Shown here piece after piece: positions 1 through 64,000 of a stretch of DNA of 64,000 bases. The position numbers were made by a program, and so were the translations under genes. The notes below the pieces were generated by a model that was given only the letters and a program-made list of their open reading frames with translations, was not told the origin of the DNA and ran no database searches. How positions within the stretch are numbered: the stretch's first letter is position 1; every line of letters starts with the position of its first letter. This DNA is from Cyanodermella asteris (Eukaryota > Ascomycota > Lecanoromycetes > Ostropales > Stictidaceae): assembly GCA_900618795.1 (NCBI GenBank), contig UYJD01000005.1, positions 1,406,522 to 1,470,521 on the forward strand, read 5' to 3'.

Positions 1-1045
1 ATGGTTGCACGTATTGCACCATTTTCTCGTAGCTGGCGTCTTTTTTCCCGAAGGACGCGACAGTCTTGCGTGCAAACTCTTATGCTGAAGTAGTAGATGA
101 TAAGACGGAAAAAAGCCTGTCAGGTCCTGAAGCCATGAGATCCGGCTAAACGAAGCTTGAGCGATCAGGTATGATAGTGGGTCAGGTTCGCCATGGCTGG
201 TGGTGTTCAAATTGCTGGGCGAACGGGCTCTGTGGGCTCCCATGTCCACCGTCCGAATGGCGCCAAGACCCTGAGCAACAGCTTGTGAAGCCAACCGGTC
301 GGGTGTTGGCGCATCGAGTCGCGTGCAAGCTTTGGCCTGAAATTCACTTGTTCGGTGACAATCCAAGGTCTTGTTCAACAATGATTTTCGCTCGAGCAGA
401 CGTGTTGAGGTACTGCTGAGCACTGCGTCGCGAGTTGCGCACCTGCTTCAATGTCAAAACTTGCGCACCCCAACGGCCTAATTCATGTTGCTCTGCTATG
501 AACTTGACTTCATAATAGCTTCCTCCCTGGTCAGTAACTACGGGCTGCTTGCAAGCTTTCGTGATAACGCATAGTCTGGACTTGCGCATGTACACAGTAA
601 CCGACCCGTCGCCTTGATATGGGTGTGTGTTTCGTCTACTTTCAACCCATCATCAATGCCAAACAAAGTGACGAAGCTTTTCCGCAAGCCACAGATAGTA
701 AGGATAAGGACCAGCTGTGCAGATCGACATGCATCGCCATCCGACAGCCTTGGCGATGGTCTTGGACCAGCGCACAGAGCACTTCGTCTTTCTTTGTGGG
801 AGTTTTCTTCGAATCACAAGAGCTGTAGAGATAAGGAATGATGTGGGGTTGATAACGACGATCCGATGCCGCCAATTTCCAAAATAGTGTCGACCCTTCC
901 CAGTGCCAATACATATATCACAAATCTTGTAGTCTGTGGCTGTGAAACATGTGGAGGGGTGTTGCTGAAGGGCGCGACTGGCATAACATCGCCCGTTTCA
1001 AGTTGAAAGTCCGGGATTGTTTACCTTTGAACATCACCATTCAAG
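1..1045. other. Intergenic, no gene seen
   Basis: No reading frame longer than about 90 codons on either strand, and none resembles a known family. The right part is presumably the promoter and leader of the MFS transporter that starts at 1046. The left neighbour lies outside the window. Confidence 0.6.
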
Positions 1046-2569
1046 ATGGGACACGGAACCGATACAGCTACCTCAAAGCTTGCTCAGGACGCAGATGTCG
1101 TTTCATCACTCGAAAGGAGTATTGACGCCTACGGCTCTTCCCCGCTGCTCACAATCGACCGTCAAGCCGAGCGGCGTCTCGTACGCAAGTTCGACACCCG
1201 CATCCTGCCTGTCCTAATGGTCATGTACCTCTTCAATGCCCTCGACAAGAGCAATCTCGGCAATGCAAAGACAGCTCCCGACAACTCTGGTGGTAGCAAT
1301 GGTCTCCCGCACGACTTGCACTTCGGCCCGAGCCAGTACAATGAGATTCTTTCCATCTTTTTCATTCCCTACGTGCTCACAGCACCATTTCTGGGCATTG
1401 CTGGAAAGAAGTACGGGCCGAATCGCGTCTTGCCTTTGATGATGTTCACGTTCGGCTCACTCACCTTGCTAACGGTATCCGCCTTCAATTTCAGCGGTAT
1501 ATTCGCCATTCGATGGTTCCTGGGCATGTCGGAATCCGCATTCTTTCCACTGGTCATTTACTATCAGACGACGTTTTATCGAAGAGGCGAGCTCGCCAGA
1601 CGATTGGCAATCTTCTATGCAGGTCAGAGCATAGCCGGTGCATTCGGAGGCCTGCTCGCGTACGGAACGTTCAAAGTCAAGGTCGCTGGCTTGCCTTACT
1701 TATGGAGTCTTCTCTTCCTGATCGAAGGCAGTTGCACAGTCGCCATCTCGATCTTTGCCTTTTTCTACCTGCCCCAATCTGCAGCTACGGCTGGCTTCCT
1801 GAACGAAGAAGAGAAAAAACTGGCCTATGATAGGATGATTCTCGACTCGTCTTCGGAAGTGAACGAGAAGTTCGTGTTGAAAGATGCCTTGAAAATCCTC
1901 AAGGAACCCACCAGTTGGGTTATCATTGCTATTGAGATCTGCTTGGGCGTGCCGCTACAATCTGTACAGCTTTATTTGCCCCCTATTATCAAACGACTCG
2001 GCTACGATTCCGTCAAGACGAATCTGTACACCGTGGCCCCGAACGTGTCGGGAGCAGCCATGCTCTTGATCCTGGCGTTTGCATCCGACTATACGGGCCT
2101 GCGGTGGCCGTTCATCTCCCTTGGCTTCTTGTTCACTTTCATTGGATTCGTCATTTACGCGGCTATCGACATCAATAATCTCCCCGTCGCATACTTTGCG
2201 ACGTTCATGATGACGTGGGGCACCTCAGCACCGAGTGTTTTGTTGGATGTATGGTACAACAACAACATTGCTCATGAGGGCAGGCGGCTGCTTCTGACCT
2301 CGATCGGAGTCCCCCTGGCCAACTTGATGGGTGTTGTCAGCTCCAATATATTCTTGGACAGGGAGGCACCGGAGTATCTCACTGCGTTAATTACAACGGC
2401 TGCGTTCGGAGGAACAGGCTGTTTGTTGACGTTTCTGCTCGGAATGTGGATGCGATTCGACAACGCGAGGAGAGACCGTCGGATGGGACAAAAGATAAAG
2501 GCTCGAGATGTTCCTACGAATCTGCTTAGAGAGGGGCCAAAAACGATCAACTTCCGATGGTACTACTAG
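1046..2569 (+). CDS. MFS transporter, DAL5/TNA1-type (anion:cation symporter family)
   Basis: A single uninterrupted 507-aa frame. After a hydrophilic N-terminus (about 50 residues) come two blocks of about six hydrophobic segments separated by a charged central loop near residues 250-280. The first segment reads ILPVLMVMYLFNALDKSNLGNA; its D-K-S-N-x-G-N-A end is typical of the fungal allantoate/nicotinate/vitamin permease branch of the major facilitator superfamily. Length fits the family (about 480-530 aa). The substrate cannot be told from sequence; organic anions, nicotinate, ureides or amino-acid derivatives are usual for relatives. It acts in the plasma membrane. Its 3' end abuts the truncated end of a decayed P450 on the opposite strand, so the pair may be what remains of a small catabolic or secondary-metabolism cluster. 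No damage is visible in this gene. Confidence 0.9.
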   Translation: MGHGTDTATSKLAQDADVVSSLERSIDAYGSSPLLTIDRQAERRLVRKFDTRILPVLMVMYLFNALDKSNLGNAKTAPDNSGGSNGLPHDLHFGPSQYNEILSIFFIPYVLTAPFLGIAGKKYGPNRVLPLMMFTFGSLTLLTVSAFNFSGIFAIRWFLGMSESAFFPLVIYYQTTFYRRGELARRLAIFYAGQSIAGAFGGLLAYGTFKVKVAGLPYLWSLLFLIEGSCTVAISIFAFFYLPQSAATAGFLNEEEKKLAYDRMILDSSSEVNEKFVLKDALKILKEPTSWVIIAIEICLGVPLQSVQLYLPPIIKRLGYDSVKTNLYTVAPNVSGAAMLLILAFASDYTGLRWPFISLGFLFTFIGFVIYAAIDINNLPVAYFATFMMTWGTSAPSVLLDVWYNNNIAHEGRRLLLTSIGVPLANLMGVVSSNIFLDREAPEYLTALITTAAFGGTGCLLTFLLGMWMRFDNARRDRRMGQKIKARDVPTNLLREGPKTINFRWYY

Positions 2570-2599
2570 TCAGGCAGTCAGTAGTCTTCATCGGATCCG

Positions 2600-3964
2600 G
2601 TCGTTCCGGTGGACTCGTCTAGCGCTCTGGGTGGAACTCATTAGGAACGGCAAAGTTGGATATGCTATAATTTGCGGGGTACTGGCGAACAGCAAGGGTA
2701 GTCTGATAACAAACTGATCAGCAAACTTGTGACAAGGCGGAAATGTTCCTGACTTACTCCTTCAGCGAAGGATCGTCCACAGACAGCAATACTCCATACA
2801 GGTGCGTCGCGTACGAAGCCTGGCGGCGCAGGTGGATGGATACGAGGACCCTCTTCGATACAAGCCGCCATATAAGTGGACGTGTGAGTTTCTCCAACTC
2901 AGTATCTTCACCGCTTATAAGTTTCGTTCTGATTTCGTGCTTCAATCTCGCCAGTTCGTCCGGATCCAAAAACAGCCAGTACAGAAGTCCACTGAGCAGG
3001 GCGGTCGTGGTGTCGGTCCCAGCTTGCATAAGAGCATGCCATCTTCATGCATTGCCCAGCGCGACGGTAAACTCCCTTCTATTGCTTTCAAGACAAGACC
3101 CTAGATGTCCGGACGGTCAAGCTTTGTGTCCAATCGCTTATCGACTCGTTCGGCAGCAAATGCCCTGTGCTGGTCAATGCCGCGCTTCAAAATTGTGCCC
3201 TGATACGTGTGCTTGAACAAAAACTTGAAGGGGTGATAGCACTGTGCTATGTAGACTATGGTGAAGTCTTTCATGGAACTGACGATATCCTTGACCCACG
3301 GATTGTACTTGCCATCCTTGAGCATCCCAAGGTTCTGGCCGAATGCAAGATCTGCCATGATGTCGAATATGCAGAAATGCAACCACTGTACGATATCCTG
3401 AGATGATCCTTCTCGGAATTGAGTGGTCAGCTTCTCAATGAGTTCACGAACATGCTGTTTCAGCACAGGTTCCTGCTCTCTGATCGCTCTGTCCGAGAAG
3501 GCGTGCGCATAGAGCGCGCGCCGCTGACCGTGTTCTTCATTGCTTGGGATGAACTCTAACATGTCGTGGCCTTTGTGCGCTGCCTGTATGGCTCCCATCT
3601 TCACTGTAGAAGGCTTTGCTCCTGTGCGATGTCCATAGATGTCTCTCTATGCTTGAGGGTCGACAAAGCTGACTTCATCTGGTCTCAAGCGGACAACTGG
3701 CCCATATTGTTCATGTAGCCACTTCGAGTGGTAAAGCATCTGACCAGTAAGCGTGTAGGCCGTTTTGTAGAGGCCACTGGCGCCGGCAAGCTTCGGACCT
3801 GGAATGTCGCGAAGTGGATGAAAGAAGACATTGTAGGCCACTCTCCCGATTTCAACAATGGAGTTATAGGCAATGATCATCAAGAGCAAGTACAAGATTA
3901 CCGTCAGTGGTACAGTCTTGACAATCTCCTAGACAACGGCGATAATCTGGCTGTCGACCAACAT
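2600..3964 (-). pseudogene. Cytochrome P450 relic, 3' truncated, with several TAG stops
   Basis: Reading leftward from an ATG at 3964, pieces of a microsomal P450 follow in the right order. There is a membrane anchor (VILYLLLMIIAY), the proline hinge HPLRDIPGPKLAG, a C-helix region (ERMGQ-like EEHGQRRALYAHAFSD), the I-helix AGTDTT, the K-helix ExxR (EEGPRIHPPAPPG), and after an apparent intron (GTAAGT near 2752, ending TTATCAG) the stretch QYPANYSISNFAVPNEFHPER. Stops interrupt the frame at 3929-3931, 3647-3649, 3101-3103 and 2619-2621, all TAG. At 3647 and 2619 the family expects Trp, and at 3929 Gln is plausible. At least two frame changes lie near 3040-3070 and 2890. The haem-binding loop with its axial Cys is absent, because similarity ends just before the 3' end of the MFS gene. 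Not functional. Confidence 0.88.
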
Positions 3965-4518
3965 CTTGATATTGACCAGAATTGTACGATACTAAAATGG
4001 AGGCACGAGCAAAAGCCTTGGTGCGATGAGAGACGGATGATGTTTGTCGAACTTATAGCAGTGAAGGACCGAGTCAGAGAGGTAGGTGCGTTTGAGGAAG
4101 TAGGTGCCAACTCATGCTTGTACTCAGGACTTAACTCTTCTGGGCTCCGATCCCTACCTACCTAGGTGACGAACAGTACCCAGTTTAGCTGAGAGCTTCA
4201 TAAAGCCCGTCGGTCGATTCGATGTGGAGCTTACGCATGCAGTCCCCAGTGCCTGACAGCCCAGAAAGAACCGCCTTGCCCGCTGAGCGTTGTACAATAG
4301 CTTCTCGCGCGCAGGCAGCCTTTGCCGTCACAGACCGAGAGCGCCTGGCTGTGAGAGCGGACAGAGTCACGTGATTGAGGACTCCAAATTCGGGAAAGAC
4401 CTTGGCATCGGAGGAGCACCCCAGAACGACAATCTTTCCGCACCTTGAAGCTCAATTCCGCCGCAACAAAACCTTACACAACCACAGAGGCGACATCATC
4501 CCTCTCACACACTGCAAG
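3965..4518. other. Intergenic between the P450 relic and the bL27m gene
   Basis: No gene recognised. It holds the former P450 promoter on one side and the promoter and leader of the mitochondrial ribosomal protein gene on the other. An in-frame extension of the latter up to 4375 exists but looks like leader sequence. Confidence 0.55.
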
Positions 4519-5271
4519 ATGTCGTCCTCAACCTCATTGATTGGCCACATGAGCCGCCTGTCCTTGACTCGACCTACGCACTCCTTTTCCATCCAACAGA
4601 TTCGGCATGCCTCTCACGCCTCGCAAGGTGTCGCCAACGGCGCCAAACAGGGGCCCGGAAAACGTCTCGGCGCAAAGAAGGGCAACACGGAACTCGTCGT
4701 TCCCGGCAACATCATCTTCCGCCAACGTGGCTCGCACTGGTTTCCGGGCGAAAACTGCGTGATGGGCCGCGACCACACCATCTCCGCGCTGGTCAAAGGC
4801 TACGTCCGGTACTACCGCGACCCGTCGTGGCCGGAAAAGAAATTCGTTGGCGTGGTGATGAACCAGAATGAGCAGCTGCCGCGACGGAATGGGGTGCCGA
4901 GACGAAGGAGGCTAGGTATGGAGCCTCGCGAGATGCAGAATGAAATTGTGCAGGTGGCGGCGCAGGTCAAGGACACGAGGCCGATGGTGGAACAAGTCAA
5001 GGAGGCGGTGAGAATCGGCGTCGGGAGGAGGTTGAAGATGTCGGCTGAGCCGGATACGAAGATCAGACGGGGCTACCAGGTTAGGGAGAGTAACTGGAGT
5101 ATTGGTCGGACTGCAGAGCGCGAGGGCATCAAAGTACGAGAATTCAGGAAAAACGATCGCTGGGCGGCATGGAGAACAAGAGTGAGGAATGCTAAGATCA
5201 GAAAGGCGACGAGAGTGTCTATCCGGACGCCGCAAAAGGTGGCGCAGGCGCAGGGTAAGAGAGGACGATAG
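4519..5271 (+). CDS. MRP7: Mitochondrial large-subunit ribosomal protein bL27m
   Basis: 250 aa in one exon. The N-terminal 30 residues are rich in Ser, Arg and His without acidic residues (MSSSTSLIGHMSRLSLTRP), as in a mitochondrial presequence. Next comes the L27 core: GKRLGAKKGN, then VPGNIIFRQRGSHWFPGENC and the GRDHTISALVKGYVRYY strand region (about residues 50-105), which matches bacterial L27. In bacteria L27 reaches the peptidyl transferase centre. A long basic C-terminal extension of about 140 residues is normal in fungal mitoribosomes. I chose the ATG at 4519 because the targeting peptide begins there; an upstream in-frame start at 4375 would add 48 residues without presequence character. 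The gene converges with the nitronate monooxygenase gene downstream. Confidence 0.93.
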   Translation: MSSSTSLIGHMSRLSLTRPTHSFSIQQIRHASHASQGVANGAKQGPGKRLGAKKGNTELVVPGNIIFRQRGSHWFPGENCVMGRDHTISALVKGYVRYYRDPSWPEKKFVGVVMNQNEQLPRRNGVPRRRRLGMEPREMQNEIVQVAAQVKDTRPMVEQVKEAVRIGVGRRLKMSAEPDTKIRRGYQVRESNWSIGRTAEREGIKVREFRKNDRWAAWRTRVRNAKIRKATRVSIRTPQKVAQAQGKRGR

Positions 5272-5456
5272 GCGATATTGCATAATGACGGCAAAGACTG
5301 TATATCATCGGAGCTGCATATTCTGGACGCATGGTGACCGGATGGTCCAGTGATACTTGTCTACTTGTACAATATACACATCGGATGGAGAGCTTGGGAG
5401 TGTGGCAGGTCCTGTGAAGATCCACTTTCAGCTGTCTATGAATTCAAGCATTCTGC

Positions 5457-6446
5457 TCACATCTTCGCAGTTGGGACAAACAACGACTGAGCTCTGGACA
5501 GGGTCTCAAGAGCCTCCTTCTCGATCCTGTTGACCAGTGTATCACACGTAGGAATGTCGTGGATGAGACCAACAACCTGCCCAGCTGTCCAGACACCAGC
5601 CTCGACATCGCCATCGATAAAGACCTTCTTGCCGCGTTGGCCAGAGACGTACGGTTGGATCTCCTCAAACTTGCCAGTGCCCTCCCATTCGATCTTGCGC
5701 GCATCCCGTGCGACACTGTTGTTGTACAGGCGACTAGTGTTCCTAAACCGACGCATGACCAGCTGCGTATCCGTCTCTTTCGCCTTGACAATCTCCTCCT
5801 TGACGTTCTGGTGAGTTGGCGACTCGACCGTGCACATGAAGCGCGTTCCCATGTTGATACCCTCGGCCCCCAGGCTCAGCGCCGCGGCGAGTCCGTAACC
5901 ATCACAGAAGCCACCTGACGCAATGAACGGGACGCCCAGGCTCTGCCTCGCCCTGTTGAGCAAGATCAAATTCGTCACGTCCGTCTCGCCCACGTGCCCG
6001 GCGCACTCGAAGCCGTCGATGGACAAGAAATCGACACCGAGCTTGACGGCGCTCTGCGCATGTCGTATACTCGTGCATTTGTGCAAAATGGTGCAGCCCG
6101 CCGCCTTCAACATCTTGATGATGGGGCCTGGCGAGTTGCCTGCCGTCTCGACGATCTTGACGCCCTCATCAATTACCACTTGAGCGTAGCCGGGGTAGTC
6201 TGGTGGGTTGATGGAGGGAAGGAGAGTGATGTTCACGCCGAAGGGTTTGTCGGTCATCTTTCGGCATCGTCGGATTTCCTTGCGCAGGTCCTCGGGGGTG
6301 GGTTGCGTCAGAGCGGTTAATATGCCGAGACCGCCGGCATTGGAGACCGCGGAGGCTAGTTCGGCGTATCCGACCCATTGCATGCCGCCCTGAACGACCG
6401 GTATGCGGATGCCCAACTTGCGGGTGAGGGCGGTGTTGAAGGGCAT
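5457..6446 (-). CDS. Nitronate monooxygenase (2-nitropropane dioxygenase family)
   Basis: 329 aa, no intron. It is an FMN-dependent TIM-barrel enzyme that oxidises alkyl nitronates such as propionate 3-nitronate to carbonyl compounds and nitrite or nitrate. The start reads IRIPVVQGGMQWVGYAELASAVSNAGGLG, the classical N-terminal FMN-site motif of class I NMO. KPFGVNITLLPS follows, then a barrel strand VDFLSIDGFECAGHVGE with the conserved His of the active site region, then PFIASGGFCDGYGLAAALSLGAEGINMGTRFM, the phosphate-binding part. The length is usual. Possible roles are detoxification of nitro compounds, including plant 3-nitropropionate; this is inference from the family. It converges with the bL27m gene (185 bp between stops). 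Confidence 0.93.
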   Translation of the reverse strand: MPFNTALTRKLGIRIPVVQGGMQWVGYAELASAVSNAGGLGILTALTQPTPEDLRKEIRRCRKMTDKPFGVNITLLPSINPPDYPGYAQVVIDEGVKIVETAGNSPGPIIKMLKAAGCTILHKCTSIRHAQSAVKLGVDFLSIDGFECAGHVGETDVTNLILLNRARQSLGVPFIASGGFCDGYGLAAALSLGAEGINMGTRFMCTVESPTHQNVKEEIVKAKETDTQLVMRRFRNTSRLYNNSVARDARKIEWEGTGKFEEIQPYVSGQRGKKVFIDGDVEAGVWTAGQVVGLIHDIPTCDTLVNRIEKEALETLSRAQSLFVPTAKM

Positions 6447-6958
6447 GGTGATGGAAGAGGTCGTGAAAGTGGTGGTTTGAGGTGGTACGGAGGGCTATGA
6501 CACGGCAAAGCAGAAAAGACAATCGGGGAACAAGGGCGGTGATATGGTATGGCAAGCAGAAGGATTGTGTGTCGAGTTACGGGCGTAGATGCATTTATTG
6601 TCGTGCGCCGGAGAGACGGCTTCGGGACGGTTGCTCTGATCGTCTCGCCGGCCGTCATGCCCCCGCAAAGCCGCGGCTTTGTCGTGCCAAGCCGCAGCGG
6701 TTGATCTGCTGCTCGTGCGCTTTGTGGTCTAGCGCACTCTGCCGAGACGTCGTCACCTTCAATCCACTTCAATCCACTTCGGCTGCAGAGCGCCTTGGTG
6801 AGTAATCCCTGATGCTGGGATGCCGAAGCAGCATGCCTCTCGCACCGGCCTTCGGATTGCACACTTGGTTCCATATTTCCATTCAAATCAAGAACAATAA
6901 ATCGCGTACCTCGTCAATCGTACCATGCCGCAACGTCAAACACGTCGTCCAAGTTCTC
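6447..6958. other. Intergenic with a 10-bp tandem duplication
   Basis: Promoter region of the nitronate monooxygenase gene and 3' flank of the coiled-coil gene. The decamer AATCCACTTC occurs twice in tandem at 6761-6780. Nothing else recognised. Confidence 0.55.
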
Positions 6959-8464
6959 TCAGGCTCTTTTCGCAGTGCCGTCCTTGTTGAAGTACTTGTA
7001 CTTGAAGCCCATTCCGCGCTCTAGCTTCCCGTCTCCCCGAGACTTGTGGATCTCGCCGACCTCGTCCTTGCCCCATTGATACATGAGCACCCGCCCCATG
7101 CGCTCTTTGACCTCCTCCAGGGCGTCGACTTGCTCCGCTAGAGTGCCTACTTCTCGCTGCGACGCTTGGAGTACGTTCTCGGTCTCTCGAAGTCGGAGGC
7201 CAAGTTCGTCTCTTTCGTCCTTTGCCTCTTGCAATTCTGTCTTGAGTTTCGACTCCACCGTCTTGAGCTTGCGAATATATGCCTCTGCTCGATCCATGGG
7301 AGTCTCGCTGTCCGGCGTGGTAGGCCTTGTCTTCTGAGCTTCCGACCGTGCTTCCTTCCATCTTCGAAGCTCGGCTTGCAAAGACGCTTGAACCCGGACT
7401 TGTTCTCGAGCGTGCGCCTCCGCTCGCTGCTCCGCTTGCTTCGTTGTGAACGTTATCTCTTCAGCGTGTGTGCGGATCGCGGATCGAGCCTCCTTCAGTT
7501 GTGACTCCAGTCCATCAATCCTCACTTCAGCCCTACCCATGGCCGCCCGGAAATTTTCAATCTCCCCACGAGATAGGCTTTCTCCTGGAGACACCTCGTT
7601 TGCAGGCGTAGGTGGAGGTCGTTCAGATGCCGCCCGCTGCGCGGCCCAGACTGATTCTCTTTCCGCACTGTCCTTCTCGTGCTTCCTAGCAATGGCAAGC
7701 TGAGCTTTTAGTTCCTTCACCCGCTGCTTTTCAGCCTCATAGTCGCCTTTCGTAAACTCCAGCTGCCGTTCGACGCGTTGCCTATCCTTTATAGCTTTAT
7801 CAAGCTCATGCTGGGTCCTTTCAAGGTCATCCTCGAGTTCGTCAATTAGTGACTGATCATCCAGCTCATCTCTATGGTGATAGTCTTGCCGGTCCAGTTC
7901 CTGTTGCAACTCGTCAATCCTTGCCTTGCGCGACGCAGCCTCTTCCTGTGCTTTTCGCGTCTGGGCACTTTGGTCAGACAGTTCTTGCTCCAGTTCCTCG
8001 TTGCGAAGCCTGTGAACCTCGGCTTGCCGCTGCGCTGCCTCATTTTGCGGGCTTGTTTCCTGCAGATTTGCTTTCGCCTCGTCAAGTTCCTGTTGCAAAG
8101 GCTCTATCCGCGCCGCTTTCGAGGTCTGTTCAGAGAGATCCTTTCGTAGCCGCTCATTCTCTGCCACGAGGTGATTGTGCCGCTCAAGCGCAGCTTGAAG
8201 CTCGTCGCGTAGCGTTTGTAGGTCGTCTTGGCCGTCGGTGATGGATTCAATCTGCGCTTTAGTGGCTTCGCTCGGAATCATCGGCCCAGCTGATGCTGCT
8301 GCTGTGGTCCCGATCAGGAACACCGGTTCTCGCTCTCCATTCATGTACAAGGTGAGGTTATCGGTGAACGAAGAGGGCCCAACGGAGCTCGCGCGCGAGC
8401 TGCTGCCGGAGGACATTGTGATAGATTGTGCGGATAGCCGACCAGAGCGTGTTGAGCCATGCAT
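6959..8464 (-). CDS. Long coiled-coil protein of unknown function
   Basis: 501 aa from the ATG at 8464, or 485 aa from the second ATG at 8416 (MSSGSSSRASSVG), which is at least as likely. After a Ser-rich start and a short ordered-looking segment (NLTLYMNGEREPVFLIG), residues of about 90-460 are almost entirely heptad-like Glu/Gln/Leu/Lys/Arg coiled coil with no Pro or Gly breaks except near residue 300. The tail is different: RMGRVLMYQWGKDEVGEI followed by GFKYKYFNKDGTAKRA, rich in aromatic residues. Both ends look conserved in style and probably bind partners, while the rod is structural. I do not recognise a named family; cytoskeletal, spindle-pole, septal or Golgi-tether roles are all possible. 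No intron and no frame damage. Confidence 0.72.
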   Translation of the reverse strand: MHGSTRSGRLSAQSITMSSGSSSRASSVGPSSFTDNLTLYMNGEREPVFLIGTTAAASAGPMIPSEATKAQIESITDGQDDLQTLRDELQAALERHNHLVAENERLRKDLSEQTSKAARIEPLQQELDEAKANLQETSPQNEAAQRQAEVHRLRNEELEQELSDQSAQTRKAQEEAASRKARIDELQQELDRQDYHHRDELDDQSLIDELEDDLERTQHELDKAIKDRQRVERQLEFTKGDYEAEKQRVKELKAQLAIARKHEKDSAERESVWAAQRAASERPPPTPANEVSPGESLSRGEIENFRAAMGRAEVRIDGLESQLKEARSAIRTHAEEITFTTKQAEQRAEAHAREQVRVQASLQAELRRWKEARSEAQKTRPTTPDSETPMDRAEAYIRKLKTVESKLKTELQEAKDERDELGLRLRETENVLQASQREVGTLAEQVDALEEVKERMGRVLMYQWGKDEVGEIHKSRGDGKLERGMGFKYKYFNKDGTAKRA

Positions 8465-9081
8465 CTTGTGGTCTGAGGAAGCTCAAGCCGATCCCGGATG
8501 GTCGCGGGGGACGAGGGATTTACGCTCCTCAGCGGGTGACAATTGCAGCGCAGCGTACAACTTGAGATGATGTTGCGACTCTTGCCCAGCAGTAACAGGT
8601 CAGTTCAACATGAGGCGATGGCTTGCCTCGAAGAGCTGTGAAAAGTGATGTGAAGAGTCGCGAGTGCCTTCCGCGCGCGCGCAAATATGAAACAGTACAG
8701 ATTCCGACAATGCTTGAACGCCAGATCTGCGATTGCAAAGCACACACAACAAATGCAGTACTGTTTGTATGAAGTTGATTCTCGCTCGACTCTTGGCGTT
8801 GTATTCACGGATGCTGCCGCCGGCTCGGACCAAAACGCGCCGTGACGCGTCGACACGTGACTGCGTATTTCCAGCTCGGCCTGATCTCACTACCTTACGG
8901 TTCATGTTCATGATTAAGACAGAAGGCACAAGACCATCACAATGTTCAAAAGCGACGAGTGACAAGTTTCAATACGCGGCAAGCAAGACCTGCCGCTTTC
9001 AATGTGTTGTGTTCAAGTAGTCATCAAGTCATTCAACTATGAACCCCGCGAGACGGTTGCATGGACATCACCACCTGTGCC
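8465..9081. other. Intergenic, promoter of the coiled-coil gene
   Basis: No gene recognised. Contains a short alternating CG run (GCGCGCGCG near 8677-8687). LSG1 ends at 9082, so both flanking genes are transcribed leftward. Confidence 0.55.
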
Positions 9082-11109
9082 TCAATCTTCATCACCAACC
9101 TGGTTCCTCTGCTTCACCCTCTTGCTCTTGAAGTGTTTCTTACTGTTCAGTCGCAGGTCACTGGGATCGACCCCCTTCTCGAGAGCCATCATGCTCTTGG
9201 CTTTCCGTCCACTTAATTGCTTGCCCTGCTCCGTGTACTTGTAGTTGAACGGCATGGTCAAATGACCGTTGACCCCCTGCGGCTTGAAGAAATTGCTATC
9301 CAAATTTCGCGACTTGCTGCCCTGACCCGCCGATGCAGCTCGCAGGTCAACTAAGGATGCTTCGGTCTCTGGGTCCGCATCAGCTGGGAGCCCTTCCTCG
9401 CCCGCCTCCAGCGCTGCGATTTGCATGCGCCGCTTCAATGGCAGATGTGCGCGATCGTAAAGTCTCCTGTTGAAGTCTTTCTCATCCCATTCCGGGTCTC
9501 GCGGTGGAGGAGCGCACCAAAGCAGTCTGCCATTCACGTAGTCCTTCAAGACGTATCGGGCAGCTCTCGACGTGTCCCAGCCACTCTTGCCTTGTGCTGT
9601 GAATCCACGAGCTTTGGCATATGCTCGAAGAATCTCATCAGCCGTAGGTACACCTGTTCCACCCTCTTCAATAGGTCTTGTATTCACTCTGACTCCGTAC
9701 AAGTTCTCAAAAAAGACCTTCGGGATACGCTTGGCCACCAGTCCCGAAGGGCCACTGAATTCGCGCTGCTGGTCAATGGGAAGGATTCCGTTCACGACCA
9801 ACTCCGCCTTGGTGTTTGCGAAATTCGGCAGCACGAGACCAGGACAATCGCACAACACAACCTTATCGGAAAGATGAATCGTCTGGAAATGTTTTGTTTT
9901 GCCAGGTGTGCTGGAAACAGAAACCTTCTTGGCACCGACCAGGGCGTTGATCGTCGAGGATTTTCCGACGTTGGGATAGCCTACCAGACCAATTTGTGTC
10001 TTGCGTGGCGGGCCTTCTGGATCCTCCGATTCATCAATGTCAGGGGCGTTGTCGAGGAAAAGCGACTCAAGTTCATCTACCGTCAAAATACGCGTCCGTT
10101 GAGACTGATCAGCCATGTTATCCTCTTCATCCATCCATTCTTCTTCATCTGAATCTTCCTCGGTACTCTCGTCTTTCTCGTCTTCCGCGTCTTCCGCGTC
10201 TTCCGCGTCTTCGTCGGAATCGTCGTTGACGTCGAGATGCTTCGTCTTCTCCAGTAATTCGGCAGCTTCAGGTCGCTTTTGGCCTGACGCAGATCCTGGG
10301 TTCGCCAGCTCCTCATCCTCCTCGATCGGAGCATCGATAAGCTCCTTAGCTAATCGTGCTGAGAAAAACTTGTAACTGATGCCCTGAGCTTCAAAATAGT
10401 CCGCCCACGCCTCTCGCTGTTCCTGCGTCATCATGTCGGCTTTATTGACCAGCAGCAAGTTCTCTTTCTTGCTATCGACTTCCTTGACGTATCGCTCGAG
10501 ATCCTCGCTGCGGTAGAGAAGCGGATTTCGTGCATCGACGATCTGTACCACTAGATCACTCCTCTCAATCACCCGCCATAGCTGTCTCCAGACCTCGATA
10601 TTGCGCTCGAACGGTGTCATGAGAAGATCCTTGTTCTCTTCAAGCTCAGCAAGACCTCGCCGCCACTGCAGAAGACTCTCGCGCTCTCTTTCGTCCAACT
10701 CGTGTGCTGTTGTTTTCGAGTCCCATGGCGGGCGTCTGGGTACAGTCAATCGACCCTTGTTCTCGTTTTGACGGCGCGCCACGGCACGTTCCTCCTTTTG
10801 TGATAGTAGATATGGATTTTTCTGATCTGCATGAATGATCTTCGTCCCTGTGAGCTTCTCCGCCGTGAAATCTGTGCCCGCAAGTTCGGCGTTCGCCAAG
10901 AATTCGTCCAAATCACCTTGCTCTGTCACACTGCGCATCTTCATCCAAGCCGCCTCTTTCTTGTCGTTGATCTTGTACTCGGTGCCATCGGGGGCAATTC
11001 GGGTGATGCCATGCGATACTTTGTGCTGAGCCGTCTTGTTCTTGCCAAAGCGATCGTTCATCAAGCTGTTCCCCAAGCCGACCTTGTTGCGCGATTTTGC
11101 TTGGGGCAT
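9082..11109 (-). CDS. LSG1: Large-subunit GTPase 1 (60S nuclear-export adaptor recycling)
   Basis: 675 aa, no intron; ATG at 11109 (MPQAKSRNKVGLGNSLMND). This is a circularly permuted GTPase of the YlqF/YawG group: the G4 motif NKAD comes first (about residues 222-225), then G1 GYPNVGKSS (about 377-385), then G3 DCPG (about 421-424). Fungal Lsg1 acts on cytoplasmic pre-60S particles and releases the export adaptor Nmd3. Between G4 and G1 lies a long acidic insert (about residues 295-335) with (EDA)n repeats, a place where Lsg1 proteins also carry acidic loops. The C-terminus is basic (KKHFKSKRVKQRNQ), as expected for rRNA contact. It shares a divergent promoter region with the FAD monooxygenase to its right. 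Confidence 0.96.
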   Translation of the reverse strand: MPQAKSRNKVGLGNSLMNDRFGKNKTAQHKVSHGITRIAPDGTEYKINDKKEAAWMKMRSVTEQGDLDEFLANAELAGTDFTAEKLTGTKIIHADQKNPYLLSQKEERAVARRQNENKGRLTVPRRPPWDSKTTAHELDERERESLLQWRRGLAELEENKDLLMTPFERNIEVWRQLWRVIERSDLVVQIVDARNPLLYRSEDLERYVKEVDSKKENLLLVNKADMMTQEQREAWADYFEAQGISYKFFSARLAKELIDAPIEEDEELANPGSASGQKRPEAAELLEKTKHLDVNDDSDEDAEDAEDAEDEKDESTEEDSDEEEWMDEEDNMADQSQRTRILTVDELESLFLDNAPDIDESEDPEGPPRKTQIGLVGYPNVGKSSTINALVGAKKVSVSSTPGKTKHFQTIHLSDKVVLCDCPGLVLPNFANTKAELVVNGILPIDQQREFSGPSGLVAKRIPKVFFENLYGVRVNTRPIEEGGTGVPTADEILRAYAKARGFTAQGKSGWDTSRAARYVLKDYVNGRLLWCAPPPRDPEWDEKDFNRRLYDRAHLPLKRRMQIAALEAGEEGLPADADPETEASLVDLRAASAGQGSKSRNLDSNFFKPQGVNGHLTMPFNYKYTEQGKQLSGRKAKSMMALEKGVDPSDLRLNSKKHFKSKRVKQRNQVGDED
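10181..10207. repeat. Three exact copies of a 9-bp coding repeat inside LSG1
   Basis: TCTTCCGCG occurs three times in tandem, with degraded flanking copies. On the coding strand it specifies Glu-Asp-Ala repeats in the acidic insert. In-frame unit length means copy-number change would not break the protein. Confidence 0.9.
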
Positions 11110-11985
11110 ATTGGCGGCAGGCACGTGCGAAGATAGTCCGTAATGACTGCTGGTAACTAATGGTAAATTTGGAGGTTGTTGAGCAGATGCTGCTTGATTT
11201 CTCGACGGGAAAGTCTTTGAGAGACGAGGCTAGAGCGATCACGGTCTGACGCTATATTGTGTAGGTGCTTATTTGCGCAAGCAGACGACATTCAAGGTTC
11301 TGCACCAGCTGCTTGGAAATACACTTAATGACATGCCAAGACCCCGCTGTGAGAAAGAAAAGAAGATTCCCGCCGGGTCCCGCACGAGGATCGCCTGCGT
11401 CATCCCTGCATACCGCGTCGCTTGGGGGTTCAAGAAGCGCCGCGCCTTCAACCACACCTCGATCAACTGCATGACTGACTACACGATGCACCTGTCAGTG
11501 GCTGCCGACTTGTTGCTCTAGATTAGCTCTAGATTAGCTCTTCAGTAGAGCATCGCGTCTTCGTAGGGCAACACTTCGGAGTCCTTACTAGCAGTCCTGT
11601 CAAATCAGGAAACATTTACCCAGTACTGCTGTCGCGTGTGGCAGCACCCGACTACGATATGCTCGGGAGCTAGCGCACCTGAGGCAGAAACTTCAAATAC
11701 AGCGTCTTTCACAGGTAATTTCTTTTCCATCTTGATTCGTCGGTCGTTGGAAGTTGCTCGAATTTTGTCAGTTTTGCGGCCTGAAAACACGCACTCTTCG
11801 GGCATTTGAATGTCCCGACAATCAGCCTGGGGCCGAAGGCCGCTTCAGAATGTTGACCACACGGGAAATCTTTACGGGGAAAATGTATAAAGAGCTCTAC
11901 CTAGACCCAAGGGCGTTTGTATGGTCTTCTTCAAGCTCCATCCTTCGCGTTTTCAGATTTACCCACCCATACACAAACAAAGATC
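11110..11985. other. Divergent promoter region between LSG1 and a FAD monooxygenase
   Basis: No gene recognised. The right end carries a TATA-like ATGTATAAAGAG near 11884, about 100 bp before the monooxygenase ATG. An 11-bp tandem repeat lies at 11515-11540. Confidence 0.5.
11515..11540. repeat. 11-bp tandem repeat, 2.3 copies
   Basis: GCTCTAGATTA is repeated directly (11515-11525, 11526-11536) and followed by GCTC. Noncoding. Confidence 0.85.
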
Positions 11986-13491
11986 ATGAGCAAGCCTTTT
12001 GATGTCATCGTTGTCGGCGGCGGACCTGTAGGTCTCTTTCTAGCTTGCGAGCTCGGGCTTGCAGGTGTCTCTGTTCTCGTACTCGAACGAGATGTTGACG
12101 ATGATCCTCCCTGGAAGCAAGCGCCACTCGATCGTCGTGGAATAAATACACACTCGATAGAAGCTTTCTACCGCCGTGGTTTGGTGAGCAAGGTGCTCGA
12201 GGGCTCAGAAGACTTACCGCTCTTCCAAAAATCGGACCGATTCCACTTCGCAGGTCATTTCGCCGGTATTGCTTTCGATGGCAACAAGACAGACCTTTCA
12301 AAATGGAAATATCACCTGCCAAGACCTATGCAAATTGCGCCTACGAGACTTTCACATCTCGAGTCGGTGTTCACACAACGCGCAACAGAGCTGGGTGTTC
12401 AAGTCCTCAGAGGCATGGAAGTCACACAGATCGTCGATCAAGGAGATGCAGTTCAGGTCTCAACCAAAAATGACTCATTCATGTGCAGCTACCTTGTAGG
12501 CTGCGATGGAAGCAAAAGCTTGGTGCGAAGGCTTGGTGGATTCAACTTCGTGGGAACCGAGGCCGAATTTACAGGTTACATTGCGAGGTGTGACTTGAAC
12601 AGACCAGACCTCTTGAAGCCCGGCTTCCAGCACAGCGAGCGCGGAATGTACATTTACATGAAGCCTGATACCCTTTACGCCATGGACTTCGACCTGACTT
12701 TCGACCGCACGAAAGAAATTACAAAAGAGCATGTGCAAAGTGTTCTTCAGCGAGTGACTGGCACGGATGTCGCTGTGGACACCTTGCACATCGCCGGATC
12801 ATTTACTGATCGCGCAAAGCAGGTTTCCGAGTACCAGAAGGGGCGGGTATTCCTAGCCGGCGACAGCGCTCACATTCACTCCCCGCTTGGCGCACAAGGA
12901 CTGAACACAGGCCTTGGAGATGCCTTGAATCTTGGATGGAAGCTGGCAGCCACGGTCAAAGGTCGCGCGGCGCCTGGCTTACTCGCCACTTATCACACAG
13001 AAAGACATCCAATAGCGGCCGAGGTGCTCAACTGGACTCGAGCTCAAACGGCTCTCATACGCCCAGACCCTGCTGCTCGTGCCTTATACAAAATCATGAG
13101 CGAGGCGATCGGTTCGGGCGAGGCCGACTACTATCTTGGGCGCATGTGGGGTCTTACGCTGCGTTACGACATTGGTGATGAGCATGACCTTGTAGGCCGC
13201 AGTGTACCGGATTTCGAGATGGACGACAACAGACGACTGGGCCCAAAGCTGCGGAAAGCATCTTTCCAGGTGATTGACTTCACGCAGAACGAAGCCCTTG
13301 AAGAATTCATCCACAGACTCGAGCCTACCGTGGAATACTGTACGACTCATACGACTCAGAATTTTGGTATCAAGGCGCTTGTCGTTCGGCCTGATGGCTT
13401 CGCTGCATGGGCCGCTACGGAGAAGGTCGAGCTGAATGAGGTGAAGACAGCATTGTCTAGATGGTTGAGCTCGCCGCAACTGAGTCAATGA
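11986..13491 (+). CDS. FAD-dependent aromatic-ring monooxygenase (phenol hydroxylase/TfdB-like)
   Basis: 501 aa, no intron; the ATG at 11986 directly precedes the first strand (MSKPFDVIVVGGGPVGL). FAD motifs are complete: GxGxxG as GGGPVG near residues 12-17, the DG motif LVGCDGSKSLVRR near 170, and the GD motif VFLAGDSAHIHSPLGAQG near 290-305 followed by NTGLGDALNLGWKLA. The C-terminal 100 residues resemble the thioredoxin-like extension of phenol hydroxylase-type enzymes (end ALVVRPDGFAAWA). The enzyme should hydroxylate an aromatic or polyketide substrate with NAD(P)H and O2; the substrate is not predictable. Neighbours are housekeeping-like, so a catabolic or detoxifying role is as likely as secondary metabolism. 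No damage visible. Confidence 0.9.
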   Translation: MSKPFDVIVVGGGPVGLFLACELGLAGVSVLVLERDVDDDPPWKQAPLDRRGINTHSIEAFYRRGLVSKVLEGSEDLPLFQKSDRFHFAGHFAGIAFDGNKTDLSKWKYHLPRPMQIAPTRLSHLESVFTQRATELGVQVLRGMEVTQIVDQGDAVQVSTKNDSFMCSYLVGCDGSKSLVRRLGGFNFVGTEAEFTGYIARCDLNRPDLLKPGFQHSERGMYIYMKPDTLYAMDFDLTFDRTKEITKEHVQSVLQRVTGTDVAVDTLHIAGSFTDRAKQVSEYQKGRVFLAGDSAHIHSPLGAQGLNTGLGDALNLGWKLAATVKGRAAPGLLATYHTERHPIAAEVLNWTRAQTALIRPDPAARALYKIMSEAIGSGEADYYLGRMWGLTLRYDIGDEHDLVGRSVPDFEMDDNRRLGPKLRKASFQVIDFTQNEALEEFIHRLEPTVEYCTTHTTQNFGIKALVVRPDGFAAWAATEKVELNEVKTALSRWLSSPQLSQ

Positions 13492-13960
13492 TACGCTTGC
13501 AGGTGCACAAACAGCAGAGCTGGTTTCAGCCGGGAGCTTCGTGACCATGGGATTTTCGGTGGGCACTGAGCCACGACCGTGTTGTAAAATAGCAATGTAA
13601 CCAAAAGCGCAACTCATCCATACAGGAAATAAGACAATGTTTCGCCACTGAGAGTCGCAATCGAAGTCATTCATTGGCTGGTTCAAATCAAAGATCAACG
13701 GTCAGTTCAGTGATATTTTGTCGCTGCGTATCAGAGATTACAACTTCATCAGGGCGGTGGCGAACGTTGCGTGACGTAGATTTGATCCTCAGCGGGAGGC
13801 CTCCCTCCGCCATGGCAGAAAGCCCCATGTCAAACCACCTTAGTAATCAATCAGTGGCGAACTTGTAACATTCAAGTAGTCGCAGGTTGGAGGACGTATC
13901 GGTTGTAGATAGATGCCCATGCACCAAGTCGCGAGACATTTCACCAGACAAGCCGCGAAA
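13492..13960. other. Intergenic, promoter of the TDA3-like gene
   Basis: No gene or repeat recognised. Holds the 3' flank of the FAD monooxygenase and the leader of the downstream oxidoreductase. Confidence 0.55.
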
Positions 13961-15270
13961 ATGGGATCAACTCAACAACCAAAGGAAATCGTGATTATCG
14001 GTAGGCCAATTTCTAGAACTCGCGATACACTCATCAATAACAAAGTTCATCAGGTGGTGGGATCATTGGATGCACGTCCGCATACTTTCTAACAAGGCAT
14101 CCATCCTACGACCCCTCGAAGCACAAAATCACCCTCCTCGAAGCATCCAAAATAGCAGGTGGCGCATCCGGCAAAGCCGGCGGACTCGTCGCTCTATGGG
14201 CATATCCCAAGTGCATTGGTCCCCTCAGCTACAAGCTGCATGCCGAGCTCGCAAAAGAGCACAATGGCGCCGACCGTTGGGGTTTCAGGACCATTCACAC
14301 CGGACAGCTGAATGCCAAAGCCCGCGCCAACATCGCCAGTTCCGACCCAGCGAAGGAGAAAGGCGACCTCTCGTCTCTGCACAAACGGGACGAAAAGGCG
14401 ATGACGAAGCTGAAGGAGGCAGGGCTGCCTGCGGATTTGGATTGGTTCGTTGCAGATAATGTATTTCATTATCAGAGCATGGGTGATCCGACGACGACGG
14501 CACAGGTGCATCCCTTTCAGTTCACGAACAGCATGGCTGAGCTGGCAAGGGAAAAGGGCGTGAACATCGTCGAGGGGGCGCGAGTCACTGATATAGGTCG
14601 CTCAAAGACCGGTGTCGAGTCTGTGACTTACGTACAGGCTGACGGCGAAGAACGGAAGATCGCGGCGACGGATGTGGTTGTGGCGGCAGGACCGTGGACA
14701 AGTCGAGTCTACCCTGCAGCACCAATCTCGGGTATGCGAGCCCACAGCGTGACTATCGAGCCTGCCAGACCAGTCTCAGCGTATGCTTTGTTCGCCGAGA
14801 TTGTCATGCCGAAAGGACGAGGCAAACAGGTCTCGCCGGAAATATACGCTCGACCCAACAATGAAGTCTACGCCTGTGGAGAGGGTGATCAGCTAGTGCC
14901 TCTACCAGATACAACAGTCGATGTCGAGGTCGATGATTCGAGGTGTCAGGAAGTCATCGATCAGGTCAGCTCAATTTCGGATGAGTTGAGATATGGCAAG
15001 GTCACGGCGCGGCAAGCGTGTTACTTGCCGAATGTCAGGGGTGCGGTGGCAGGGCCACTTGTCGGACCTGCTGATGTCAAGGGGCTGTACCTCGCTACTG
15101 GCCATACGTGCTGGGGCATTTCCAATGGTAAGAATCATCTTCAGCGAAAATCCAGACTCTACTGACATTGTTCAGGTCCTGCGACAGGGAAACTGATAAG
15201 CGAATTCGTGTTCGATGGCAAGGCGAAGAGTGCTCGGGTAACGCAATTGGACCCTCGACAGGTGCTGTGA
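13961..15270 (+). CDS. TDA3: TDA3-like FAD-dependent oxidoreductase (DAO fold), three exons
   Basis: Exons 13961-14000, 14054-15127 and 15176-15270, giving 402 aa; introns of 53 and 48 nt with GTAGGC/GTAAGA donors and CAG acceptors. The first intron splits the FAD-binding glycine motif, so that the joined start reads EIVIIGGGIIGCTSAYFLT. It is followed by HKITLLEASKIAGGASGKAGGL, the flavin-site signature of this subgroup. The C-terminal exon carries the second flavin contact region (ATGHTCWGISNGPATGKLI). These features match the D-amino-acid-oxidase-like family that includes yeast Tda3, linked there to late-endosome-to-Golgi recycling; the chemical reaction is not known. A reading that starts inside exon 2 would lack the dinucleotide motif, so the spliced model is preferred. 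Confidence 0.88.
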
Positions 15271-15465
15271 ACGTAGTGGGAGTAACGAAGATCTCGTGCC
15301 TACGATTGTGAGTATCAGTGAAAGCTATAAATGTTCGTAAATCGTTGATTTTTGTAATTTTTGATTTTTTTTTTGGATTTCGTTACGGGAATGTGCTCTG
15401 CGCCAAAGTTGAAAAGGGGAGCCGCCTTCAACTCAAGTCAAGTATCCAGACAGTATCGCACGAAT

Positions 15466-16749
15466 TCATGAAGCTTTGAGAGTATGGGTGAAGTCCAGCA
15501 AATACGCTTCAAGCTTGGTCATAGCCTCCAATGAGACTGCGTTGTAGTTGGACACTCGGATGCCGCCAACGCTCCTGTGCCCCTTTACACCCAGTAGATT
15601 CCACTTCTCAGCGCCGGCAACGAACTTTTTCTCGAGATCCTCGTCGCCGCCCTTGATGCGGAAGCATAGGTTCATGCGACTCCTCGAAGAAGCTTCCGGG
15701 CAAACTTGGAAGATCTCCGGATTCGCATCTAGCACATCATAGATCGCCTTGGCCTTCTCCAGAGAGAGCTTTGCCTGTGAGCCGCTTGACAGAGGCCCAT
15801 GCGCAGCGAGCAAGTCCTTCATGACAGAGCCCGCAACATACAGACTGAAAATGGGTAGTGTGTTATACAGTGAGTCGTGCTTTGCAAGGGTGGGCCAGTG
15901 CATCACGACCGGGGTGGGAAGCAGGTAGCTCTTTGGTGCTTGTACAGATAGAATCTCCTTGCGCACGATGATGATGGTCGTGTCCGTGATGCCGACATTC
16001 TTTTGCATACCAGCAAAGATGGCCGCATATTTGGAGACATCAACATGTCGCGTCAGAATGTTTGAGCTCATATCTGCGACGACCAATCTCTCACCGTCAG
16101 CGAGCGTGCTTGGGAAAGCTGGAAACTCGACGCCGTCCACCGTCTCGTTGTCGCAATAGTAGACGAAAGCAGCGCCAGATCCGCCCTCCGTCTGGGTCGG
16201 CGTCAGCTTCCACTCGGATTCGGCTGGCACATTGGTAAATTTTCCGTTCTTCGCATATTTGCGGCCGTCCGTCACAACGTTTACAATGTCATCTCCAATG
16301 AGGTTGGTAAGGTCTGCGCCCTCCTGGGAAGCTTTCAAAGACCAAGACCCGGTGACAAGATAATCGAGTTTCAACTCCGAACGAGCAATCGCCTGGACGC
16401 GGGCTTTGACTTCTGTCTCTGACAGACTTGAGTTCTCGGCTGCGACGGCTTGCCTCTTCTTTTCCGCCCAGTGACCGACAAGGTTGTACACGACACTGGA
16501 AAAGACACCCGATCCACCGCCGTGTGCGAAAATAATTTCGTAGTTATCGGGAATGCTCATCAAATTGCGCAAGCTGAGCTTGGTTTCTGTGAGGATCTTG
16601 GTAGCCGTAGATGACCTGTGTGATATTTCGGCAAGTCCGAGACCGGTGTCTTCAAAATTGACAAAGGCTTCGGCGGCGTTGGTGATGACCTTGCTGGGCA
16701 GACCTGCAGGCCCAGCGCCGAAGTAAGCAATCTCATCTCGAGAAGGCAT
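15466..16749 (-). CDS. SER1: Phosphoserine aminotransferase
   Basis: 427 aa, no intron; ATG at 16749 (MPSRDEIAYFGAGPAGLP). It is a PLP enzyme of class V aminotransferases that converts 3-phosphohydroxypyruvate and glutamate to phosphoserine and 2-oxoglutarate in serine biosynthesis. The N-terminus AYFGAGPAGLP, the ISHRSS segment (phosphate/substrate contact), the FAHGGGSGVFSSVVYN loop and the lysine-bearing motif GMQKNVGI (PLP Schiff-base Lys, about residue 245) are in family order. The C-terminus KGHRSVGGIRVSNYNA is also typical. A longer in-frame extension to 16932 exists but adds leader-like sequence. Transcribed convergently with the TDA3-like gene (195 bp apart). Confidence 0.95.
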   Translation of the reverse strand: MPSRDEIAYFGAGPAGLPSKVITNAAEAFVNFEDTGLGLAEISHRSSTATKILTETKLSLRNLMSIPDNYEIIFAHGGGSGVFSSVVYNLVGHWAEKKRQAVAAENSSLSETEVKARVQAIARSELKLDYLVTGSWSLKASQEGADLTNLIGDDIVNVVTDGRKYAKNGKFTNVPAESEWKLTPTQTEGGSGAAFVYYCDNETVDGVEFPAFPSTLADGERLVVADMSSNILTRHVDVSKYAAIFAGMQKNVGITDTTIIIVRKEILSVQAPKSYLLPTPVVMHWPTLAKHDSLYNTLPIFSLYVAGSVMKDLLAAHGPLSSGSQAKLSLEKAKAIYDVLDANPEIFQVCPEASSRSRMNLCFRIKGGDEDLEKKFVAGAEKWNLLGVKGHRSVGGIRVSNYNAVSLEAMTKLEAYLLDFTHTLKAS

Positions 16750-17542
16750 GTTGACAATTGATATGTCCGTATCTAGCGGGGGCGAATGGCGAAGAAGTTC
16801 AGATGATGAGCTGGCCGTGAATTTTATCTGACTCACAAAACGTTTGGGTCTATTGACTTTGAGGTGGGGAGGGATCTGCCGGAACACTATGACGTCCGGA
16901 ATCTCACCATCAAGCTTTCCACTCGGACCCAAGATCGAGTTCAGGCACAGAATACTTTGTTACCTCCTTATACTGGCCCTTGTATCTATGACTAAATCAT
17001 TCCGGGTCTGGCCACGATAGTAAGCAGTCTTCTGCCAAGAGTCACACATGTTATTTTCATGCTATCCTTACGATCAGTCAAAGCGTGTCTGAATTGGTAT
17101 TGAGCAAGCTCAAAGCCTGGCGAAGATTTCATCGCGAGCTGAGTTGCGCCTCGGTGCATGTGCAGGTGGAAGCCTGATGGGCACCTGCGAGTAATGTACC
17201 TTGGTTAGGGCGCAAGGTGGGCAAAAGTCGTTGCGTACGTACTGGCTCTTCTACTCACACTAATATCTACCTCAATAGACACTACGAGAGGTACTTGCAG
17301 AATTTGAGGTAAGGGTACTACCTGAGTTGCTGCTAGCAATCGGTATCTACATCGTCCATCAAGGACGTGCAGAGATGTTCAAATCCCATAAGTCCGCCAC
17401 GACCTTTCAATACCCGCCTTGAACAGTGTCTTCTAGAGAGCCACTCTGGTGTCACGTGTTGAATGGATGCAAATGACCCCATTCACTGTGATGTTCTTCC
17501 CCCTTCATTGACCATCACCAGAGTGAGTCGGATTTGCACAAG
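16750..17542. other. Intergenic, no gene seen
   Basis: Promoter side of SER1 and upstream side of the F-box-like relic. I see no conserved reading frame, RNA gene or repeat. Confidence 0.55.
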
Positions 17543-18560
17543 ATGGCCGGGCGCAAGAGGAGCAGAGGCGATCGTCAATTTGACTTGAGTTCAGCAGAGG
17601 AACCGAAGGCTCAGATGCTCGACATCCAGGCAGAGCCTCGGGACGTGGAGGACAGACTGGAAAGACACCACACTGTTCTACAGGCTCGACACACACCACC
17701 CCAGGGAGCTCTGGAAAGACCAGATGACGAATTCGAAGACATCCAGCCTCTCGTCGACTGTCGAATGCCCATTCCATTTCACAAGCCGAGTGCGCTTCGT
17801 GGTGCTGCAATCAGCAATGCACTGCAGTTTTCATCCCCATCTAGCAAGCATCTGCTTGGGATTCTGACACAGGAAGACTCTTTGTACCCAGTCTACCGAT
17901 GCCTACTTGCACACCTCGAGATTACGGAGATGGCAGCGCTCACGAGGACCTGCAAACCCCTGTCCGGACTTTTCAAAAGAGCTGCTCAGACAGACTGGAA
18001 CGTCGACGACTACCCGGGTTCGTGATTTGAGGACCCACAAAACATTAGAGCTTGGCATACACCCTGGGACTGCTGTTTTGCCGTTTTCCCCGAACGCGAC
18101 CTGCAGCAAAGACTGGTCCACTCAACTCGGAATCTTCGAAGCGAGCGTGCACCGGGCCGTCCTCCGGGGTTGTCGTACAAGCGCAAGGACTTCACTCCAT
18201 TCTTGAAAAGGGGCCTTCATCTGAAGACTTTCTACCGTCGGGAGCTGAGTTCATGTCGGAAGAAAATAATGCCCGTCGAACAGCCTCTTTCGGGAGGAAA
18301 CTCGCAGAATTGCCGCTCCAGAGGCGTGGACTTTCAAATTTTATGTTTCCCATGTTCCCCCATACACGACACCACCAATTACAATGTCCGTCCTTGAGAC
18401 CGCGTACATGAGTGTCACGCTAGTCGAAGAGAAGGGCCAGTTCGTGGATCTCTGGACGAGTGGAGGTTGGGATGCCACAATGCGGCACTCGACTAACAAA
18501 GCAGCGGCTGTCAGAGGCTCGGAAAAGCTTCAAATAAACTAGGTCTGGAACGAGAAGCGT
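17543..18560 (+). pseudogene. Probable decayed F-box-like gene
   Basis: From the ATG at 17543 a basic NLS-like start (MAGRKRSRGD) leads into a linker and then an F-box-like segment (LYPVYRCLLAHLEITEMAAL, then TRTCKPLSGLFK; about residues 115-145). That resembles the large family of fungal F-box-like proteins. The frame stops at 18025, right after DWNVDD, where relatives continue for 150-300 more residues. Weak matches to that continuation appear in changing frames downstream: FVRDPQNIR near 18020, a possible IHPGTAVLPF near 18060, and ETAYMSV..KGQFVDLWTSGGW near 18390-18470. This suggests two or more frame changes rather than introns, since no convincing splice pair joins them. A short intact 160-aa gene is the alternative. 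Confidence 0.45.
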
Positions 18561-18897
18561 TCCAGACATGTTCAGCACGACAGTATGCAACGATTTTATC
18601 GGCTGACTCTCGAGCACCGGCCAAGGAGGCGCTCGAACAGGTTGATGACTTCAGGAAAGAATATAGAGAGCTGGAATGACATGTGGGGTGGCTCCGGAAG
18701 AATGCCTGGAGATCTGGCAACGAGACAGCTTGATACAACGAAGGTGGACCGGAGTGCAGTGGAATGTTCGACCGACGCGAGCTTACCTCTCGCCTTTTGA
18801 ATTGAATTGATGTGGACCTGGTTGGATAGGGAGGCGAACGCCAGGAAGTTGATGTCCAGGAAATTCTGGGATAAAACAAATCAAACCATTTGACTGA
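18561..18897. other. 3' flank of the F-box-like relic and of GSH2
   Basis: No gene recognised. Possibly more remnant of the F-box-like gene, but I could not align it. Confidence 0.4.
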
Positions 18898-20644
18898 TTA
18901 GACATCAACCAATAGCAGACTGTCTACACTGCCGTAGCCTGCAGCCACACCGCCCTCCTCACTCTCTTTCCCCTTTGTCCTGAGTAAGTAGCCGGCCTGC
19001 TCGTTATGAAGTACCTCTCCATTCTGGCTCCACAGACAAGTCCCGTAGACTCCCAACTCCACGATAACGCCGCCAGGTAACAGCTTTCCCTCTCTCACAA
19101 TAACATTCTCCTGCGCCGGCGGCTCTATAATTTCCATCAAGATATGTCCCTTCCACCTTTCTTCGTCGCCCAGCTCCTTCAAAAATGCGGGGATTTTCGT
19201 GCGGTAGACGTTGTTCCCGCCACCCTCCCTCTGGGGTTTCAGCACGTACCCTGCAGCAGTCTTCTCGTTCAAAGCAAGTTGTTTGGCGGTCTTGCCTGCC
19301 GGCGAGTCGTCCATGGGGTATATGGCGGCAAAGGTGTCACGCACAGCCTCAGCGACGGTGGGGTTGGGGATGAAACGAGCCAGGTGGGGTGAATCCGGCG
19401 TCGCGAGGACTTGCTGCACCTTCTTCGCACCGGCCAGGTGGGTGAGAATGCTAGGACACTTGATCGCAGCGCTACGCTCTAGATGGTAGCGGGCTTCCCA
19501 GTCGCGAGCGGACGTGAAATCGGAAGGAGTGTAAGTTGCGCGCAGGTACAGGACGGTGACTTCATACTGCTTGTTTGGGCTGTGGGCGGGCGAGAATATC
19601 AGCGGTCTTGCGGGGTTGTCTGTGGGGATGTAGGTTTGGTCAAGAACCTTTGAGAAGGGAAGGCGGAAGACGGGAGTGTTAGCCTGTCGTGCACTATACT
19701 CGAGGTGACGCTGATCAAAAATGTTGCGCTCGGGCTCCTGGACGACGAACAGGATGCAGCGTTCGAGGGAGGGGCTGGAGCGAGACGGGCCATAGGCAAT
19801 GTGCGCTATCTGCAGACCTCTTCCAAGAGCCCGAGTGGGATTGGTTTTGGGTTGGTCGTTTTCCGAGATTGCAGCACTATCAGGGTACGATCCAGACCTC
19901 TGAAGGTGTCGGTGGAGCTGAGCAACCAGTGTCGACAGGCCACCAAAGGACGAAGATATTGTGTTGAATTCGACTTGTCGGATCTGAGGCCTTGCACTCG
20001 GTGTTGTAGGATCGACGTGAACCATGTAGTCCGAACGGAACAGGCCGAGCGCCAAGTCCTGAAGCAGTAAGTGAGTGTGGTCATCTAGTTGGAGGCAAGC
20101 ACAAATACCTGGACGAACCCCTCCTCCTTCACTTTGAGATGAACATTCCATAACGAGTGCATGAAATCATCAACTTGTACCAGCCTTGGGCAATGTCAGT
20201 TGAGCCGTATAGGGAAATTGGGTTTACTCCGGAGGCATGCAGGGGGAGATATCAGGCTGGATGGGCAATCTCCTCCTGCAGACACGACTCCGGGCACTGG
20301 TGATATATAGACAGGTAGCATGCTTCTCACTCTTTCATGATTTCTGTCATCCATGGCTCGTCCATTGCAATTCTGGCATAGAGCTCATTGTAGCTCTTTG
20401 ATATTGCCAGGGCATTCTGATAACAACGGCGGGGAAAGCGGCTCGGGAACAGGGTGACGGGAGCAGTGACAGCAAGGACAGCATTTGGATCCTGCTCTCT
20501 CGACACGAAGCCGGGGGCGGGACGCACTGCCAGGCCATGCGCAATGGCCCAGTCGTTCAACTCGAAAAGCAGGTTGGACTCTTGGGGGTCGGAAAGAGCG
20601 GGCGGATAGGATGGCAGCGGCTCGTACAGAGTGGAGGGCGCCAT
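18898..20644 (-). CDS. GSH2: Glutathione synthetase, three exons
   Basis: Exons 20644-20331, 20184-20109 and 20058-18898, giving 516 aa; introns of 146 and 50 nt. It ligates gamma-glutamylcysteine and glycine with ATP, the second step of glutathione synthesis, in the cytosol. Family marks in order: PVTLFPSRFPR near residue 65, VDDFMHSLWNVH at the start of the substrate domain, LGLFRSDYMVH, EFNTISSSFGGL, and the glycine-rich ATP loop LKPQREGGGNNVYR near residue 405. The tail GVAAGYGSVDSLLLV is the conserved end. Splicing restores the otherwise missing joint MKE-LVQVDDF and the joint GFVQ-DLALGLF, so both introns are well supported. Length fits eukaryotic enzymes (about 475-520 aa). Confidence 0.95.
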
Positions 20645-22263
20645 TACGGGGCCGAGCAGGCTCGTTGAAATTGTTGAAGGGCTGACAGCACAAGCAGGGC
20701 GGGCCAGAGGATGCGTGTTTCGGAAGTAAGTTTCTCAGAACGAATTCATGGCGGCGGTGGAGAGGTCGAGACTTGTGTGGCATCATTGCTGTGCTGAATT
20801 GCGGATCGCCGCTTAGCAAGCACGCGAAGAAAAGCTCACTGAGCTCCATCCTTCCGACACGCGAAATTGCGGTGCACCGGCATCCGACGAGAACAGGACC
20901 AATGCATCGCGGTGCCGACGACTGCCTCTGCCAGATGTCTGAAGATGAGACATGTTAAAACGACTGCAGCAGCGCAGCACAGCGCACACCGTTCAACTCA
21001 GACCTGCAGTGCCAACGGCCAAGTCACGTGAGCCCCGTTTTCTGCCAGTGTGCGTCACGTGCTCCGTGCGTCCGCAGCTTAAGTAATAAATTAACCTTCC
21101 GATTCCAGCAACGGCCTAATTACAGTACAGTACATCCCAGGGCCCCGGCGCCGGCTGCGAAGTCTGTGACCCACTCGATGACCCCGACAACGTTCCTTCT
21201 ATCGACGAGGGCATGATGTGCCGTTGTCGACGGAGCCCGGCATCGCCTTGTGCAGATTGCAGAGTCGGCCCTCGGGCGTGCCGGACAGGCTGGCAACGCA
21301 TCAACGTGAGCTCACCAACGTGCGCCGAGTCAGACAGCTTACGTTGCGCTACGCTGTGAACAGATACAAACGAGAAGAGCATGCCTTTGGTGCTTAGACA
21401 TGCAGCTGCGACGCGCAGGGCGTGTCATGGGTGACGGCTGGCGGCCGAGACAGGCCCTTTTGCAGCGTCAACGGCCACGAGAGCAAGGTCTGCCACGCTC
21501 TGTGCGACGGACACAACCTACAACGGTAAGCTGCGACGATGCAGAATTCTCTTGAACGGACGGATACGAAAAGCAGCTTCCGCCTTTCCTGCTCCGGTAG
21601 TGGCCGGCGGAGCAGCGAGAAGCGCATGCAATTTCCCGGCTGACGATTCCGGCTTAGCGCTTTCACGCTTCCTCGTCGACTTCATCACACACCTCCGAGC
21701 TCTCTCCAATCTCCATCCACTCCTCCACCACATTGCCAGCCCATCTGCTACACCGCCGTCCCGCCATTGGTCTGCTTCAAGCCCTCGTCCTACCGCCGAG
21801 CTAATTGAGGCCCATCCTGCCGCCCGTCGACAGGCGAACATGACGATTTACAGTACCTACCAAGATATGCACCCCCATGAACTACTCGTCCGAGCTCCCC
21901 TGCCCGGCATCCCCACGCGAATTGCGACCTGCTGTCCACTAGTCCTCCGCTAGCTGCTTGCAGCCTTGCTTCCAAACCCTTCTCCACCTCTCCTTGAATC
22001 TGTCTCTTCACCTCGTCTTGTCTCACCTCCTCTGTTGACCGTCTGTCGTTCCTTACTCAGGCCTTTCCTGCAGCAACCCGTGCATCCCCGACCCTCGTTT
22101 TCGTGAGACCTACTCCATTCATCCGCCATCACGAAGGCTGAACCACTCTCGTTACCATGGCTGCATGAAACCTCGCGCCTCCTTCTCACCTTTTCGCTTA
22201 TCGTCTATCGTTTAACCAGGAGCTCTGAGAAGCTCCTTTTACAATCGCCATTTCACCACCAAG
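20645..22263. other. Long intergenic region with pyrimidine-rich leader
   Basis: 1.6 kb between the divergent GSH2 and DUF4203 genes. The last 550 bp before 22264 are strongly C/T-biased on the plus strand, as in long fungal 5' leaders. The codons here form no credible protein. No RNA gene recognised. Confidence 0.5.
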
Positions 22264-25200
22264 ATGCGCTCCATACAATTAATTTTAATAGTCCTGCTCT
22301 CTTCGTTGTTCAGCCATGTCGCCGCGTCCGCACTCCCAGGCAGGAGTAACTTGCTGCGAAGAGACGATCCTGCGTCTTCTGCGACCGACTCTGCGCCGGC
22401 CCCCAGCTCTGGAGGAGACGGCAATTTCCCATCGTTGAGCACCACAACGAACCCAGCTCCGAGCAATACGAACACTCCGGCCACTCAAACTGCCAATCCG
22501 CAAGACTCGGTTTCGCGAATTGCCTCTGGTAGCAATAGCACCATCTCGGCCACTTCTTCGCCCACGCCAACCGCCACTGTGGATCCAGCGAGCGATGGAG
22601 CTCCTCTGCCTCTCGAACCTCAGCTTACGGCACCACTGGCAATTGGTGGAGTTGTTCTCCTCGTGTCGGGGATGATATACACGTTCGTCGGTATCAAGAG
22701 CCGAAATATACAGACCTTCATCTCTACTGCATACCTCATCAGCTTGGGAACTACAGTTCTCATCGTTTACGTAATGACGCCTCCGGTCAGCGTCGGAACT
22801 CAGGGTGCCTACCTCGCTGCCATTGTACTGCCAGGTCTCTTGCTTGCTGCCGGCGCGGTCATCTTCAAGGACGTGACCGAAGGTTTAGGCTGCGCCGTCG
22901 GTGGATTCGCTCTCGGAATGTGGTTCATGACCCTCAAGCCGGGCGGTCTGTTGGACTCTCAGGCCGGCAAAATTGTACTGCTCTGCTGCTTCACTGGTGT
23001 CGCCTTCTCATTTTCCTTCAGCCGGTACACCCGCACATACGGCATCATAGGCGCTACCGCTTTTGCTGGTGCAACTGCCATGATTCTCGGAATCGACTGT
23101 TACTCCAAGACTGGACTGAAGGAATTCTGGCTCTACATTTGGGGCCTGAACAACAATCTCTTCCCGCTCGGGACTTACACCTATCCTTTGACCAAAAACC
23201 TCAAGGCCGAGATTGCCGGTATACCTATAATTACACTGTTTGGCATCCTCTCTCAGATCCAGGTTTGGAAAATCGTCCAGGAGAAACGCGAAAAGCGTGC
23301 GGAAGCCGAAGAAGTTAAGCAACGCGAGAAAGAGGACGAAGAGGCCCGGCTGGGCAAGGACTTGGAAGCACGCACACGAGCCGAGAAGATGGTGTGGGAG
23401 AGGACGTACTCCGATGCGCCTCGTGATTTGCATAGCGATTCGGGAATAGGCTCCGAACCCAGCAATTCAGAGAAGGCAAGCTCGGAGAAGGGCAGCACCA
23501 GGACTTCGGTTTCGGACAGAGGCAAGGCCGACGAGAGCGTCGAAGTTACGGACATGGATGAACAGGGCCGGCAACGACACAGTAAGGCTGCAAGGGGGTT
23601 GACCCCGCATATCATCGTATCGGTCGCTGAGGAAGAAGAAGAAGAAGAAGAAGAAGAGCAAGAAGGAGAAGGAGACGACGGGTTGACTTCACCGAGGTCG
23701 GTATCGGCCAGCTCGCCTAAGCTCCCGCCACTGGATTTTGGCTACAGTCAACAACATGGTCACCAGGACACCGACGTGGATGTGAAAGCTGTCTCCATTG
23801 CCGACACGGAGATCGAGCCTGCAGTGTTGGAATCGCTCAAGACGAAGTCCTTGAAGCCAAAGACTGTTCCAACCCCGGTGGTTGTTCCTCTTCCCTTTAC
23901 TGTACCCAACGGACCGTCGACCCCGAACGAGGATAATGACGATGCCTCGTCCGTCGCAACTGCCGCGACTACTGTCAAGCGCGCGTCAAAGCGCTTTTCG
24001 ACGAATTCACTGTTCGAGAAGATGACCAAAGGTCGCATGTCATGGCACGCTCGTCAAGGCTCTGATGCGACCTCTGTGCAAGCTGTGGCTGACTCGCCTA
24101 TTCGTGAATCTTTCCAGGCTTCGTCTATGCCGGGCTCACGAAGGGCATCAGTCGATGGAAACGGTGAGGCTGCCGTCGCATCCTCCGGTCCCAATGCCTC
24201 GCCCTCGCTGTCACCCAAGCTTGCGACTGAGGTCCGACGAAACTCGCGTGGCGCAGACTACTTCTCGCAGCCCCGCTCGCCCGCGAATGGGTCTCTCCTT
24301 AGTCCAACGTCAGACGTGAAGAGCCCTGTCACCGCGATCATACCGCATTCAGAGCACGGCATTATCGAGAACGCGACCACAATCGACGGTGACCTGTCAA
24401 CGGGTGTTGTGGAACGTAATAAAACACCATCAGCTCTGAATCTCGAGTCGATCAAGGCCAACACCTCGAGCAGCTCGAAGGTCATGAATGCTTTCCGAAC
24501 GAACGAGTGGGCGAAGCACCTCGAAGGCGCCAATGAACCAGAGGAGGACAGCATCCCGATGTCCGAGCCGCCGTCGCCCCTGGAGCCACCACGTGGCGAG
24601 TCGCAGGTATCCGAGGAACCACTTGAGCAGCCTGGTCCTGAAGCAGCACCAGTTCCGACGACCAATGCCGAAGCTAGTGCGCAGTCCTCAGTTCCTTCTT
24701 CCACACCCACGCCCCCTCCTTCAGAAGAACAGGCAACCAAGGTGAGCTGGCCGAAACCGAGCTCTCGCAGGCGCATCTCGGGCAGCGTTGCTCAGTTGCC
24801 AGCCGAAATCAAGACCGCTGCCGTCTCCCGTCACTCCTCCCGTGAGAGTCGTACACCTTCTCGCATGAATGTCATGCGGTCTTCCAGCGGCTCGCGTACA
24901 CGTGGCGGACCTTTGGCACGCCAATCAACCCAGCAAGCTCTGGTCACGTCCCCAATCCACGAAGACGTCGAGGCATTCTTCCCGCCTCACGATGTCAAGA
25001 GACGATCTTCACTCGGCATCCAGCCTGACAGTCTCCTTGCTCAGCGCGAAGCGATGGTGAGCCAATCGTCCATCGTCCGCTCTGCGTCTCAAGCCTCTTC
25101 TCACCCTTACAATGCCAACTACAGCTCTTCCCGCTTGTCAATGTCTCAGAACAACGCTCGATCATCCTCCAGCTTGTCCCGTCGTTCCTCAAACCCCGAG

Positions 25201-25677
25201 CAATTCAACCTCCCGCAGCGACAACCATCGGCAGCCTCCCTCCACAGCGCGAACCAGCCTTACTCGCCCCCACCACCTGTCCGAACATACAGCCCGATCA
25301 ATGTTGCGCAGCCCCTTACCCACGCCGTAGCGTCTCCGACGCCAGACCGTCCGCTGCATCACAAAAACACTGCACCGGACGAGGCGCGTCGATCAGCTAT
25401 GCTCGCTCAATGGCGCACTAGTCTTGCCGGCGAGCAACAACAACGCCGAGCCAGCCAAATGAATGTCGACGTTGAAGCTGGCAAGGGTTGGCTGGACATG
25501 CAGAGGCAGCAACGTCAATACGAGCAGTACCGCAACCAGGCCGTCGGCTGGGGGACCGAGAGGACCATGAGCCCTGTAGCTGTCGTGCAAAACCCGATGC
25601 AAAGCCAGATGGCTGCGCACGACGCTCACAGGGAGGTCTTGCGACGGATGCAAAGTAAAAGCAAGGTGAATAAATGA
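22264..25677 (+). CDS. Secretory-pathway multispanning protein with DUF4203/TMEM198-like domain and long disordered tail
   Basis: 1137 aa, no intron. A cleavable signal peptide (hydrophobic residues 4-21, SHVAASA-like end) is followed by a possible Kex2-type site LLRRDD and a Ser/Thr/Pro-rich linker to about residue 115. Residues of about 120-330 form seven hydrophobic segments (PLAIGGVVLLVSGMIYTFVG first) that match the DUF4203/TM7S3-TM198 domain. A charged helix follows (VQEKREKRAEAEEVKQREKEDEE), then about 750 residues of Ser/Pro/basic low-complexity sequence with a poly-Glu run near residue 456. The tail is predicted cytosolic with many phosphorylatable Ser motifs (RRSS, RRAS). The family's biochemical function is not established; a membrane scaffold or sensor is inference. 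Much longer than animal TMEM198 (about 360 aa). Confidence 0.85.
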   Translation: MRSIQLILIVLLSSLFSHVAASALPGRSNLLRRDDPASSATDSAPAPSSGGDGNFPSLSTTTNPAPSNTNTPATQTANPQDSVSRIASGSNSTISATSSPTPTATVDPASDGAPLPLEPQLTAPLAIGGVVLLVSGMIYTFVGIKSRNIQTFISTAYLISLGTTVLIVYVMTPPVSVGTQGAYLAAIVLPGLLLAAGAVIFKDVTEGLGCAVGGFALGMWFMTLKPGGLLDSQAGKIVLLCCFTGVAFSFSFSRYTRTYGIIGATAFAGATAMILGIDCYSKTGLKEFWLYIWGLNNNLFPLGTYTYPLTKNLKAEIAGIPIITLFGILSQIQVWKIVQEKREKRAEAEEVKQREKEDEEARLGKDLEARTRAEKMVWERTYSDAPRDLHSDSGIGSEPSNSEKASSEKGSTRTSVSDRGKADESVEVTDMDEQGRQRHSKAARGLTPHIIVSVAEEEEEEEEEEQEGEGDDGLTSPRSVSASSPKLPPLDFGYSQQHGHQDTDVDVKAVSIADTEIEPAVLESLKTKSLKPKTVPTPVVVPLPFTVPNGPSTPNEDNDDASSVATAATTVKRASKRFSTNSLFEKMTKGRMSWHARQGSDATSVQAVADSPIRESFQASSMPGSRRASVDGNGEAAVASSGPNASPSLSPKLATEVRRNSRGADYFSQPRSPANGSLLSPTSDVKSPVTAIIPHSEHGIIENATTIDGDLSTGVVERNKTPSALNLESIKANTSSSSKVMNAFRTNEWAKHLEGANEPEEDSIPMSEPPSPLEPPRGESQVSEEPLEQPGPEAAPVPTTNAEASAQSSVPSSTPTPPPSEEQATKVSWPKPSSRRRISGSVAQLPAEIKTAAVSRHSSRESRTPSRMNVMRSSSGSRTRGGPLARQSTQQALVTSPIHEDVEAFFPPHDVKRRSSLGIQPDSLLAQREAMVSQSSIVRSASQASSHPYNANYSSSRLSMSQNNARSSSSLSRRSSNPEQFNLPQRQPSAASLHSANQPYSPPPPVRTYSPINVAQPLTHAVASPTPDRPLHHKNTAPDEARRSAMLAQWRTSLAGEQQQRRASQMNVDVEAGKGWLDMQRQQRQYEQYRNQAVGWGTERTMSPVAVVQNPMQSQMAAHDAHREVLRRMQSKSKVNK

Positions 25678-26338
25678 GGTTAGGGTGGCACAGTCTCAGT
25701 ACATCGCCTTCGTCTGTTCAACTCACTTTCACGACAAGTCCTTTCTCCGCACGCATCAAAGAAAGCTGCTCTATTTGGGGGGCCAGCCACCCACTTCAGA
25801 ATCCTCTACGACATTGGGAGCCTTCTAGTTTTCAAAGTTTTGGGCGTTCACAGCAATCACGCAACGACCTCGTTGGCCGCAATTCACAGGCCCTGTTTCA
25901 GTGTCCTTCGATATGACTTACACACGTTGACTCGCTCTACATTTAGCGAGTGTGGCAGCAGTGCTATCACAAACTGTATATAGTATGATACCCAAGCTGA
26001 AAGCGCACACCGTTGCACTACCAGCTTCGTTTGCAGAGCACAATAAGGCCTGTATCGATGCCTTGAACATGAGAGCAAGCGCCTTCATTCCATGTCGCCC
26101 ATCTTGTAGAGTGCACATGTAAATCGCGTCCAGTATTTGTTAAGGACGTGAACGATCAAGCCTCCGACGCCCGCAGCCGCGCCCAGTAATTAAACGAAAA
26201 GGTACAATGGTGATTGCAAGGTTTGGTAGGATGAATTCGTAATGATGACGAGATACATGCAGAAATTCGAATCCACGTAAGCGCCTCCGTGCTTCAATCT
26301 GAGCAAGCTCTCCCAGATATCCAAGCAGCGGCTCCGAC
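25678..26338. other. 3' flanks of two convergent genes
   Basis: Between the stops of the DUF4203 gene and the MRJP-type gene. No gene recognised. A B-box-like TTCGAATCC at 26268 has no matching A-box or cloverleaf. Confidence 0.5.
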
Positions 26339-27613
26339 TCAAACAGCAGGCCCCCTACCAACCCACAGCCTAAATGATCTGAACGGACCACGCCTAGAAT
26401 CCACATTCCGATACTGAAACCCGGGTCCCAGCTCCAGTTGGTTGGTACAGAAATACAACCACCCATCCAGTATCGCCGCACTATCCGCGTGCTGAATCTC
26501 CGCACTCCGGACAAGAGTCTTGACGACCAGGTCATCGCTCTTCACCAATCCGCTCCCACCAGCTGGAGTCCCATTGACTTCTTCCGTGACCTCGCTCTGA
26601 TGAGTGTCGACGTAGTAAATTGCATTCTGCTCCGACGCGGTGATGTACACCCGCCCGCGATCATCGGCCGTGAAGCCCGCCTGTTCGGATCCCAGTTGAC
26701 CGGGGAACACCACCGCATCGCGGACTTGCTGCTCGGATAGGGAGAAATTTGCGAGACCGGACTGCGGGATGTAGTAGTATCGTCGGGAAGCCAGGACGCC
26801 CCAGTAGACGTTCCCGGACTGCAAAGCAATGCCGTCCGCGCCCGTCGCGGTCGCCTTCTTGCTCGTCCCGTTCCAGCTGTAGATCGGCTGTCCGTTGAAG
26901 CTCCCCACGTAGCCCGGATCCGCAACCGTGTACGAGGTGTTGAAGAGACGCTTCACGGCCTGTCCGGTGCACAGATCCAGCGCGACCAGGCTGGCGGCTT
27001 TGCTGGCGTCGGTCATGAACGCGAATCCCGCCGTGCCGAGCGTGTTATTGATTCTCAAATCATTCAGATTGGTGCCATTTGCCAGAACCGCATCCGGCAT
27101 CGGGTACGTCTTCATCAGCATTCTGTCAGTGACGTTGAAGGACATGATCTTTGCGCCCCCGGGTGTTGCGCTCGTCGATCCTGGTTTTACGCCGGAGTCG
27201 ACGACCCACATTGCGCCTTGCGAGTCTAGGACCACGTTCTGAACGTTGATGAAGCATGTTGAGGGATCTTGGCCCGTGGTGCAGTTTTGGATCTGGGGAG
27301 ACGGCCAGGGCTCTTCGGATTCAAAATCCGTGGCTATGACCACGTTGCTGGGGGTTTGACCCGAGTTTCGTGGGTACGTCAGGTAAATGTTATGGCCACG
27401 GTCCACGGCCAGGCCGGTAGGTGGGGAGCTGCTTGAATGGATGGTTTCAAGTTTGGGCCCAATAATGGGAAAGTCTTGCGGGCAGACACCCAAAGTTCCG
27501 TTGGAGGTCCCATTCTGTACGGTTGGACATGTTGCGAAAAGGCCGTGCGATAGTACGGCAGGAAGCTGAGTGAGCAGTGCGACGCCCGTGGTCAAGAGCG
27601 GAGGTCCGAACAT
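26339..27613 (-). CDS. Secreted yellow/major-royal-jelly-type protein
   Basis: 424 aa, no intron; ATG at 27613 gives a clear signal peptide (MFGPPLLTTGVALLTQLPAV, then LSHG). The mature part shows the six-bladed propeller pattern of the MRJP/yellow family: PTGLAVDRGHNIYLTYPRN near residue 70, NVVLDSQGAMWVVDSG near 130, FAFMTDAS near 200, and the diagnostic end GWLYFCTNQLELGPGFQYRN with FRSFRLWVGRGPAV. Several N-glycosylation sequons (NGT, NCT, NNT, NTS) support secretion. Function in fungi is not known; insect relatives include melanin-pathway Yellow proteins and bacterial/fungal members are uncharacterised. Convergent with the DUF4203 gene. Confidence 0.9.
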   Translation of the reverse strand: MFGPPLLTTGVALLTQLPAVLSHGLFATCPTVQNGTSNGTLGVCPQDFPIIGPKLETIHSSSSPPTGLAVDRGHNIYLTYPRNSGQTPSNVVIATDFESEEPWPSPQIQNCTTGQDPSTCFINVQNVVLDSQGAMWVVDSGVKPGSTSATPGGAKIMSFNVTDRMLMKTYPMPDAVLANGTNLNDLRINNTLGTAGFAFMTDASKAASLVALDLCTGQAVKRLFNTSYTVADPGYVGSFNGQPIYSWNGTSKKATATGADGIALQSGNVYWGVLASRRYYYIPQSGLANFSLSEQQVRDAVVFPGQLGSEQAGFTADDRGRVYITASEQNAIYYVDTHQSEVTEEVNGTPAGGSGLVKSDDLVVKTLVRSAEIQHADSAAILDGWLYFCTNQLELGPGFQYRNVDSRRGPFRSFRLWVGRGPAV

Positions 27614-28182
27614 GATGGGATGCAAATGGAGCTACAGTGACATACAGTGGAAGAATCGGCCAGCCTCAGATATGGTATATGGCACGAGAGAGATCATGGC
27701 GAAGAACAAAAGAGAATACAAAAGTATAGGCGTCTGCAGACGTCAGGAATGAAGTCATCGTGTAAGTGCTACTAGTAAGGGTGCCGTGAGGAGAAGAGCA
27801 CGGCAAAATAGGCTTGACATTCGATTATCGTTTCGTGTGGCATTCGAGCCATTCGGGTATGGGATTTCATCTCAGTCTGTGAGACGAAGAAGTACCTGCA
27901 GCTGTCTAAGTTGGTTAAGGAAAGGAGGTCAACATTTTGGCCTTCATGCAGGCCGTTGAAGGATGCCGCGTCCGCTCCTGGAGGCTCGACCATGTGACGT
28001 CGTGAGGAACCGGGGCGTCTCATCTTCGGACCTCCACAACTAAGCTCCAAGCTTCGACCCCAGCTTCTCTTTTGCTGGACAAACGCAACCGGTTTCTGCA
28101 CATTCAGCTCTGACCCTCATCGGCGTATCTTCTCGGCTACGGCATTGCCACATTTCAATTGTGGACGTCCTCGGTCAACAGG
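27614..28182. other. Divergent promoter region, MRJP-type gene and MTP18
   Basis: No gene recognised in this stretch between two divergently transcribed genes. Confidence 0.5.
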
Positions 28183-29270
28183 ATGGGAGGCTCCCAGTCG
28201 AAAGAGGCTCCAGTGCCTCCACCAGCCAACCAGCTCAAGACATCAGAGACCGACAAGAAAGACGAGGACTGGAAGGCTCCTTTGAAGAGTAAGCCTCTAT
28301 CAAGGGACCTCCAGCATTTGGTCGACGACGAAGAAGAGAACGTCTGGGAGCAGATATACGAGGGCCAGTACGCACACCCACACAGCTGACCAACTTTCAG
28401 AACTTCAAACACGTTCAGAGCTACGAATGACTGACGAGCTTTCTTCACACTTTACAGAGCTCCAGAGACGACAGACACCTCCGTCCGCTACGCTGCCTAC
28501 GCAGCCCGCTTCCGCACCATACTTCTCTCCGCCCACCGCTACGTTGCCTACACCTCAGACATCGGCGAGTCCTTCCGACCCATAGCGCATCCCTACCTCG
28601 TCAAAGGTGCCTACGCCGTCTCTTGGGCCTATCTTATCGGTGATGTGTCGCACGAAGGCTACAAAGCCTACCTCCGCCAACAGCGAATTCTACACCCGGA
28701 ACTTGCCTCGGGCGAGTCGGCCAAGCACGCGACCAGCGCACTCGAAGCGGTCAAACAAGGCGACGTCGGCGCGTTGACGCGGCGGGTCGGGAAAGAGGCG
28801 GAGACGATTGCGCAGGCGACCACCGACGTTGCGACCTTGCCGGCGGGGAGTGGGCACGTTCCAGCGATTGAGGACTACAGGGCCGTGATGGCGCAGCGGG
28901 CGGTTTTCCAATCGGTGGCGAGTATGGGGCTGCCGGCGTTCACGATCCACAGTATCGTGAGGTATTCGGGGCGGGCGCTCAAGAACGCTAAGGCGCCCAT
29001 CGTCCGAACGTGGGGTCCTATCGGAGTAAGTCGATGATCGTGCTCGGGGTATTGCGGGTACTGACAAGTCACCAGCTCGGTCTTTCTGCGGTGCCTTTCC
29101 TACCGTACATGTTTGACAAGCCGGTCGAAGAAGCTGTCGAGTACACTTTTCATACTGCGTTCAAGTACTTCGGAGGCCCAGAAGCCGTTGGACACTCGCA
29201 AACAATCGGACAAGAACAGAAACTGGAGGACCAGAACAAGGCCAGGAAGATCCAGCATAAAGAGCTCTGA
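28183..29270 (+). CDS. MTP18: Mitochondrial fission process protein 1 (MTP18/MTFP1), three exons
   Basis: Exons 28183-28367, 28458-29025 and 29076-29270, giving 315 aa; introns of 90 and 50 nt. Inner-membrane protein that in animals promotes mitochondrial fission. A glycine-2 start MGGSQSKE is followed by a charged leader, then the MTP18 domain. That domain includes VRYAAYAARFRTILLSAHRYVAYTSDIGESFRP (here in exon 2), VSWAYLIGDVSHEGYKAY, the second-half block FQSVASMGLPAFTIHSIVRYSGR and, across the last splice, TWGPIG-LGLSAVPFLPYMFDKPVEEAVE. The last block ends as a C-terminal helix. Both splice joints are supported by restoring family sequence without gaps. The 3' end converges with a small gene on the other strand. 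Confidence 0.93.
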
Positions 29271-29457
29271 ACACACGCACTTGATATACGGAAGAAGAAT
29301 AGCAATACTCTACTCGACCACAGTGATTCCCAAGCTCGACGGCAACGTATATATCAATACATATTCGCTCGTCTATCAGATGTCATCAAAATTCATAACC
29401 GCATGCGTTTGCTAGACCCGGCGGCTTGCGCAGCTGGAGCAGCAGGCGAAACCGATC

Positions 29458-29774
29458 TCAAAATCTGGGCTTGCTCTCCGGGTGGCCACGGTATCTACCG
29501 TCCTCGATCTCGTCCACGCCCTTTGCCGCTATGCCTGCATTTTTGGCAACTCCCTCCTTCTCGCCGAACGCGCCGTCTATGGCTTGGTTGACATTGCCGC
29601 GAATCGCCTCTCCCAGGCCCTGCAAGTATGTTAGATCGCTCGGTCGGATGCGACGGGACACACAAGAAAACGTACGTGGATGCCAGTGGCTCCTTCCTTG
29701 ATGGCGTTGCCAACATCTTTGCCAGTCCGAGAGGCACCGGTGTTGGTGGTGGCATTTGTGTTTGGCGCAGACAT
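29458..29774 (-). CDS. Small conserved hypothetical protein, two exons
   Basis: Exons 29774-29676 and 29619-29458 joined across a 56-nt intron (GTACGT..TTGCAG), giving 86 aa. The N-terminus is Asn/Thr-rich (MSAPNTNATTNTG). The remainder is an alternating Gly/Ala/charged pattern: GKDVGNAIKEG, GLGEAIRGNVNQAIDGAFGE, AKGVDEIEDGRYRG. No signal peptide, membrane segment or cysteine. The composition resembles hydrophilic stress-accumulated fungal proteins of LEA/CsbD/GRG type, but I cannot assign a family. The splice joint is supported by good consensus and by continuous amphipathic pattern across it. Confidence 0.72.
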
Positions 29775-30252
29775 CTTGTTGACGATAATGTGATGGCTTG
29801 AGGATGATATGAGTGTGGGGATGTTTACTCAAGTTTAGAAGTGAAAAGATGTGACTCGGATGGGCGAGAAGTGAGGAGGTCATGTTGAGAGTACAAAGAA
29901 GGGCATCGTTTGCTGGGTGACGCGAAATGCTCATTTGCATCATGGCATTCTTCACAATCGCCAATGACGCAGCTCCCCCGGAGAGGCAGCCCGCCGTCGG
30001 CAAGACCCGCTGCCTGCCCACGCTCTCCACCCAAGCTCGCTGGACCAACGCCGGTCGATCAGCCTTTGACAGGGGGTCCGAAAAGCGCCCCTCCTGTCAC
30101 GGTCAACTTGCGCATTCGGGCGAGGGCCGCAAGCTGCGGATCACGCCAGACATGTTGGCGCTGGCGTACCTCGTCGTAGATTTGCGATAGCAGGTATCAA
30201 ATGCATACACCAAGATAACATCGTTGGTCATCATCAATCAAGCTTCTTACCT
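29775..30252. other. Divergent promoter region
   Basis: Between the small minus-strand gene and the CoA-binding-domain gene. No gene recognised; small frames on the plus strand lack homology. Confidence 0.5.
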
Positions 30253-30952
30253 TTGCTACTCAGAAGCACAAGGACAGCTGGAATAGACTGTCCATCCAAG
30301 CTCGTGAGGAGCATACCATTGGCAACTACTTGTCTGTATCAGTGCCGCTCTCTTGCCGTTGCCTCCAAACCTTCAATACTGCTCCCACTCACAACAAAGT
30401 TGTCATACAGCCGGGCATTCCGCACAATGGCCGCCAACAATAGCGTCAAGTGCTTCTTCTCATCGCCACATTTCGCCGTTGCCGGCGCATCTCAAGACAC
30501 AGCCAAGTTTGGCTACAAAAGTAAGACCGAATCATCCTGACGCTCCGGAGCTCTCTTTAGGGGCTGAGCTGATTGACTGTCCAGTCCTCAACTGGTACGC
30601 AGTTCACAAGCTCTCTGTAACTCCCATCAATCCCAAGAGTCCCAGCATCAAGGTTGGCAGCGGCGAGGAGCTCACCACCGTAAAGTCGGTCAACGAGCTG
30701 CCAAATCCGGAGGCAACGTCACTCAGCATTGTCACACCACCGCCAGTGACCAAACAGATCCTCAGAGATGCCAAGAGTCTCGGCATCAAGGCAGTGTGGC
30801 TGCAGCCAGGAACCTACGATGAGGAAGTCCTCGAATATGCGCGAAAGGAATTCGAGGCTGGCATCGGCGGAACTGATGGAGGCGCGGGTTATGAGGGTTG
30901 GTGCGTCCTCGTAGATGGAGATGAAGGCTTGAGACAGGCGAGTCGTTTGTGA
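30253..30952 (+). CDS. CoA-binding-domain protein (YccU-like), two exons, possibly mitochondrial
   Basis: Exons 30253-30520 and 30585-30952 (intron 64 nt, GTAAGA..TCCAG), giving 211 aa, or 153 aa if translation starts at the ATG at 30427 (MAANNSVKCFF). Core: FAVAGASQDTAKFGYK-ILNWYAVHKLSVTPINPK is the Rossmann-type start of the CoA-binding family, followed by SLSIVTPPPVTKQILRDAKSLGIKAVWLQPG, typical of the YccU branch. No active-site role is known; bacterial relatives bind CoA or acyl-CoA. Residues 1-58 of the long form are rich in Arg/Ser/Leu and poor in acidic residues, so they look like a mitochondrial presequence; the start is not decided. It converges with PWP2 (108 bp between stops). Confidence 0.85.
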
Positions 30953-31060
30953 CATGTCATCAGATCTGTACCTTGCAGACATGATCGAGCTCGTTTGGGG
31001 CAAAAAGCTCCCTGGTTTGAGTTAGAGAGGTGTGGGTGTCAAACATCTCAGAAGAATGAA

Positions 31061-33799
31061 TCACGGCGAATCCTCAACACCTTGCCATTCTTCCCAGTTC
31101 GTGTCACTGTCGCCCTCACCATTTGTGACAGCCGGTTTGGTCGTAGGTGAAGTGCCATCGACACCGTTCATTAGTAGATCAACACCCTTCTCGGGCAAAG
31201 GCTGAGCAAGAAGGAAGTCTAACGTGTAGGTATTTCCGTCTGCGAGCCTGGCGAGATCGGTGCGTATCCGCGTGATGGCCTTTTGGCAAGACCGAAGCTC
31301 TGCAGAAAAGCTACCGCTCTGTTGCTTCAGGTACGTGCCGTGTTCGCTCAACAACGCTTTCAACCATAGTAAATTGAATTCCAGGTGCGGACTGGTGTCT
31401 GACGCAAGTGCAACGTATCTGATCAATCGTGCCAAGTAGACTTTCGGCATCTCGTGAACCACAAGCTGTATGTTCGATGGAGGAACGTTCTCGTAGACCC
31501 GTCGGATCAAAGGCATCTCGTTAAGTCGGAACGCCATGATCAAGGCGAATAAGTATTCTCCGCTCTCCAGGGCCTCTATGGTGGTAGCTGGGGTTACCTC
31601 TGTGTCCAAATCGAAAGGATCGAACTGGACAACGTCGTCCAAGGAATATACCAGAAGGCCTTCGGATGAAGCGACACAAAAAGCTCGAGCTGTTGGCGAG
31701 AATGCAACAGAAGTGACTCTGACTTCGGGTCGAGTCCTTCGTGTGGATGCGTCACCTCGGGTAGCACCTGGAAGGCTGCGATCAATGCGGTCGTCGCGGT
31801 CGGAGGCTTCGCCCTGGTCGTCAAGCAACCCGTCGGGTCCAGCTTCGGTCAGTCGACGAGAATTGAGAAACTCTTGTGTGCCATCGAGAGCCAAGTTCAC
31901 AGAGACCGTGAACTTCTTCAACAATGTCCCTGACTGCACGTCGTACAGACAAAGATGTTTACTGTTGCCGCCGGCTAGCAAGCTTGTTCCATCTACGCTG
32001 TAGATGATGGAGTTGAAGAATTTGGTTCCTGCAACCGTTGCCGCTGTTCGACGATCCGAAATGCGTCGCCCTCCAGAGACATCGCGCCGACCGTCAAGGT
32101 TTGATTCCTGGGTAGCATCGCTGATCGACCAAAACGTCAACTGTCCATCGAGAGTTGAAACGGCAATCTGTTTGCTGTCAGGGCTAACTGCCACGGCGAG
32201 GACATCGGCCTGCAGCTGGAACGGCTCGCTACTTTGACTGCGACCGAAAATTTCCCACGTCCGAATCGTGCGATCCCAGCTGCCGGTGACAAGTGTATTG
32301 CCGTCGGGAGAGAAGGCCATTGCCATGACTGGACCTTCGTGTCCGGCTAGTTGGTCAAGCAAAGCTCCAGTCTCAACCCTCCAGACCTGAACGTCAAAGG
32401 AGTCCTGAGATCCAGCACAGACCACTTCGCCGCTGGGGTCGACCGCAAGACAAGTGAACGGCAAGCGCGTAGCAGCTGTGAATGTGCGAAAAGTCCGGTA
32501 CCGCACCAGGTCCCATGCTCTGACCGATCCGTCGAGACTGGCTGTGAACAATACTCGACCACGTTTTGCGAAATGGCACGCTGTGATGGCTGCCGAATGC
32601 TCGGTGAACGTAACAACACAAAAGCCTGTCTGTACGTCCCAGAGTTTGAGTTTGCCATCATCGGCAGCCGTGACGATCTGTTGGCCGTCTGGAGAATATG
32701 CCACAGCATTGGTCGTGTCGAAATGGCCTTGTTGCTTGAGTATATAAGATTCAGACTGCCATTCCCACACCAACAATTGGCCTAACTTGGAGGCGCCAAA
32801 CGCAAGCCATTCGCCAGACTGATTTATCTCGACAAAGTCAATTCCGGTCTGCGAAATACTAAGTTGGTGTATCTGGTTGAAATCTGGCAGCTCGTACAAG
32901 CCGAAAAGACCATCAGAGAAGCCGACCACCATCAGATTCGACGAGCTGTGGAAAGCCGAAGACGTGACCTTGGTCTGGCTACGCATGAAAAAATTTCGCT
33001 TCACAACACGCCAGCGCTCTGTACCCTCTCCTCGGCCACTCTCTGAAGATGTATCATCCAAATGATCAGCGGCAAGATACCCCCACTGAAATAGTGCGCC
33101 ATCCTGGCTGATTGTGAAGATGGACTCTTGATCGCTGGAGAACCATGCTCCTAGGACGCTTTCTCTGTGCCCACCGAGAACAGTCGGCTCGAAGCCCTCC
33201 TCTTGAACGAGACTCCATATCCTCACTGACAGATCCTTGCTTGTGCTCAGGAAGAAGCGAGAATCATTGGACCAGTGAAGACTAGTAACGGCGTCGTGAT
33301 GACCGACGTGGGTGTGATGTTTAACGAACGGTGCAAAGCTGAGTTCGCCGTCAGCCTGAGTATCTGGTGTAGATGGCGTCTGCCAGACCTCGATCGTCCT
33401 GCCGTAGCTCACAGCAAAGTGCTTTCCTGAGGGCGAGAAGGCGAGGGCGGTGACTGATCCCTTGAAAGACAGATGGTGCAGCGCGAGGCGTCTCGGAAAG
33501 TTTGAGAGAATGGCGCGACCATCGTCGTCGACTGTAAGCAGGAGGTTCCCCCGCGGAGAAAGTGCTATGCGGGCGACGTTCTTGCGATGCGCGAATGGAA
33601 GGGTATGAGACTTGTTGTTAACGAGGTCGAAAACGGTAACACGATTGCCGACAGGCGACAGAAGACAGGTGCCATCTGGAGTGAAGAGAAGATTCCCTTT
33701 GCAGTAGACAGTGCCTAGAAGGTTTGAGAACTAATCCACGATGTGAGCCCGGGCAAGATGCGGGCGCCGCAACGAGCTTACCTGGAAGTCCGTCTTCAT
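31061..33799 (-). CDS. PWP2: Periodic tryptophan protein 2 (U3 snoRNP / SSU processome), two exons
   Basis: Exons 33799-33782 (18 nt, MKTDFQ) and 33730-31061, giving 895 aa; 51-nt intron. It is a subunit of the UTP-B complex that builds the 90S pre-ribosome in the nucleolus. The N-terminus joins to FSNLLGTVYCKGNLLFTPDG, the invariant start of Pwp2. About twelve to fourteen WD40 repeats follow (for instance GHHDAVTSLHWSNDSRFFLS, HFDTTNAVAYSPDGQQIVT, GHEGPVMAMAFSPDGNTLVT). The C-terminal Utp12 domain begins near residue 670 (TTIEALESGEYLFALIMAFRLN) and the protein ends in an acidic tail. Without the 18-nt first exon the protein would lack its conserved first residues. It shares a 447-bp divergent promoter with the septin. 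Confidence 0.96.
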
Positions 33800-34246
33800 G
33801 GTTGCCAAAATATACTATTGCATAGCTGTTGTATATGAGCGGCGAAGGCCAGGATGCTGGAAAGAGAGTATACACGGCAAGGAATCTCGAGCAGCAGCGA
33901 ACGGTGCATGCAGTGCAGATTCATCGCAGAGCTTCGGGCTTGCTCGCCGCAACTTTTTTTCCGATGTGCAGAGATGCAGGAGCTCAGCCACAGCTCTGGC
34001 GGCAGAGGCTGAGGAGCTGAGGCTGAGGCTTGGGCTTTCCCCACAGGTTGGTTGATTTGATCCGTCGGGGGCGCCAAGCAGAGCCAGGGAGCAGTCGGAC
34101 ACTCTCGCTTTCCCCTTTCGAAAGCTCGCTGCAGCTTTTTGGTCCGGCCTGCCAACCCACAACGCTCCATTGCTCCTCGCGACCGTTGATCTCACCTCTT
34201 CTGCCTCTCTTCTGTCGCTCGTTCTACTCGAACTCCACAAGAAAAA
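33800..34246. other. Divergent promoter of PWP2 and the septin
   Basis: Both genes start outward from here. Contains GAGGCTGAGG-type short repeats near 34005-34030 and a C/T-rich leader before the septin ATG. No gene. Confidence 0.55.
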
Positions 34247-35669
34247 ATGGCGACGCCCACCTCCGAGTCCGCAGGCCCCATTGGCATTGCCAACGTGAGT
34301 TTCCCCTGGCCGCCCAGATGCCGATTCTACGCTGACACCACACCTAGTTGCCCAACCAGAGGTACATTCCAACAACTCCGGCTTCCACTGCTCCTTAGCA
34401 TTGACATGACATGATACAGGCACAAGATTGTCGCGAAGAGGGGGGCTGCCTTCACTATCATGGTATTGCGCCTTTGCACAAGGTTCTAGTCACACAAGCT
34501 CATCGAATTGCAGGTGGCAGGCGAGTCTGGCCTTGGAAAGACTACCTTCATCAACACCCTTTTCTCGACCACCATCAAGAACTACGCCGACCACAAGAAG
34601 CGCCATGCTAAGCAGATTGACAAGACCGTCGAGATCGAGATCACCAAGGCTGAGCTCGAGGAGAAATTCTTCAAAGGTTCACTCGAACCCTGACTTGTTG
34701 TGAATGCCAGCTAACGTAGCCCAGTGCGCCTCACTGTCATCGACACTCCCGGCTTTGGCGACTACGTGAACAATCGTGATTCGTGGATGCCGATTATCGA
34801 ATTCCTTGATGACCAGCACGAGTCGTACATGTTGCAGGAACAGCAACCGAGGCGACAAGACAAGATTGACCTCCGTGTGCACGCCTGCCTCTACTTCATT
34901 CGCCCAACTGGTCACACTCTGAAGCCTTTGGACATTGAGGTCATGAGGAGATTGAGCACCAGAGTCAACCTCATTCCTGTTGTAGCCAAGGCCGACACCC
35001 TCAGCCCTGCCGACCTCGCCAAGTTCAAGCAAAGGATTCGGGCTGTCATTGAAGCACAAGGAATCACCATCTATCAGCCGCCAATCGAGGATGACGACGA
35101 ATCTGCTGCTCAGCACGCCAAGCAGCTTATGGCCGCCATGCCATTCTCCGTCATTGGTTCTGAAAAGGATGTCAAGACAGGGGATGGCCGCGTCGTCAAG
35201 GGTCGTCAGTACTCGTGGGGTATCGCCGAGGTCGAGAATGAAGACCACTGTGACTTCAAGAAGCTTCGTTCCATTCTCATCCGGACCCACATGCTGGACC
35301 TCATCCACACTACCGAGGAGACACACTACGAGACATATCGCGCCCAGCAGATGGAGACCCGCAAATTCGGCGAGGCTCGCCCACGCAAGCTTGACAATCC
35401 CAAGTTCAAGGAAGAGGAGGAGTTGCTGCGCAAGAAGTTCACAGAACAGGTCAAGGTTGAGGAGAACCGCTTCCGCCAGTGGGAGCAGCGACTTATCCAG
35501 GAGCGTGACCGCTTGAACAAGGACCTCGAGTCCACTCACGCACAGTAAGTGCTTGGCTATGCTACCTACAGGTTATAGATGCTGATTATGTTACTACAGG
35601 ATCAAGGAGCTCGAGGGCGAGCTGGAACAAATGCAGGGCTCCATACAGCGCAGCCATGGCAGACGTTGA
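34247..35669 (+). CDS. CDC12: Septin of the CDC12/AspC group, six exons
   Basis: Exons 34247-34294, 34348-34361, 34420-34462, 34514-34676, 34725-35544 and 35600-35669, giving 385 aa. Septins are GTP-binding filament proteins at septa and hyphal tips. The joined start reads GPIGIAN-LPNQR-HKIVAKRG, the CDC12 hallmark. P-loop GESGLGKT is at residues 38-45, the G3 motif DTPGFGD near 95, G4 AKAD near 175, and the septin unique element near 270 (SILIRTHMLDLI). The C-terminus is a coiled coil (KVEENRFRQWEQRLIQERDRLNK) continued in the last exon. Exon 2 is only 14 nt. Every joint keeps frame and restores family sequence. Placement with CDC12 rather than CDC3 rests on the LPNQR start. Confidence 0.95.
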
Positions 35670-36269
35670 TTCTTGGTTGTTGTTTCTCTATCAATCTCTC
35701 AAACCATTGCTTTCAGCTGGCTTCCTAGGTCTTACAGCACCGTGAACAGTTTCGGCGTTGCATGCAATACTACGGTTGGCGCAGCCGGTCTCAGCCACGG
35801 GCATTCGGTGTGTAGCAGAGAATCATTAGATACCCTAATTAAAAAGGAGCGTTATGAGTTATTTAGCAGTATAAGATATATGTATGCTGATTCGGAAAGT
35901 TGAATTTCCTCCTCACGTTGCAACTTGAATATCTCCAGTTGTCATCGGCTACGATCGGCCAAGACTAATCAAGGTTGTACGTTCGGCGACCACGAGCACC
36001 GGGATGATTTCAAGACGAGATGCTGGCTAGGCTGGTTAGCAGCATGATTCGTGTAGATCTGCGTGAGCTCTAGATAAGCAGAACGTGGTGCCGGTTTGGA
36101 TGAGCTCGGTCGATGCCTCGATGGTGAGCTGCCGTCTTGGCGCCGGGACCACCATCCGCGTCTCCAGAAATTGTGACTTGCGGCAGCGAAAATAAACTTG
36201 TACAACGTCGCGAGGCCAGAAGCTGTTCGATGAGCATGAAAGAAACCCTCTGCGATCTCGGCTAAGCTG
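35670..36269. other. Intergenic, 3' flank of septin and promoter of LeuRS
   Basis: No gene recognised. A+T-richer patch at 35835-35890 (TAATTAAAAAGGAGC and neighbours) may hold the septin polyadenylation region. Confidence 0.5.
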
Positions 36270-39200
36270 ATGAAGCGCGCATTGGCATGGCAGTGGCCAG
36301 CATCGCAACGGACAAGTGTCTTGAGAGCAAGACCAAACAATTTACAATGCCGCGTACTCGTCGGAGCGGTTGTATCTTCTAGATCGTTTGCAACTGGTCG
36401 AGGATCCAGGCAGGCTCCTCGCCGGCAACATGCAAATACTCAAGCATACGAACTGGATAGGGTGGCATGTCGGCAACTACGCTTCGGGAGCACAAGGGTC
36501 ACATGCCCCAGGAATCACAGGAATGATGCGCAGGTGGCACCGGTGAAGGTCTCAACTATCAAGAACGAGACTAGAGGCTTTGCTTCGACAGACAGCAGCT
36601 CTGGAGGCGTTCTTGACCTGCCGAGACTTGACAAGAAATGGCAGCAAGCATGGGTATTTTCACGCGAAAGCTCTCGACATCTAGATGGAAATGCAGCCGA
36701 AACGGACAAGAGACGGAAAGCATACATCCTTCCCATGTTCCCCTATCCGTCCGGAAACTTGCACATGGGGCACATGCGGGTCTATACCATAGCTGACGTG
36801 CTATCTAGATGGAAACAAATGTCCGGTTACAAGGTGCTGAGCCCAATGGGCTGGGACGCATTCGGTCTGCCAGCTGAGAATGCTGCTATCGAGAGAGGCG
36901 TGGAGCCTGCAGCCTGGACAGCGGGAAACATCGTGAGGATGCGGGACTTGCTCAAGGAGATGAACACCGACTTGGACTGGTCAAGAGAGTTTGCCACGTG
37001 CGATCCATCCTTCTACAAGCACACTCAGAAGCTGTTTCTTCTCATGCTTGAGCACGGAATGGCCTACCAGGCGGAGGGTATGGTCAATTGGGACCCAATC
37101 GACAAAACAGTGCTTGCCAACGAGCAGGTGGACAAGAATGGTTTCTCGTGGAGGAGTGGTGCCAAGGTCGAACAAAGGTCACTCAAGCAATGGTATCTTA
37201 GGGTCACTGAATACAAGCAGTCGCTGCTAGACGACCTGGACTTGCTGGCTAGGAATCAACGATGGCCGGAACGAGTATTGGAACAACAGCGCCACTGGAT
37301 CGGACGGTCTGAAGGTGCGAAATTCAAGTTCATGGTCGGCTCTGTTGATCAAAATCCCCTGGATTTCCGACCCATAGAGGTTTTCACTACCCGGCCGGAC
37401 ACTCTACTGGGTGTGCAATTTCTAGCCATTTCTACGTCTCACCCTCTTGTGGTTGCTCGGCTACCCCACGATGCGAATCTCAGGACATTCGTGGAGCAAG
37501 CAGCGAATGCGCCAGCAGATTCCAAGCTGGGATATCAGCTGAATGACGCAGTCGCTGTGAACCCAGCAATCACATTGCCGAAATCACCTGATACCATTTC
37601 AGCTTCGATTCCAGTATTTGTTGCTCCCTATGTTCTTGACAACTACGGCGAAGGGGCCGTGATGGGCGTTCCTGGGCATGATGACCGCGACCATGCGTTC
37701 TGGAGGCTCAATCGTCCTGACCAATCTGTCCTGAGCGTGATTGGACCGGCTGACGGCCAAAGCCCAGCCGTGGAAGGTAGTGCCTTTACACAAGCAGGAA
37801 AACTGCTACCAGTATGTGGTCCATATGCAGGTCTGTCCTCTTCCCAAGCTGGAGCCCAATTCGTTTCACGACTGTCAGCGAAAAAGCTGGGAGAGAAAAG
37901 CGAAACATGGAGGCTTCGAGATTGGCTGATCAGCCGGCAAAGATACTGGGGAACTCCGATCCCCGTGGTTCACTGTGACTCGTGCGGGGTGGTTCCAGTA
38001 CCTGACGATCAGCTGCCAGTGACGCTTCCTGATTTGCCCGGAAAGGCTTTTGCGGGCAAGACGGGAAATCCGCTGGAAAAGGCGGAGGATTGGATCAAAA
38101 CACCCTGTCCGACTTGCCAAAAACCAGCAAGGCGAGACACTGATACCATGGACACCTTCGTCGACTCGTCATGGTACTTTACTCGCTTTCCCGATGTCAA
38201 TAACGGCAAAGAACTTTTCTCCAGGCACAGCGCCGACGCTTCTCTTCCGGTCGATATGTATATTGGTGGCGTAGAGCATGCCATTTTGCACTTGCTTTAC
38301 GCTCGATTTGTATCAAAATTCCTGGCTAATATTGGTCTATGGCCACATGGTAACAAACTATCCGTTCGAGGAGAGCCGTTCGACAACCTAATTACGCAAG
38401 GGATGGTACATGGCAAGACTTATTCCCATCCTGATACTGGACGCTTCCTCCGCCCTGACGAAGTTGACTTGAGCTTTCCTAACGAGCCAAAGATCGCCGG
38501 TACCAAGCTCACCCCGAACTTGAGCTACGAAAAGATGAGCAAGAGCAAGTACAATGGCGTCGATCCAACTTCCCTTATCCACCAATATGGCGCTGACGTT
38601 GTCCGTGCTCATACATTATTCTCGGCGCCTGTTGCTGATGTCTTAGCCTGGGATGATGCGAAAATTGTAGGCTCTTCTCGCTGGCTTAAACGCTTGTGGA
38701 AGCACATTGCCAAAGTCAGCGACAGGCTTGCAGACCATTCTGGAGTTCTCACAGAGTCGAAGGAGGTGCCCTTTTCTGATATGCAAGGTCAAGATCAGCA
38801 ATCGTGGAAGTCTGTTCAGAGTCTTGTCGCTAGTATCAATCGTGCTTACGAAGAGGTCTCTCTGAACACGCTGGTATCGGATCTCATGAAGCTGACTGGG
38901 GAGCTCATCAACAACCCTGCTCACTCCGCGATCGTCGAGTATCAGAGGACTAGTGTCATGTTGAGGGCTTTGGCGCCCGTGGCACCTGCCTTTGCAGAAG
39001 AATGCTGGGAGAAACTACATGCTCACCACCAAATCAGGCGATCCATCTTCAACGCTGCTTTTCCTGTACTCGACCAGGCTGCCGCACTTGCCGAAGAAAC
39101 TCAAACTTGCACAGTCCAGGAGAATGGGAAGTTGCGATTCACGGTGGAGATTCCCATCGCTCCTCAAAACCTGGACAACCCGCACGGATGGGCAGTCGAG

Positions 39201-39308
39201 AAGCTTAAAGCGACCGAGCAAGGCGCCCGTTGGTTCCAAGAGAAAGGCGCATCATGGAAGAGAACCATTGTTGTCCGAGGAGGAAAAGTCATCAACTTTG
39301 TAAGATAG
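36270..39308 (+). CDS. NAM2: Mitochondrial leucyl-tRNA synthetase
   Basis: 1012 aa, no intron. A class Ia synthetase charging mitochondrial tRNA-Leu; yeast Nam2 also helps splice group I introns. The N-terminal 100 residues are Arg/Ser/Gln-rich with few acids (presequence). The catalytic core starts at KWQQAWVF; the HIGH-type motif is PYPSGNLHMGHMRVYTIADV near residues 158-175. The CP1 editing domain runs about 340-540 with the threonine-rich segment FTTRPDTLLG and GVPGHDDRDHAFW. The RLRDWLISRQRYWGTPIP block follows, and the KMSKS motif EKMSKSKYNG lies near residues 753-762. Bacterial/mitochondrial architecture, about 900 residues plus presequence. It converges with the ATP-grasp gene (129 bp between stops) and marks the left border of the mycosporine cluster. 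Confidence 0.96.
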   Translation: MKRALAWQWPASQRTSVLRARPNNLQCRVLVGAVVSSRSFATGRGSRQAPRRQHANTQAYELDRVACRQLRFGSTRVTCPRNHRNDAQVAPVKVSTIKNETRGFASTDSSSGGVLDLPRLDKKWQQAWVFSRESSRHLDGNAAETDKRRKAYILPMFPYPSGNLHMGHMRVYTIADVLSRWKQMSGYKVLSPMGWDAFGLPAENAAIERGVEPAAWTAGNIVRMRDLLKEMNTDLDWSREFATCDPSFYKHTQKLFLLMLEHGMAYQAEGMVNWDPIDKTVLANEQVDKNGFSWRSGAKVEQRSLKQWYLRVTEYKQSLLDDLDLLARNQRWPERVLEQQRHWIGRSEGAKFKFMVGSVDQNPLDFRPIEVFTTRPDTLLGVQFLAISTSHPLVVARLPHDANLRTFVEQAANAPADSKLGYQLNDAVAVNPAITLPKSPDTISASIPVFVAPYVLDNYGEGAVMGVPGHDDRDHAFWRLNRPDQSVLSVIGPADGQSPAVEGSAFTQAGKLLPVCGPYAGLSSSQAGAQFVSRLSAKKLGEKSETWRLRDWLISRQRYWGTPIPVVHCDSCGVVPVPDDQLPVTLPDLPGKAFAGKTGNPLEKAEDWIKTPCPTCQKPARRDTDTMDTFVDSSWYFTRFPDVNNGKELFSRHSADASLPVDMYIGGVEHAILHLLYARFVSKFLANIGLWPHGNKLSVRGEPFDNLITQGMVHGKTYSHPDTGRFLRPDEVDLSFPNEPKIAGTKLTPNLSYEKMSKSKYNGVDPTSLIHQYGADVVRAHTLFSAPVADVLAWDDAKIVGSSRWLKRLWKHIAKVSDRLADHSGVLTESKEVPFSDMQGQDQQSWKSVQSLVASINRAYEEVSLNTLVSDLMKLTGELINNPAHSAIVEYQRTSVMLRALAPVAPAFAEECWEKLHAHHQIRRSIFNAAFPVLDQAAALAEETQTCTVQENGKLRFTVEIPIAPQNLDNPHGWAVEKLKATEQGARWFQEKGASWKRTIVVRGGKVINFVR

Positions 39309-39437
39309 CCGAAATGATCAGAGAGTGTACGATAAGGTGTCTTAATACCGAACATTTATTTCATCAATTTCCAAGATCCTCCGATACGTCTCACGGATGA
39401 CATCAATTTGTGAGACCAGGGCCGTCTCTATTTCACT

Positions 39438-40937
39438 TCAACATCTAAACATCTTTGCAGTGCTCACGTTTACCCTGCTCCACCACTGTCGCTTCCAGAT
39501 TGACGCAACAAACATGCCCGGCCAGTAAACGTGATAAAGCCACCACCAAGGCAAAGGATCCCAAACTTCGTATGTCCCGTCTTTCCAGAAGAGCAGGTGC
39601 TCGATGAAAATCTTGAATCCAGCGATAAGTTTCATCGGTCTCTGTCGCAATAAGAACAAGCGGAGCAATGGCAATAGTACCAGTTCAACGAGATCGTGCC
39701 CGATCCAGTAATAACGTGCAGGATCCTTGGGTGTAAGCACGTTAGCTTTGTGCGGGTGACTGGTGCCATTGGGCTGAGACGGGACAGCCGCTTGCAGATA
39801 GGCGTTGGACATTGGCTTCCCGAGACCGTTGAACAGTACCACGGCCGTGTGGGCCCGAGGATTGCATTCGATTGGAAACAGCAACTGCTCAATGCCTTTT
39901 TCCGTACTCCTCTGATGCACGAGAAAATCAAAACTCAAATGGCCGCTCCAGTCAGCCCCGCTGCGTGCTACGAACTCGGTCGTGAACTTGAGCATCGACT
40001 CGTTTAACGGTGAGTTCGATGGCAGAGCCACGTAGTGCATGAGCAGTTCGGAGCTCTCGCAGGCTGTGAAGGCGACGACTTCGCCCTTGACCACCAAGGC
40101 GTGAGTGCAGTACTCGCTACCTTTGACAAATTCCTGGAGCACCCACGGCTTTGTGTTTGAGATGGGGATCTTGCTGAGATGCGAATACGTCTGCGATAAA
40201 GTTCGTCGAGGAAGAAGGGTCATGTCGCCACGGGCCGAGTCGTCGACGCCGACCGACTTCATGATATACGTCTTCCGCCGCTTCGGGGCCGTGTCCAGGA
40301 TCTTGTGTACCATTGCCCGGGATGTCACGTCGTAGGTCTCCGGTACAGGCAGACCAAGCGATCGAGTGTGCGCAATGAAGCTGCTTTTCTCGTGAAGCAT
40401 GCCAGTGGTTCCGGCGTCATATTGCACAGCGACGCAGCTCGTACGGCGCTCCACGACTTCTTTAGCCTGTCCGTCTTCGACTGCTGAGGCCACGCCGCTG
40501 CAGCTGACCCATAGATCGACGCGCTCGACGGCTACGATTCCAAGCAATTCTTGAGTGTAGAAAGATGCACCATTGACCGGGTCCGGAACCGGAAGACTGT
40601 AGAATCTTTTCAGAGCTCGGGAGAATCGCCCACAAACCGGGACACCGTATGGCTCAAAATCGGCGCCGATGACCGTATGGCCAGCTTCATGAAAGAGTCG
40701 AGCGATTGCAAGCCCTTTTGACATGCCAACTCCAGTGACCAAGACTGTCTTGGGCTGGAACGAAGAATTCTGACGCGCGAGTCGTCGGCGAATGTAGTGG
40801 CGGGGAAACGTCAGGAGCTGGAGGACGTATGTGCACAGCACAGCATAGCTGCTCAGTGGGAGCAAGGTGATGCTGAGCACTATGAGAGCGGCATTCTGGA
40901 GGAAATGGGCAGCAGCCGGAGAGCTTGACGTGAGCAT
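39438..40937 (-). CDS. mysC: ATP-grasp ligase of mycosporine biosynthesis (MysC-like)
   Basis: 499 aa, no intron. By similarity to cyanobacterial MysC it would activate 4-deoxygadusol with ATP and condense it with an amino acid to give a mono-substituted mycosporine. The N-terminus has a strong hydrophobic segment (residues of about 15-43, AALIVLSITLLPLSSYAVL) and a basic stop RRRLARQ, as in MysC. Then come the pre-ATP-grasp fold VLVTGVGMSKGLAIARLFHEAGH and FYSLPVPDP. The ATP-grasp lid/strands are KTYIMKSVGVDDSARGDM and PWVLQEFVKGSEYCTHALV, and the metal-binding end is LLFPIECNPRAHTAVVLF (Glu and Asn ligands). The C-terminus is hydrophobic and Trp-rich (DPLPWWWLYHVYWPGMFVASIW), again as in MysC. 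The O-methyltransferase on the same strand lies 489 bp upstream. The amino acid used cannot be read from sequence. Confidence 0.9.
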   Translation of the reverse strand: MLTSSSPAAAHFLQNAALIVLSITLLPLSSYAVLCTYVLQLLTFPRHYIRRRLARQNSSFQPKTVLVTGVGMSKGLAIARLFHEAGHTVIGADFEPYGVPVCGRFSRALKRFYSLPVPDPVNGASFYTQELLGIVAVERVDLWVSCSGVASAVEDGQAKEVVERRTSCVAVQYDAGTTGMLHEKSSFIAHTRSLGLPVPETYDVTSRAMVHKILDTAPKRRKTYIMKSVGVDDSARGDMTLLPRRTLSQTYSHLSKIPISNTKPWVLQEFVKGSEYCTHALVVKGEVVAFTACESSELLMHYVALPSNSPLNESMLKFTTEFVARSGADWSGHLSFDFLVHQRSTEKGIEQLLFPIECNPRAHTAVVLFNGLGKPMSNAYLQAAVPSQPNGTSHPHKANVLTPKDPARYYWIGHDLVELVLLPLLRLFLLRQRPMKLIAGFKIFIEHLLFWKDGTYEVWDPLPWWWLYHVYWPGMFVASIWKRQWWSRVNVSTAKMFRC

Positions 40938-41426
40938 CCTGTCCTTGGCTTGCGAGCGTCAATTCGGAGTGTGGCGCTTGTTCTATTGACTCGCCATGAG
41001 GATGGAGGGGATTGCGACAGAGCACGATCAGATGTAGTCAATAGAAACGCGATTCGAAAAATGCGCTGGGACTTTCCAAGCTTCAGATGGACTTGTACGA
41101 CATAACGCCAGTGCAAGCAAGATAGCCGATGTGGCAGATGGCGAGGTCGACGAATGAGGCTGGGTGGAGAGAAGGGAGTGAAAGCCGCAGTGAGCTTCTC
41201 GGCGACGTCACTTGCGCACGGACCGCTTGCCTTGTTGAGCACGAAAGGTGTCAGAGGACGTGCGCTTGTAGCTCTACGTTTCTTACGAGATTGAGGCCAA
41301 GTCATGAGATGTAAGCACAAGTGAAGAATGGCTTCGACAATCCGGCTGACCAGCAGTGTGTTCCACTCGAAAACATTTCCCAGCGATGTGCACAAGTGGC
41401 CGGCGAGCACGCGCTTCAAGCCCCCA
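40938..41426. other. Spacer between MysC-like and MysB-like genes
   Basis: Serves as promoter and leader of the ATP-grasp gene and 3' flank of the methyltransferase. A 179-codon minus-strand frame crosses it but has no family resemblance. Confidence 0.5.
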
Positions 41427-42411
41427 TCAACCCTCTACAGCAACACATCGTGTTACTTCTACCCCATCCTGTTAATGAGATGTTAGTGCTGTTTACTTCC
41501 ACCATGCTTCGCGCGCGAATAGCTTCGTTGGCTTACCGGTTCTCCTGTAGGCTCGAAGCTTTTTATGAGCTGCGATTCGTAAACGATGTTTGGGTTCCCT
41601 CTTGCTTCTTCTAGCTTTTCCTCGCCTCGTCGCTTCTGGTACTGGTTCTTCGTCCTATCCACGAAGCCCTCACGACCGTCGTTCTGCTTATCTCCCCTCG
41701 TGAGACTCTCTCTCTTCTGATCTGGCGTGCTTCGGACGTATTTGAGGTATGGAGGGTTGCCTGGGGAGATGACATTGTCCGCCGCCAGGACAGTGCCCTT
41801 GTGTATGAGCCCGAGTTCCTCGCAAAGCTTCAGGTCTGTTGTATAGGCAGGCTTGTAGTGGTCGAGAAACAACATATCGATTTGAGACAGTCGACCCTGG
41901 TCGTGGAGCGTTTTGATCGACTCGGCGCTGCTTCCAACGATGACTTTCGCGAAGCTGCCGAGTCCAGCAAGCTCCAGAAGCGACACTGTCACGGCTGCGA
42001 ACGTCGGGTCCCGTTCAAGACAGAAGTAGTGCTGACCACCAGCTTTCCGTGCGGCGTTGGCGAAGAGAATTGCTGAGTAGCCGACATAGCTCCCCAGCTC
42101 AACCATGAGCTTGGGTTTTGTCTGTTCAATCAATTGAACCACTATGCGCCCCTTCTCAGTCCCGACATTCATCAGATACTTCTGCTTGCGTCCGAAATCG
42201 TCTATGGCCTGAAGGACTTTCTCGGGCTCGCCTCGCACGCTGTCGGAATGGCTGTAGACATAATGAAGCAATGCCACTTCTCTGCCGTCGTCAAACTGTT
42301 GGGCTGATTAGCCAACGACGCTTGCGGCCAGAACTTTGTACATACAAAGCTGGTATTTTCTTCTTTCTGCTGGTATGCTTCGGTCTGATTGAAAGAATTG
42401 TCTGAAGCCAT
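41427..42411 (-). CDS. mysB: O-methyltransferase of mycosporine biosynthesis (MysB-like), three exons
   Basis: Exons 42411-42346, 42295-41537 and 41468-41427, giving 288 aa; introns of 50 and 68 nt. A catechol-OMT-like SAM enzyme expected to methylate demethyl-4-deoxygadusol to 4-deoxygadusol. Start MASDNSFNQTEAYQ; joint TSF-FDDGREVALLHYVYSHSD restores the family's first helix. SAM site VELGSYVGYSAILFA is near residue 75. The COMT-type metal/catalytic residues are kept: DHYK (about 155-158) and ADN (about 184-186), followed by PGNPPYLKYVRS. The last splice replaces a run-on tail with DGVEVTRCVAVEG, the usual end. Residues of about 200-240 are a charged insert (Lys/Glu/Arg) larger than in plant/animal COMT. 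Divergent from the cyclase gene. Confidence 0.9.
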
Positions 42412-44057
42412 GTTCGCGTCGATGCTATCAAGATCCAAGCGCCGTCGCTGTGTTCAAAGCAGGCTGACTTCAATTGCGGAGGCAACCGATCCCGACGCGT
42501 CAAGCTAGGTATTGGAGGATGTGTTCATGGCCGGTTCATCCACAGGAGCAGAAGCACCCTTTCTCGGAGCCGCCTCGTTCCTGTCATGTGTAAGAGTTAT
42601 TTTCGCTGCGACCTTCGGAGTAGAGAGGCTCCCGCATTGGGCTCGTACATGTGCCCCGCAATGAGGCCCTTGTAAATACTCATATCCGAGTGTGATTGGC
42701 GGGCCAAGCTGGATCCCTGTAATGGTGAGCCCATGACTTTTGATGGTGTAGCGCGTGCGAGGCCTGGATTGTATGGTCCACCCAAAAGTTCAGCCCTGAA
42801 CTCAACCGCCAGGGCGGCAGGGATCTTGGCTCAAGCCTGTTTACAGACGCGTCCTTACCCTATCGGGCTAGCTATCCTCTCGACTGCATCCGCGTCCTTG
42901 GGTGTGTGGTGCTTCCTTGACTTCATGACATTCTCTCTTGACAAGGGTGCTCACTGTGGCGCTGAGAATGTGCCCAGCACGCCGTAGTGGCCTGCGTTAT
43001 AATTCGCAAGTGACTCGGAAGCTGAAAGCGCTGTCTCTGCCGATAGTTCCTGGACTCTTGACTGCGAGACGACATTTGTGGGCTGCGACAGGTGTCTCAC
43101 AGAGGCAAGCAAAGGCTAGCGGCGAAAACCTATTATTTACGGTCCTCGCATTCTGTCCAGATGCAGTTGCTGTCTGCGAACCATTCGCTTGACGCGAAGG
43201 AATTAGCTGGACCAGGCACTGCACGTCATCCGAAGGAATGAACAGCAGTCAAGACAGAAGCCGAACTAGGTTGGTAAAAACTCATATCCCACAGCCATTG
43301 AGGTATGCGCTGATACCACTTCGGACCGCGCCCCGCCAATTTTATCAGAGCATTGCGCGGCGTGGTCAAGATCTAAGCCGTCAAGATCGGATCTTGCCAG
43401 ACTGGTGGGAAATGTGTCGACAGTCTTACGAAACTTAGCACCCTGCATCTCTTGTGCCAACTGCCAACCCATACTGTTATTGGATGAAGCAGTGTGGAAT
43501 CGCGGACCGGGGTAACGACTCGATTCCCGCCGTCGACAGCCCCACATGCTGAGTGCCACTCCTCCAAACAACAGGGGTTCTATACTTTTCTCTGCTTCTC
43601 AACTTCCCCCCTCGGCTTGTGGTTTCGTCAGAGATATTGCTCTGGATTTCCAGCCAAAGCCAGCGATTCAAAGCACGTCATCTGTGACTATGCAGGTTCC
43701 ACCATTTCGAGCCGGATCGGCTGTTCAGGTCCGCCTGAACAGAAACAATGACCGTTGCATTTTCACCGTCTAAGCAGGTCGAACCGGTTAGCCATGTTGC
43801 CACAGCTCTCGTGCTCGGGGTACATACACGCCATGCCTGCATTATCACGTTCGTCGGCTCCGGTGGGGCATGAGCTTGAGTCGTCTGCGTACTCCAGCGG
43901 ATCTGCCGTTTATTATTTAACCGAAAATCTCCAAAGAACCGTATAAGACGCGTCTGTTCCACTGTCCCTCACCCGACTATCGCTCTCCCTCCTCCCGAAA
44001 CTTCCCCGTCTGTTCCGCGTCAACTGAACGTCGTTTCCCTTCCTCGCAACTTCCACG
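42412..44057. promoter_or_regulatory. 1.65-kb divergent intergenic region between MysB-like and MysA-like genes
   Basis: Both cluster genes start outward from here, so it probably holds shared control elements. No credible coding frame was found. The right 100 bp are strongly C/T-rich on the plus strand (leader of the cyclase gene), preceded by A/T-rich TTTATTATTTAACC near 43908. Which transcription factors or light-response sites it contains cannot be decided by eye. Confidence 0.55.
43942..43947 (+). promoter_or_regulatory. TATA-like box upstream of the cyclase gene
   Basis: TATAAG lies 110 bp before the ATG at 44058 and ahead of the C/T-rich leader, a usual arrangement in filamentous fungi. 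Position and sequence only; no transcript start is known. Confidence 0.3.
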
Positions 44058-45692
44058 ATGTCTGATCTCAAGGCAACAGTGCAGGAGACCAGCAATGGCT
44101 TCCACGTCGAGGGCTGGGAGAAGATCGAATACGATTTCACCTTCCTGGACGGTGCTTTCAACCCGCAGAACAATCAATTGGCACAGGAGTACCGCAAGTG
44201 GGGCCGAGTACTTGCCGTGATGGATTTCAATGTCTACAACCTCTACGGCAAGCAGATGGAGAACTACTTTAGCCACCACAACCTGGAGCTCAAGGTCCAC
44301 AAGACGAAGATTGGCGAGAAGGCGAAGACAATTCCGACCTTCCTGAGCATTGCTGATTCAATGACCGAATTCGGGATCTACCGCAAAGTATCACCACCAT
44401 CTCGAGCTGTTGCAAGCGGTGGCTAATCAATTCCCAGGAACCCGTTCTGGTCGTCGGCGGAGGCCTGGTTACCGATGTTGCCGGGTAAAAATCACCAAGA
44501 TTGCCATAAGTCCAAGGGCCTCTACCCACCCTTGACATGCAAAGGCTTTTGTCTTGACGAATCCACTGCTAACATGCTTGTCTCTGCAGATTTGCTTGTG
44601 CCGCGTACCGTCGCAACACAAACTTTATTCGTATTCCCACGACTGTCATCGGGCTTATCGATGCTTCGGTGTCGATTAAGGTCGCAGTCAACTACGGCAA
44701 CTACAAGAACCGTCTCGGCGCCTACCACGCGCCCCAGCATACTTTCCTCGACTTCGGCTTTCTGAGGTCGCTGCCCAAGGCACAAATTCGGAATGGGTTT
44801 GCGGAATTGATCAAGATCAGCTCCTGCGCTCACAAGCCGACGTTTGATCTGTTGGACAAGTATTGCGAGGAACTTATCAACACCGCGTTCGGCCGTGCAG
44901 ACGGCGCATCCGACGAAGTGCGCAAGGCGGCCGACCAGATCAACAGAGATGGTATCCATGAGATGTTGAAGCTCGAGACTCCCAATCTGCACGAGATCGG
45001 GCTCGACAGAGTCATCGCATACGGACACACGTGTGTTGCCAAGTGCCTCACATTTGAGACCAACGCTAACACTGCCCAGATGGTCACCGATGCACGAGCT
45101 CGTGCCAGAAACTCCGTTGCGACACGGACATGCCATCTCCATCGACATGGCATACTCCGCGACACTCGCAAACACACGCAAGATGATCTCGGATGCCGAA
45201 TATCATCGTCTCCTGACGCTGTTCTCGCGCGCTGGTCTCTCAATCGATCACCCCCAGTTCGACGAGGACATCCTCGACAAGGGAACAAAGGCTATCCTCA
45301 AGACCCGTGATGGTAAGCTGCGCCTCGCAGTGCCCAACCCCATTGGCAAGTGCGTCTTCCTCAACGACGTTCCGTACGAAGAGTTGGTCGGCGCACTCCG
45401 CCAGCACAAGCAGGTCATGAAGTCGTATCCTCGTAATGGCGCTGGCGTTGAGGCATACGTTGACGCGAGTGACACTGGTTACACTGAGGGGAACGAGGAC
45501 GCCAACGCAGAGCTGGCGCAGGCAGCCAAGGATGCCGGTAGCCTTAATGGCAGTATGAACGGCGCTCACATCAATGGTGGCATTGAGATGAACGGCGATG
45601 CAAATGCTGAGAAGGTTAAGGCCAAGCTGGCGAACGGAACGAACGGACTGACCAACGGTGTCAATGGTTTCACGAATGGTGGAAAGGCTTAA
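44058..45692 (+). CDS. mysA: Demethyl-4-deoxygadusol synthase (sugar-phosphate cyclase, MysA-like), four exons
   Basis: Exons 44058-44387, 44438-44484, 44590-45030 and 45080-45692, giving 476 aa; introns 50, 105 and 49 nt. Member of the dehydroquinate-synthase fold; relatives of this branch cyclise sedoheptulose 7-phosphate to 2-demethyl-4-deoxygadusol. NAD-site motif [21 protein letters not shown] is restored by two splices, then [21 protein letters not shown]. Metal ligands by position: Glu198 (FAELIK), His272 (AYGHTWSP, split by intron 3) and His288 (LRHGHAIS). The [16 protein letters not shown] pair differs from true dehydroquinate synthase (HGE) and fits the DDGS/EEVS branch; moreover shikimate synthesis in fungi uses the AROM protein. 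The last 50 residues are an Asn-Gly-rich low-complexity tail. EEVS-type activity remains an alternative, but the adjacent MysB/MysC genes argue for DDGS. Confidence 0.92.
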
Positions 45693-46496
45693 ATAGTTTA
45701 GCTCGGTGGACGCTAAAAGGGGAGCTAAAACAAAATCACGGTGACAAAAATGTATATCGTAACCCACCATAACACTGTTGCATCACAAGCCTCGATGGGG
45801 CCCATAAGATCTGCATTCCATCGTGCAAGACGCAAATATACAGACTCGAAACAAGCCCTGCACGCCCCACACAGAGCTTAACACGCAAACGTCCAAGATC
45901 GTTGGCTACCCGTCACGCCATGTATCTCGGTGCAAATTTGAAACAGCCTGACGACCGATACACCCACTCATGGTCAAAACCTCAGCCGATCTCTGTCGGG
46001 CAAGTATATAGCGCACTCGGTAACGGCTACAGAGCCTCACCCTCAACCCCCGCGCGAGGCTGAGCTGATGCTCGACTCCAACCACCTCGATGTTTACCGG
46101 TCTGCATCAAAAGGTATCTAAGGATCGCACCTGCTCTCAAGGACAGGCGCCCCCCCCCCCCTCAAAAAAAAAAAGATATGCCAGGCTGGTGATTTCGCTT
46201 CGGCCGGCGTAGCTCCTCGTTTGCGTTGGGTCTAACGCTAGTGCTACAGACTATTCAACGTACTTGGCCTGCAGATCTGATGACGCAGACGAGTAACGCG
46301 GGAGAGCTTCGATGAGCTTGAAATTTATTATTTGTTCAGTGGTCCTGTCGTTTTTATTTCTACTTTTTTTTTTCTGTCGACAAACTTGGATCGTCTTTAT
46401 CGACCGAATCTAGATTACACGGTCTACCAGAGAGAGTCCTGGGGTCATATGTTCGAACAAGATGTGGAACTTTTCAATTGTTTGCTGTTTAGTCAT
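45693..46496. other. 3' flanks of convergent MysA-like and GH20 genes
   Basis: No gene recognised. Contains homopolymer runs (C11 and A12 near 46150-46174, T10 near 46366). Confidence 0.55.
46150..46174. repeat. Adjacent C11 and A12 homopolymers
   Basis: Eleven C at 46150-46160, TC, then twelve A at 46163-46174. Noncoding; run length may be uncertain in the assembly. Confidence 0.85.
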
Positions 46497-48218
46497 CTAC
46501 AGCGTACAATCTCCCTGGTTCTGCAAACACCAAGTCATCGTGACCGGGTTCGCACCAAATCCAAGCGCAACCAAGCGTTCCCTCAGGTCCGCCATCCTCC
46601 TCGTAACACCCTCATCAACCCCCTTGACACCCTTAATTCCACTCCACATAATCTCCGAGCCGGCCAGCGCTCGCGGCCAGACCTTGGAATCCAGATTCAC
46701 CGGGTCCGTCAATTCGTGCCAGATGTGAACCTCGCCACCGTAGAGGTTGTTGATCATTGATTCAGTCAGGTTCGTGCGCGGGTCGTACGAGTACATTTGG
46801 CGCCACGACTTGAGCGGGTTGCAGTAGTCGGTGTACGGCGGCACGATCGCGCCGGTGCCGTCGGCCACGGCGGTCGTGTTCGGGTCCAGCCACTGGCCGT
46901 AGCCGCAATCCATGTACCAGTTGTAGTAGTCGCCGAAGAGGGTTTTGTAGCCTGCACCGGCGACGCGGGCGATGGATTCCTGACCTTGCCATGTCTGGAC
47001 GATTGTGTCGGGGGACAGCGTCAGGTTCCAGGTCACGATCATCTCTTCCCAGACCATGGGCTGGAGACCGGCGTTCTTGATTGTGGTTTGAAGGTGGGTT
47101 TTGAGCTTTTGAATCAGGGGCTGCAGGACGGCTGGGTCGTTGCTCTTCACGCTGGGATCTAAGGCGTAGGCGTTGGCGTTCACTTCGTCACCGCCGGAAT
47201 TGAAACGCTTGCTGTACTTGCTGGTGCGGGGCAGAAGATCGGCGTAGACTGTATCGAAGAACTTGTAGACGTCTGGGTTGTTGAGCTGGATAGATCCACA
47301 TGGAGGCTCTGCGCAGTAGGGTCCCCAGGGCTGAATGTTGAATGCTGTGACGAGGTCTGGATGGCTGTAGGCAACACTAGAAAGATGACCAGGCGAGTCG
47401 ATCTCAATGATCGGCTCAATACCACGCGCGTAAGCATAAGACATGACATCGTCAAGGTCCTCAACGGTCCAGTACAAGTGAGGAGCATAGGCACCCTTTT
47501 CGGCCAGCTCTGGCATGCTGGCGATTTCAATGGGCCATGACTGAGCATCCGTTGCGTGAATGTGAAGCTTGTTGAATTTGGCAAGCTCCATGGCATCGAT
47601 CTGACGTTTGACACTGCTTGGAGGCTCCCAGTTGCGGGCAATGTCGAAATTGAATCCACGGTAGGAATAGGCCGGTCTGTCTTCCACGTGGACCGGCACA
47701 AGGTTCGTGTAGATCATGTTCGACTGGCTGCACTTGTAAAAGAGCTGAAGCAGAGATGTCAAGCCATGCATGGCGCCCTGTGGTGTGGAAGACTGAATGA
47801 CCGCCGTTCCATCGCTCTTGACGTCCAATACGTACGCCTCTTCAGGATCCGTCGTATTGAAATGAGTCTTGAGCATAGGCTGCGTCTGCTCCACGGTGAT
47901 GCTCTTGAGGTATGCGCCGGAAGCGTTTTGTGCGGGTTCATAGTTTGCGCCGCGTGGATAGAACTTCCATGGCACGAAGGCGGCCTTGCCAACATTCTGC
48001 TTGAAACGATCGAATGCGCCGCTGATCAACTCAGCATCTGAAGTTGTGTTTGAGGCGCGCTTGGAGGCGCTCAATGGCTTGTAAGAAGTCTGAACGGAGG
48101 AAGGGTCAAGCCACAAAACGCCCGTCCCGTTGGTCTGCACATTGGGCGCCGGCCAGATGGCTGATACTGAGGAAATCAGGGCCAGGCCGGCAAGGATTGA
48201 AGAGGTGGGAAAGCGCAT
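46497..48218 (-). CDS. Secreted beta-N-acetylhexosaminidase (GH20)
   Basis: 573 aa, no intron; the ATG at 48218 gives a signal peptide (MRFPTSSILAGLALISSVSA) and is preferred over an in-frame extension to 48368. Removes terminal GlcNAc/GalNAc, mainly in chitin recycling together with chitinases. An N-terminal zincin-like domain (about 20-195) is followed by the TIM barrel starting at PAYSYRGFNFDIARNW. The catalytic Asp-Glu pair is in FNSGGDEVNANAY (about residue 347). Sugar-stacking tryptophans are in PMVWEEMIVTW, IVQTWQG and YYNWYMDCGYGQW. Several N-glycosylation sequons are present. The C-terminus GEVHIWHELTDPVNLDSKVWPRALAGSEIMW is family-typical. Convergent with the cyclase gene, forming the right border of the mycosporine cluster. 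Confidence 0.95.
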   Translation of the reverse strand: MRFPTSSILAGLALISSVSAIWPAPNVQTNGTGVLWLDPSSVQTSYKPLSASKRASNTTSDAELISGAFDRFKQNVGKAAFVPWKFYPRGANYEPAQNASGAYLKSITVEQTQPMLKTHFNTTDPEEAYVLDVKSDGTAVIQSSTPQGAMHGLTSLLQLFYKCSQSNMIYTNLVPVHVEDRPAYSYRGFNFDIARNWEPPSSVKRQIDAMELAKFNKLHIHATDAQSWPIEIASMPELAEKGAYAPHLYWTVEDLDDVMSYAYARGIEPIIEIDSPGHLSSVAYSHPDLVTAFNIQPWGPYCAEPPCGSIQLNNPDVYKFFDTVYADLLPRTSKYSKRFNSGGDEVNANAYALDPSVKSNDPAVLQPLIQKLKTHLQTTIKNAGLQPMVWEEMIVTWNLTLSPDTIVQTWQGQESIARVAGAGYKTLFGDYYNWYMDCGYGQWLDPNTTAVADGTGAIVPPYTDYCNPLKSWRQMYSYDPRTNLTESMINNLYGGEVHIWHELTDPVNLDSKVWPRALAGSEIMWSGIKGVKGVDEGVTRRMADLRERLVALGFGANPVTMTWCLQNQGDCTL

Positions 48219-49775
48219 GTTGTCGCAGGTCAATGTGGGTTGTGAGCTAAGAGCTGAGCACAGCTTGCGGGGCAAGAAAGGAATATGAGAGCAGTCAAAG
48301 CTATAAAAGAAAGGCAACAGTGGGGAATGGAAGCTCTGGCAGAAGCGTGGAAGGGGAGGGTCCAACATGCAGCAACGGCATCGGTTGACAGCTACCTCTT
48401 ATAGCTACCTGGCCACCACGCTGGCATCGCTACCTAGTCACCGATTTTGTCAATAGGGTTTTCCGCCGGACGTACGACAGGGCGTCGCCTGAAGAGATTG
48501 CGATAAATCTGCCCAGACGTCCGAATTTGCGGCTCGCTCCTGACGAGATGGCAGTTTGATCGGTCGGTGCGACGGCGTTTGAGAGCAGAAGCAAGCTCGA
48601 GGGTGCAACGGGGGTGGATTTCCCTTGATCTCGTGTCTTCTGCCCAGCAAGGTTTCCCGGCAGCAGGTGATCATCCAGGGCCAACCAGAGATGAAGGATG
48701 TCGGAGCTGGAGCTGTGAACCTGCAGGATGCACGGTGGAAGTGGCTGACCGTCAGCATTCAAAATATGGATATGATCGCCAACTGGAGATGCGGGCAGGC
48801 CAATCAGTCGGCTCGCCCAGCTGCGGCACGGTCACGTCGTACACGGTGCAAGCAAGCTTCGACAAGAGCGTGGAAGGATCCCGGTTGCAATGACAGACTC
48901 CAGCCGACTACAAGTATGAAGTAAGGAACTTTGCAATTAGGGACCGTGTTGCATTTGACGCAGTGCGTGCTGGAGATTACCGGTAGAAAAGACCGTTTTT
49001 GGTCGTCAGAAACAAATCATATCGCCAATCACCAAAATTCACCCATTGCGAAGCTCAATTATCCAAAGGCATCAAACGATCAACTAGACAATTGCCGGTA
49101 CACATCCGAAGCCTCGTCGAGTATACAGTCCGACTTCAGTACTTCACGGTGATCCCATCTATCTATTAAAAGCTTCTACAGACTCATTCGGTATCAGTCG
49201 ACATGCTGCCCGCAGCATCGATCGCTACGAGGCAAGCAGAACCTTGCCACGGGGAATGCTCGGCCTGCACTTCAACACGGTTCCGTCGAGGAGATGTTTC
49301 ACATTTCGCTAAGGTCGCGTGAGCTCCAACGGACTCAGACATGACTTCAACCGCGCCCATTTCCTCACCATCTCGCAAATCACAGTCGCTGCAGATCAAG
49401 CTCAAGTATGTCGTCCAGTGTTCACATTTCAGGCTATATACAAGCGTGACCCATCCGATCCCATATCAATCCTATCCTCATCAAATACATAAACGCCATG
49501 ACCATGCATAACGAGCGTCTCTCTTCGGAAGCATGTACGTGCGCCAGTCTCTGATCCGAGCTGGCATCAACCTCTATCATAGCGAATGTCCTCCGTCATC
49601 AAGTATGCCTGCCGTCGGGGGTATAATGCATAGACTCCTCGATCGTCGTGGCATGGTTGTGGAAATGCACGTCGGGTGCGCGGCGGCGAGCCCGGTGCTG
49701 CAGAGCCATGGCTGCTTAGCTACGGCTTGTTGCCTTTTTATTATTATTTTTGCCGTCTCGTATCGGACGGTTAGC
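48219..49775. other. Intergenic, GH20 promoter and CAP-gene 3' flank
   Basis: 1.5 kb without a recognisable gene. Frames of up to 110 codons exist on both strands near 48430-48920 but show no domain and overlap each other. Confidence 0.5.
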
Positions 49776-50659
49776 TCAAGCCATGGCAAACATGGCGCCG
49801 ACCAGTCCTGCCATCGCTGCGCCACTGTTGAGGTGTGTCCTATCCGCCGCACCGGTAAATTTGGGGAGGTTGCTGGTCTGCGCCGCTACTGTCTGTCGGA
49901 TCAAGGTCTGTGTAGGAGCGTTGCTTGTCGAGGCGAGAGTTGCGCCGGGCACCAATGTTCCGACCTGTTGGTCAAAGCTGCCGATCACGTTGCCTGCTGG
50001 CTGGTATTCGCAGACCACGTACCAGCCGTGCGTGGGGCCACAGAAAGCACGACCGCAGCCGACCTGCGCAGTGTCTTTCCAGACAAGCTGTGTGAAGTGA
50101 CCCGTCGCCTCAGAGAAACCTTGCGCGTTGAAGTTGTAGAGGAATCGCTCGTCGCCCCACGCTTGGCAAGTATCGGTGGTTGAGACGTAACCCTCTGCGA
50201 TGTTCTCGCCATATGGACCACCCTGTAAATTCTGTCAGCGACCGATCTAGATCTCAAGACAGGGTGCCGATGCGAAATTTGCGATCAGATCTGGCACAGC
50301 AACTTGGAACAACTCTGCCAATCGGCGTGCGTCTGAGACACTGTTTCTCGACACAAACCTGATCCGCGCGCCAAGGGCTGCAAGCGATCTCAGACAACCG
50401 GGGCCCAGCTTACCGTATGCTCGAACACGCAGCCTGAAGCTGCATTCTGCGCGTAGTTCGCGAGTGTGTCGTTCCAGGTGACGCTCTTCGCGCCGTACAT
50501 GACACGATATGTGTTGGTCGAGTTGAGCATCTCCGTCTTGAATGTGTTGTCCACCTTGTAGGTCGGGTTGTTGCCGTCGCCAGCGTTCTGGGCAGAAGCA
50601 ATCACTGCCAGGCCGAGCACGGCGGAGAGGGCCTTGCGGATGGAGAATGCTGGGGCCAT
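49776..50659 (-). CDS. CAP-superfamily (PR-1/SCP) secreted protein with GPI-type tail, two exons
   Basis: Exons 50659-50414 and 50222-49776, giving 230 aa; intron 191 nt (GTAAGC..TTACAG). Signal peptide MAPAFSIRKALSAVLGLAVI, then the CAP domain: FKTEMLNSTNTYRVMYGAKS and VTWNDTLANYAQNAASGC in exon 1; across the splice FEHT-GGPYGENIAEGY; then GHFTQLVWKDTAQVGCG (CAP1) and WYVVCEYQPAGNVIGSF (CAP2) in exon 2. Conserved Cys residues are present. The Ser/Thr linker and C-terminal hydrophobic GAAMAGLVGAMFAMA suggest GPI anchoring. Yeast Pry relatives bind and export sterols and fatty acids, and some fungal members are virulence factors; the role here is inference. Confidence 0.9.
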
Positions 50660-52630
50660 TATGGAAGATTGAAGGATGAAGGCGATGTTTTGTTGGAGCT
50701 CTGCGGACTTTTGTTTGGAGCTTTCAGCTCTGCAACTAAGCAGTCTGGGCAAACTTGTGGTGGAAAGGACAGTCGAGCACGAGCTGTTGACCGGCCGTCA
50801 CGTAGATCCGCACTGTTCGAACGGAAACCCGTCGAAGACCTACAAGGTCAATTGGTCACACAGCGAGAGGCTAGCCAGAGGCATCAACAAGAAGGAGAAA
50901 ACAGAAGGAACCGGAGCATATACATTGGGCACAGGCGATCGACACTGGCCGAGCTTGTCACCAATCTCCACGTCCCCAGATTTTGGCTGCATGAGCCCTC
51001 GGCGCATCGGTACAGAAGAGTTGGCCGGTCTGGCTCAAGCCACATGCCGTGACGGACGCGTAATCCAGCATAGCTCCCATTGGTGGAAGGCCAGCTCTGG
51101 TAGGGAAGCGCGTGCTAGTCGAGGCTCACCGTCAGCCGTGACGCATGTGTGGCTCCGTGGCTCGGCCTGGGGACGGCGCACAGAGCCTGGAGGAGCTTGT
51201 AGAGCTGGACACAAGGGGGCGAGGATGCGAACTGGGATTGTTGGTGTTGCAAGGATTTAGCGCTATAGCAGCAATATGAGCATGGCTTCCACTTTGGGCG
51301 CGGTTGTTATAAGCCACGTGTATGAGTGGTCGAGAGAGAAATGAGATCAGAAAAACGGCCCACCAGGAACGGGCCATTGATTGGAGCTGGGGAGAAGCCC
51401 GCGTCCACGGCGGGAGCTAGAGCGAAACGGAGTGTAGCCGTGGCATTGGCTTTGCGCCAACATGGCCCGAGTCAGGCGGGGATTGGACGAGTGCGGAGAA
51501 AGGTAGCAGATGCTTTCGCCGGCACCGAGGATACAGCAGTGCTGGGCGCAATCTTGCAGCCAGGTTCCTGGCGATCGTCGTTTCGGGCGTTGGGATGCTT
51601 TTCACATGTGCTTTCTGACCCGCTCCGAGCCCTCTCTGCCAGCGGGAGAAGCTCGCCAGAGCTGTTGAACGGTCAAATGCCACGGCCTCGACCATGGTGG
51701 TCTTTTGCGCTTGAAATTGACGGAAGAAGTTTGTCTTCTGCGATCCGGCGCGAGAATAATTATAGATGCGAGACGCGAGCTTGTAAGCGATGTCTGATCA
51801 GCGCTGTGCAATTATGAGAGACCGCGCCGACCATCGCCAAATTGAAGCAGCATCGACGACCGCAGCGTTTGCATGCGGAAAGCAGCACGACGATGGTGTT
51901 GTCGTGTTGTCGTGTTGTTGATCTGCAGCACATGCATCGAAGTGCTGTTCCTTGTGGATCCTCTTCGGCGGATCGTCCTTATGATGTGATCAAATGAAGA
52001 GAGCTGTGACTGCGATCGTTCGATCTGCCGATCGAATACATCTTTTGCAATTGTTGTTTGAACGTGGTCGAGTCGAGTGTTCTTGCATGCAGGTGCGTGT
52101 CTGTACAAAGGCCGATTTCCTCGGGCGCATTCGGCTTCGGACTCGTGAGGCCGGCAGAGACATACCGACAAGACGCTCAAGCCTTCGATAGACGAAGTCG
52201 GACATCGGCACGAGTGCACTGGACAGTTAGCCACAATGCTGGAAGCCGTTGATCCGGGAGCTAGACCGCTAAGCAAGACAAACGACCGCAGTCGGACAGC
52301 TGGTCTGGGACAAAGTACCATCTCAGGTCACTGCCGACACGTTCTGGCCACACCTGAGGACTCAGCATGGACCTGAACAATGGACGACAGCATGGTCAAA
52401 GAACGAATAACGGATCGAGCCATGGCAAGCGATTACATACAGTATTGATGCTCGAAGAATTGATACTCTGTGCAAAAGAGAAGATTGGTCTCGGCAGAAA
52501 GTTTGTGGGCGCACGCCAAGCTCGGCTTCCATCTGAAACCCCGCCTGATGCAAGATCTGCTTCAAAGGTACTCAGAACTTTTGTGACAACTGCCGGAACT
52601 TCACGCTCTGCTTCGACAGGTCCTTGCTCA
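50660..52630. other. Long intergenic region, no gene seen
   Basis: About 2 kb between the CAP gene start and the PRO2 stop. Several frames of 120-195 codons (for example plus strand 50676-51260) have no domain, no splice logic and random-looking composition. Short CGTGTTGT direct repeats occur near 51900. Nothing else recognised. Confidence 0.45.
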
Positions 52631-54066
52631 CTATGCCAGCGGCAGCTTCTCATGCAGCCACTTCTTTCCTCCCTCCCCATACTCGCCCGCCGTCTGCCCG
52701 CTTCCGCTGATAAGATACTTGTAGATCATTAGCCCCTCCAGGCCCACCGGGCCTCGGGCATGAATCTTGTTGGTACTAACCCCAACCTCAGTTCCGAAGC
52801 CGAACCTCATCCCATCTGCCATTCGCGTGCTGGCGTTCCAGAACGAACACGCGTTGTCAACCCCAGCCTGGAAACGCCGAGCCACCGCCTCGTTCTGCGT
52901 CAAGATGGCGTCTGTGTGCTTGCTGCCGTGGGCGTTGATATGCGCTATGGCGAGGTCCACGGCATCGCTTGCCCCGCCTGCGCTCTTGGGCACTGTCTTG
53001 ATGGCGATTATGGTATCCAGGAACTCGGTATCGTAGTCGCTTTCGACCGATTCCTGGAGGAGGACTGCTTCGTTCTTGGGGAGTATACTAGCCAAGGCGG
53101 TTCGTGAGGCGACATCGCACCGCAGAGAGACACCCTTTCCCAGCAACGCCGAGGCGACTGCAGGCAGGATCGTGGTAAGTGCAGCTTCGTCGACTAGGAG
53201 CGTCTCGACTGCATTGCAAGCAGCCGTATACCCGAGCTTTGCGTCCAGCAGAATCCTTACCGCCATATCTTTCTCCGCATCTTCGCAGAGATAGATGCTG
53301 CAGAGACCGTCCGCATGACCGAGGACGGGAATTTTGGTGTTGTTCTTGATGTATGTTACGAGCTCGTTGGAGCCTCGGGGAATAACCAGATCAACATGCT
53401 TGTCCAGCTTCAACAGCTCGGGAATGACATCTCTGGTGGTTACAAGCTGAATTGCACCGTTTGGTACGGTGGTGTTCTCGAGTGCTTGTGAGATGATTTG
53501 GGAGATGGCAATAAATGATTCCGTCGATTCCTTTCCTCCCTTCAAGATGGCAGCATTGCCTGATTTGATGGCCAAACTGGCAATATTCGCAATGACCTCA
53601 GGTCTCGCCTCGAATATGATCAAAAGCACACCAATGGGACACGTGACCCTCTCAAGGTCCAGTCCTTGATCGAGGCGCGTACGAAGAGTAACCTTGCCGA
53701 CTGGTGTGAAGTCAGTAATCCGATGCTAAGAAGCAAAAGCTATAGGAGGTTGTTAATTCACTCACCTGGGTCCTCCAACTCCCTGACGTCTAGTATGCCC
53801 TGAAGCATGTCCTCATATTTTCCCGGCCTCGCCAAATCTAATCGTTTGAGGACTGCCTGGCTGAGCGTCCCTTCCTTCGTCGCCTGCGTAGCCGCAACCA
53901 AATCTCGTGCATTCGCCTCCAATATCTGACCTTTGGCAGCTTTCAAAGCTTCATGAATGGCTGTAAGTGCGTCGTTCCGATCTTTCGACGGTAGCACAGC
54001 CAGTGACCGGGCTGAAATACTCGCCGCTGTGCCGACCTGTAGCGGTGTTCCAGAGGAAAGTGACAT
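52631..54066 (-). CDS. PRO2: Gamma-glutamyl phosphate reductase, two exons
   Basis: Exons 54066-53766 and 53700-52631, giving 456 aa; 65-nt intron (GTGAGT..CCAG). NADPH-dependent second step of proline synthesis from glutamate. The joint ELEDP-VGKVTLRTRLDQGL restores the family sequence. CPIGVLLIIFEARPEVIANIASLAIKSGNAAILKGG is the aldehyde-dehydrogenase-fold cofactor region, VIPRGSNELV a signature, and the catalytic Cys lies in TAACNAVETLLV (about residue 250). The C-terminal DNACSFWNASTRMADGMRFGFGTEVGVSTNKIHARGPVGLEGL is canonical. Length fits yeast Pro2. Confidence 0.96.
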
Positions 54067-55748
54067 GTTGGAAGGGGAAAATTACAAGAGTATGTGAGTG
54101 CTGCGATCAGATCGATGTGAGCTGCGCGTTGTAGATGATGGTGGCAGGAAGATTATTTCTTTCCGCCGCAAAATTGACTATTTGCTAAGCTCGTCTGACA
54201 TTGACGTGGCAAGCGTGTACAAAAATCGTATTTCCGCCTGGTCAGCAAGGCTCAGCCGTAGCAAACACTCTTCGTGCTCGTCCTCGCCTGACTGATGACT
54301 CTGCCCGCATCGAGCCCGCTCACTGGCTGCTCCGAGATCGGAACCACGTTTGCCCGCCACCACTGAAGGCGACTTGACCTGTGCCGGCTTCAGCCACAGA
54401 TACAGTCACGTTGTGACAAGTTCAAGGTGAGCTGAATGCAGGACGGGATGCATGTCGGTGATCCTGACTTGAAGCGCTCGCGGCAAGGGCGGAGGTTTTT
54501 GTTTGCGCGGCACCTGCCAATATCTCAAGGATTAACCCACATTGCAAGTGTTATCACACTACGAGGTGAAGACTGTTCAGTGATCATGTCCGAGGGGTCT
54601 TTATCGCAGTCTGCTTCGTGACTAGCTTGTACAGCTACATCGTTACTTTTAATCGGACCCAGGCTCAAGGGGACTTGAGTCAGCGCGACAATACCTTGCG
54701 AGGCGTGGTTATGGAAACATTGCAAGGCGAAGCTTCAGCCGCAGCCGCCAGATTTGCGAGAATTCTCGAGTGCAGAGAGCCTGACTGCGAATGGTGACGA
54801 ATATCGCTATCCTACTCATCAATGACATGAAATGTCGCTCCAGATTCAGAGTCGATGAAACAATATCGGTGATCAGCGGTCCTGGTGCAGTCACATCGGT
54901 AGTGCTCGGTGCTTATCACCTCACCTAAGGTATTCAACGTGTTCTTCAATCGACATTATGACGTATCATCGCGTCGTCATTTCTTCTTTGCCAGGCGCTC
55001 CTGAGCGTAATGAGCAAGGATTGCAACTCGGTATGTACGTACTGAAGTTCAAATGGATAAATGGCTTTCGTCCTTCGGCATCTCGGAGCCACAAGGTTCC
55101 TGTGCTGACGAAGCTATTGTGAGCCTTGTGTGATTGGCTGGTTCGCACGTAGAGCCCAAGCCCTGGCTTCTATCGCTGGAGAGCTTCATGACGTTACTTG
55201 GTTTTGCGTGTCAACGGATCATTGACAGGCGGCAACACCGGCAATCATTGGTGGACCGCCGGCGAGCTAAGAAGCTTTGTGATGATCTGCCAGCATCATG
55301 ATGATGTGTCTGGCGGCGAACCAGCCCCTTCTCTGAGCTATTTCGGCCAACAAACAAGGAAGGTCTGAGATATGTCCACTAGTAGCTAGGCCCGTTCCTC
55401 CTGCAGCAGACTGTGCCATTGCTTATCATCGTTACCTGAGGTGATTTGCGAGATCGTAATTTGGGGTCTTCCTGTTTCAAGAACAGATCAAGGGTAGAGA
55501 TCGACTATTGCTTGCGTCCAGTCTTATTCATACACAAGCCCTGCGTTCGTTGATTTTTACTGTCATTTTCGGACTCCAAGGAGTCAACATGTGTACCGGA
55601 AGGCCGATTGTTGTTGTATATATAGGCGCATAAAGCTGTTTCAAAGGAGGGTGATTTTAAAATCACTGTCAACACAAATCTGCAATTCCTCTGTTCGGAT
55701 TACACAGCTCTCGATTCCAGGAATCAAGCCATCAGAGCCGTAATCGAA
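54067..55748. other. Divergent promoter region, PRO2 and NmrA-like gene
   Basis: 1.7 kb between divergent starts. No coding frame above 66 codons. TATA-like GTATATATAGG near 55615-55625, about 130 bp before the NmrA-like ATG. Confidence 0.5.
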
Positions 55749-56675
55749 ATGTCCTCCATTGCAATAGCTGGCATCACTAGCAAGCTTGCCCTCAAGACCG
55801 TTGCCCATCTCCTCACCAAGCCTGGCGTGACTGTTCACGGCATTGCACGCAACCCAGACAAGCTGCCCGAAAGCATCAAGTCTCATCCACATGTCAAACT
55901 TTTCACCGCGTCGGCGACCGATGTTTCAGCAATTCGCAGGGCGATCGCTGGCACCTCTGCCGCAGTCTGCTTTTACCTCGGAGGCCACGATCTGATGGTC
56001 GATGGCCAGAAAGCGCTCATTGATGCCTGCATCGCCGAGTCAGTACCCCGGTATGTCGCCTCGGACTACTCGCTCGATTACAGGGGCCTCGAGTTTGGGC
56101 AGATCCCACCCAAGGATGCCATGAAGCATGTCCATGCTTATCTGGACGAGCGCAAAGATAAGATCAAGGGTGTGCATGTGCTCAACGGCATGTTCATGGA
56201 AATCTTCTGGTCTGTCGGTAACGTGAAGGCTGAGAATGGAGAATACGCGTTCACCCATTGGGGCGACGGCCAACAACCCATCGAAGTCACTACGTATGAA
56301 GATACCGGAAAAGTTGTTGCCGAAGCAGCTCTGGACAAGAATTCCCCTGAAGTCGTCGGTGTCTTGGGTGACCGCCTGAGCATCAAGCAGGTTGCCGCAA
56401 TATTCGAGGAGGAATACGGCGTGAAGCCCGTCCTTCGAAAAGCGGGCGAGCTTCAAGAGCTGCGCACACGGTATCTGAAGAGTCTGCAAGCCGACCCCAC
56501 GAACTTGTGGTCTTGGATGGGAGATTGCTACAATTACAACATGCTAGCCGGGTACGGGTATGTCCCGCAGCCCTTGACTCAGGATCGCTATGGAGTGAAG
56601 CCGATGTCACAGAGAGATTTCTTGCGCAAGTATTCCAAGGACACCATCAGTAAAAACTATGGCCCTGCTGCATAG
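55749..56675 (+). CDS. NmrA-like NAD(P)-binding protein
   Basis: 308 aa, no intron. Atypical short-chain-dehydrogenase fold of the NmrA/isoflavone-reductase group. First strand and nucleotide loop IAIAGITSKLALKTVAHLL, then GIARNPDKLP, which supplies the Arg that usually prefers NADP. Next are VSAIRRAIAGTSAAVCFYLGG and RYVASDYSLDYRG; no YxxxK catalytic pair is at the usual place. GVHVLNGMFMEIF and the C-terminal ligand domain (EEYGVKPVLRKAG) are typical. Members act as redox sensors (NmrA) or as reductases of phenylpropanoid-like compounds; which applies here is open. The glycine loop reads GxTSxxA instead of GxTGxxG. Confidence 0.85.
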   Translation: MSSIAIAGITSKLALKTVAHLLTKPGVTVHGIARNPDKLPESIKSHPHVKLFTASATDVSAIRRAIAGTSAAVCFYLGGHDLMVDGQKALIDACIAESVPRYVASDYSLDYRGLEFGQIPPKDAMKHVHAYLDERKDKIKGVHVLNGMFMEIFWSVGNVKAENGEYAFTHWGDGQQPIEVTTYEDTGKVVAEAALDKNSPEVVGVLGDRLSIKQVAAIFEEEYGVKPVLRKAGELQELRTRYLKSLQADPTNLWSWMGDCYNYNMLAGYGYVPQPLTQDRYGVKPMSQRDFLRKYSKDTISKNYGPAA

Positions 56676-57845
56676 GGAGGCGGTTCAGAGCCTGGAGCTG
56701 GGAAGGATGTAAAGGGATGATAATGCACAATCGTCATTTGAGGATCTCTTTGACCATGATGAAAACACTTTCCTTGAATCGACCATGTCCAAGCATGAAT
56801 CCGTTGCAATCGGATATGTTGTTGCGGTGTAAATTCGAGAACAAAGACGTTCAAATGGAGATCAGCCGTCAAAGAAGTGCCTTGCCAATGCCGTAGTCAT
56901 CCCCGATTTGAAAACCTCGAATTTGAGATGTTTTCGACAAAGAAAACCAGGTAAGCTCTTCAGACACTTTCTTAGCGACCGTTCTATCGCGGCTACGTGG
57001 CATGCTCCAAACAGTATGCAAGTCCGGCATTTTGGCTAGAAATCATTTGTGACAGACAGGCTAATCAAGACAAGTGTGCAAGGGAAGCACTAGGCTGGTA
57101 TCAAAACCAAGATAGATCTCGTTAAAGGCTTGACCGTGATTATGTCAGCAGTGACTCGACCCCAGACTTATCGGCAGGTCCGCATTCCCACAACCTCAAC
57201 CTGCCAGCTTGTGCTAGCTCTCCACCCATGTCTTCATCCGTCACCTCACAGTGCAGGATAGCCACAACCACGTATTTGGAAAAAGTGGCCTTGGCCTCGT
57301 GGCCTCGATTTCGGCTTCCCGTAACAGGCCAGCACCACGTGGAATGACCTCACATCTCCTTTGTTCGTCACGGGAGCGCACGATGTTGGCGTGCGGTTCC
57401 AGACAATTTCCAATTGCCTGTTCCCCTTTGATGCTGTTCGCTTTGAGCTAAGCGCTGCCCTCTCGTTCATGTTCCGAGCACCTGGGCCCTCGCTTTCTCG
57501 CTACTAAGGTTCTCTTTCGGCCATGTTGTGCCCAGTTCGGAGATCTGCCGAGAATACCTGAGCATTGTGGCTTTTCCTTGTGGGGAGGGCCTATTTGGCA
57601 TAGAATGGTCATGGAAGACGCCATGGAGCGCTTTCAAAAGACCCTAGAGCCGTCCTGGCTTCGATGGCTTCCGACTTGCTTAAACCACAGAAGCAACGTT
57701 TAGAACCTTCGACTTGACTGTCTTCGAAGCAATAAAGACTGTAAGACAAGGTCTTGTGTACGTGCATTTCATACCTATACCACAGTTGGCTCCTCGAAAG
57801 TCTTCGGCATCACATACGAGATCCGCAAAGTCTCGTTCTTTGGGT
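56676..57845. other. Intergenic, no gene seen
   Basis: About 1.2 kb. An open frame extends from the next gene back to 57714 but starts without ATG, so I treat it as leader. No repeat or RNA gene recognised. Confidence 0.5.
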
Positions 57846-58940
57846 ATGACGAACCTTACCATGATGGGGCCGCATTCCCCTCGACAGCCATCTAAGCTGC
57901 GCATCATATCTGAGCTTAGCTCTGAAACACCCTTCATCTCAACACCAGCCACCGGGGAACTTCGACCTCGAAAGAAAGCAGCATTCATTCCGCCTGCACC
58001 TCGGCTACCACCAGCTTGGACATGGACATGCCATCAATGCCATAGCTCGTTCCCACTGGGGGCAACCCGCAGGTGCCTCAACGACGGCCATCGCTTCTGT
58101 GCTGGAGTAACCTACCGAAACGGTCGACCCCGCCGTCACCGCGCGTGTGGAAGCACGTTCGACTACGTGGGGTGGAAGAAGTTCAATACTTGGCGGGAAG
58201 ATGCCGACAGATTGAGCCGGATAGCCGATGCCCCGACACCAAGAAGCTTTAAGCTCAAGCTACTCGGACTGAGGAATCACAGTGCTCCTGAAGCCAGCAT
58301 TCGCGAATACCTACCCGAAAACGACGAAAATATAAGCCCCACAAGTCCAAATAATTGTGAGCGACAGTGTAGTTTCCCATCCGAGTGTCGATGGAATCCG
58401 AAACCCAAAAAGGAGGAAAAGAAGAAAGCTGCCAAGACAGAGAAGACGGCCAGTCCAATTAGTCCAGCCAGCCCAGCGAGTCCGCCAGCTACCACGGTTG
58501 ATCCGAAGGCACTTGAGGATGTCAAAGAACCTTCGCCGAAGTTGCCACAGCTGTCCAGGGATTTTCGCGCTCCTGTTTTGGACTTTGCGGCATTCAAAGC
58601 GAGGTTGGACAGAGCCAGTGCTCGCAGGCGACACCGTGATGACCCCAGCAAACCTGAACTCCCCAAACTTCAGCTTGGGATGCCGCTACTGATGGACGTC
58701 GATTCTATCAGCCCGACAAGTCAGCTACCAAAGAACAAGGGCATACACTTCGGCATAACGTCCGAAGAAGGGGATGCACCTAGCAGCAGCTCGCACAATC
58801 AGGAAGCTAACATGCGCGATGTCTGGGAATCTGATTTAAGTAGTGAGGACTCGAGTGACGGCGAAAATGCAGAGTTCAAGAAGGTGCTTGGGGAGGTTTT
58901 TGTGATGGAAACATTGAGCCGGACAAAATCACGCAGCTGA
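57846..58940 (+). CDS. Orphan protein with a small Cys-containing module and disordered tail
   Basis: 364 aa, no intron, first ATG at 57846 (MTNLTMMGPHSPRQPS). Residues of about 80-150 carry the only ordered-looking part: WTCHQCHSSFPLGATRRCLNDGHRFCAG, then RHRACGSTFDYVGWKKFNTWRED. Four to five Cys and two His in CxxC..C..H..C..C spacing suggest a zinc-ribbon-like fold. The remainder is Pro/Ser/Lys-rich, with SPTSP/SPASP repeats near residue 245 and acidic clusters toward the end (SSEDSSDGENAEF). No signal peptide or membrane segment. I have seen this kind of module in uncharacterised fungal proteins but cannot name a family; function unknown. Confidence 0.75.
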   Translation: MTNLTMMGPHSPRQPSKLRIISELSSETPFISTPATGELRPRKKAAFIPPAPRLPPAWTWTCHQCHSSFPLGATRRCLNDGHRFCAGVTYRNGRPRRHRACGSTFDYVGWKKFNTWREDADRLSRIADAPTPRSFKLKLLGLRNHSAPEASIREYLPENDENISPTSPNNCERQCSFPSECRWNPKPKKEEKKKAAKTEKTASPISPASPASPPATTVDPKALEDVKEPSPKLPQLSRDFRAPVLDFAAFKARLDRASARRRHRDDPSKPELPKLQLGMPLLMDVDSISPTSQLPKNKGIHFGITSEEGDAPSSSSHNQEANMRDVWESDLSSEDSSDGENAEFKKVLGEVFVMETLSRTKSRS

Positions 58941-59263
58941 GCAGCGCCTTCATACTCAAGAGGGCTAGAAAGCGGCAATCGCGTCACTAGATATGCTTTA
59001 CAAATGCGGATCGATGCGAGAACATTCCAATTGCAAAATGACAAGCACTGCTTTGAAAAAGGATTCCGCTGAGTTGGATTTCGTAGATGCGTGCAGTTAA
59101 TACTGCATGTCGATGGCTATCGAGTAGCGTATCGAGATCAAAGTCGTCCGCCAAGAATTCAGAGTCCGCATTCCTGATAGTCCCAAAGCTCGAAATCGAG
59201 TTGCCCGCAACGCCGCTGGCCCGTGAGAGCGCCATCTCTTCGTAATCGTCTCGTCATAAGTCA
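58941..59263. other. 3' flanks of two convergent genes
   Basis: Between the orphan gene stop and the SF3b6 stop. An 82-codon minus-strand frame here lacks homology; probably 3' untranslated sequence. Confidence 0.5.
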
Positions 59264-59793
59264 TTAGTCTATGCCATGCTGCTGCTTCAGCTTCTCCAGA
59301 TTCTCTTTCCGTTCTTCAAGATCTTGACCACGATTTGTCATTTTCTCTGGTTGATGATATAATACTGTAGGCATCGTTCAGTTGGACGGACGAGGCGGAG
59401 AGGTTGACTCAATCGTACCAACGAGGTAGCGGTTTTGAAAGTTGAAGCCATTCAACTTGTCACACGCTTGCTTCGCATCCATGACATCTTCGTATACAAC
59501 GAATGCGGTGCCGCGGGTCGCATTCGAGATGCCCTGCCGAATCTGCCTGCTCGAATTTTAGCAACCATGTCCGGCGACGCGGCGTCCTGCTCATGCTGTA
59601 CCTGATGGGGCCGAATTTGCCGAACAAGTCGAATAGCTCTTCGGAAGTGACGTTGTAGTTCAGGTTCTTGACGAAGAGGGCGCTGTCGCACGTCAGCACA
59701 ATATCCGAGTCTATGAGAGGGTTGCCGCATCGGGCCGTGTGCGCAGCGAGCATACCGGTTGACCTCTGGGGCAAGCTTTCCACCACGACTCAT
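59264..59793 (-). CDS. SF3B6: Splicing factor 3b subunit 6 (p14, branch-site RRM protein), four exons
   Basis: Exons 59793-59756, 59682-59602, 59546-59419 and 59364-59264, giving 115 aa; introns of 73, 55 and 54 nt. It is a U2 snRNP subunit that contacts the branch-point adenosine and binds SF3b155. The joined protein starts [45 protein letters not shown], and continues [25 protein letters not shown]. That is a full RRM with RNP2 (LFVKNL) and RNP1 (RGTAFVVY); the exon-4 tail VLYHQPEKM and a charged helix is normal. Each joint restores the human p14 order of motifs. An unspliced reading would lose RNP1. The upstream JHD1-type gene is divergent (421 bp between starts). Confidence 0.93.
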
Positions 59794-60214
59794 GACTTGG
59801 CTGATGAGTATCGAATGAGGGGACAGGTGCGACTTGGGCAGGTTGTGCAAAGCAGCAGCACTGATGGTAGCGGTGTCTAGGTGGGAGAGTTGTAACGTGC
59901 TCGTGGAGTGTTGCGGAGGCAGCTTCGGCGGCGAGCGAGCTCAAGCGCCAAGACCACGACTTTACAACCTCCCTCGACCGACTCCGCAGGCTCGACAACA
60001 TCTTCCGCCCACCACTTCCCATCGATGCCGTCTACCCTCGCAATCCAGCCGCTATATACTGTTTTCCAGCCCAGAGAATCTTCAGACAAACCTTGAAACC
60101 TCAATCGCCTGCTCGGCATGAGCTGAGCGAGGCGAGTCAGGACCCCGCCGACGCCGACGCGCCCGGCACCATTGCTCACACAGCCCAACGCATATTACCA
60201 GCGCTGCTGAAAAG
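59794..60214. other. Divergent promoter of SF3B6 and the JmjC gene
   Basis: Two divergent starts share this 421-bp spacer. No gene recognised; short plus-strand frames overlap each other. Confidence 0.5.
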
Positions 60215-63200
60215 ATGCTTTCGCGAACGTCCTGGAAGCCGATTCAGGCTCAGAGAATTCATGCCAGATCGCCATCTCCCCCACCTTCCGATGCCGCCGA
60301 CTGGTTCGAAGCGCATGAACTCGCGGCAGCAATCTCCGCACACGAAGATAGACTAACCGCCCGCAAGAGGAGGAGACAAGATACCCACCGACAAAGCATA
60401 TATACATTACACAGAGATGGATCGGCTGCAAATGGTGCGATGGATGCCCTTTCCTCGGTCGCTCTCGAGTACGGACCGCCATCGCCATACAGTCATCGAC
60501 ACAGTGCTTCCGCTGCGGCCGCGATTGCGGACGAGCGTCCCAGCAAGCGGGTCAAGAGTGAGAAGTACTTCTCCTCAACAGACTCCAGAGATCATGGGCG
60601 TCCTACCACAAGCTATACTCGGCCGCCGCCAAGTCTGAATCATCCCACCACGCAGGAAGCGGAATTATTGCTCAATTTCTTCGCAACTGCTCGTGCAACC
60701 CCGTCTCAATCATCGCCTACGACTACCGGCCATGCCCGATCAGTTTCCTTCGGCCAGTCTCCATCCTTCATCAACAGACCGCAATATCCTTCCTCTACCG
60801 AAGCCCTCCCTCATTACCCGTCCAGCTATGCTCAACCCAGCCAAGTATACGAACAAAACATGCAGCTCTCGCCCACGCTCCCTCCCTCCCAACCGCCTCC
60901 TCGTGAACCAATCGTGCAAGCCGACGATAAGAGCATGGAAGACGCAAGCCTGGCCGCCCCAGAGAAAAATAATATCAATGGTGGTCAGGGCGCACCCCCT
61001 CAGCCCTGCTCTGGCCCAAGTGCTGAGGCACCGGCTGGGCTGCCCGCGATTCAGCATGCAAGTCGAGAGCTTCATCCCGAGGCTCCTAAGGATCTTGAAC
61101 ATCTAGCAAAATTCGTCGACCCCGCTCTGGGCAACCTGAATGAATCAGTCAATGTCCTGCAAAGCCAGAATGGTGGCCATCATCAATCGACAAGCCTTCA
61201 TCACCAGCTTGCCGACGCAGCAGATCAAATTGACGCTATTGTCAAGCCAGAGACAACGGACGAGCAGATGCAAGACTCGACTCTCACATCCTCCAAGGTG
61301 GAGAGCCAGATTCAGAGCCAGGCTCTAGGGAACGCGGCCCTCGATGAGATTAAAAGCAGAGAGCTCAAGGAACAAATTTGCACGGCTTGCGGATTTCATC
61401 GCAACCACCTGACGCTCGAGACTGAGAACGAAGCGACTTCGTGGATTAGTTGCGATGGGTGCGAGAAATGGTTTCACTTTGCTTGCGCAGGCTTCAAGTC
61501 CGAACGCGAAGTGCGATCGGTAGACAAGTTTCGATGCAAGACCTGCAAACCCATTTATGGCGCGACTACTTATGTTCGGAAGTCGGGGCGCGCGCACGTA
61601 CCAATAGACTACGCGGAGCTGAACCAAGGAGTTGTCAAGACCTCTGAGGAAAGCCCAGAGCACCACTATATCAAGCCGATCAAGGAGGGAACAATCAAGT
61701 TTGCACCGGAGACCTTTGCCAGAATACGACCGGAGCTGATTACGTCAGATTTCTGGTTACGAGGTGAAGGGATGCAGGAACCCGTCGTCATTCCTGCCGA
61801 CTGGAACCCTCAGCCTAGGCGGATACCAAGGCCGGAAGATGCAAGCGAGGACGTCGTTGAAGACCCTGCTGACGACGCCGTGATTCATGACCAGTCGGCT
61901 CTTGAGTCTGACATGGCACCTGAATTCGAGTACCAACAGGTCCCTGACGAAGGCCAGGATGCGCTGGACATGGTCATCCCACGAGACTTGACTGTTCGTC
62001 GGGTAGCTGAGCTTTACGGACCCGAAGAAAAGCTCGAGGTCATTGACGTGAAATCACAAAATGGCGAAGACAAAAGATGGAACATGCGCAAATGGGCCGA
62101 CTATTACGAAAGCGATGCTCCAAACAAGCCAGTTCGGAATGTCATCAGTCTTGAGGTATCTCAATCCAGGCTCGGCAGCTTGATCAGGCGGCCAAAAGTC
62201 GTCCGTGATCTTGATCTTCAAGATTCAGTCTGGCCGCAAGAGCTTATCGCCAGGGGCGATTATCCCAAGGTACAGTTTTATTGCCTGATGAGCGTTGCGG
62301 ATTGCTATACGGATTTCCATATCGATTTCGGCGGCAGCTCAGTCTACTATCATATCATCAAAGGCAAGAAGATGTTTTTCTTCATACCGCCAACGGATAC
62401 GAACCTCAAGAAGTACGAGGATTGGTGCAATTCGGACGCCCAAAACTATACTTTTCTAGGCGACCAGACAAAGCTTTGTTACCGCGTTGATCTTGGACCT
62501 GGGGATACCATGTTAATACCAGCAGGCTGGATTCACGCCGTTTGGACCCCTGAAGACAGCTTGGTAATTGGAGGCAACTTTCTCACTCGACAGAATTACC
62601 AAATGCAGATCAAGATTACGCAGATTGAGAAAGCGACTGGCGTCAATCGCAAATTCCGCTATCCTTCGTTCCAGAAGATCATGTGGTACGCTGTTATCAA
62701 GTACTTGACAGAAGACCCACTGCCTAAGTCTGTCGAAGATCTGCTGCTTTTTGGAAGCAAGTACGAACGAGAAGAACAGATATGGGAGGACTACGAGGCT
62801 TGGGGCGAGAACGCCGATTCTGGCCCTGGTACAGATCGGTACAATGCACGCTACTACCCGAAATGCGAATTGGATGGGCTGCCGGAATTGATAACATACA
62901 TTCAGCGGACAGCTTACATCGCAGCTGGCTATGTCACTGACGGCGTGAGTTCCGATACCAAGCGCGCTGTCCAACGCAGCATTCCCAAGGAGTATAAACA
63001 GTTCGGCAATGAGCCAATTGACTGTGTGCGCAAGTTCGCTATGTGGTATACCTGGAAACGAGGCAACGAGTTCCTTCCTCACTGGGCGTATCCAGACTAC
63101 GTACCAGAAGCAAATGCTCCCGAGGTGACACAGAAAAAGCTTAGTGCAGCGCATAAGAGGCGTCTAGAACGGGAAAAGACAATGGCTGCAGAGCGCGTCA

Positions 63201-64000
63201 GTGACCGACCACAAAGGGAGAGAAAGCAGCCCAGTAACCTCTACAACGAGATGATGACCGAGCAAGAGAAAGCCAAGGCGACAAGCGCGCCAGGCCCTTC
63301 TGCAAGCAGTCCACCCAAGCAGGAGACCCCCGTTGCCAATGTGTTGCAAACCAGTGGCTCGCCAAACAGCAAGCAAGAAAGTCAACCCAAGAAACGCAAA
63401 TCCTTGAGCGGCGTCGCCAACAGACAGCCGGCTTGCGAAGCTTGCAGACGAGGTCGAAGGGCATGCAAACACCGAGACTTGCCTCAAGAGGCGTCCAATG
63501 CCAATGCGCCCTCTGTAACTGCAGGATTCAGTCAGCCTTCTGGCACAGAAGAGATTGAGGGTGATGAGGCAGGCTCAGGTGCTGCAGGAGTAGCAGTCAG
63601 CAGAGTGCCGTCTCAGCTGCCGGATGTGCATGTTCTTGTTCCAGAGCAGGGACTCGTCGCCGCCACAGCCCAGAGTAATGGCGAGATTCTTGCCGGAGTG
63701 GCGGCGAGCGCGAATGCGCAGCTTCAGAAAGATTCCGGCACACCCGGGCGCAGCAAGGCCTGCGCCGACTGTCGCAAGAGCAAGGTGAGTTGAACGTGGT
63801 CTGTTATACGGATGTGACAAAGTGCTAACTATTTGACAGCGTCGTTGTATACACGACGAGTTCGGAAGGCAAGATCCGATGAAGATGGCGCAGGCAGCGC
63901 AACCACGACCGGCGGCGAAGAAGAAACGACCAAGTGATGCCAACGAGACAACTCCTCAGTCCAAGAAGCCGAAGAAGATCGCGACACCCAAACAGGCCCA
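60215..64000 (+). CDS. JHD1: JHD1-type PHD-JmjC histone lysine demethylase, incomplete at the window edge
   Basis: Exon 1 is 60215-63784 (1190 codons), then a 55-nt intron (GTGAGT..TGACAG), and exon 2 from 63840 runs past 64000. Such enzymes remove methyl groups from H3K36 with Fe(II) and 2-oxoglutarate. Residues 1-385 are disordered, Pro/Ser/Gln-rich with an NLS (RKRRRQD). PHD finger about 388-440 (CTACGFH, ISCDGCEKWFHFAC, CKTCKP). JmjC about 640-820: iron ligands by position His702 and Asp704 (FHIDFGGSSVYYH) and His774 (AGWIHAVWTP), with KGKKMFFFIPPT between. The tail is basic and holds two CxxCRxxxxxC boxes (CEACRRGRRAC near 1072; CADCRKSKRRC across the intron). The true start could lie upstream in another exon; the 3' end is not seen. 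Confidence 0.92.

Follow-up and report, generated by a model that had tools for sequence, protein, structure and literature searches.

The locus described here, three adjacent genes at positions 39438-45692 of the window (the whole 64,000-nucleotide stretch of fungal DNA that was analysed), raises the question whether it encodes a pathway to a mycosporine, and whether that pathway corresponds gene for gene to the bacterial one. An earlier reading, made from the sequence alone (the sequence-only reading), had proposed that the genes form a mycosporine cluster with sedoheptulose 7-phosphate as the starting compound. Families, motifs and layout support this proposal; the cyclase falls outside the clades of 2-epi-5-epi-valiolone-type (EEVS) and dehydroquinate (DHQS) synthases, and the ligase groups with MysC. 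On sequence, and by analogy to a characterised fungal cluster, the locus is very probably a fungal mycosporine gene cluster. The gene-for-gene homology to bacteria and the special standing of an inverted cyclase, which were parts of the same reading, did not hold.

Gene models and layout of the locus

The locus comprises the following features:

39438..40937, minus strand: ATPG, putative MysC-like ATP-grasp ligase (499 aa, single exon; from the open frame, MysC homology and predicted fold)
41427..42411, minus strand: OMT, putative COMT-type O-methyltransferase (288 aa, three exons, 42411-42346, 42295-41537 and 41468-41427; from the spliced model, families, PDB matches and trees)
42412..44057, no strand: intergenic region between DDGS and OMT (1,646 bp, from the gene ends), presumed site of both promoters
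44058..45692, plus strand: DDGS, putative desmethyl-4-deoxygadusol synthase (476 aa, four exons, 44058-44387, 44438-44484, 44590-45030 and 45080-45692, the last including the stop; from the spliced model, PDB matches, tree and motifs)

The coordinates given for the three genes in the sequence-only reading were right, and all frames are intact. The splice models are predictions based on frames, splice signals and homology. All five introns are of the GT-AG type and 49-105 nt long, i.e. three in DDGS (50, 105 and 49 nt) and two in OMT (50 and 68 nt); the AYGHTWSP stretch of DDGS is formed solely after removal of the 49-nt intron. An alternative 3' splice site in OMT, 8 nt short of the accepted one, breaks the frame and was rejected.

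OMT lies upstream of ATPG on the same strand, and DDGS is divergent from OMT. In the entire genome (28.5 Mb, 25 contigs), ATPG is the single match to itself, and the DHQ_synthase family has two matches, DDGS and a gene on contig C15 that reads as DHQS. Since the ligase is single-copy, the cyclase family has two genes only and the trio lies within 6.3 kb, chance was rejected as an explanation of the arrangement. The trio is flanked by a frame for leucyl-tRNA synthetase and by the gene of a GH20 hexosaminidase, as had been noted before. A gene for mitoribosomal bL27m was observed elsewhere in the window (116 bits to 6ywe, 84 to 3j6b and 76 to 5mrc; the first is a Neurospora entry, the other two are Saccharomyces entries); this ranking is a weak hint that the DNA comes from a filamentous ascomycete. 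An Rfam search of positions 38000-48500, including the DDGS/OMT intergenic region, gave zero matches. A perfect palindrome in this intergenic region (43383-43395) was discarded as a regulatory site; the loose pattern made three matches in 16 of 100 shuffles.

The MYC cluster of Phaffia rhodozyma is described with DDGS opposite to OMT and ATPG, an intergenic region of 1,568 bp, and proteins of 477, 284 and 500 aa, respectively; mycosporines were reported lost in each single deletion and in the cluster deletion, two of the cDNAs gave 4-deoxygadusol and all three gave mycosporine-glutaminol in Saccharomyces cerevisiae, and a glucosyl step is said to lie outside the cluster (PMC10057719). The present locus has the same gene order, the same divergent DDGS, and an intergenic region (1,646 bp) and proteins (476, 288 and 499 aa) of similar size; the exon numbers differ, i.e. 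14, 7 and 6 for DDGS, OMT and ATPG in Phaffia versus 4, 3 and 1 here. The order cyclase-methyltransferase-ligase with the cyclase inverted, which the sequence-only reading had singled out, is present, but the inversion is not peculiar to this locus, which joins a known type of fungal trio. The cluster assignment draws on this match in layout and protein size, and on the finding of single-copy DDGS and ATPG genes side by side in 28.5 Mb.

Among ascomycetes, adjacent genes as here are tabulated together with MAA clusters for Aspergillus clavatus (acla_55850/55840/55830) and A. nidulans (an6403.2/an6402.2), a likeness by table listing, with no product given in that table (PMC10384724). Mycosporine-like clusters are also mentioned, under NRPS-like genes, for Hypoxylaceae (PMC8403587), and were not found in the Colletotrichum genomes covered by one report (PMC4974774). 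With the present locus, one more fungal cluster for a mycosporine, probably from an ascomycete, has clean gene models. Clusters of this kind offer a means to test the UV protection of fungi by mycosporines, which for the black fungus Knufia petricola is treated as an open question in a 2024 paper (PMC11567843).

The ligase and the likely product

For comparison, 60 bacterial loci from cyanobacteria and actinobacteria were collected by a scan with two peptide patterns; more distant bacterial clusters, possibly with a COMT-type enzyme, lie outside this sample. These mysA-mysB-mysC loci are like the fungal locus in gene order, cyclase and ligase; the bacterial DDGS and ligase genes share one strand, whereas the fungal DDGS is divergent.

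Each of the 60 bacterial loci has a MysC homologue on the strand of DDGS and downstream of it. ATPG aligns end to end with MysC, including the N-terminal hydrophobic stretch, with 28-33% identity to 24 MysC proteins. When ATPG was searched against 10 whole bacterial genomes chosen out of the 60, its best match adjoined DDGS in every one (coordinates compared by hand), and further matches, about 90-112 bits weaker, occurred in three. The motif IECNPRAH is present in ATPG and ECNPR in 59 of the 60 bacterial frames, the one miss (L035) being due to a cut at the contig end. Hydrophobic segments of ATPG were detected at residues 8-26 and 412-430 (Kyte-Doolittle), and helices were predicted at 7-43, 412-430 and 462-481 in the structure model. 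A hydrophobic N-terminus that starts within the first 90 residues is found in 51 of the 60 bacterial MysC frames; of the remainder, at least three are explained by over-long start calls and one is a broken or short frame. The hydrophobic N-terminus is therefore classed, from the sequences, as a MysC trait that ATPG has in common.

A Pfam search with ATPG returned zero families, and the NCBIfam match (E 7e-60, 203 bits) is to a family named "hypothetical protein" and lies below the family cut-off of 406. The AlphaFold model (mean pLDDT 84, pTM 0.87) matched 209 structures at E 0.001 or better, of which the best 50 are all ATP-grasp enzymes, including the amino acid ligase RizA and PylC; the query-normalised TM-scores are modest (0.38-0.47). 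The only sequence matches of ATPG in the PDB, to short-chain dehydrogenases and the like with E values no better than 0.0027, were judged to be chance. By this model ATPG is a predicted ATP-grasp enzyme, and its alignment marks it as a full-length relative of MysC. The ATP-grasp enzyme with IECNPRAH and hydrophobic ends that had been read from the sequence was thus recovered in motif, predicted fold and segments, and it groups with MysC, not with unrelated ATP-grasp enzymes. At 5.1 changes per column, ATPG has a very long row in the ligase tree, and its position within MysC means little. The low identity to MysC and the lack of a Pfam family count against the assignment of the locus as a mycosporine cluster.

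In the proposed pathway, ATPG would activate 4-deoxygadusol with ATP and join it to an amino compound, yielding an oxo-mycosporine that absorbs near 310 nm. By analogy to Phaffia, the amino partner would most likely be glutaminol or another amino alcohol, not glycine, an assignment that is about evenly balanced. Mycosporine-glycine, named in the sequence-only reading as what the Anabaena trio makes, is a poor guide to the product, since the proven fungal trio is reported to give mycosporine-glutaminol (PMC10057719). Neither an NRPS nor a further ligase was recognised right next to the trio; the aminocyclohexenone is therefore probably where the pathway ends.

The strongest alternative accepts the same cluster but has the ligase add glycine, alanine, serine or glutamine, i.e. 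an amino acid, with any alcohol being formed afterwards by a reductase whose gene lies elsewhere. In favour of it are the relation of ATPG to MysC, which is reported to add an amino acid in cyanobacteria (PMC7826186), and the listing of mycosporine-alanine, -serine and -glutamine among fungal compounds (PMC10384724); of the flanking frames scanned, none beside the trio was recognised as a dedicated reductase. The one proven fungal trio, however, is reported to give mycosporine-glutaminol in S. cerevisiae likewise without a clustered reductase (PMC10057719), so a clustered reductase is not needed. We regard amino-acid addition as a serious contender whose chances fall somewhat below even.

The cyclase

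DDGS would feed the pathway described above by conversion of sedoheptulose 7-phosphate to desmethyl-4-deoxygadusol, as its family membership and active-site motifs suggest. Its PDB score is 494 bits with 5tpr, as against 232 bits with 4p53 and no more than 111 bits with dehydroquinate synthases. The structure file labels 5tpr a 3-dehydroquinate synthase; we take it to be the DDGS of Anabaena, and it adjoins the MysA of a Nostoc MAA locus in a quick tree (support 100). 4P53 is the EEVS ValA (PMC4426668). The active-site stretches of the fungal DDGS are GHTWSP and HGHA, in contrast to GHSFSP and HGEA in ValA. Frame calling in the 60 bacterial loci recovered 58 MysA proteins, missing those of L037 and L059, with GHTWSP in 58/58 and HGHA in 53/58; the other five have HGHG, HGHS or HGQA.

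The quick tree (38 rows, 32 of the 60 bacterial loci) groups the fungal DDGS with 33 DDGS rows (support 99), apart from the lone EEVS row and from the DHQS rows, which number three and include the contig C15 gene of the same genome. As to its place among cyanobacteria and actinobacteria within DDGS, the fungal protein, a single long row, joins the former only tentatively (81%); its identity to bacterial MysA is 50-56%. In a scan of viral contigs for relatives of the cyclase, zero of 63 pattern matches were confirmed. The cyclase of the window is accordingly a predicted desmethyl-4-deoxygadusol synthase, neither EEVS nor DHQS.

An EEVS, and hence a locus for a valiolone- or gadusol-type compound, might be considered because EEVS is a relative of DDGS that acts on the identical substrate, and because some annotations name the fungal gene EEVS-like (PMC5103461). 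The 262-bit lead of 5tpr over ValA, the DDGS-type motifs, the placement in the tree (with its single EEVS row) and the lack of an MT-Ox-like gene make this very improbable. A ring derived from the shikimate pathway, with another role for the trio, is equally hard to credit, as a DHQS gene of its own lies elsewhere in the genome, on contig C15, and all three genes are reported to be needed for mycosporines in Phaffia (PMC10057719), although older tracer work on Trichothecium roseum, cited in a review, gave 3-dehydroquinate as the origin of the ring (PMC3083659).

The methyltransferase and its origin

In the preferred reading as a mycosporine cluster, OMT would methylate desmethyl-4-deoxygadusol to 4-deoxygadusol, by analogy to the Phaffia trio, for which the equivalent step is proven. 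This substrate is less directly supported, since OMT is not of the MysB type of the bacterial clusters.

OMT scores above the cut-offs of PF01596 and PF13578. The best 27 of its 48 PDB matches are catechol O-methyltransferases (127-146 bits; 5zy5 and mammalian COMT are the closest solved relatives), and the other 21 reach 57 bits at most. The COMT-like nature and the DHYK and ADN residues noted in the sequence-only reading were both found, in the stretches FLDHYK and AADN, with D, K, D and N aligned to the DH.K and ADN of COMT. The OMT gene, unlike those of these relatives, lies in a mycosporine cluster, and catechol activity is not expected of its product.

In the bacterial loci, the motif D-A/V-DK was found downstream of DDGS in 60/60 and DH(Y/W)K in 0/60, whereas the fungal OMT has DHYK. 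One MysB of the 60 (L010) was compared with the PDB; among the best 60 of its 74 matches, it scores 128 bits to the bacterial O-methyltransferase 3cbg, and at most 47 bits to the COMT entries matched by OMT. A point against a clean split between COMT and MysB in the PDB matches is 2avd, which is labelled catechol-O-methyltransferase but scores 111 bits with the L010 MysB and is absent from the 48 matches of OMT; presumably it is a COMT-domain protein of the caffeoyl type. Matches to OMT at E 1e-6 occur in only 26 of the 60 bacterial loci (best, 61 bits), and MysB is the best OMT match in six of ten whole bacterial genomes but not in four. A closer paralogue of OMT is encoded in the same genome, on contig C13 (43% identity, 149 bits).

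A quick tree of 74 rows joined OMT, the C13 paralogue and three COMT entries of the PDB (support 91), and placed two bacterial proteins, L068 and L082 (from genomes G005 and G006, outside the DDGS loci), next to this COMT group (support 97). A careful tree of 28 rows, chosen from the 74 and without L068 and L082, recovered the COMT group at 100/100; MysB did not form one side of a branch there, and the bootstrap was unsettled. When all ten non-MysB bacterial matches of the 74-row tree were put back (35 rows), COMT with L068 and L082 fell on one side (98/100), and MysB with other bacterial O-methyltransferases on the opposite side (98/100); here MysB did form one side of a branch. Holding OMT together with 18 MysB proteins was rejected in both careful trees (28 rows, 83 log units, AU p 0.0004; 35 rows, 75 log units, AU p 9e-6). 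These OMT trees have long branches throughout, which drew a program warning, and one fungal row each. By motifs, PDB matches and trees, OMT is classed as COMT type and not as an orthologue of MysB. Thus, the "homologous trio" with Anabaena stands for the cyclase and the ligase, but not for the methyltransferase, for which a COMT-type enzyme faces a DADK-type one.

It seems slightly favoured that the fungal cluster is a chimera, with cyclase and ligase of the bacterial mysA/mysC lineage and, in the mysB position, a methyltransferase from the COMT lineage, probably eukaryotic. The source of OMT may be a eukaryotic or a bacterial COMT-like gene; L068 and L082, by joining the COMT side, leave room for a bacterial source and weaken the case for a chimera with a eukaryotic COMT. 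If the cluster is such a chimera, the gene order that it has in common with bacteria was either left over from in-place replacement or re-assembled convergently, and methylation to 4-deoxygadusol evolved at least twice.

The label catechol O-methyltransferase is listed under mycosporine synthesis in two Naganishia papers, so a COMT label for the fungal enzyme is already in print; a limited literature search did not find a published statement that COMT replaces MysB in fungi, which does not imply that none is in print. The COMT type may be general among fungal mycosporine clusters; in that case, the fungal pathway would resemble the bacterial one in its first and last enzymes and COMT in its middle one, and would retain the gene order of bacteria; in-place replacement after a transfer, or re-assembly, could lie behind it. 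The methyltransferase mismatch is a warning against the use of MysB profiles when seeking fungal clusters, and it turns the origin of the fungal pathway into a question of phylogeny.

The DDGS-OMT intergenic region and the DDGS C-terminus

A perfect palindrome lies between the divergent genes for the desmethyl-4-deoxygadusol synthase (DDGS) and the COMT-type O-methyltransferase (OMT).

43383-43395, perfect palindrome AAGATCGGATCTT

This element is a possible candidate site for a regulator, for which shuffling gives at most suggestive support. The DDGS protein itself ends in an Asn-Gly-rich tail of approximately 75 residues (window about 45257-45692), which lies past the part that aligns with PDB entry 5tpr.

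Other predicted enzymes in the window

11905-15162, flavin aromatic-ring hydroxylase frame and FAD-dependent oxidoreductase frame, close together
52634-53725 (-), aldehyde dehydrogenase-family frame, approximately 7 kb from DDGS

Judged by eye, the latter frame looks like a glutamate-5-semialdehyde dehydrogenase; it probably belongs to proline synthesis and is probably unrelated to the DDGS cluster.

A COMT-type paralogue outside the cluster

The C. asteris genome also encodes a COMT-type paralogue of OMT at another locus (L064; G000:C13:962920-963528), in which DHVED stands at the position of the DHYK of OMT, so that the DH.K lysine is missing.
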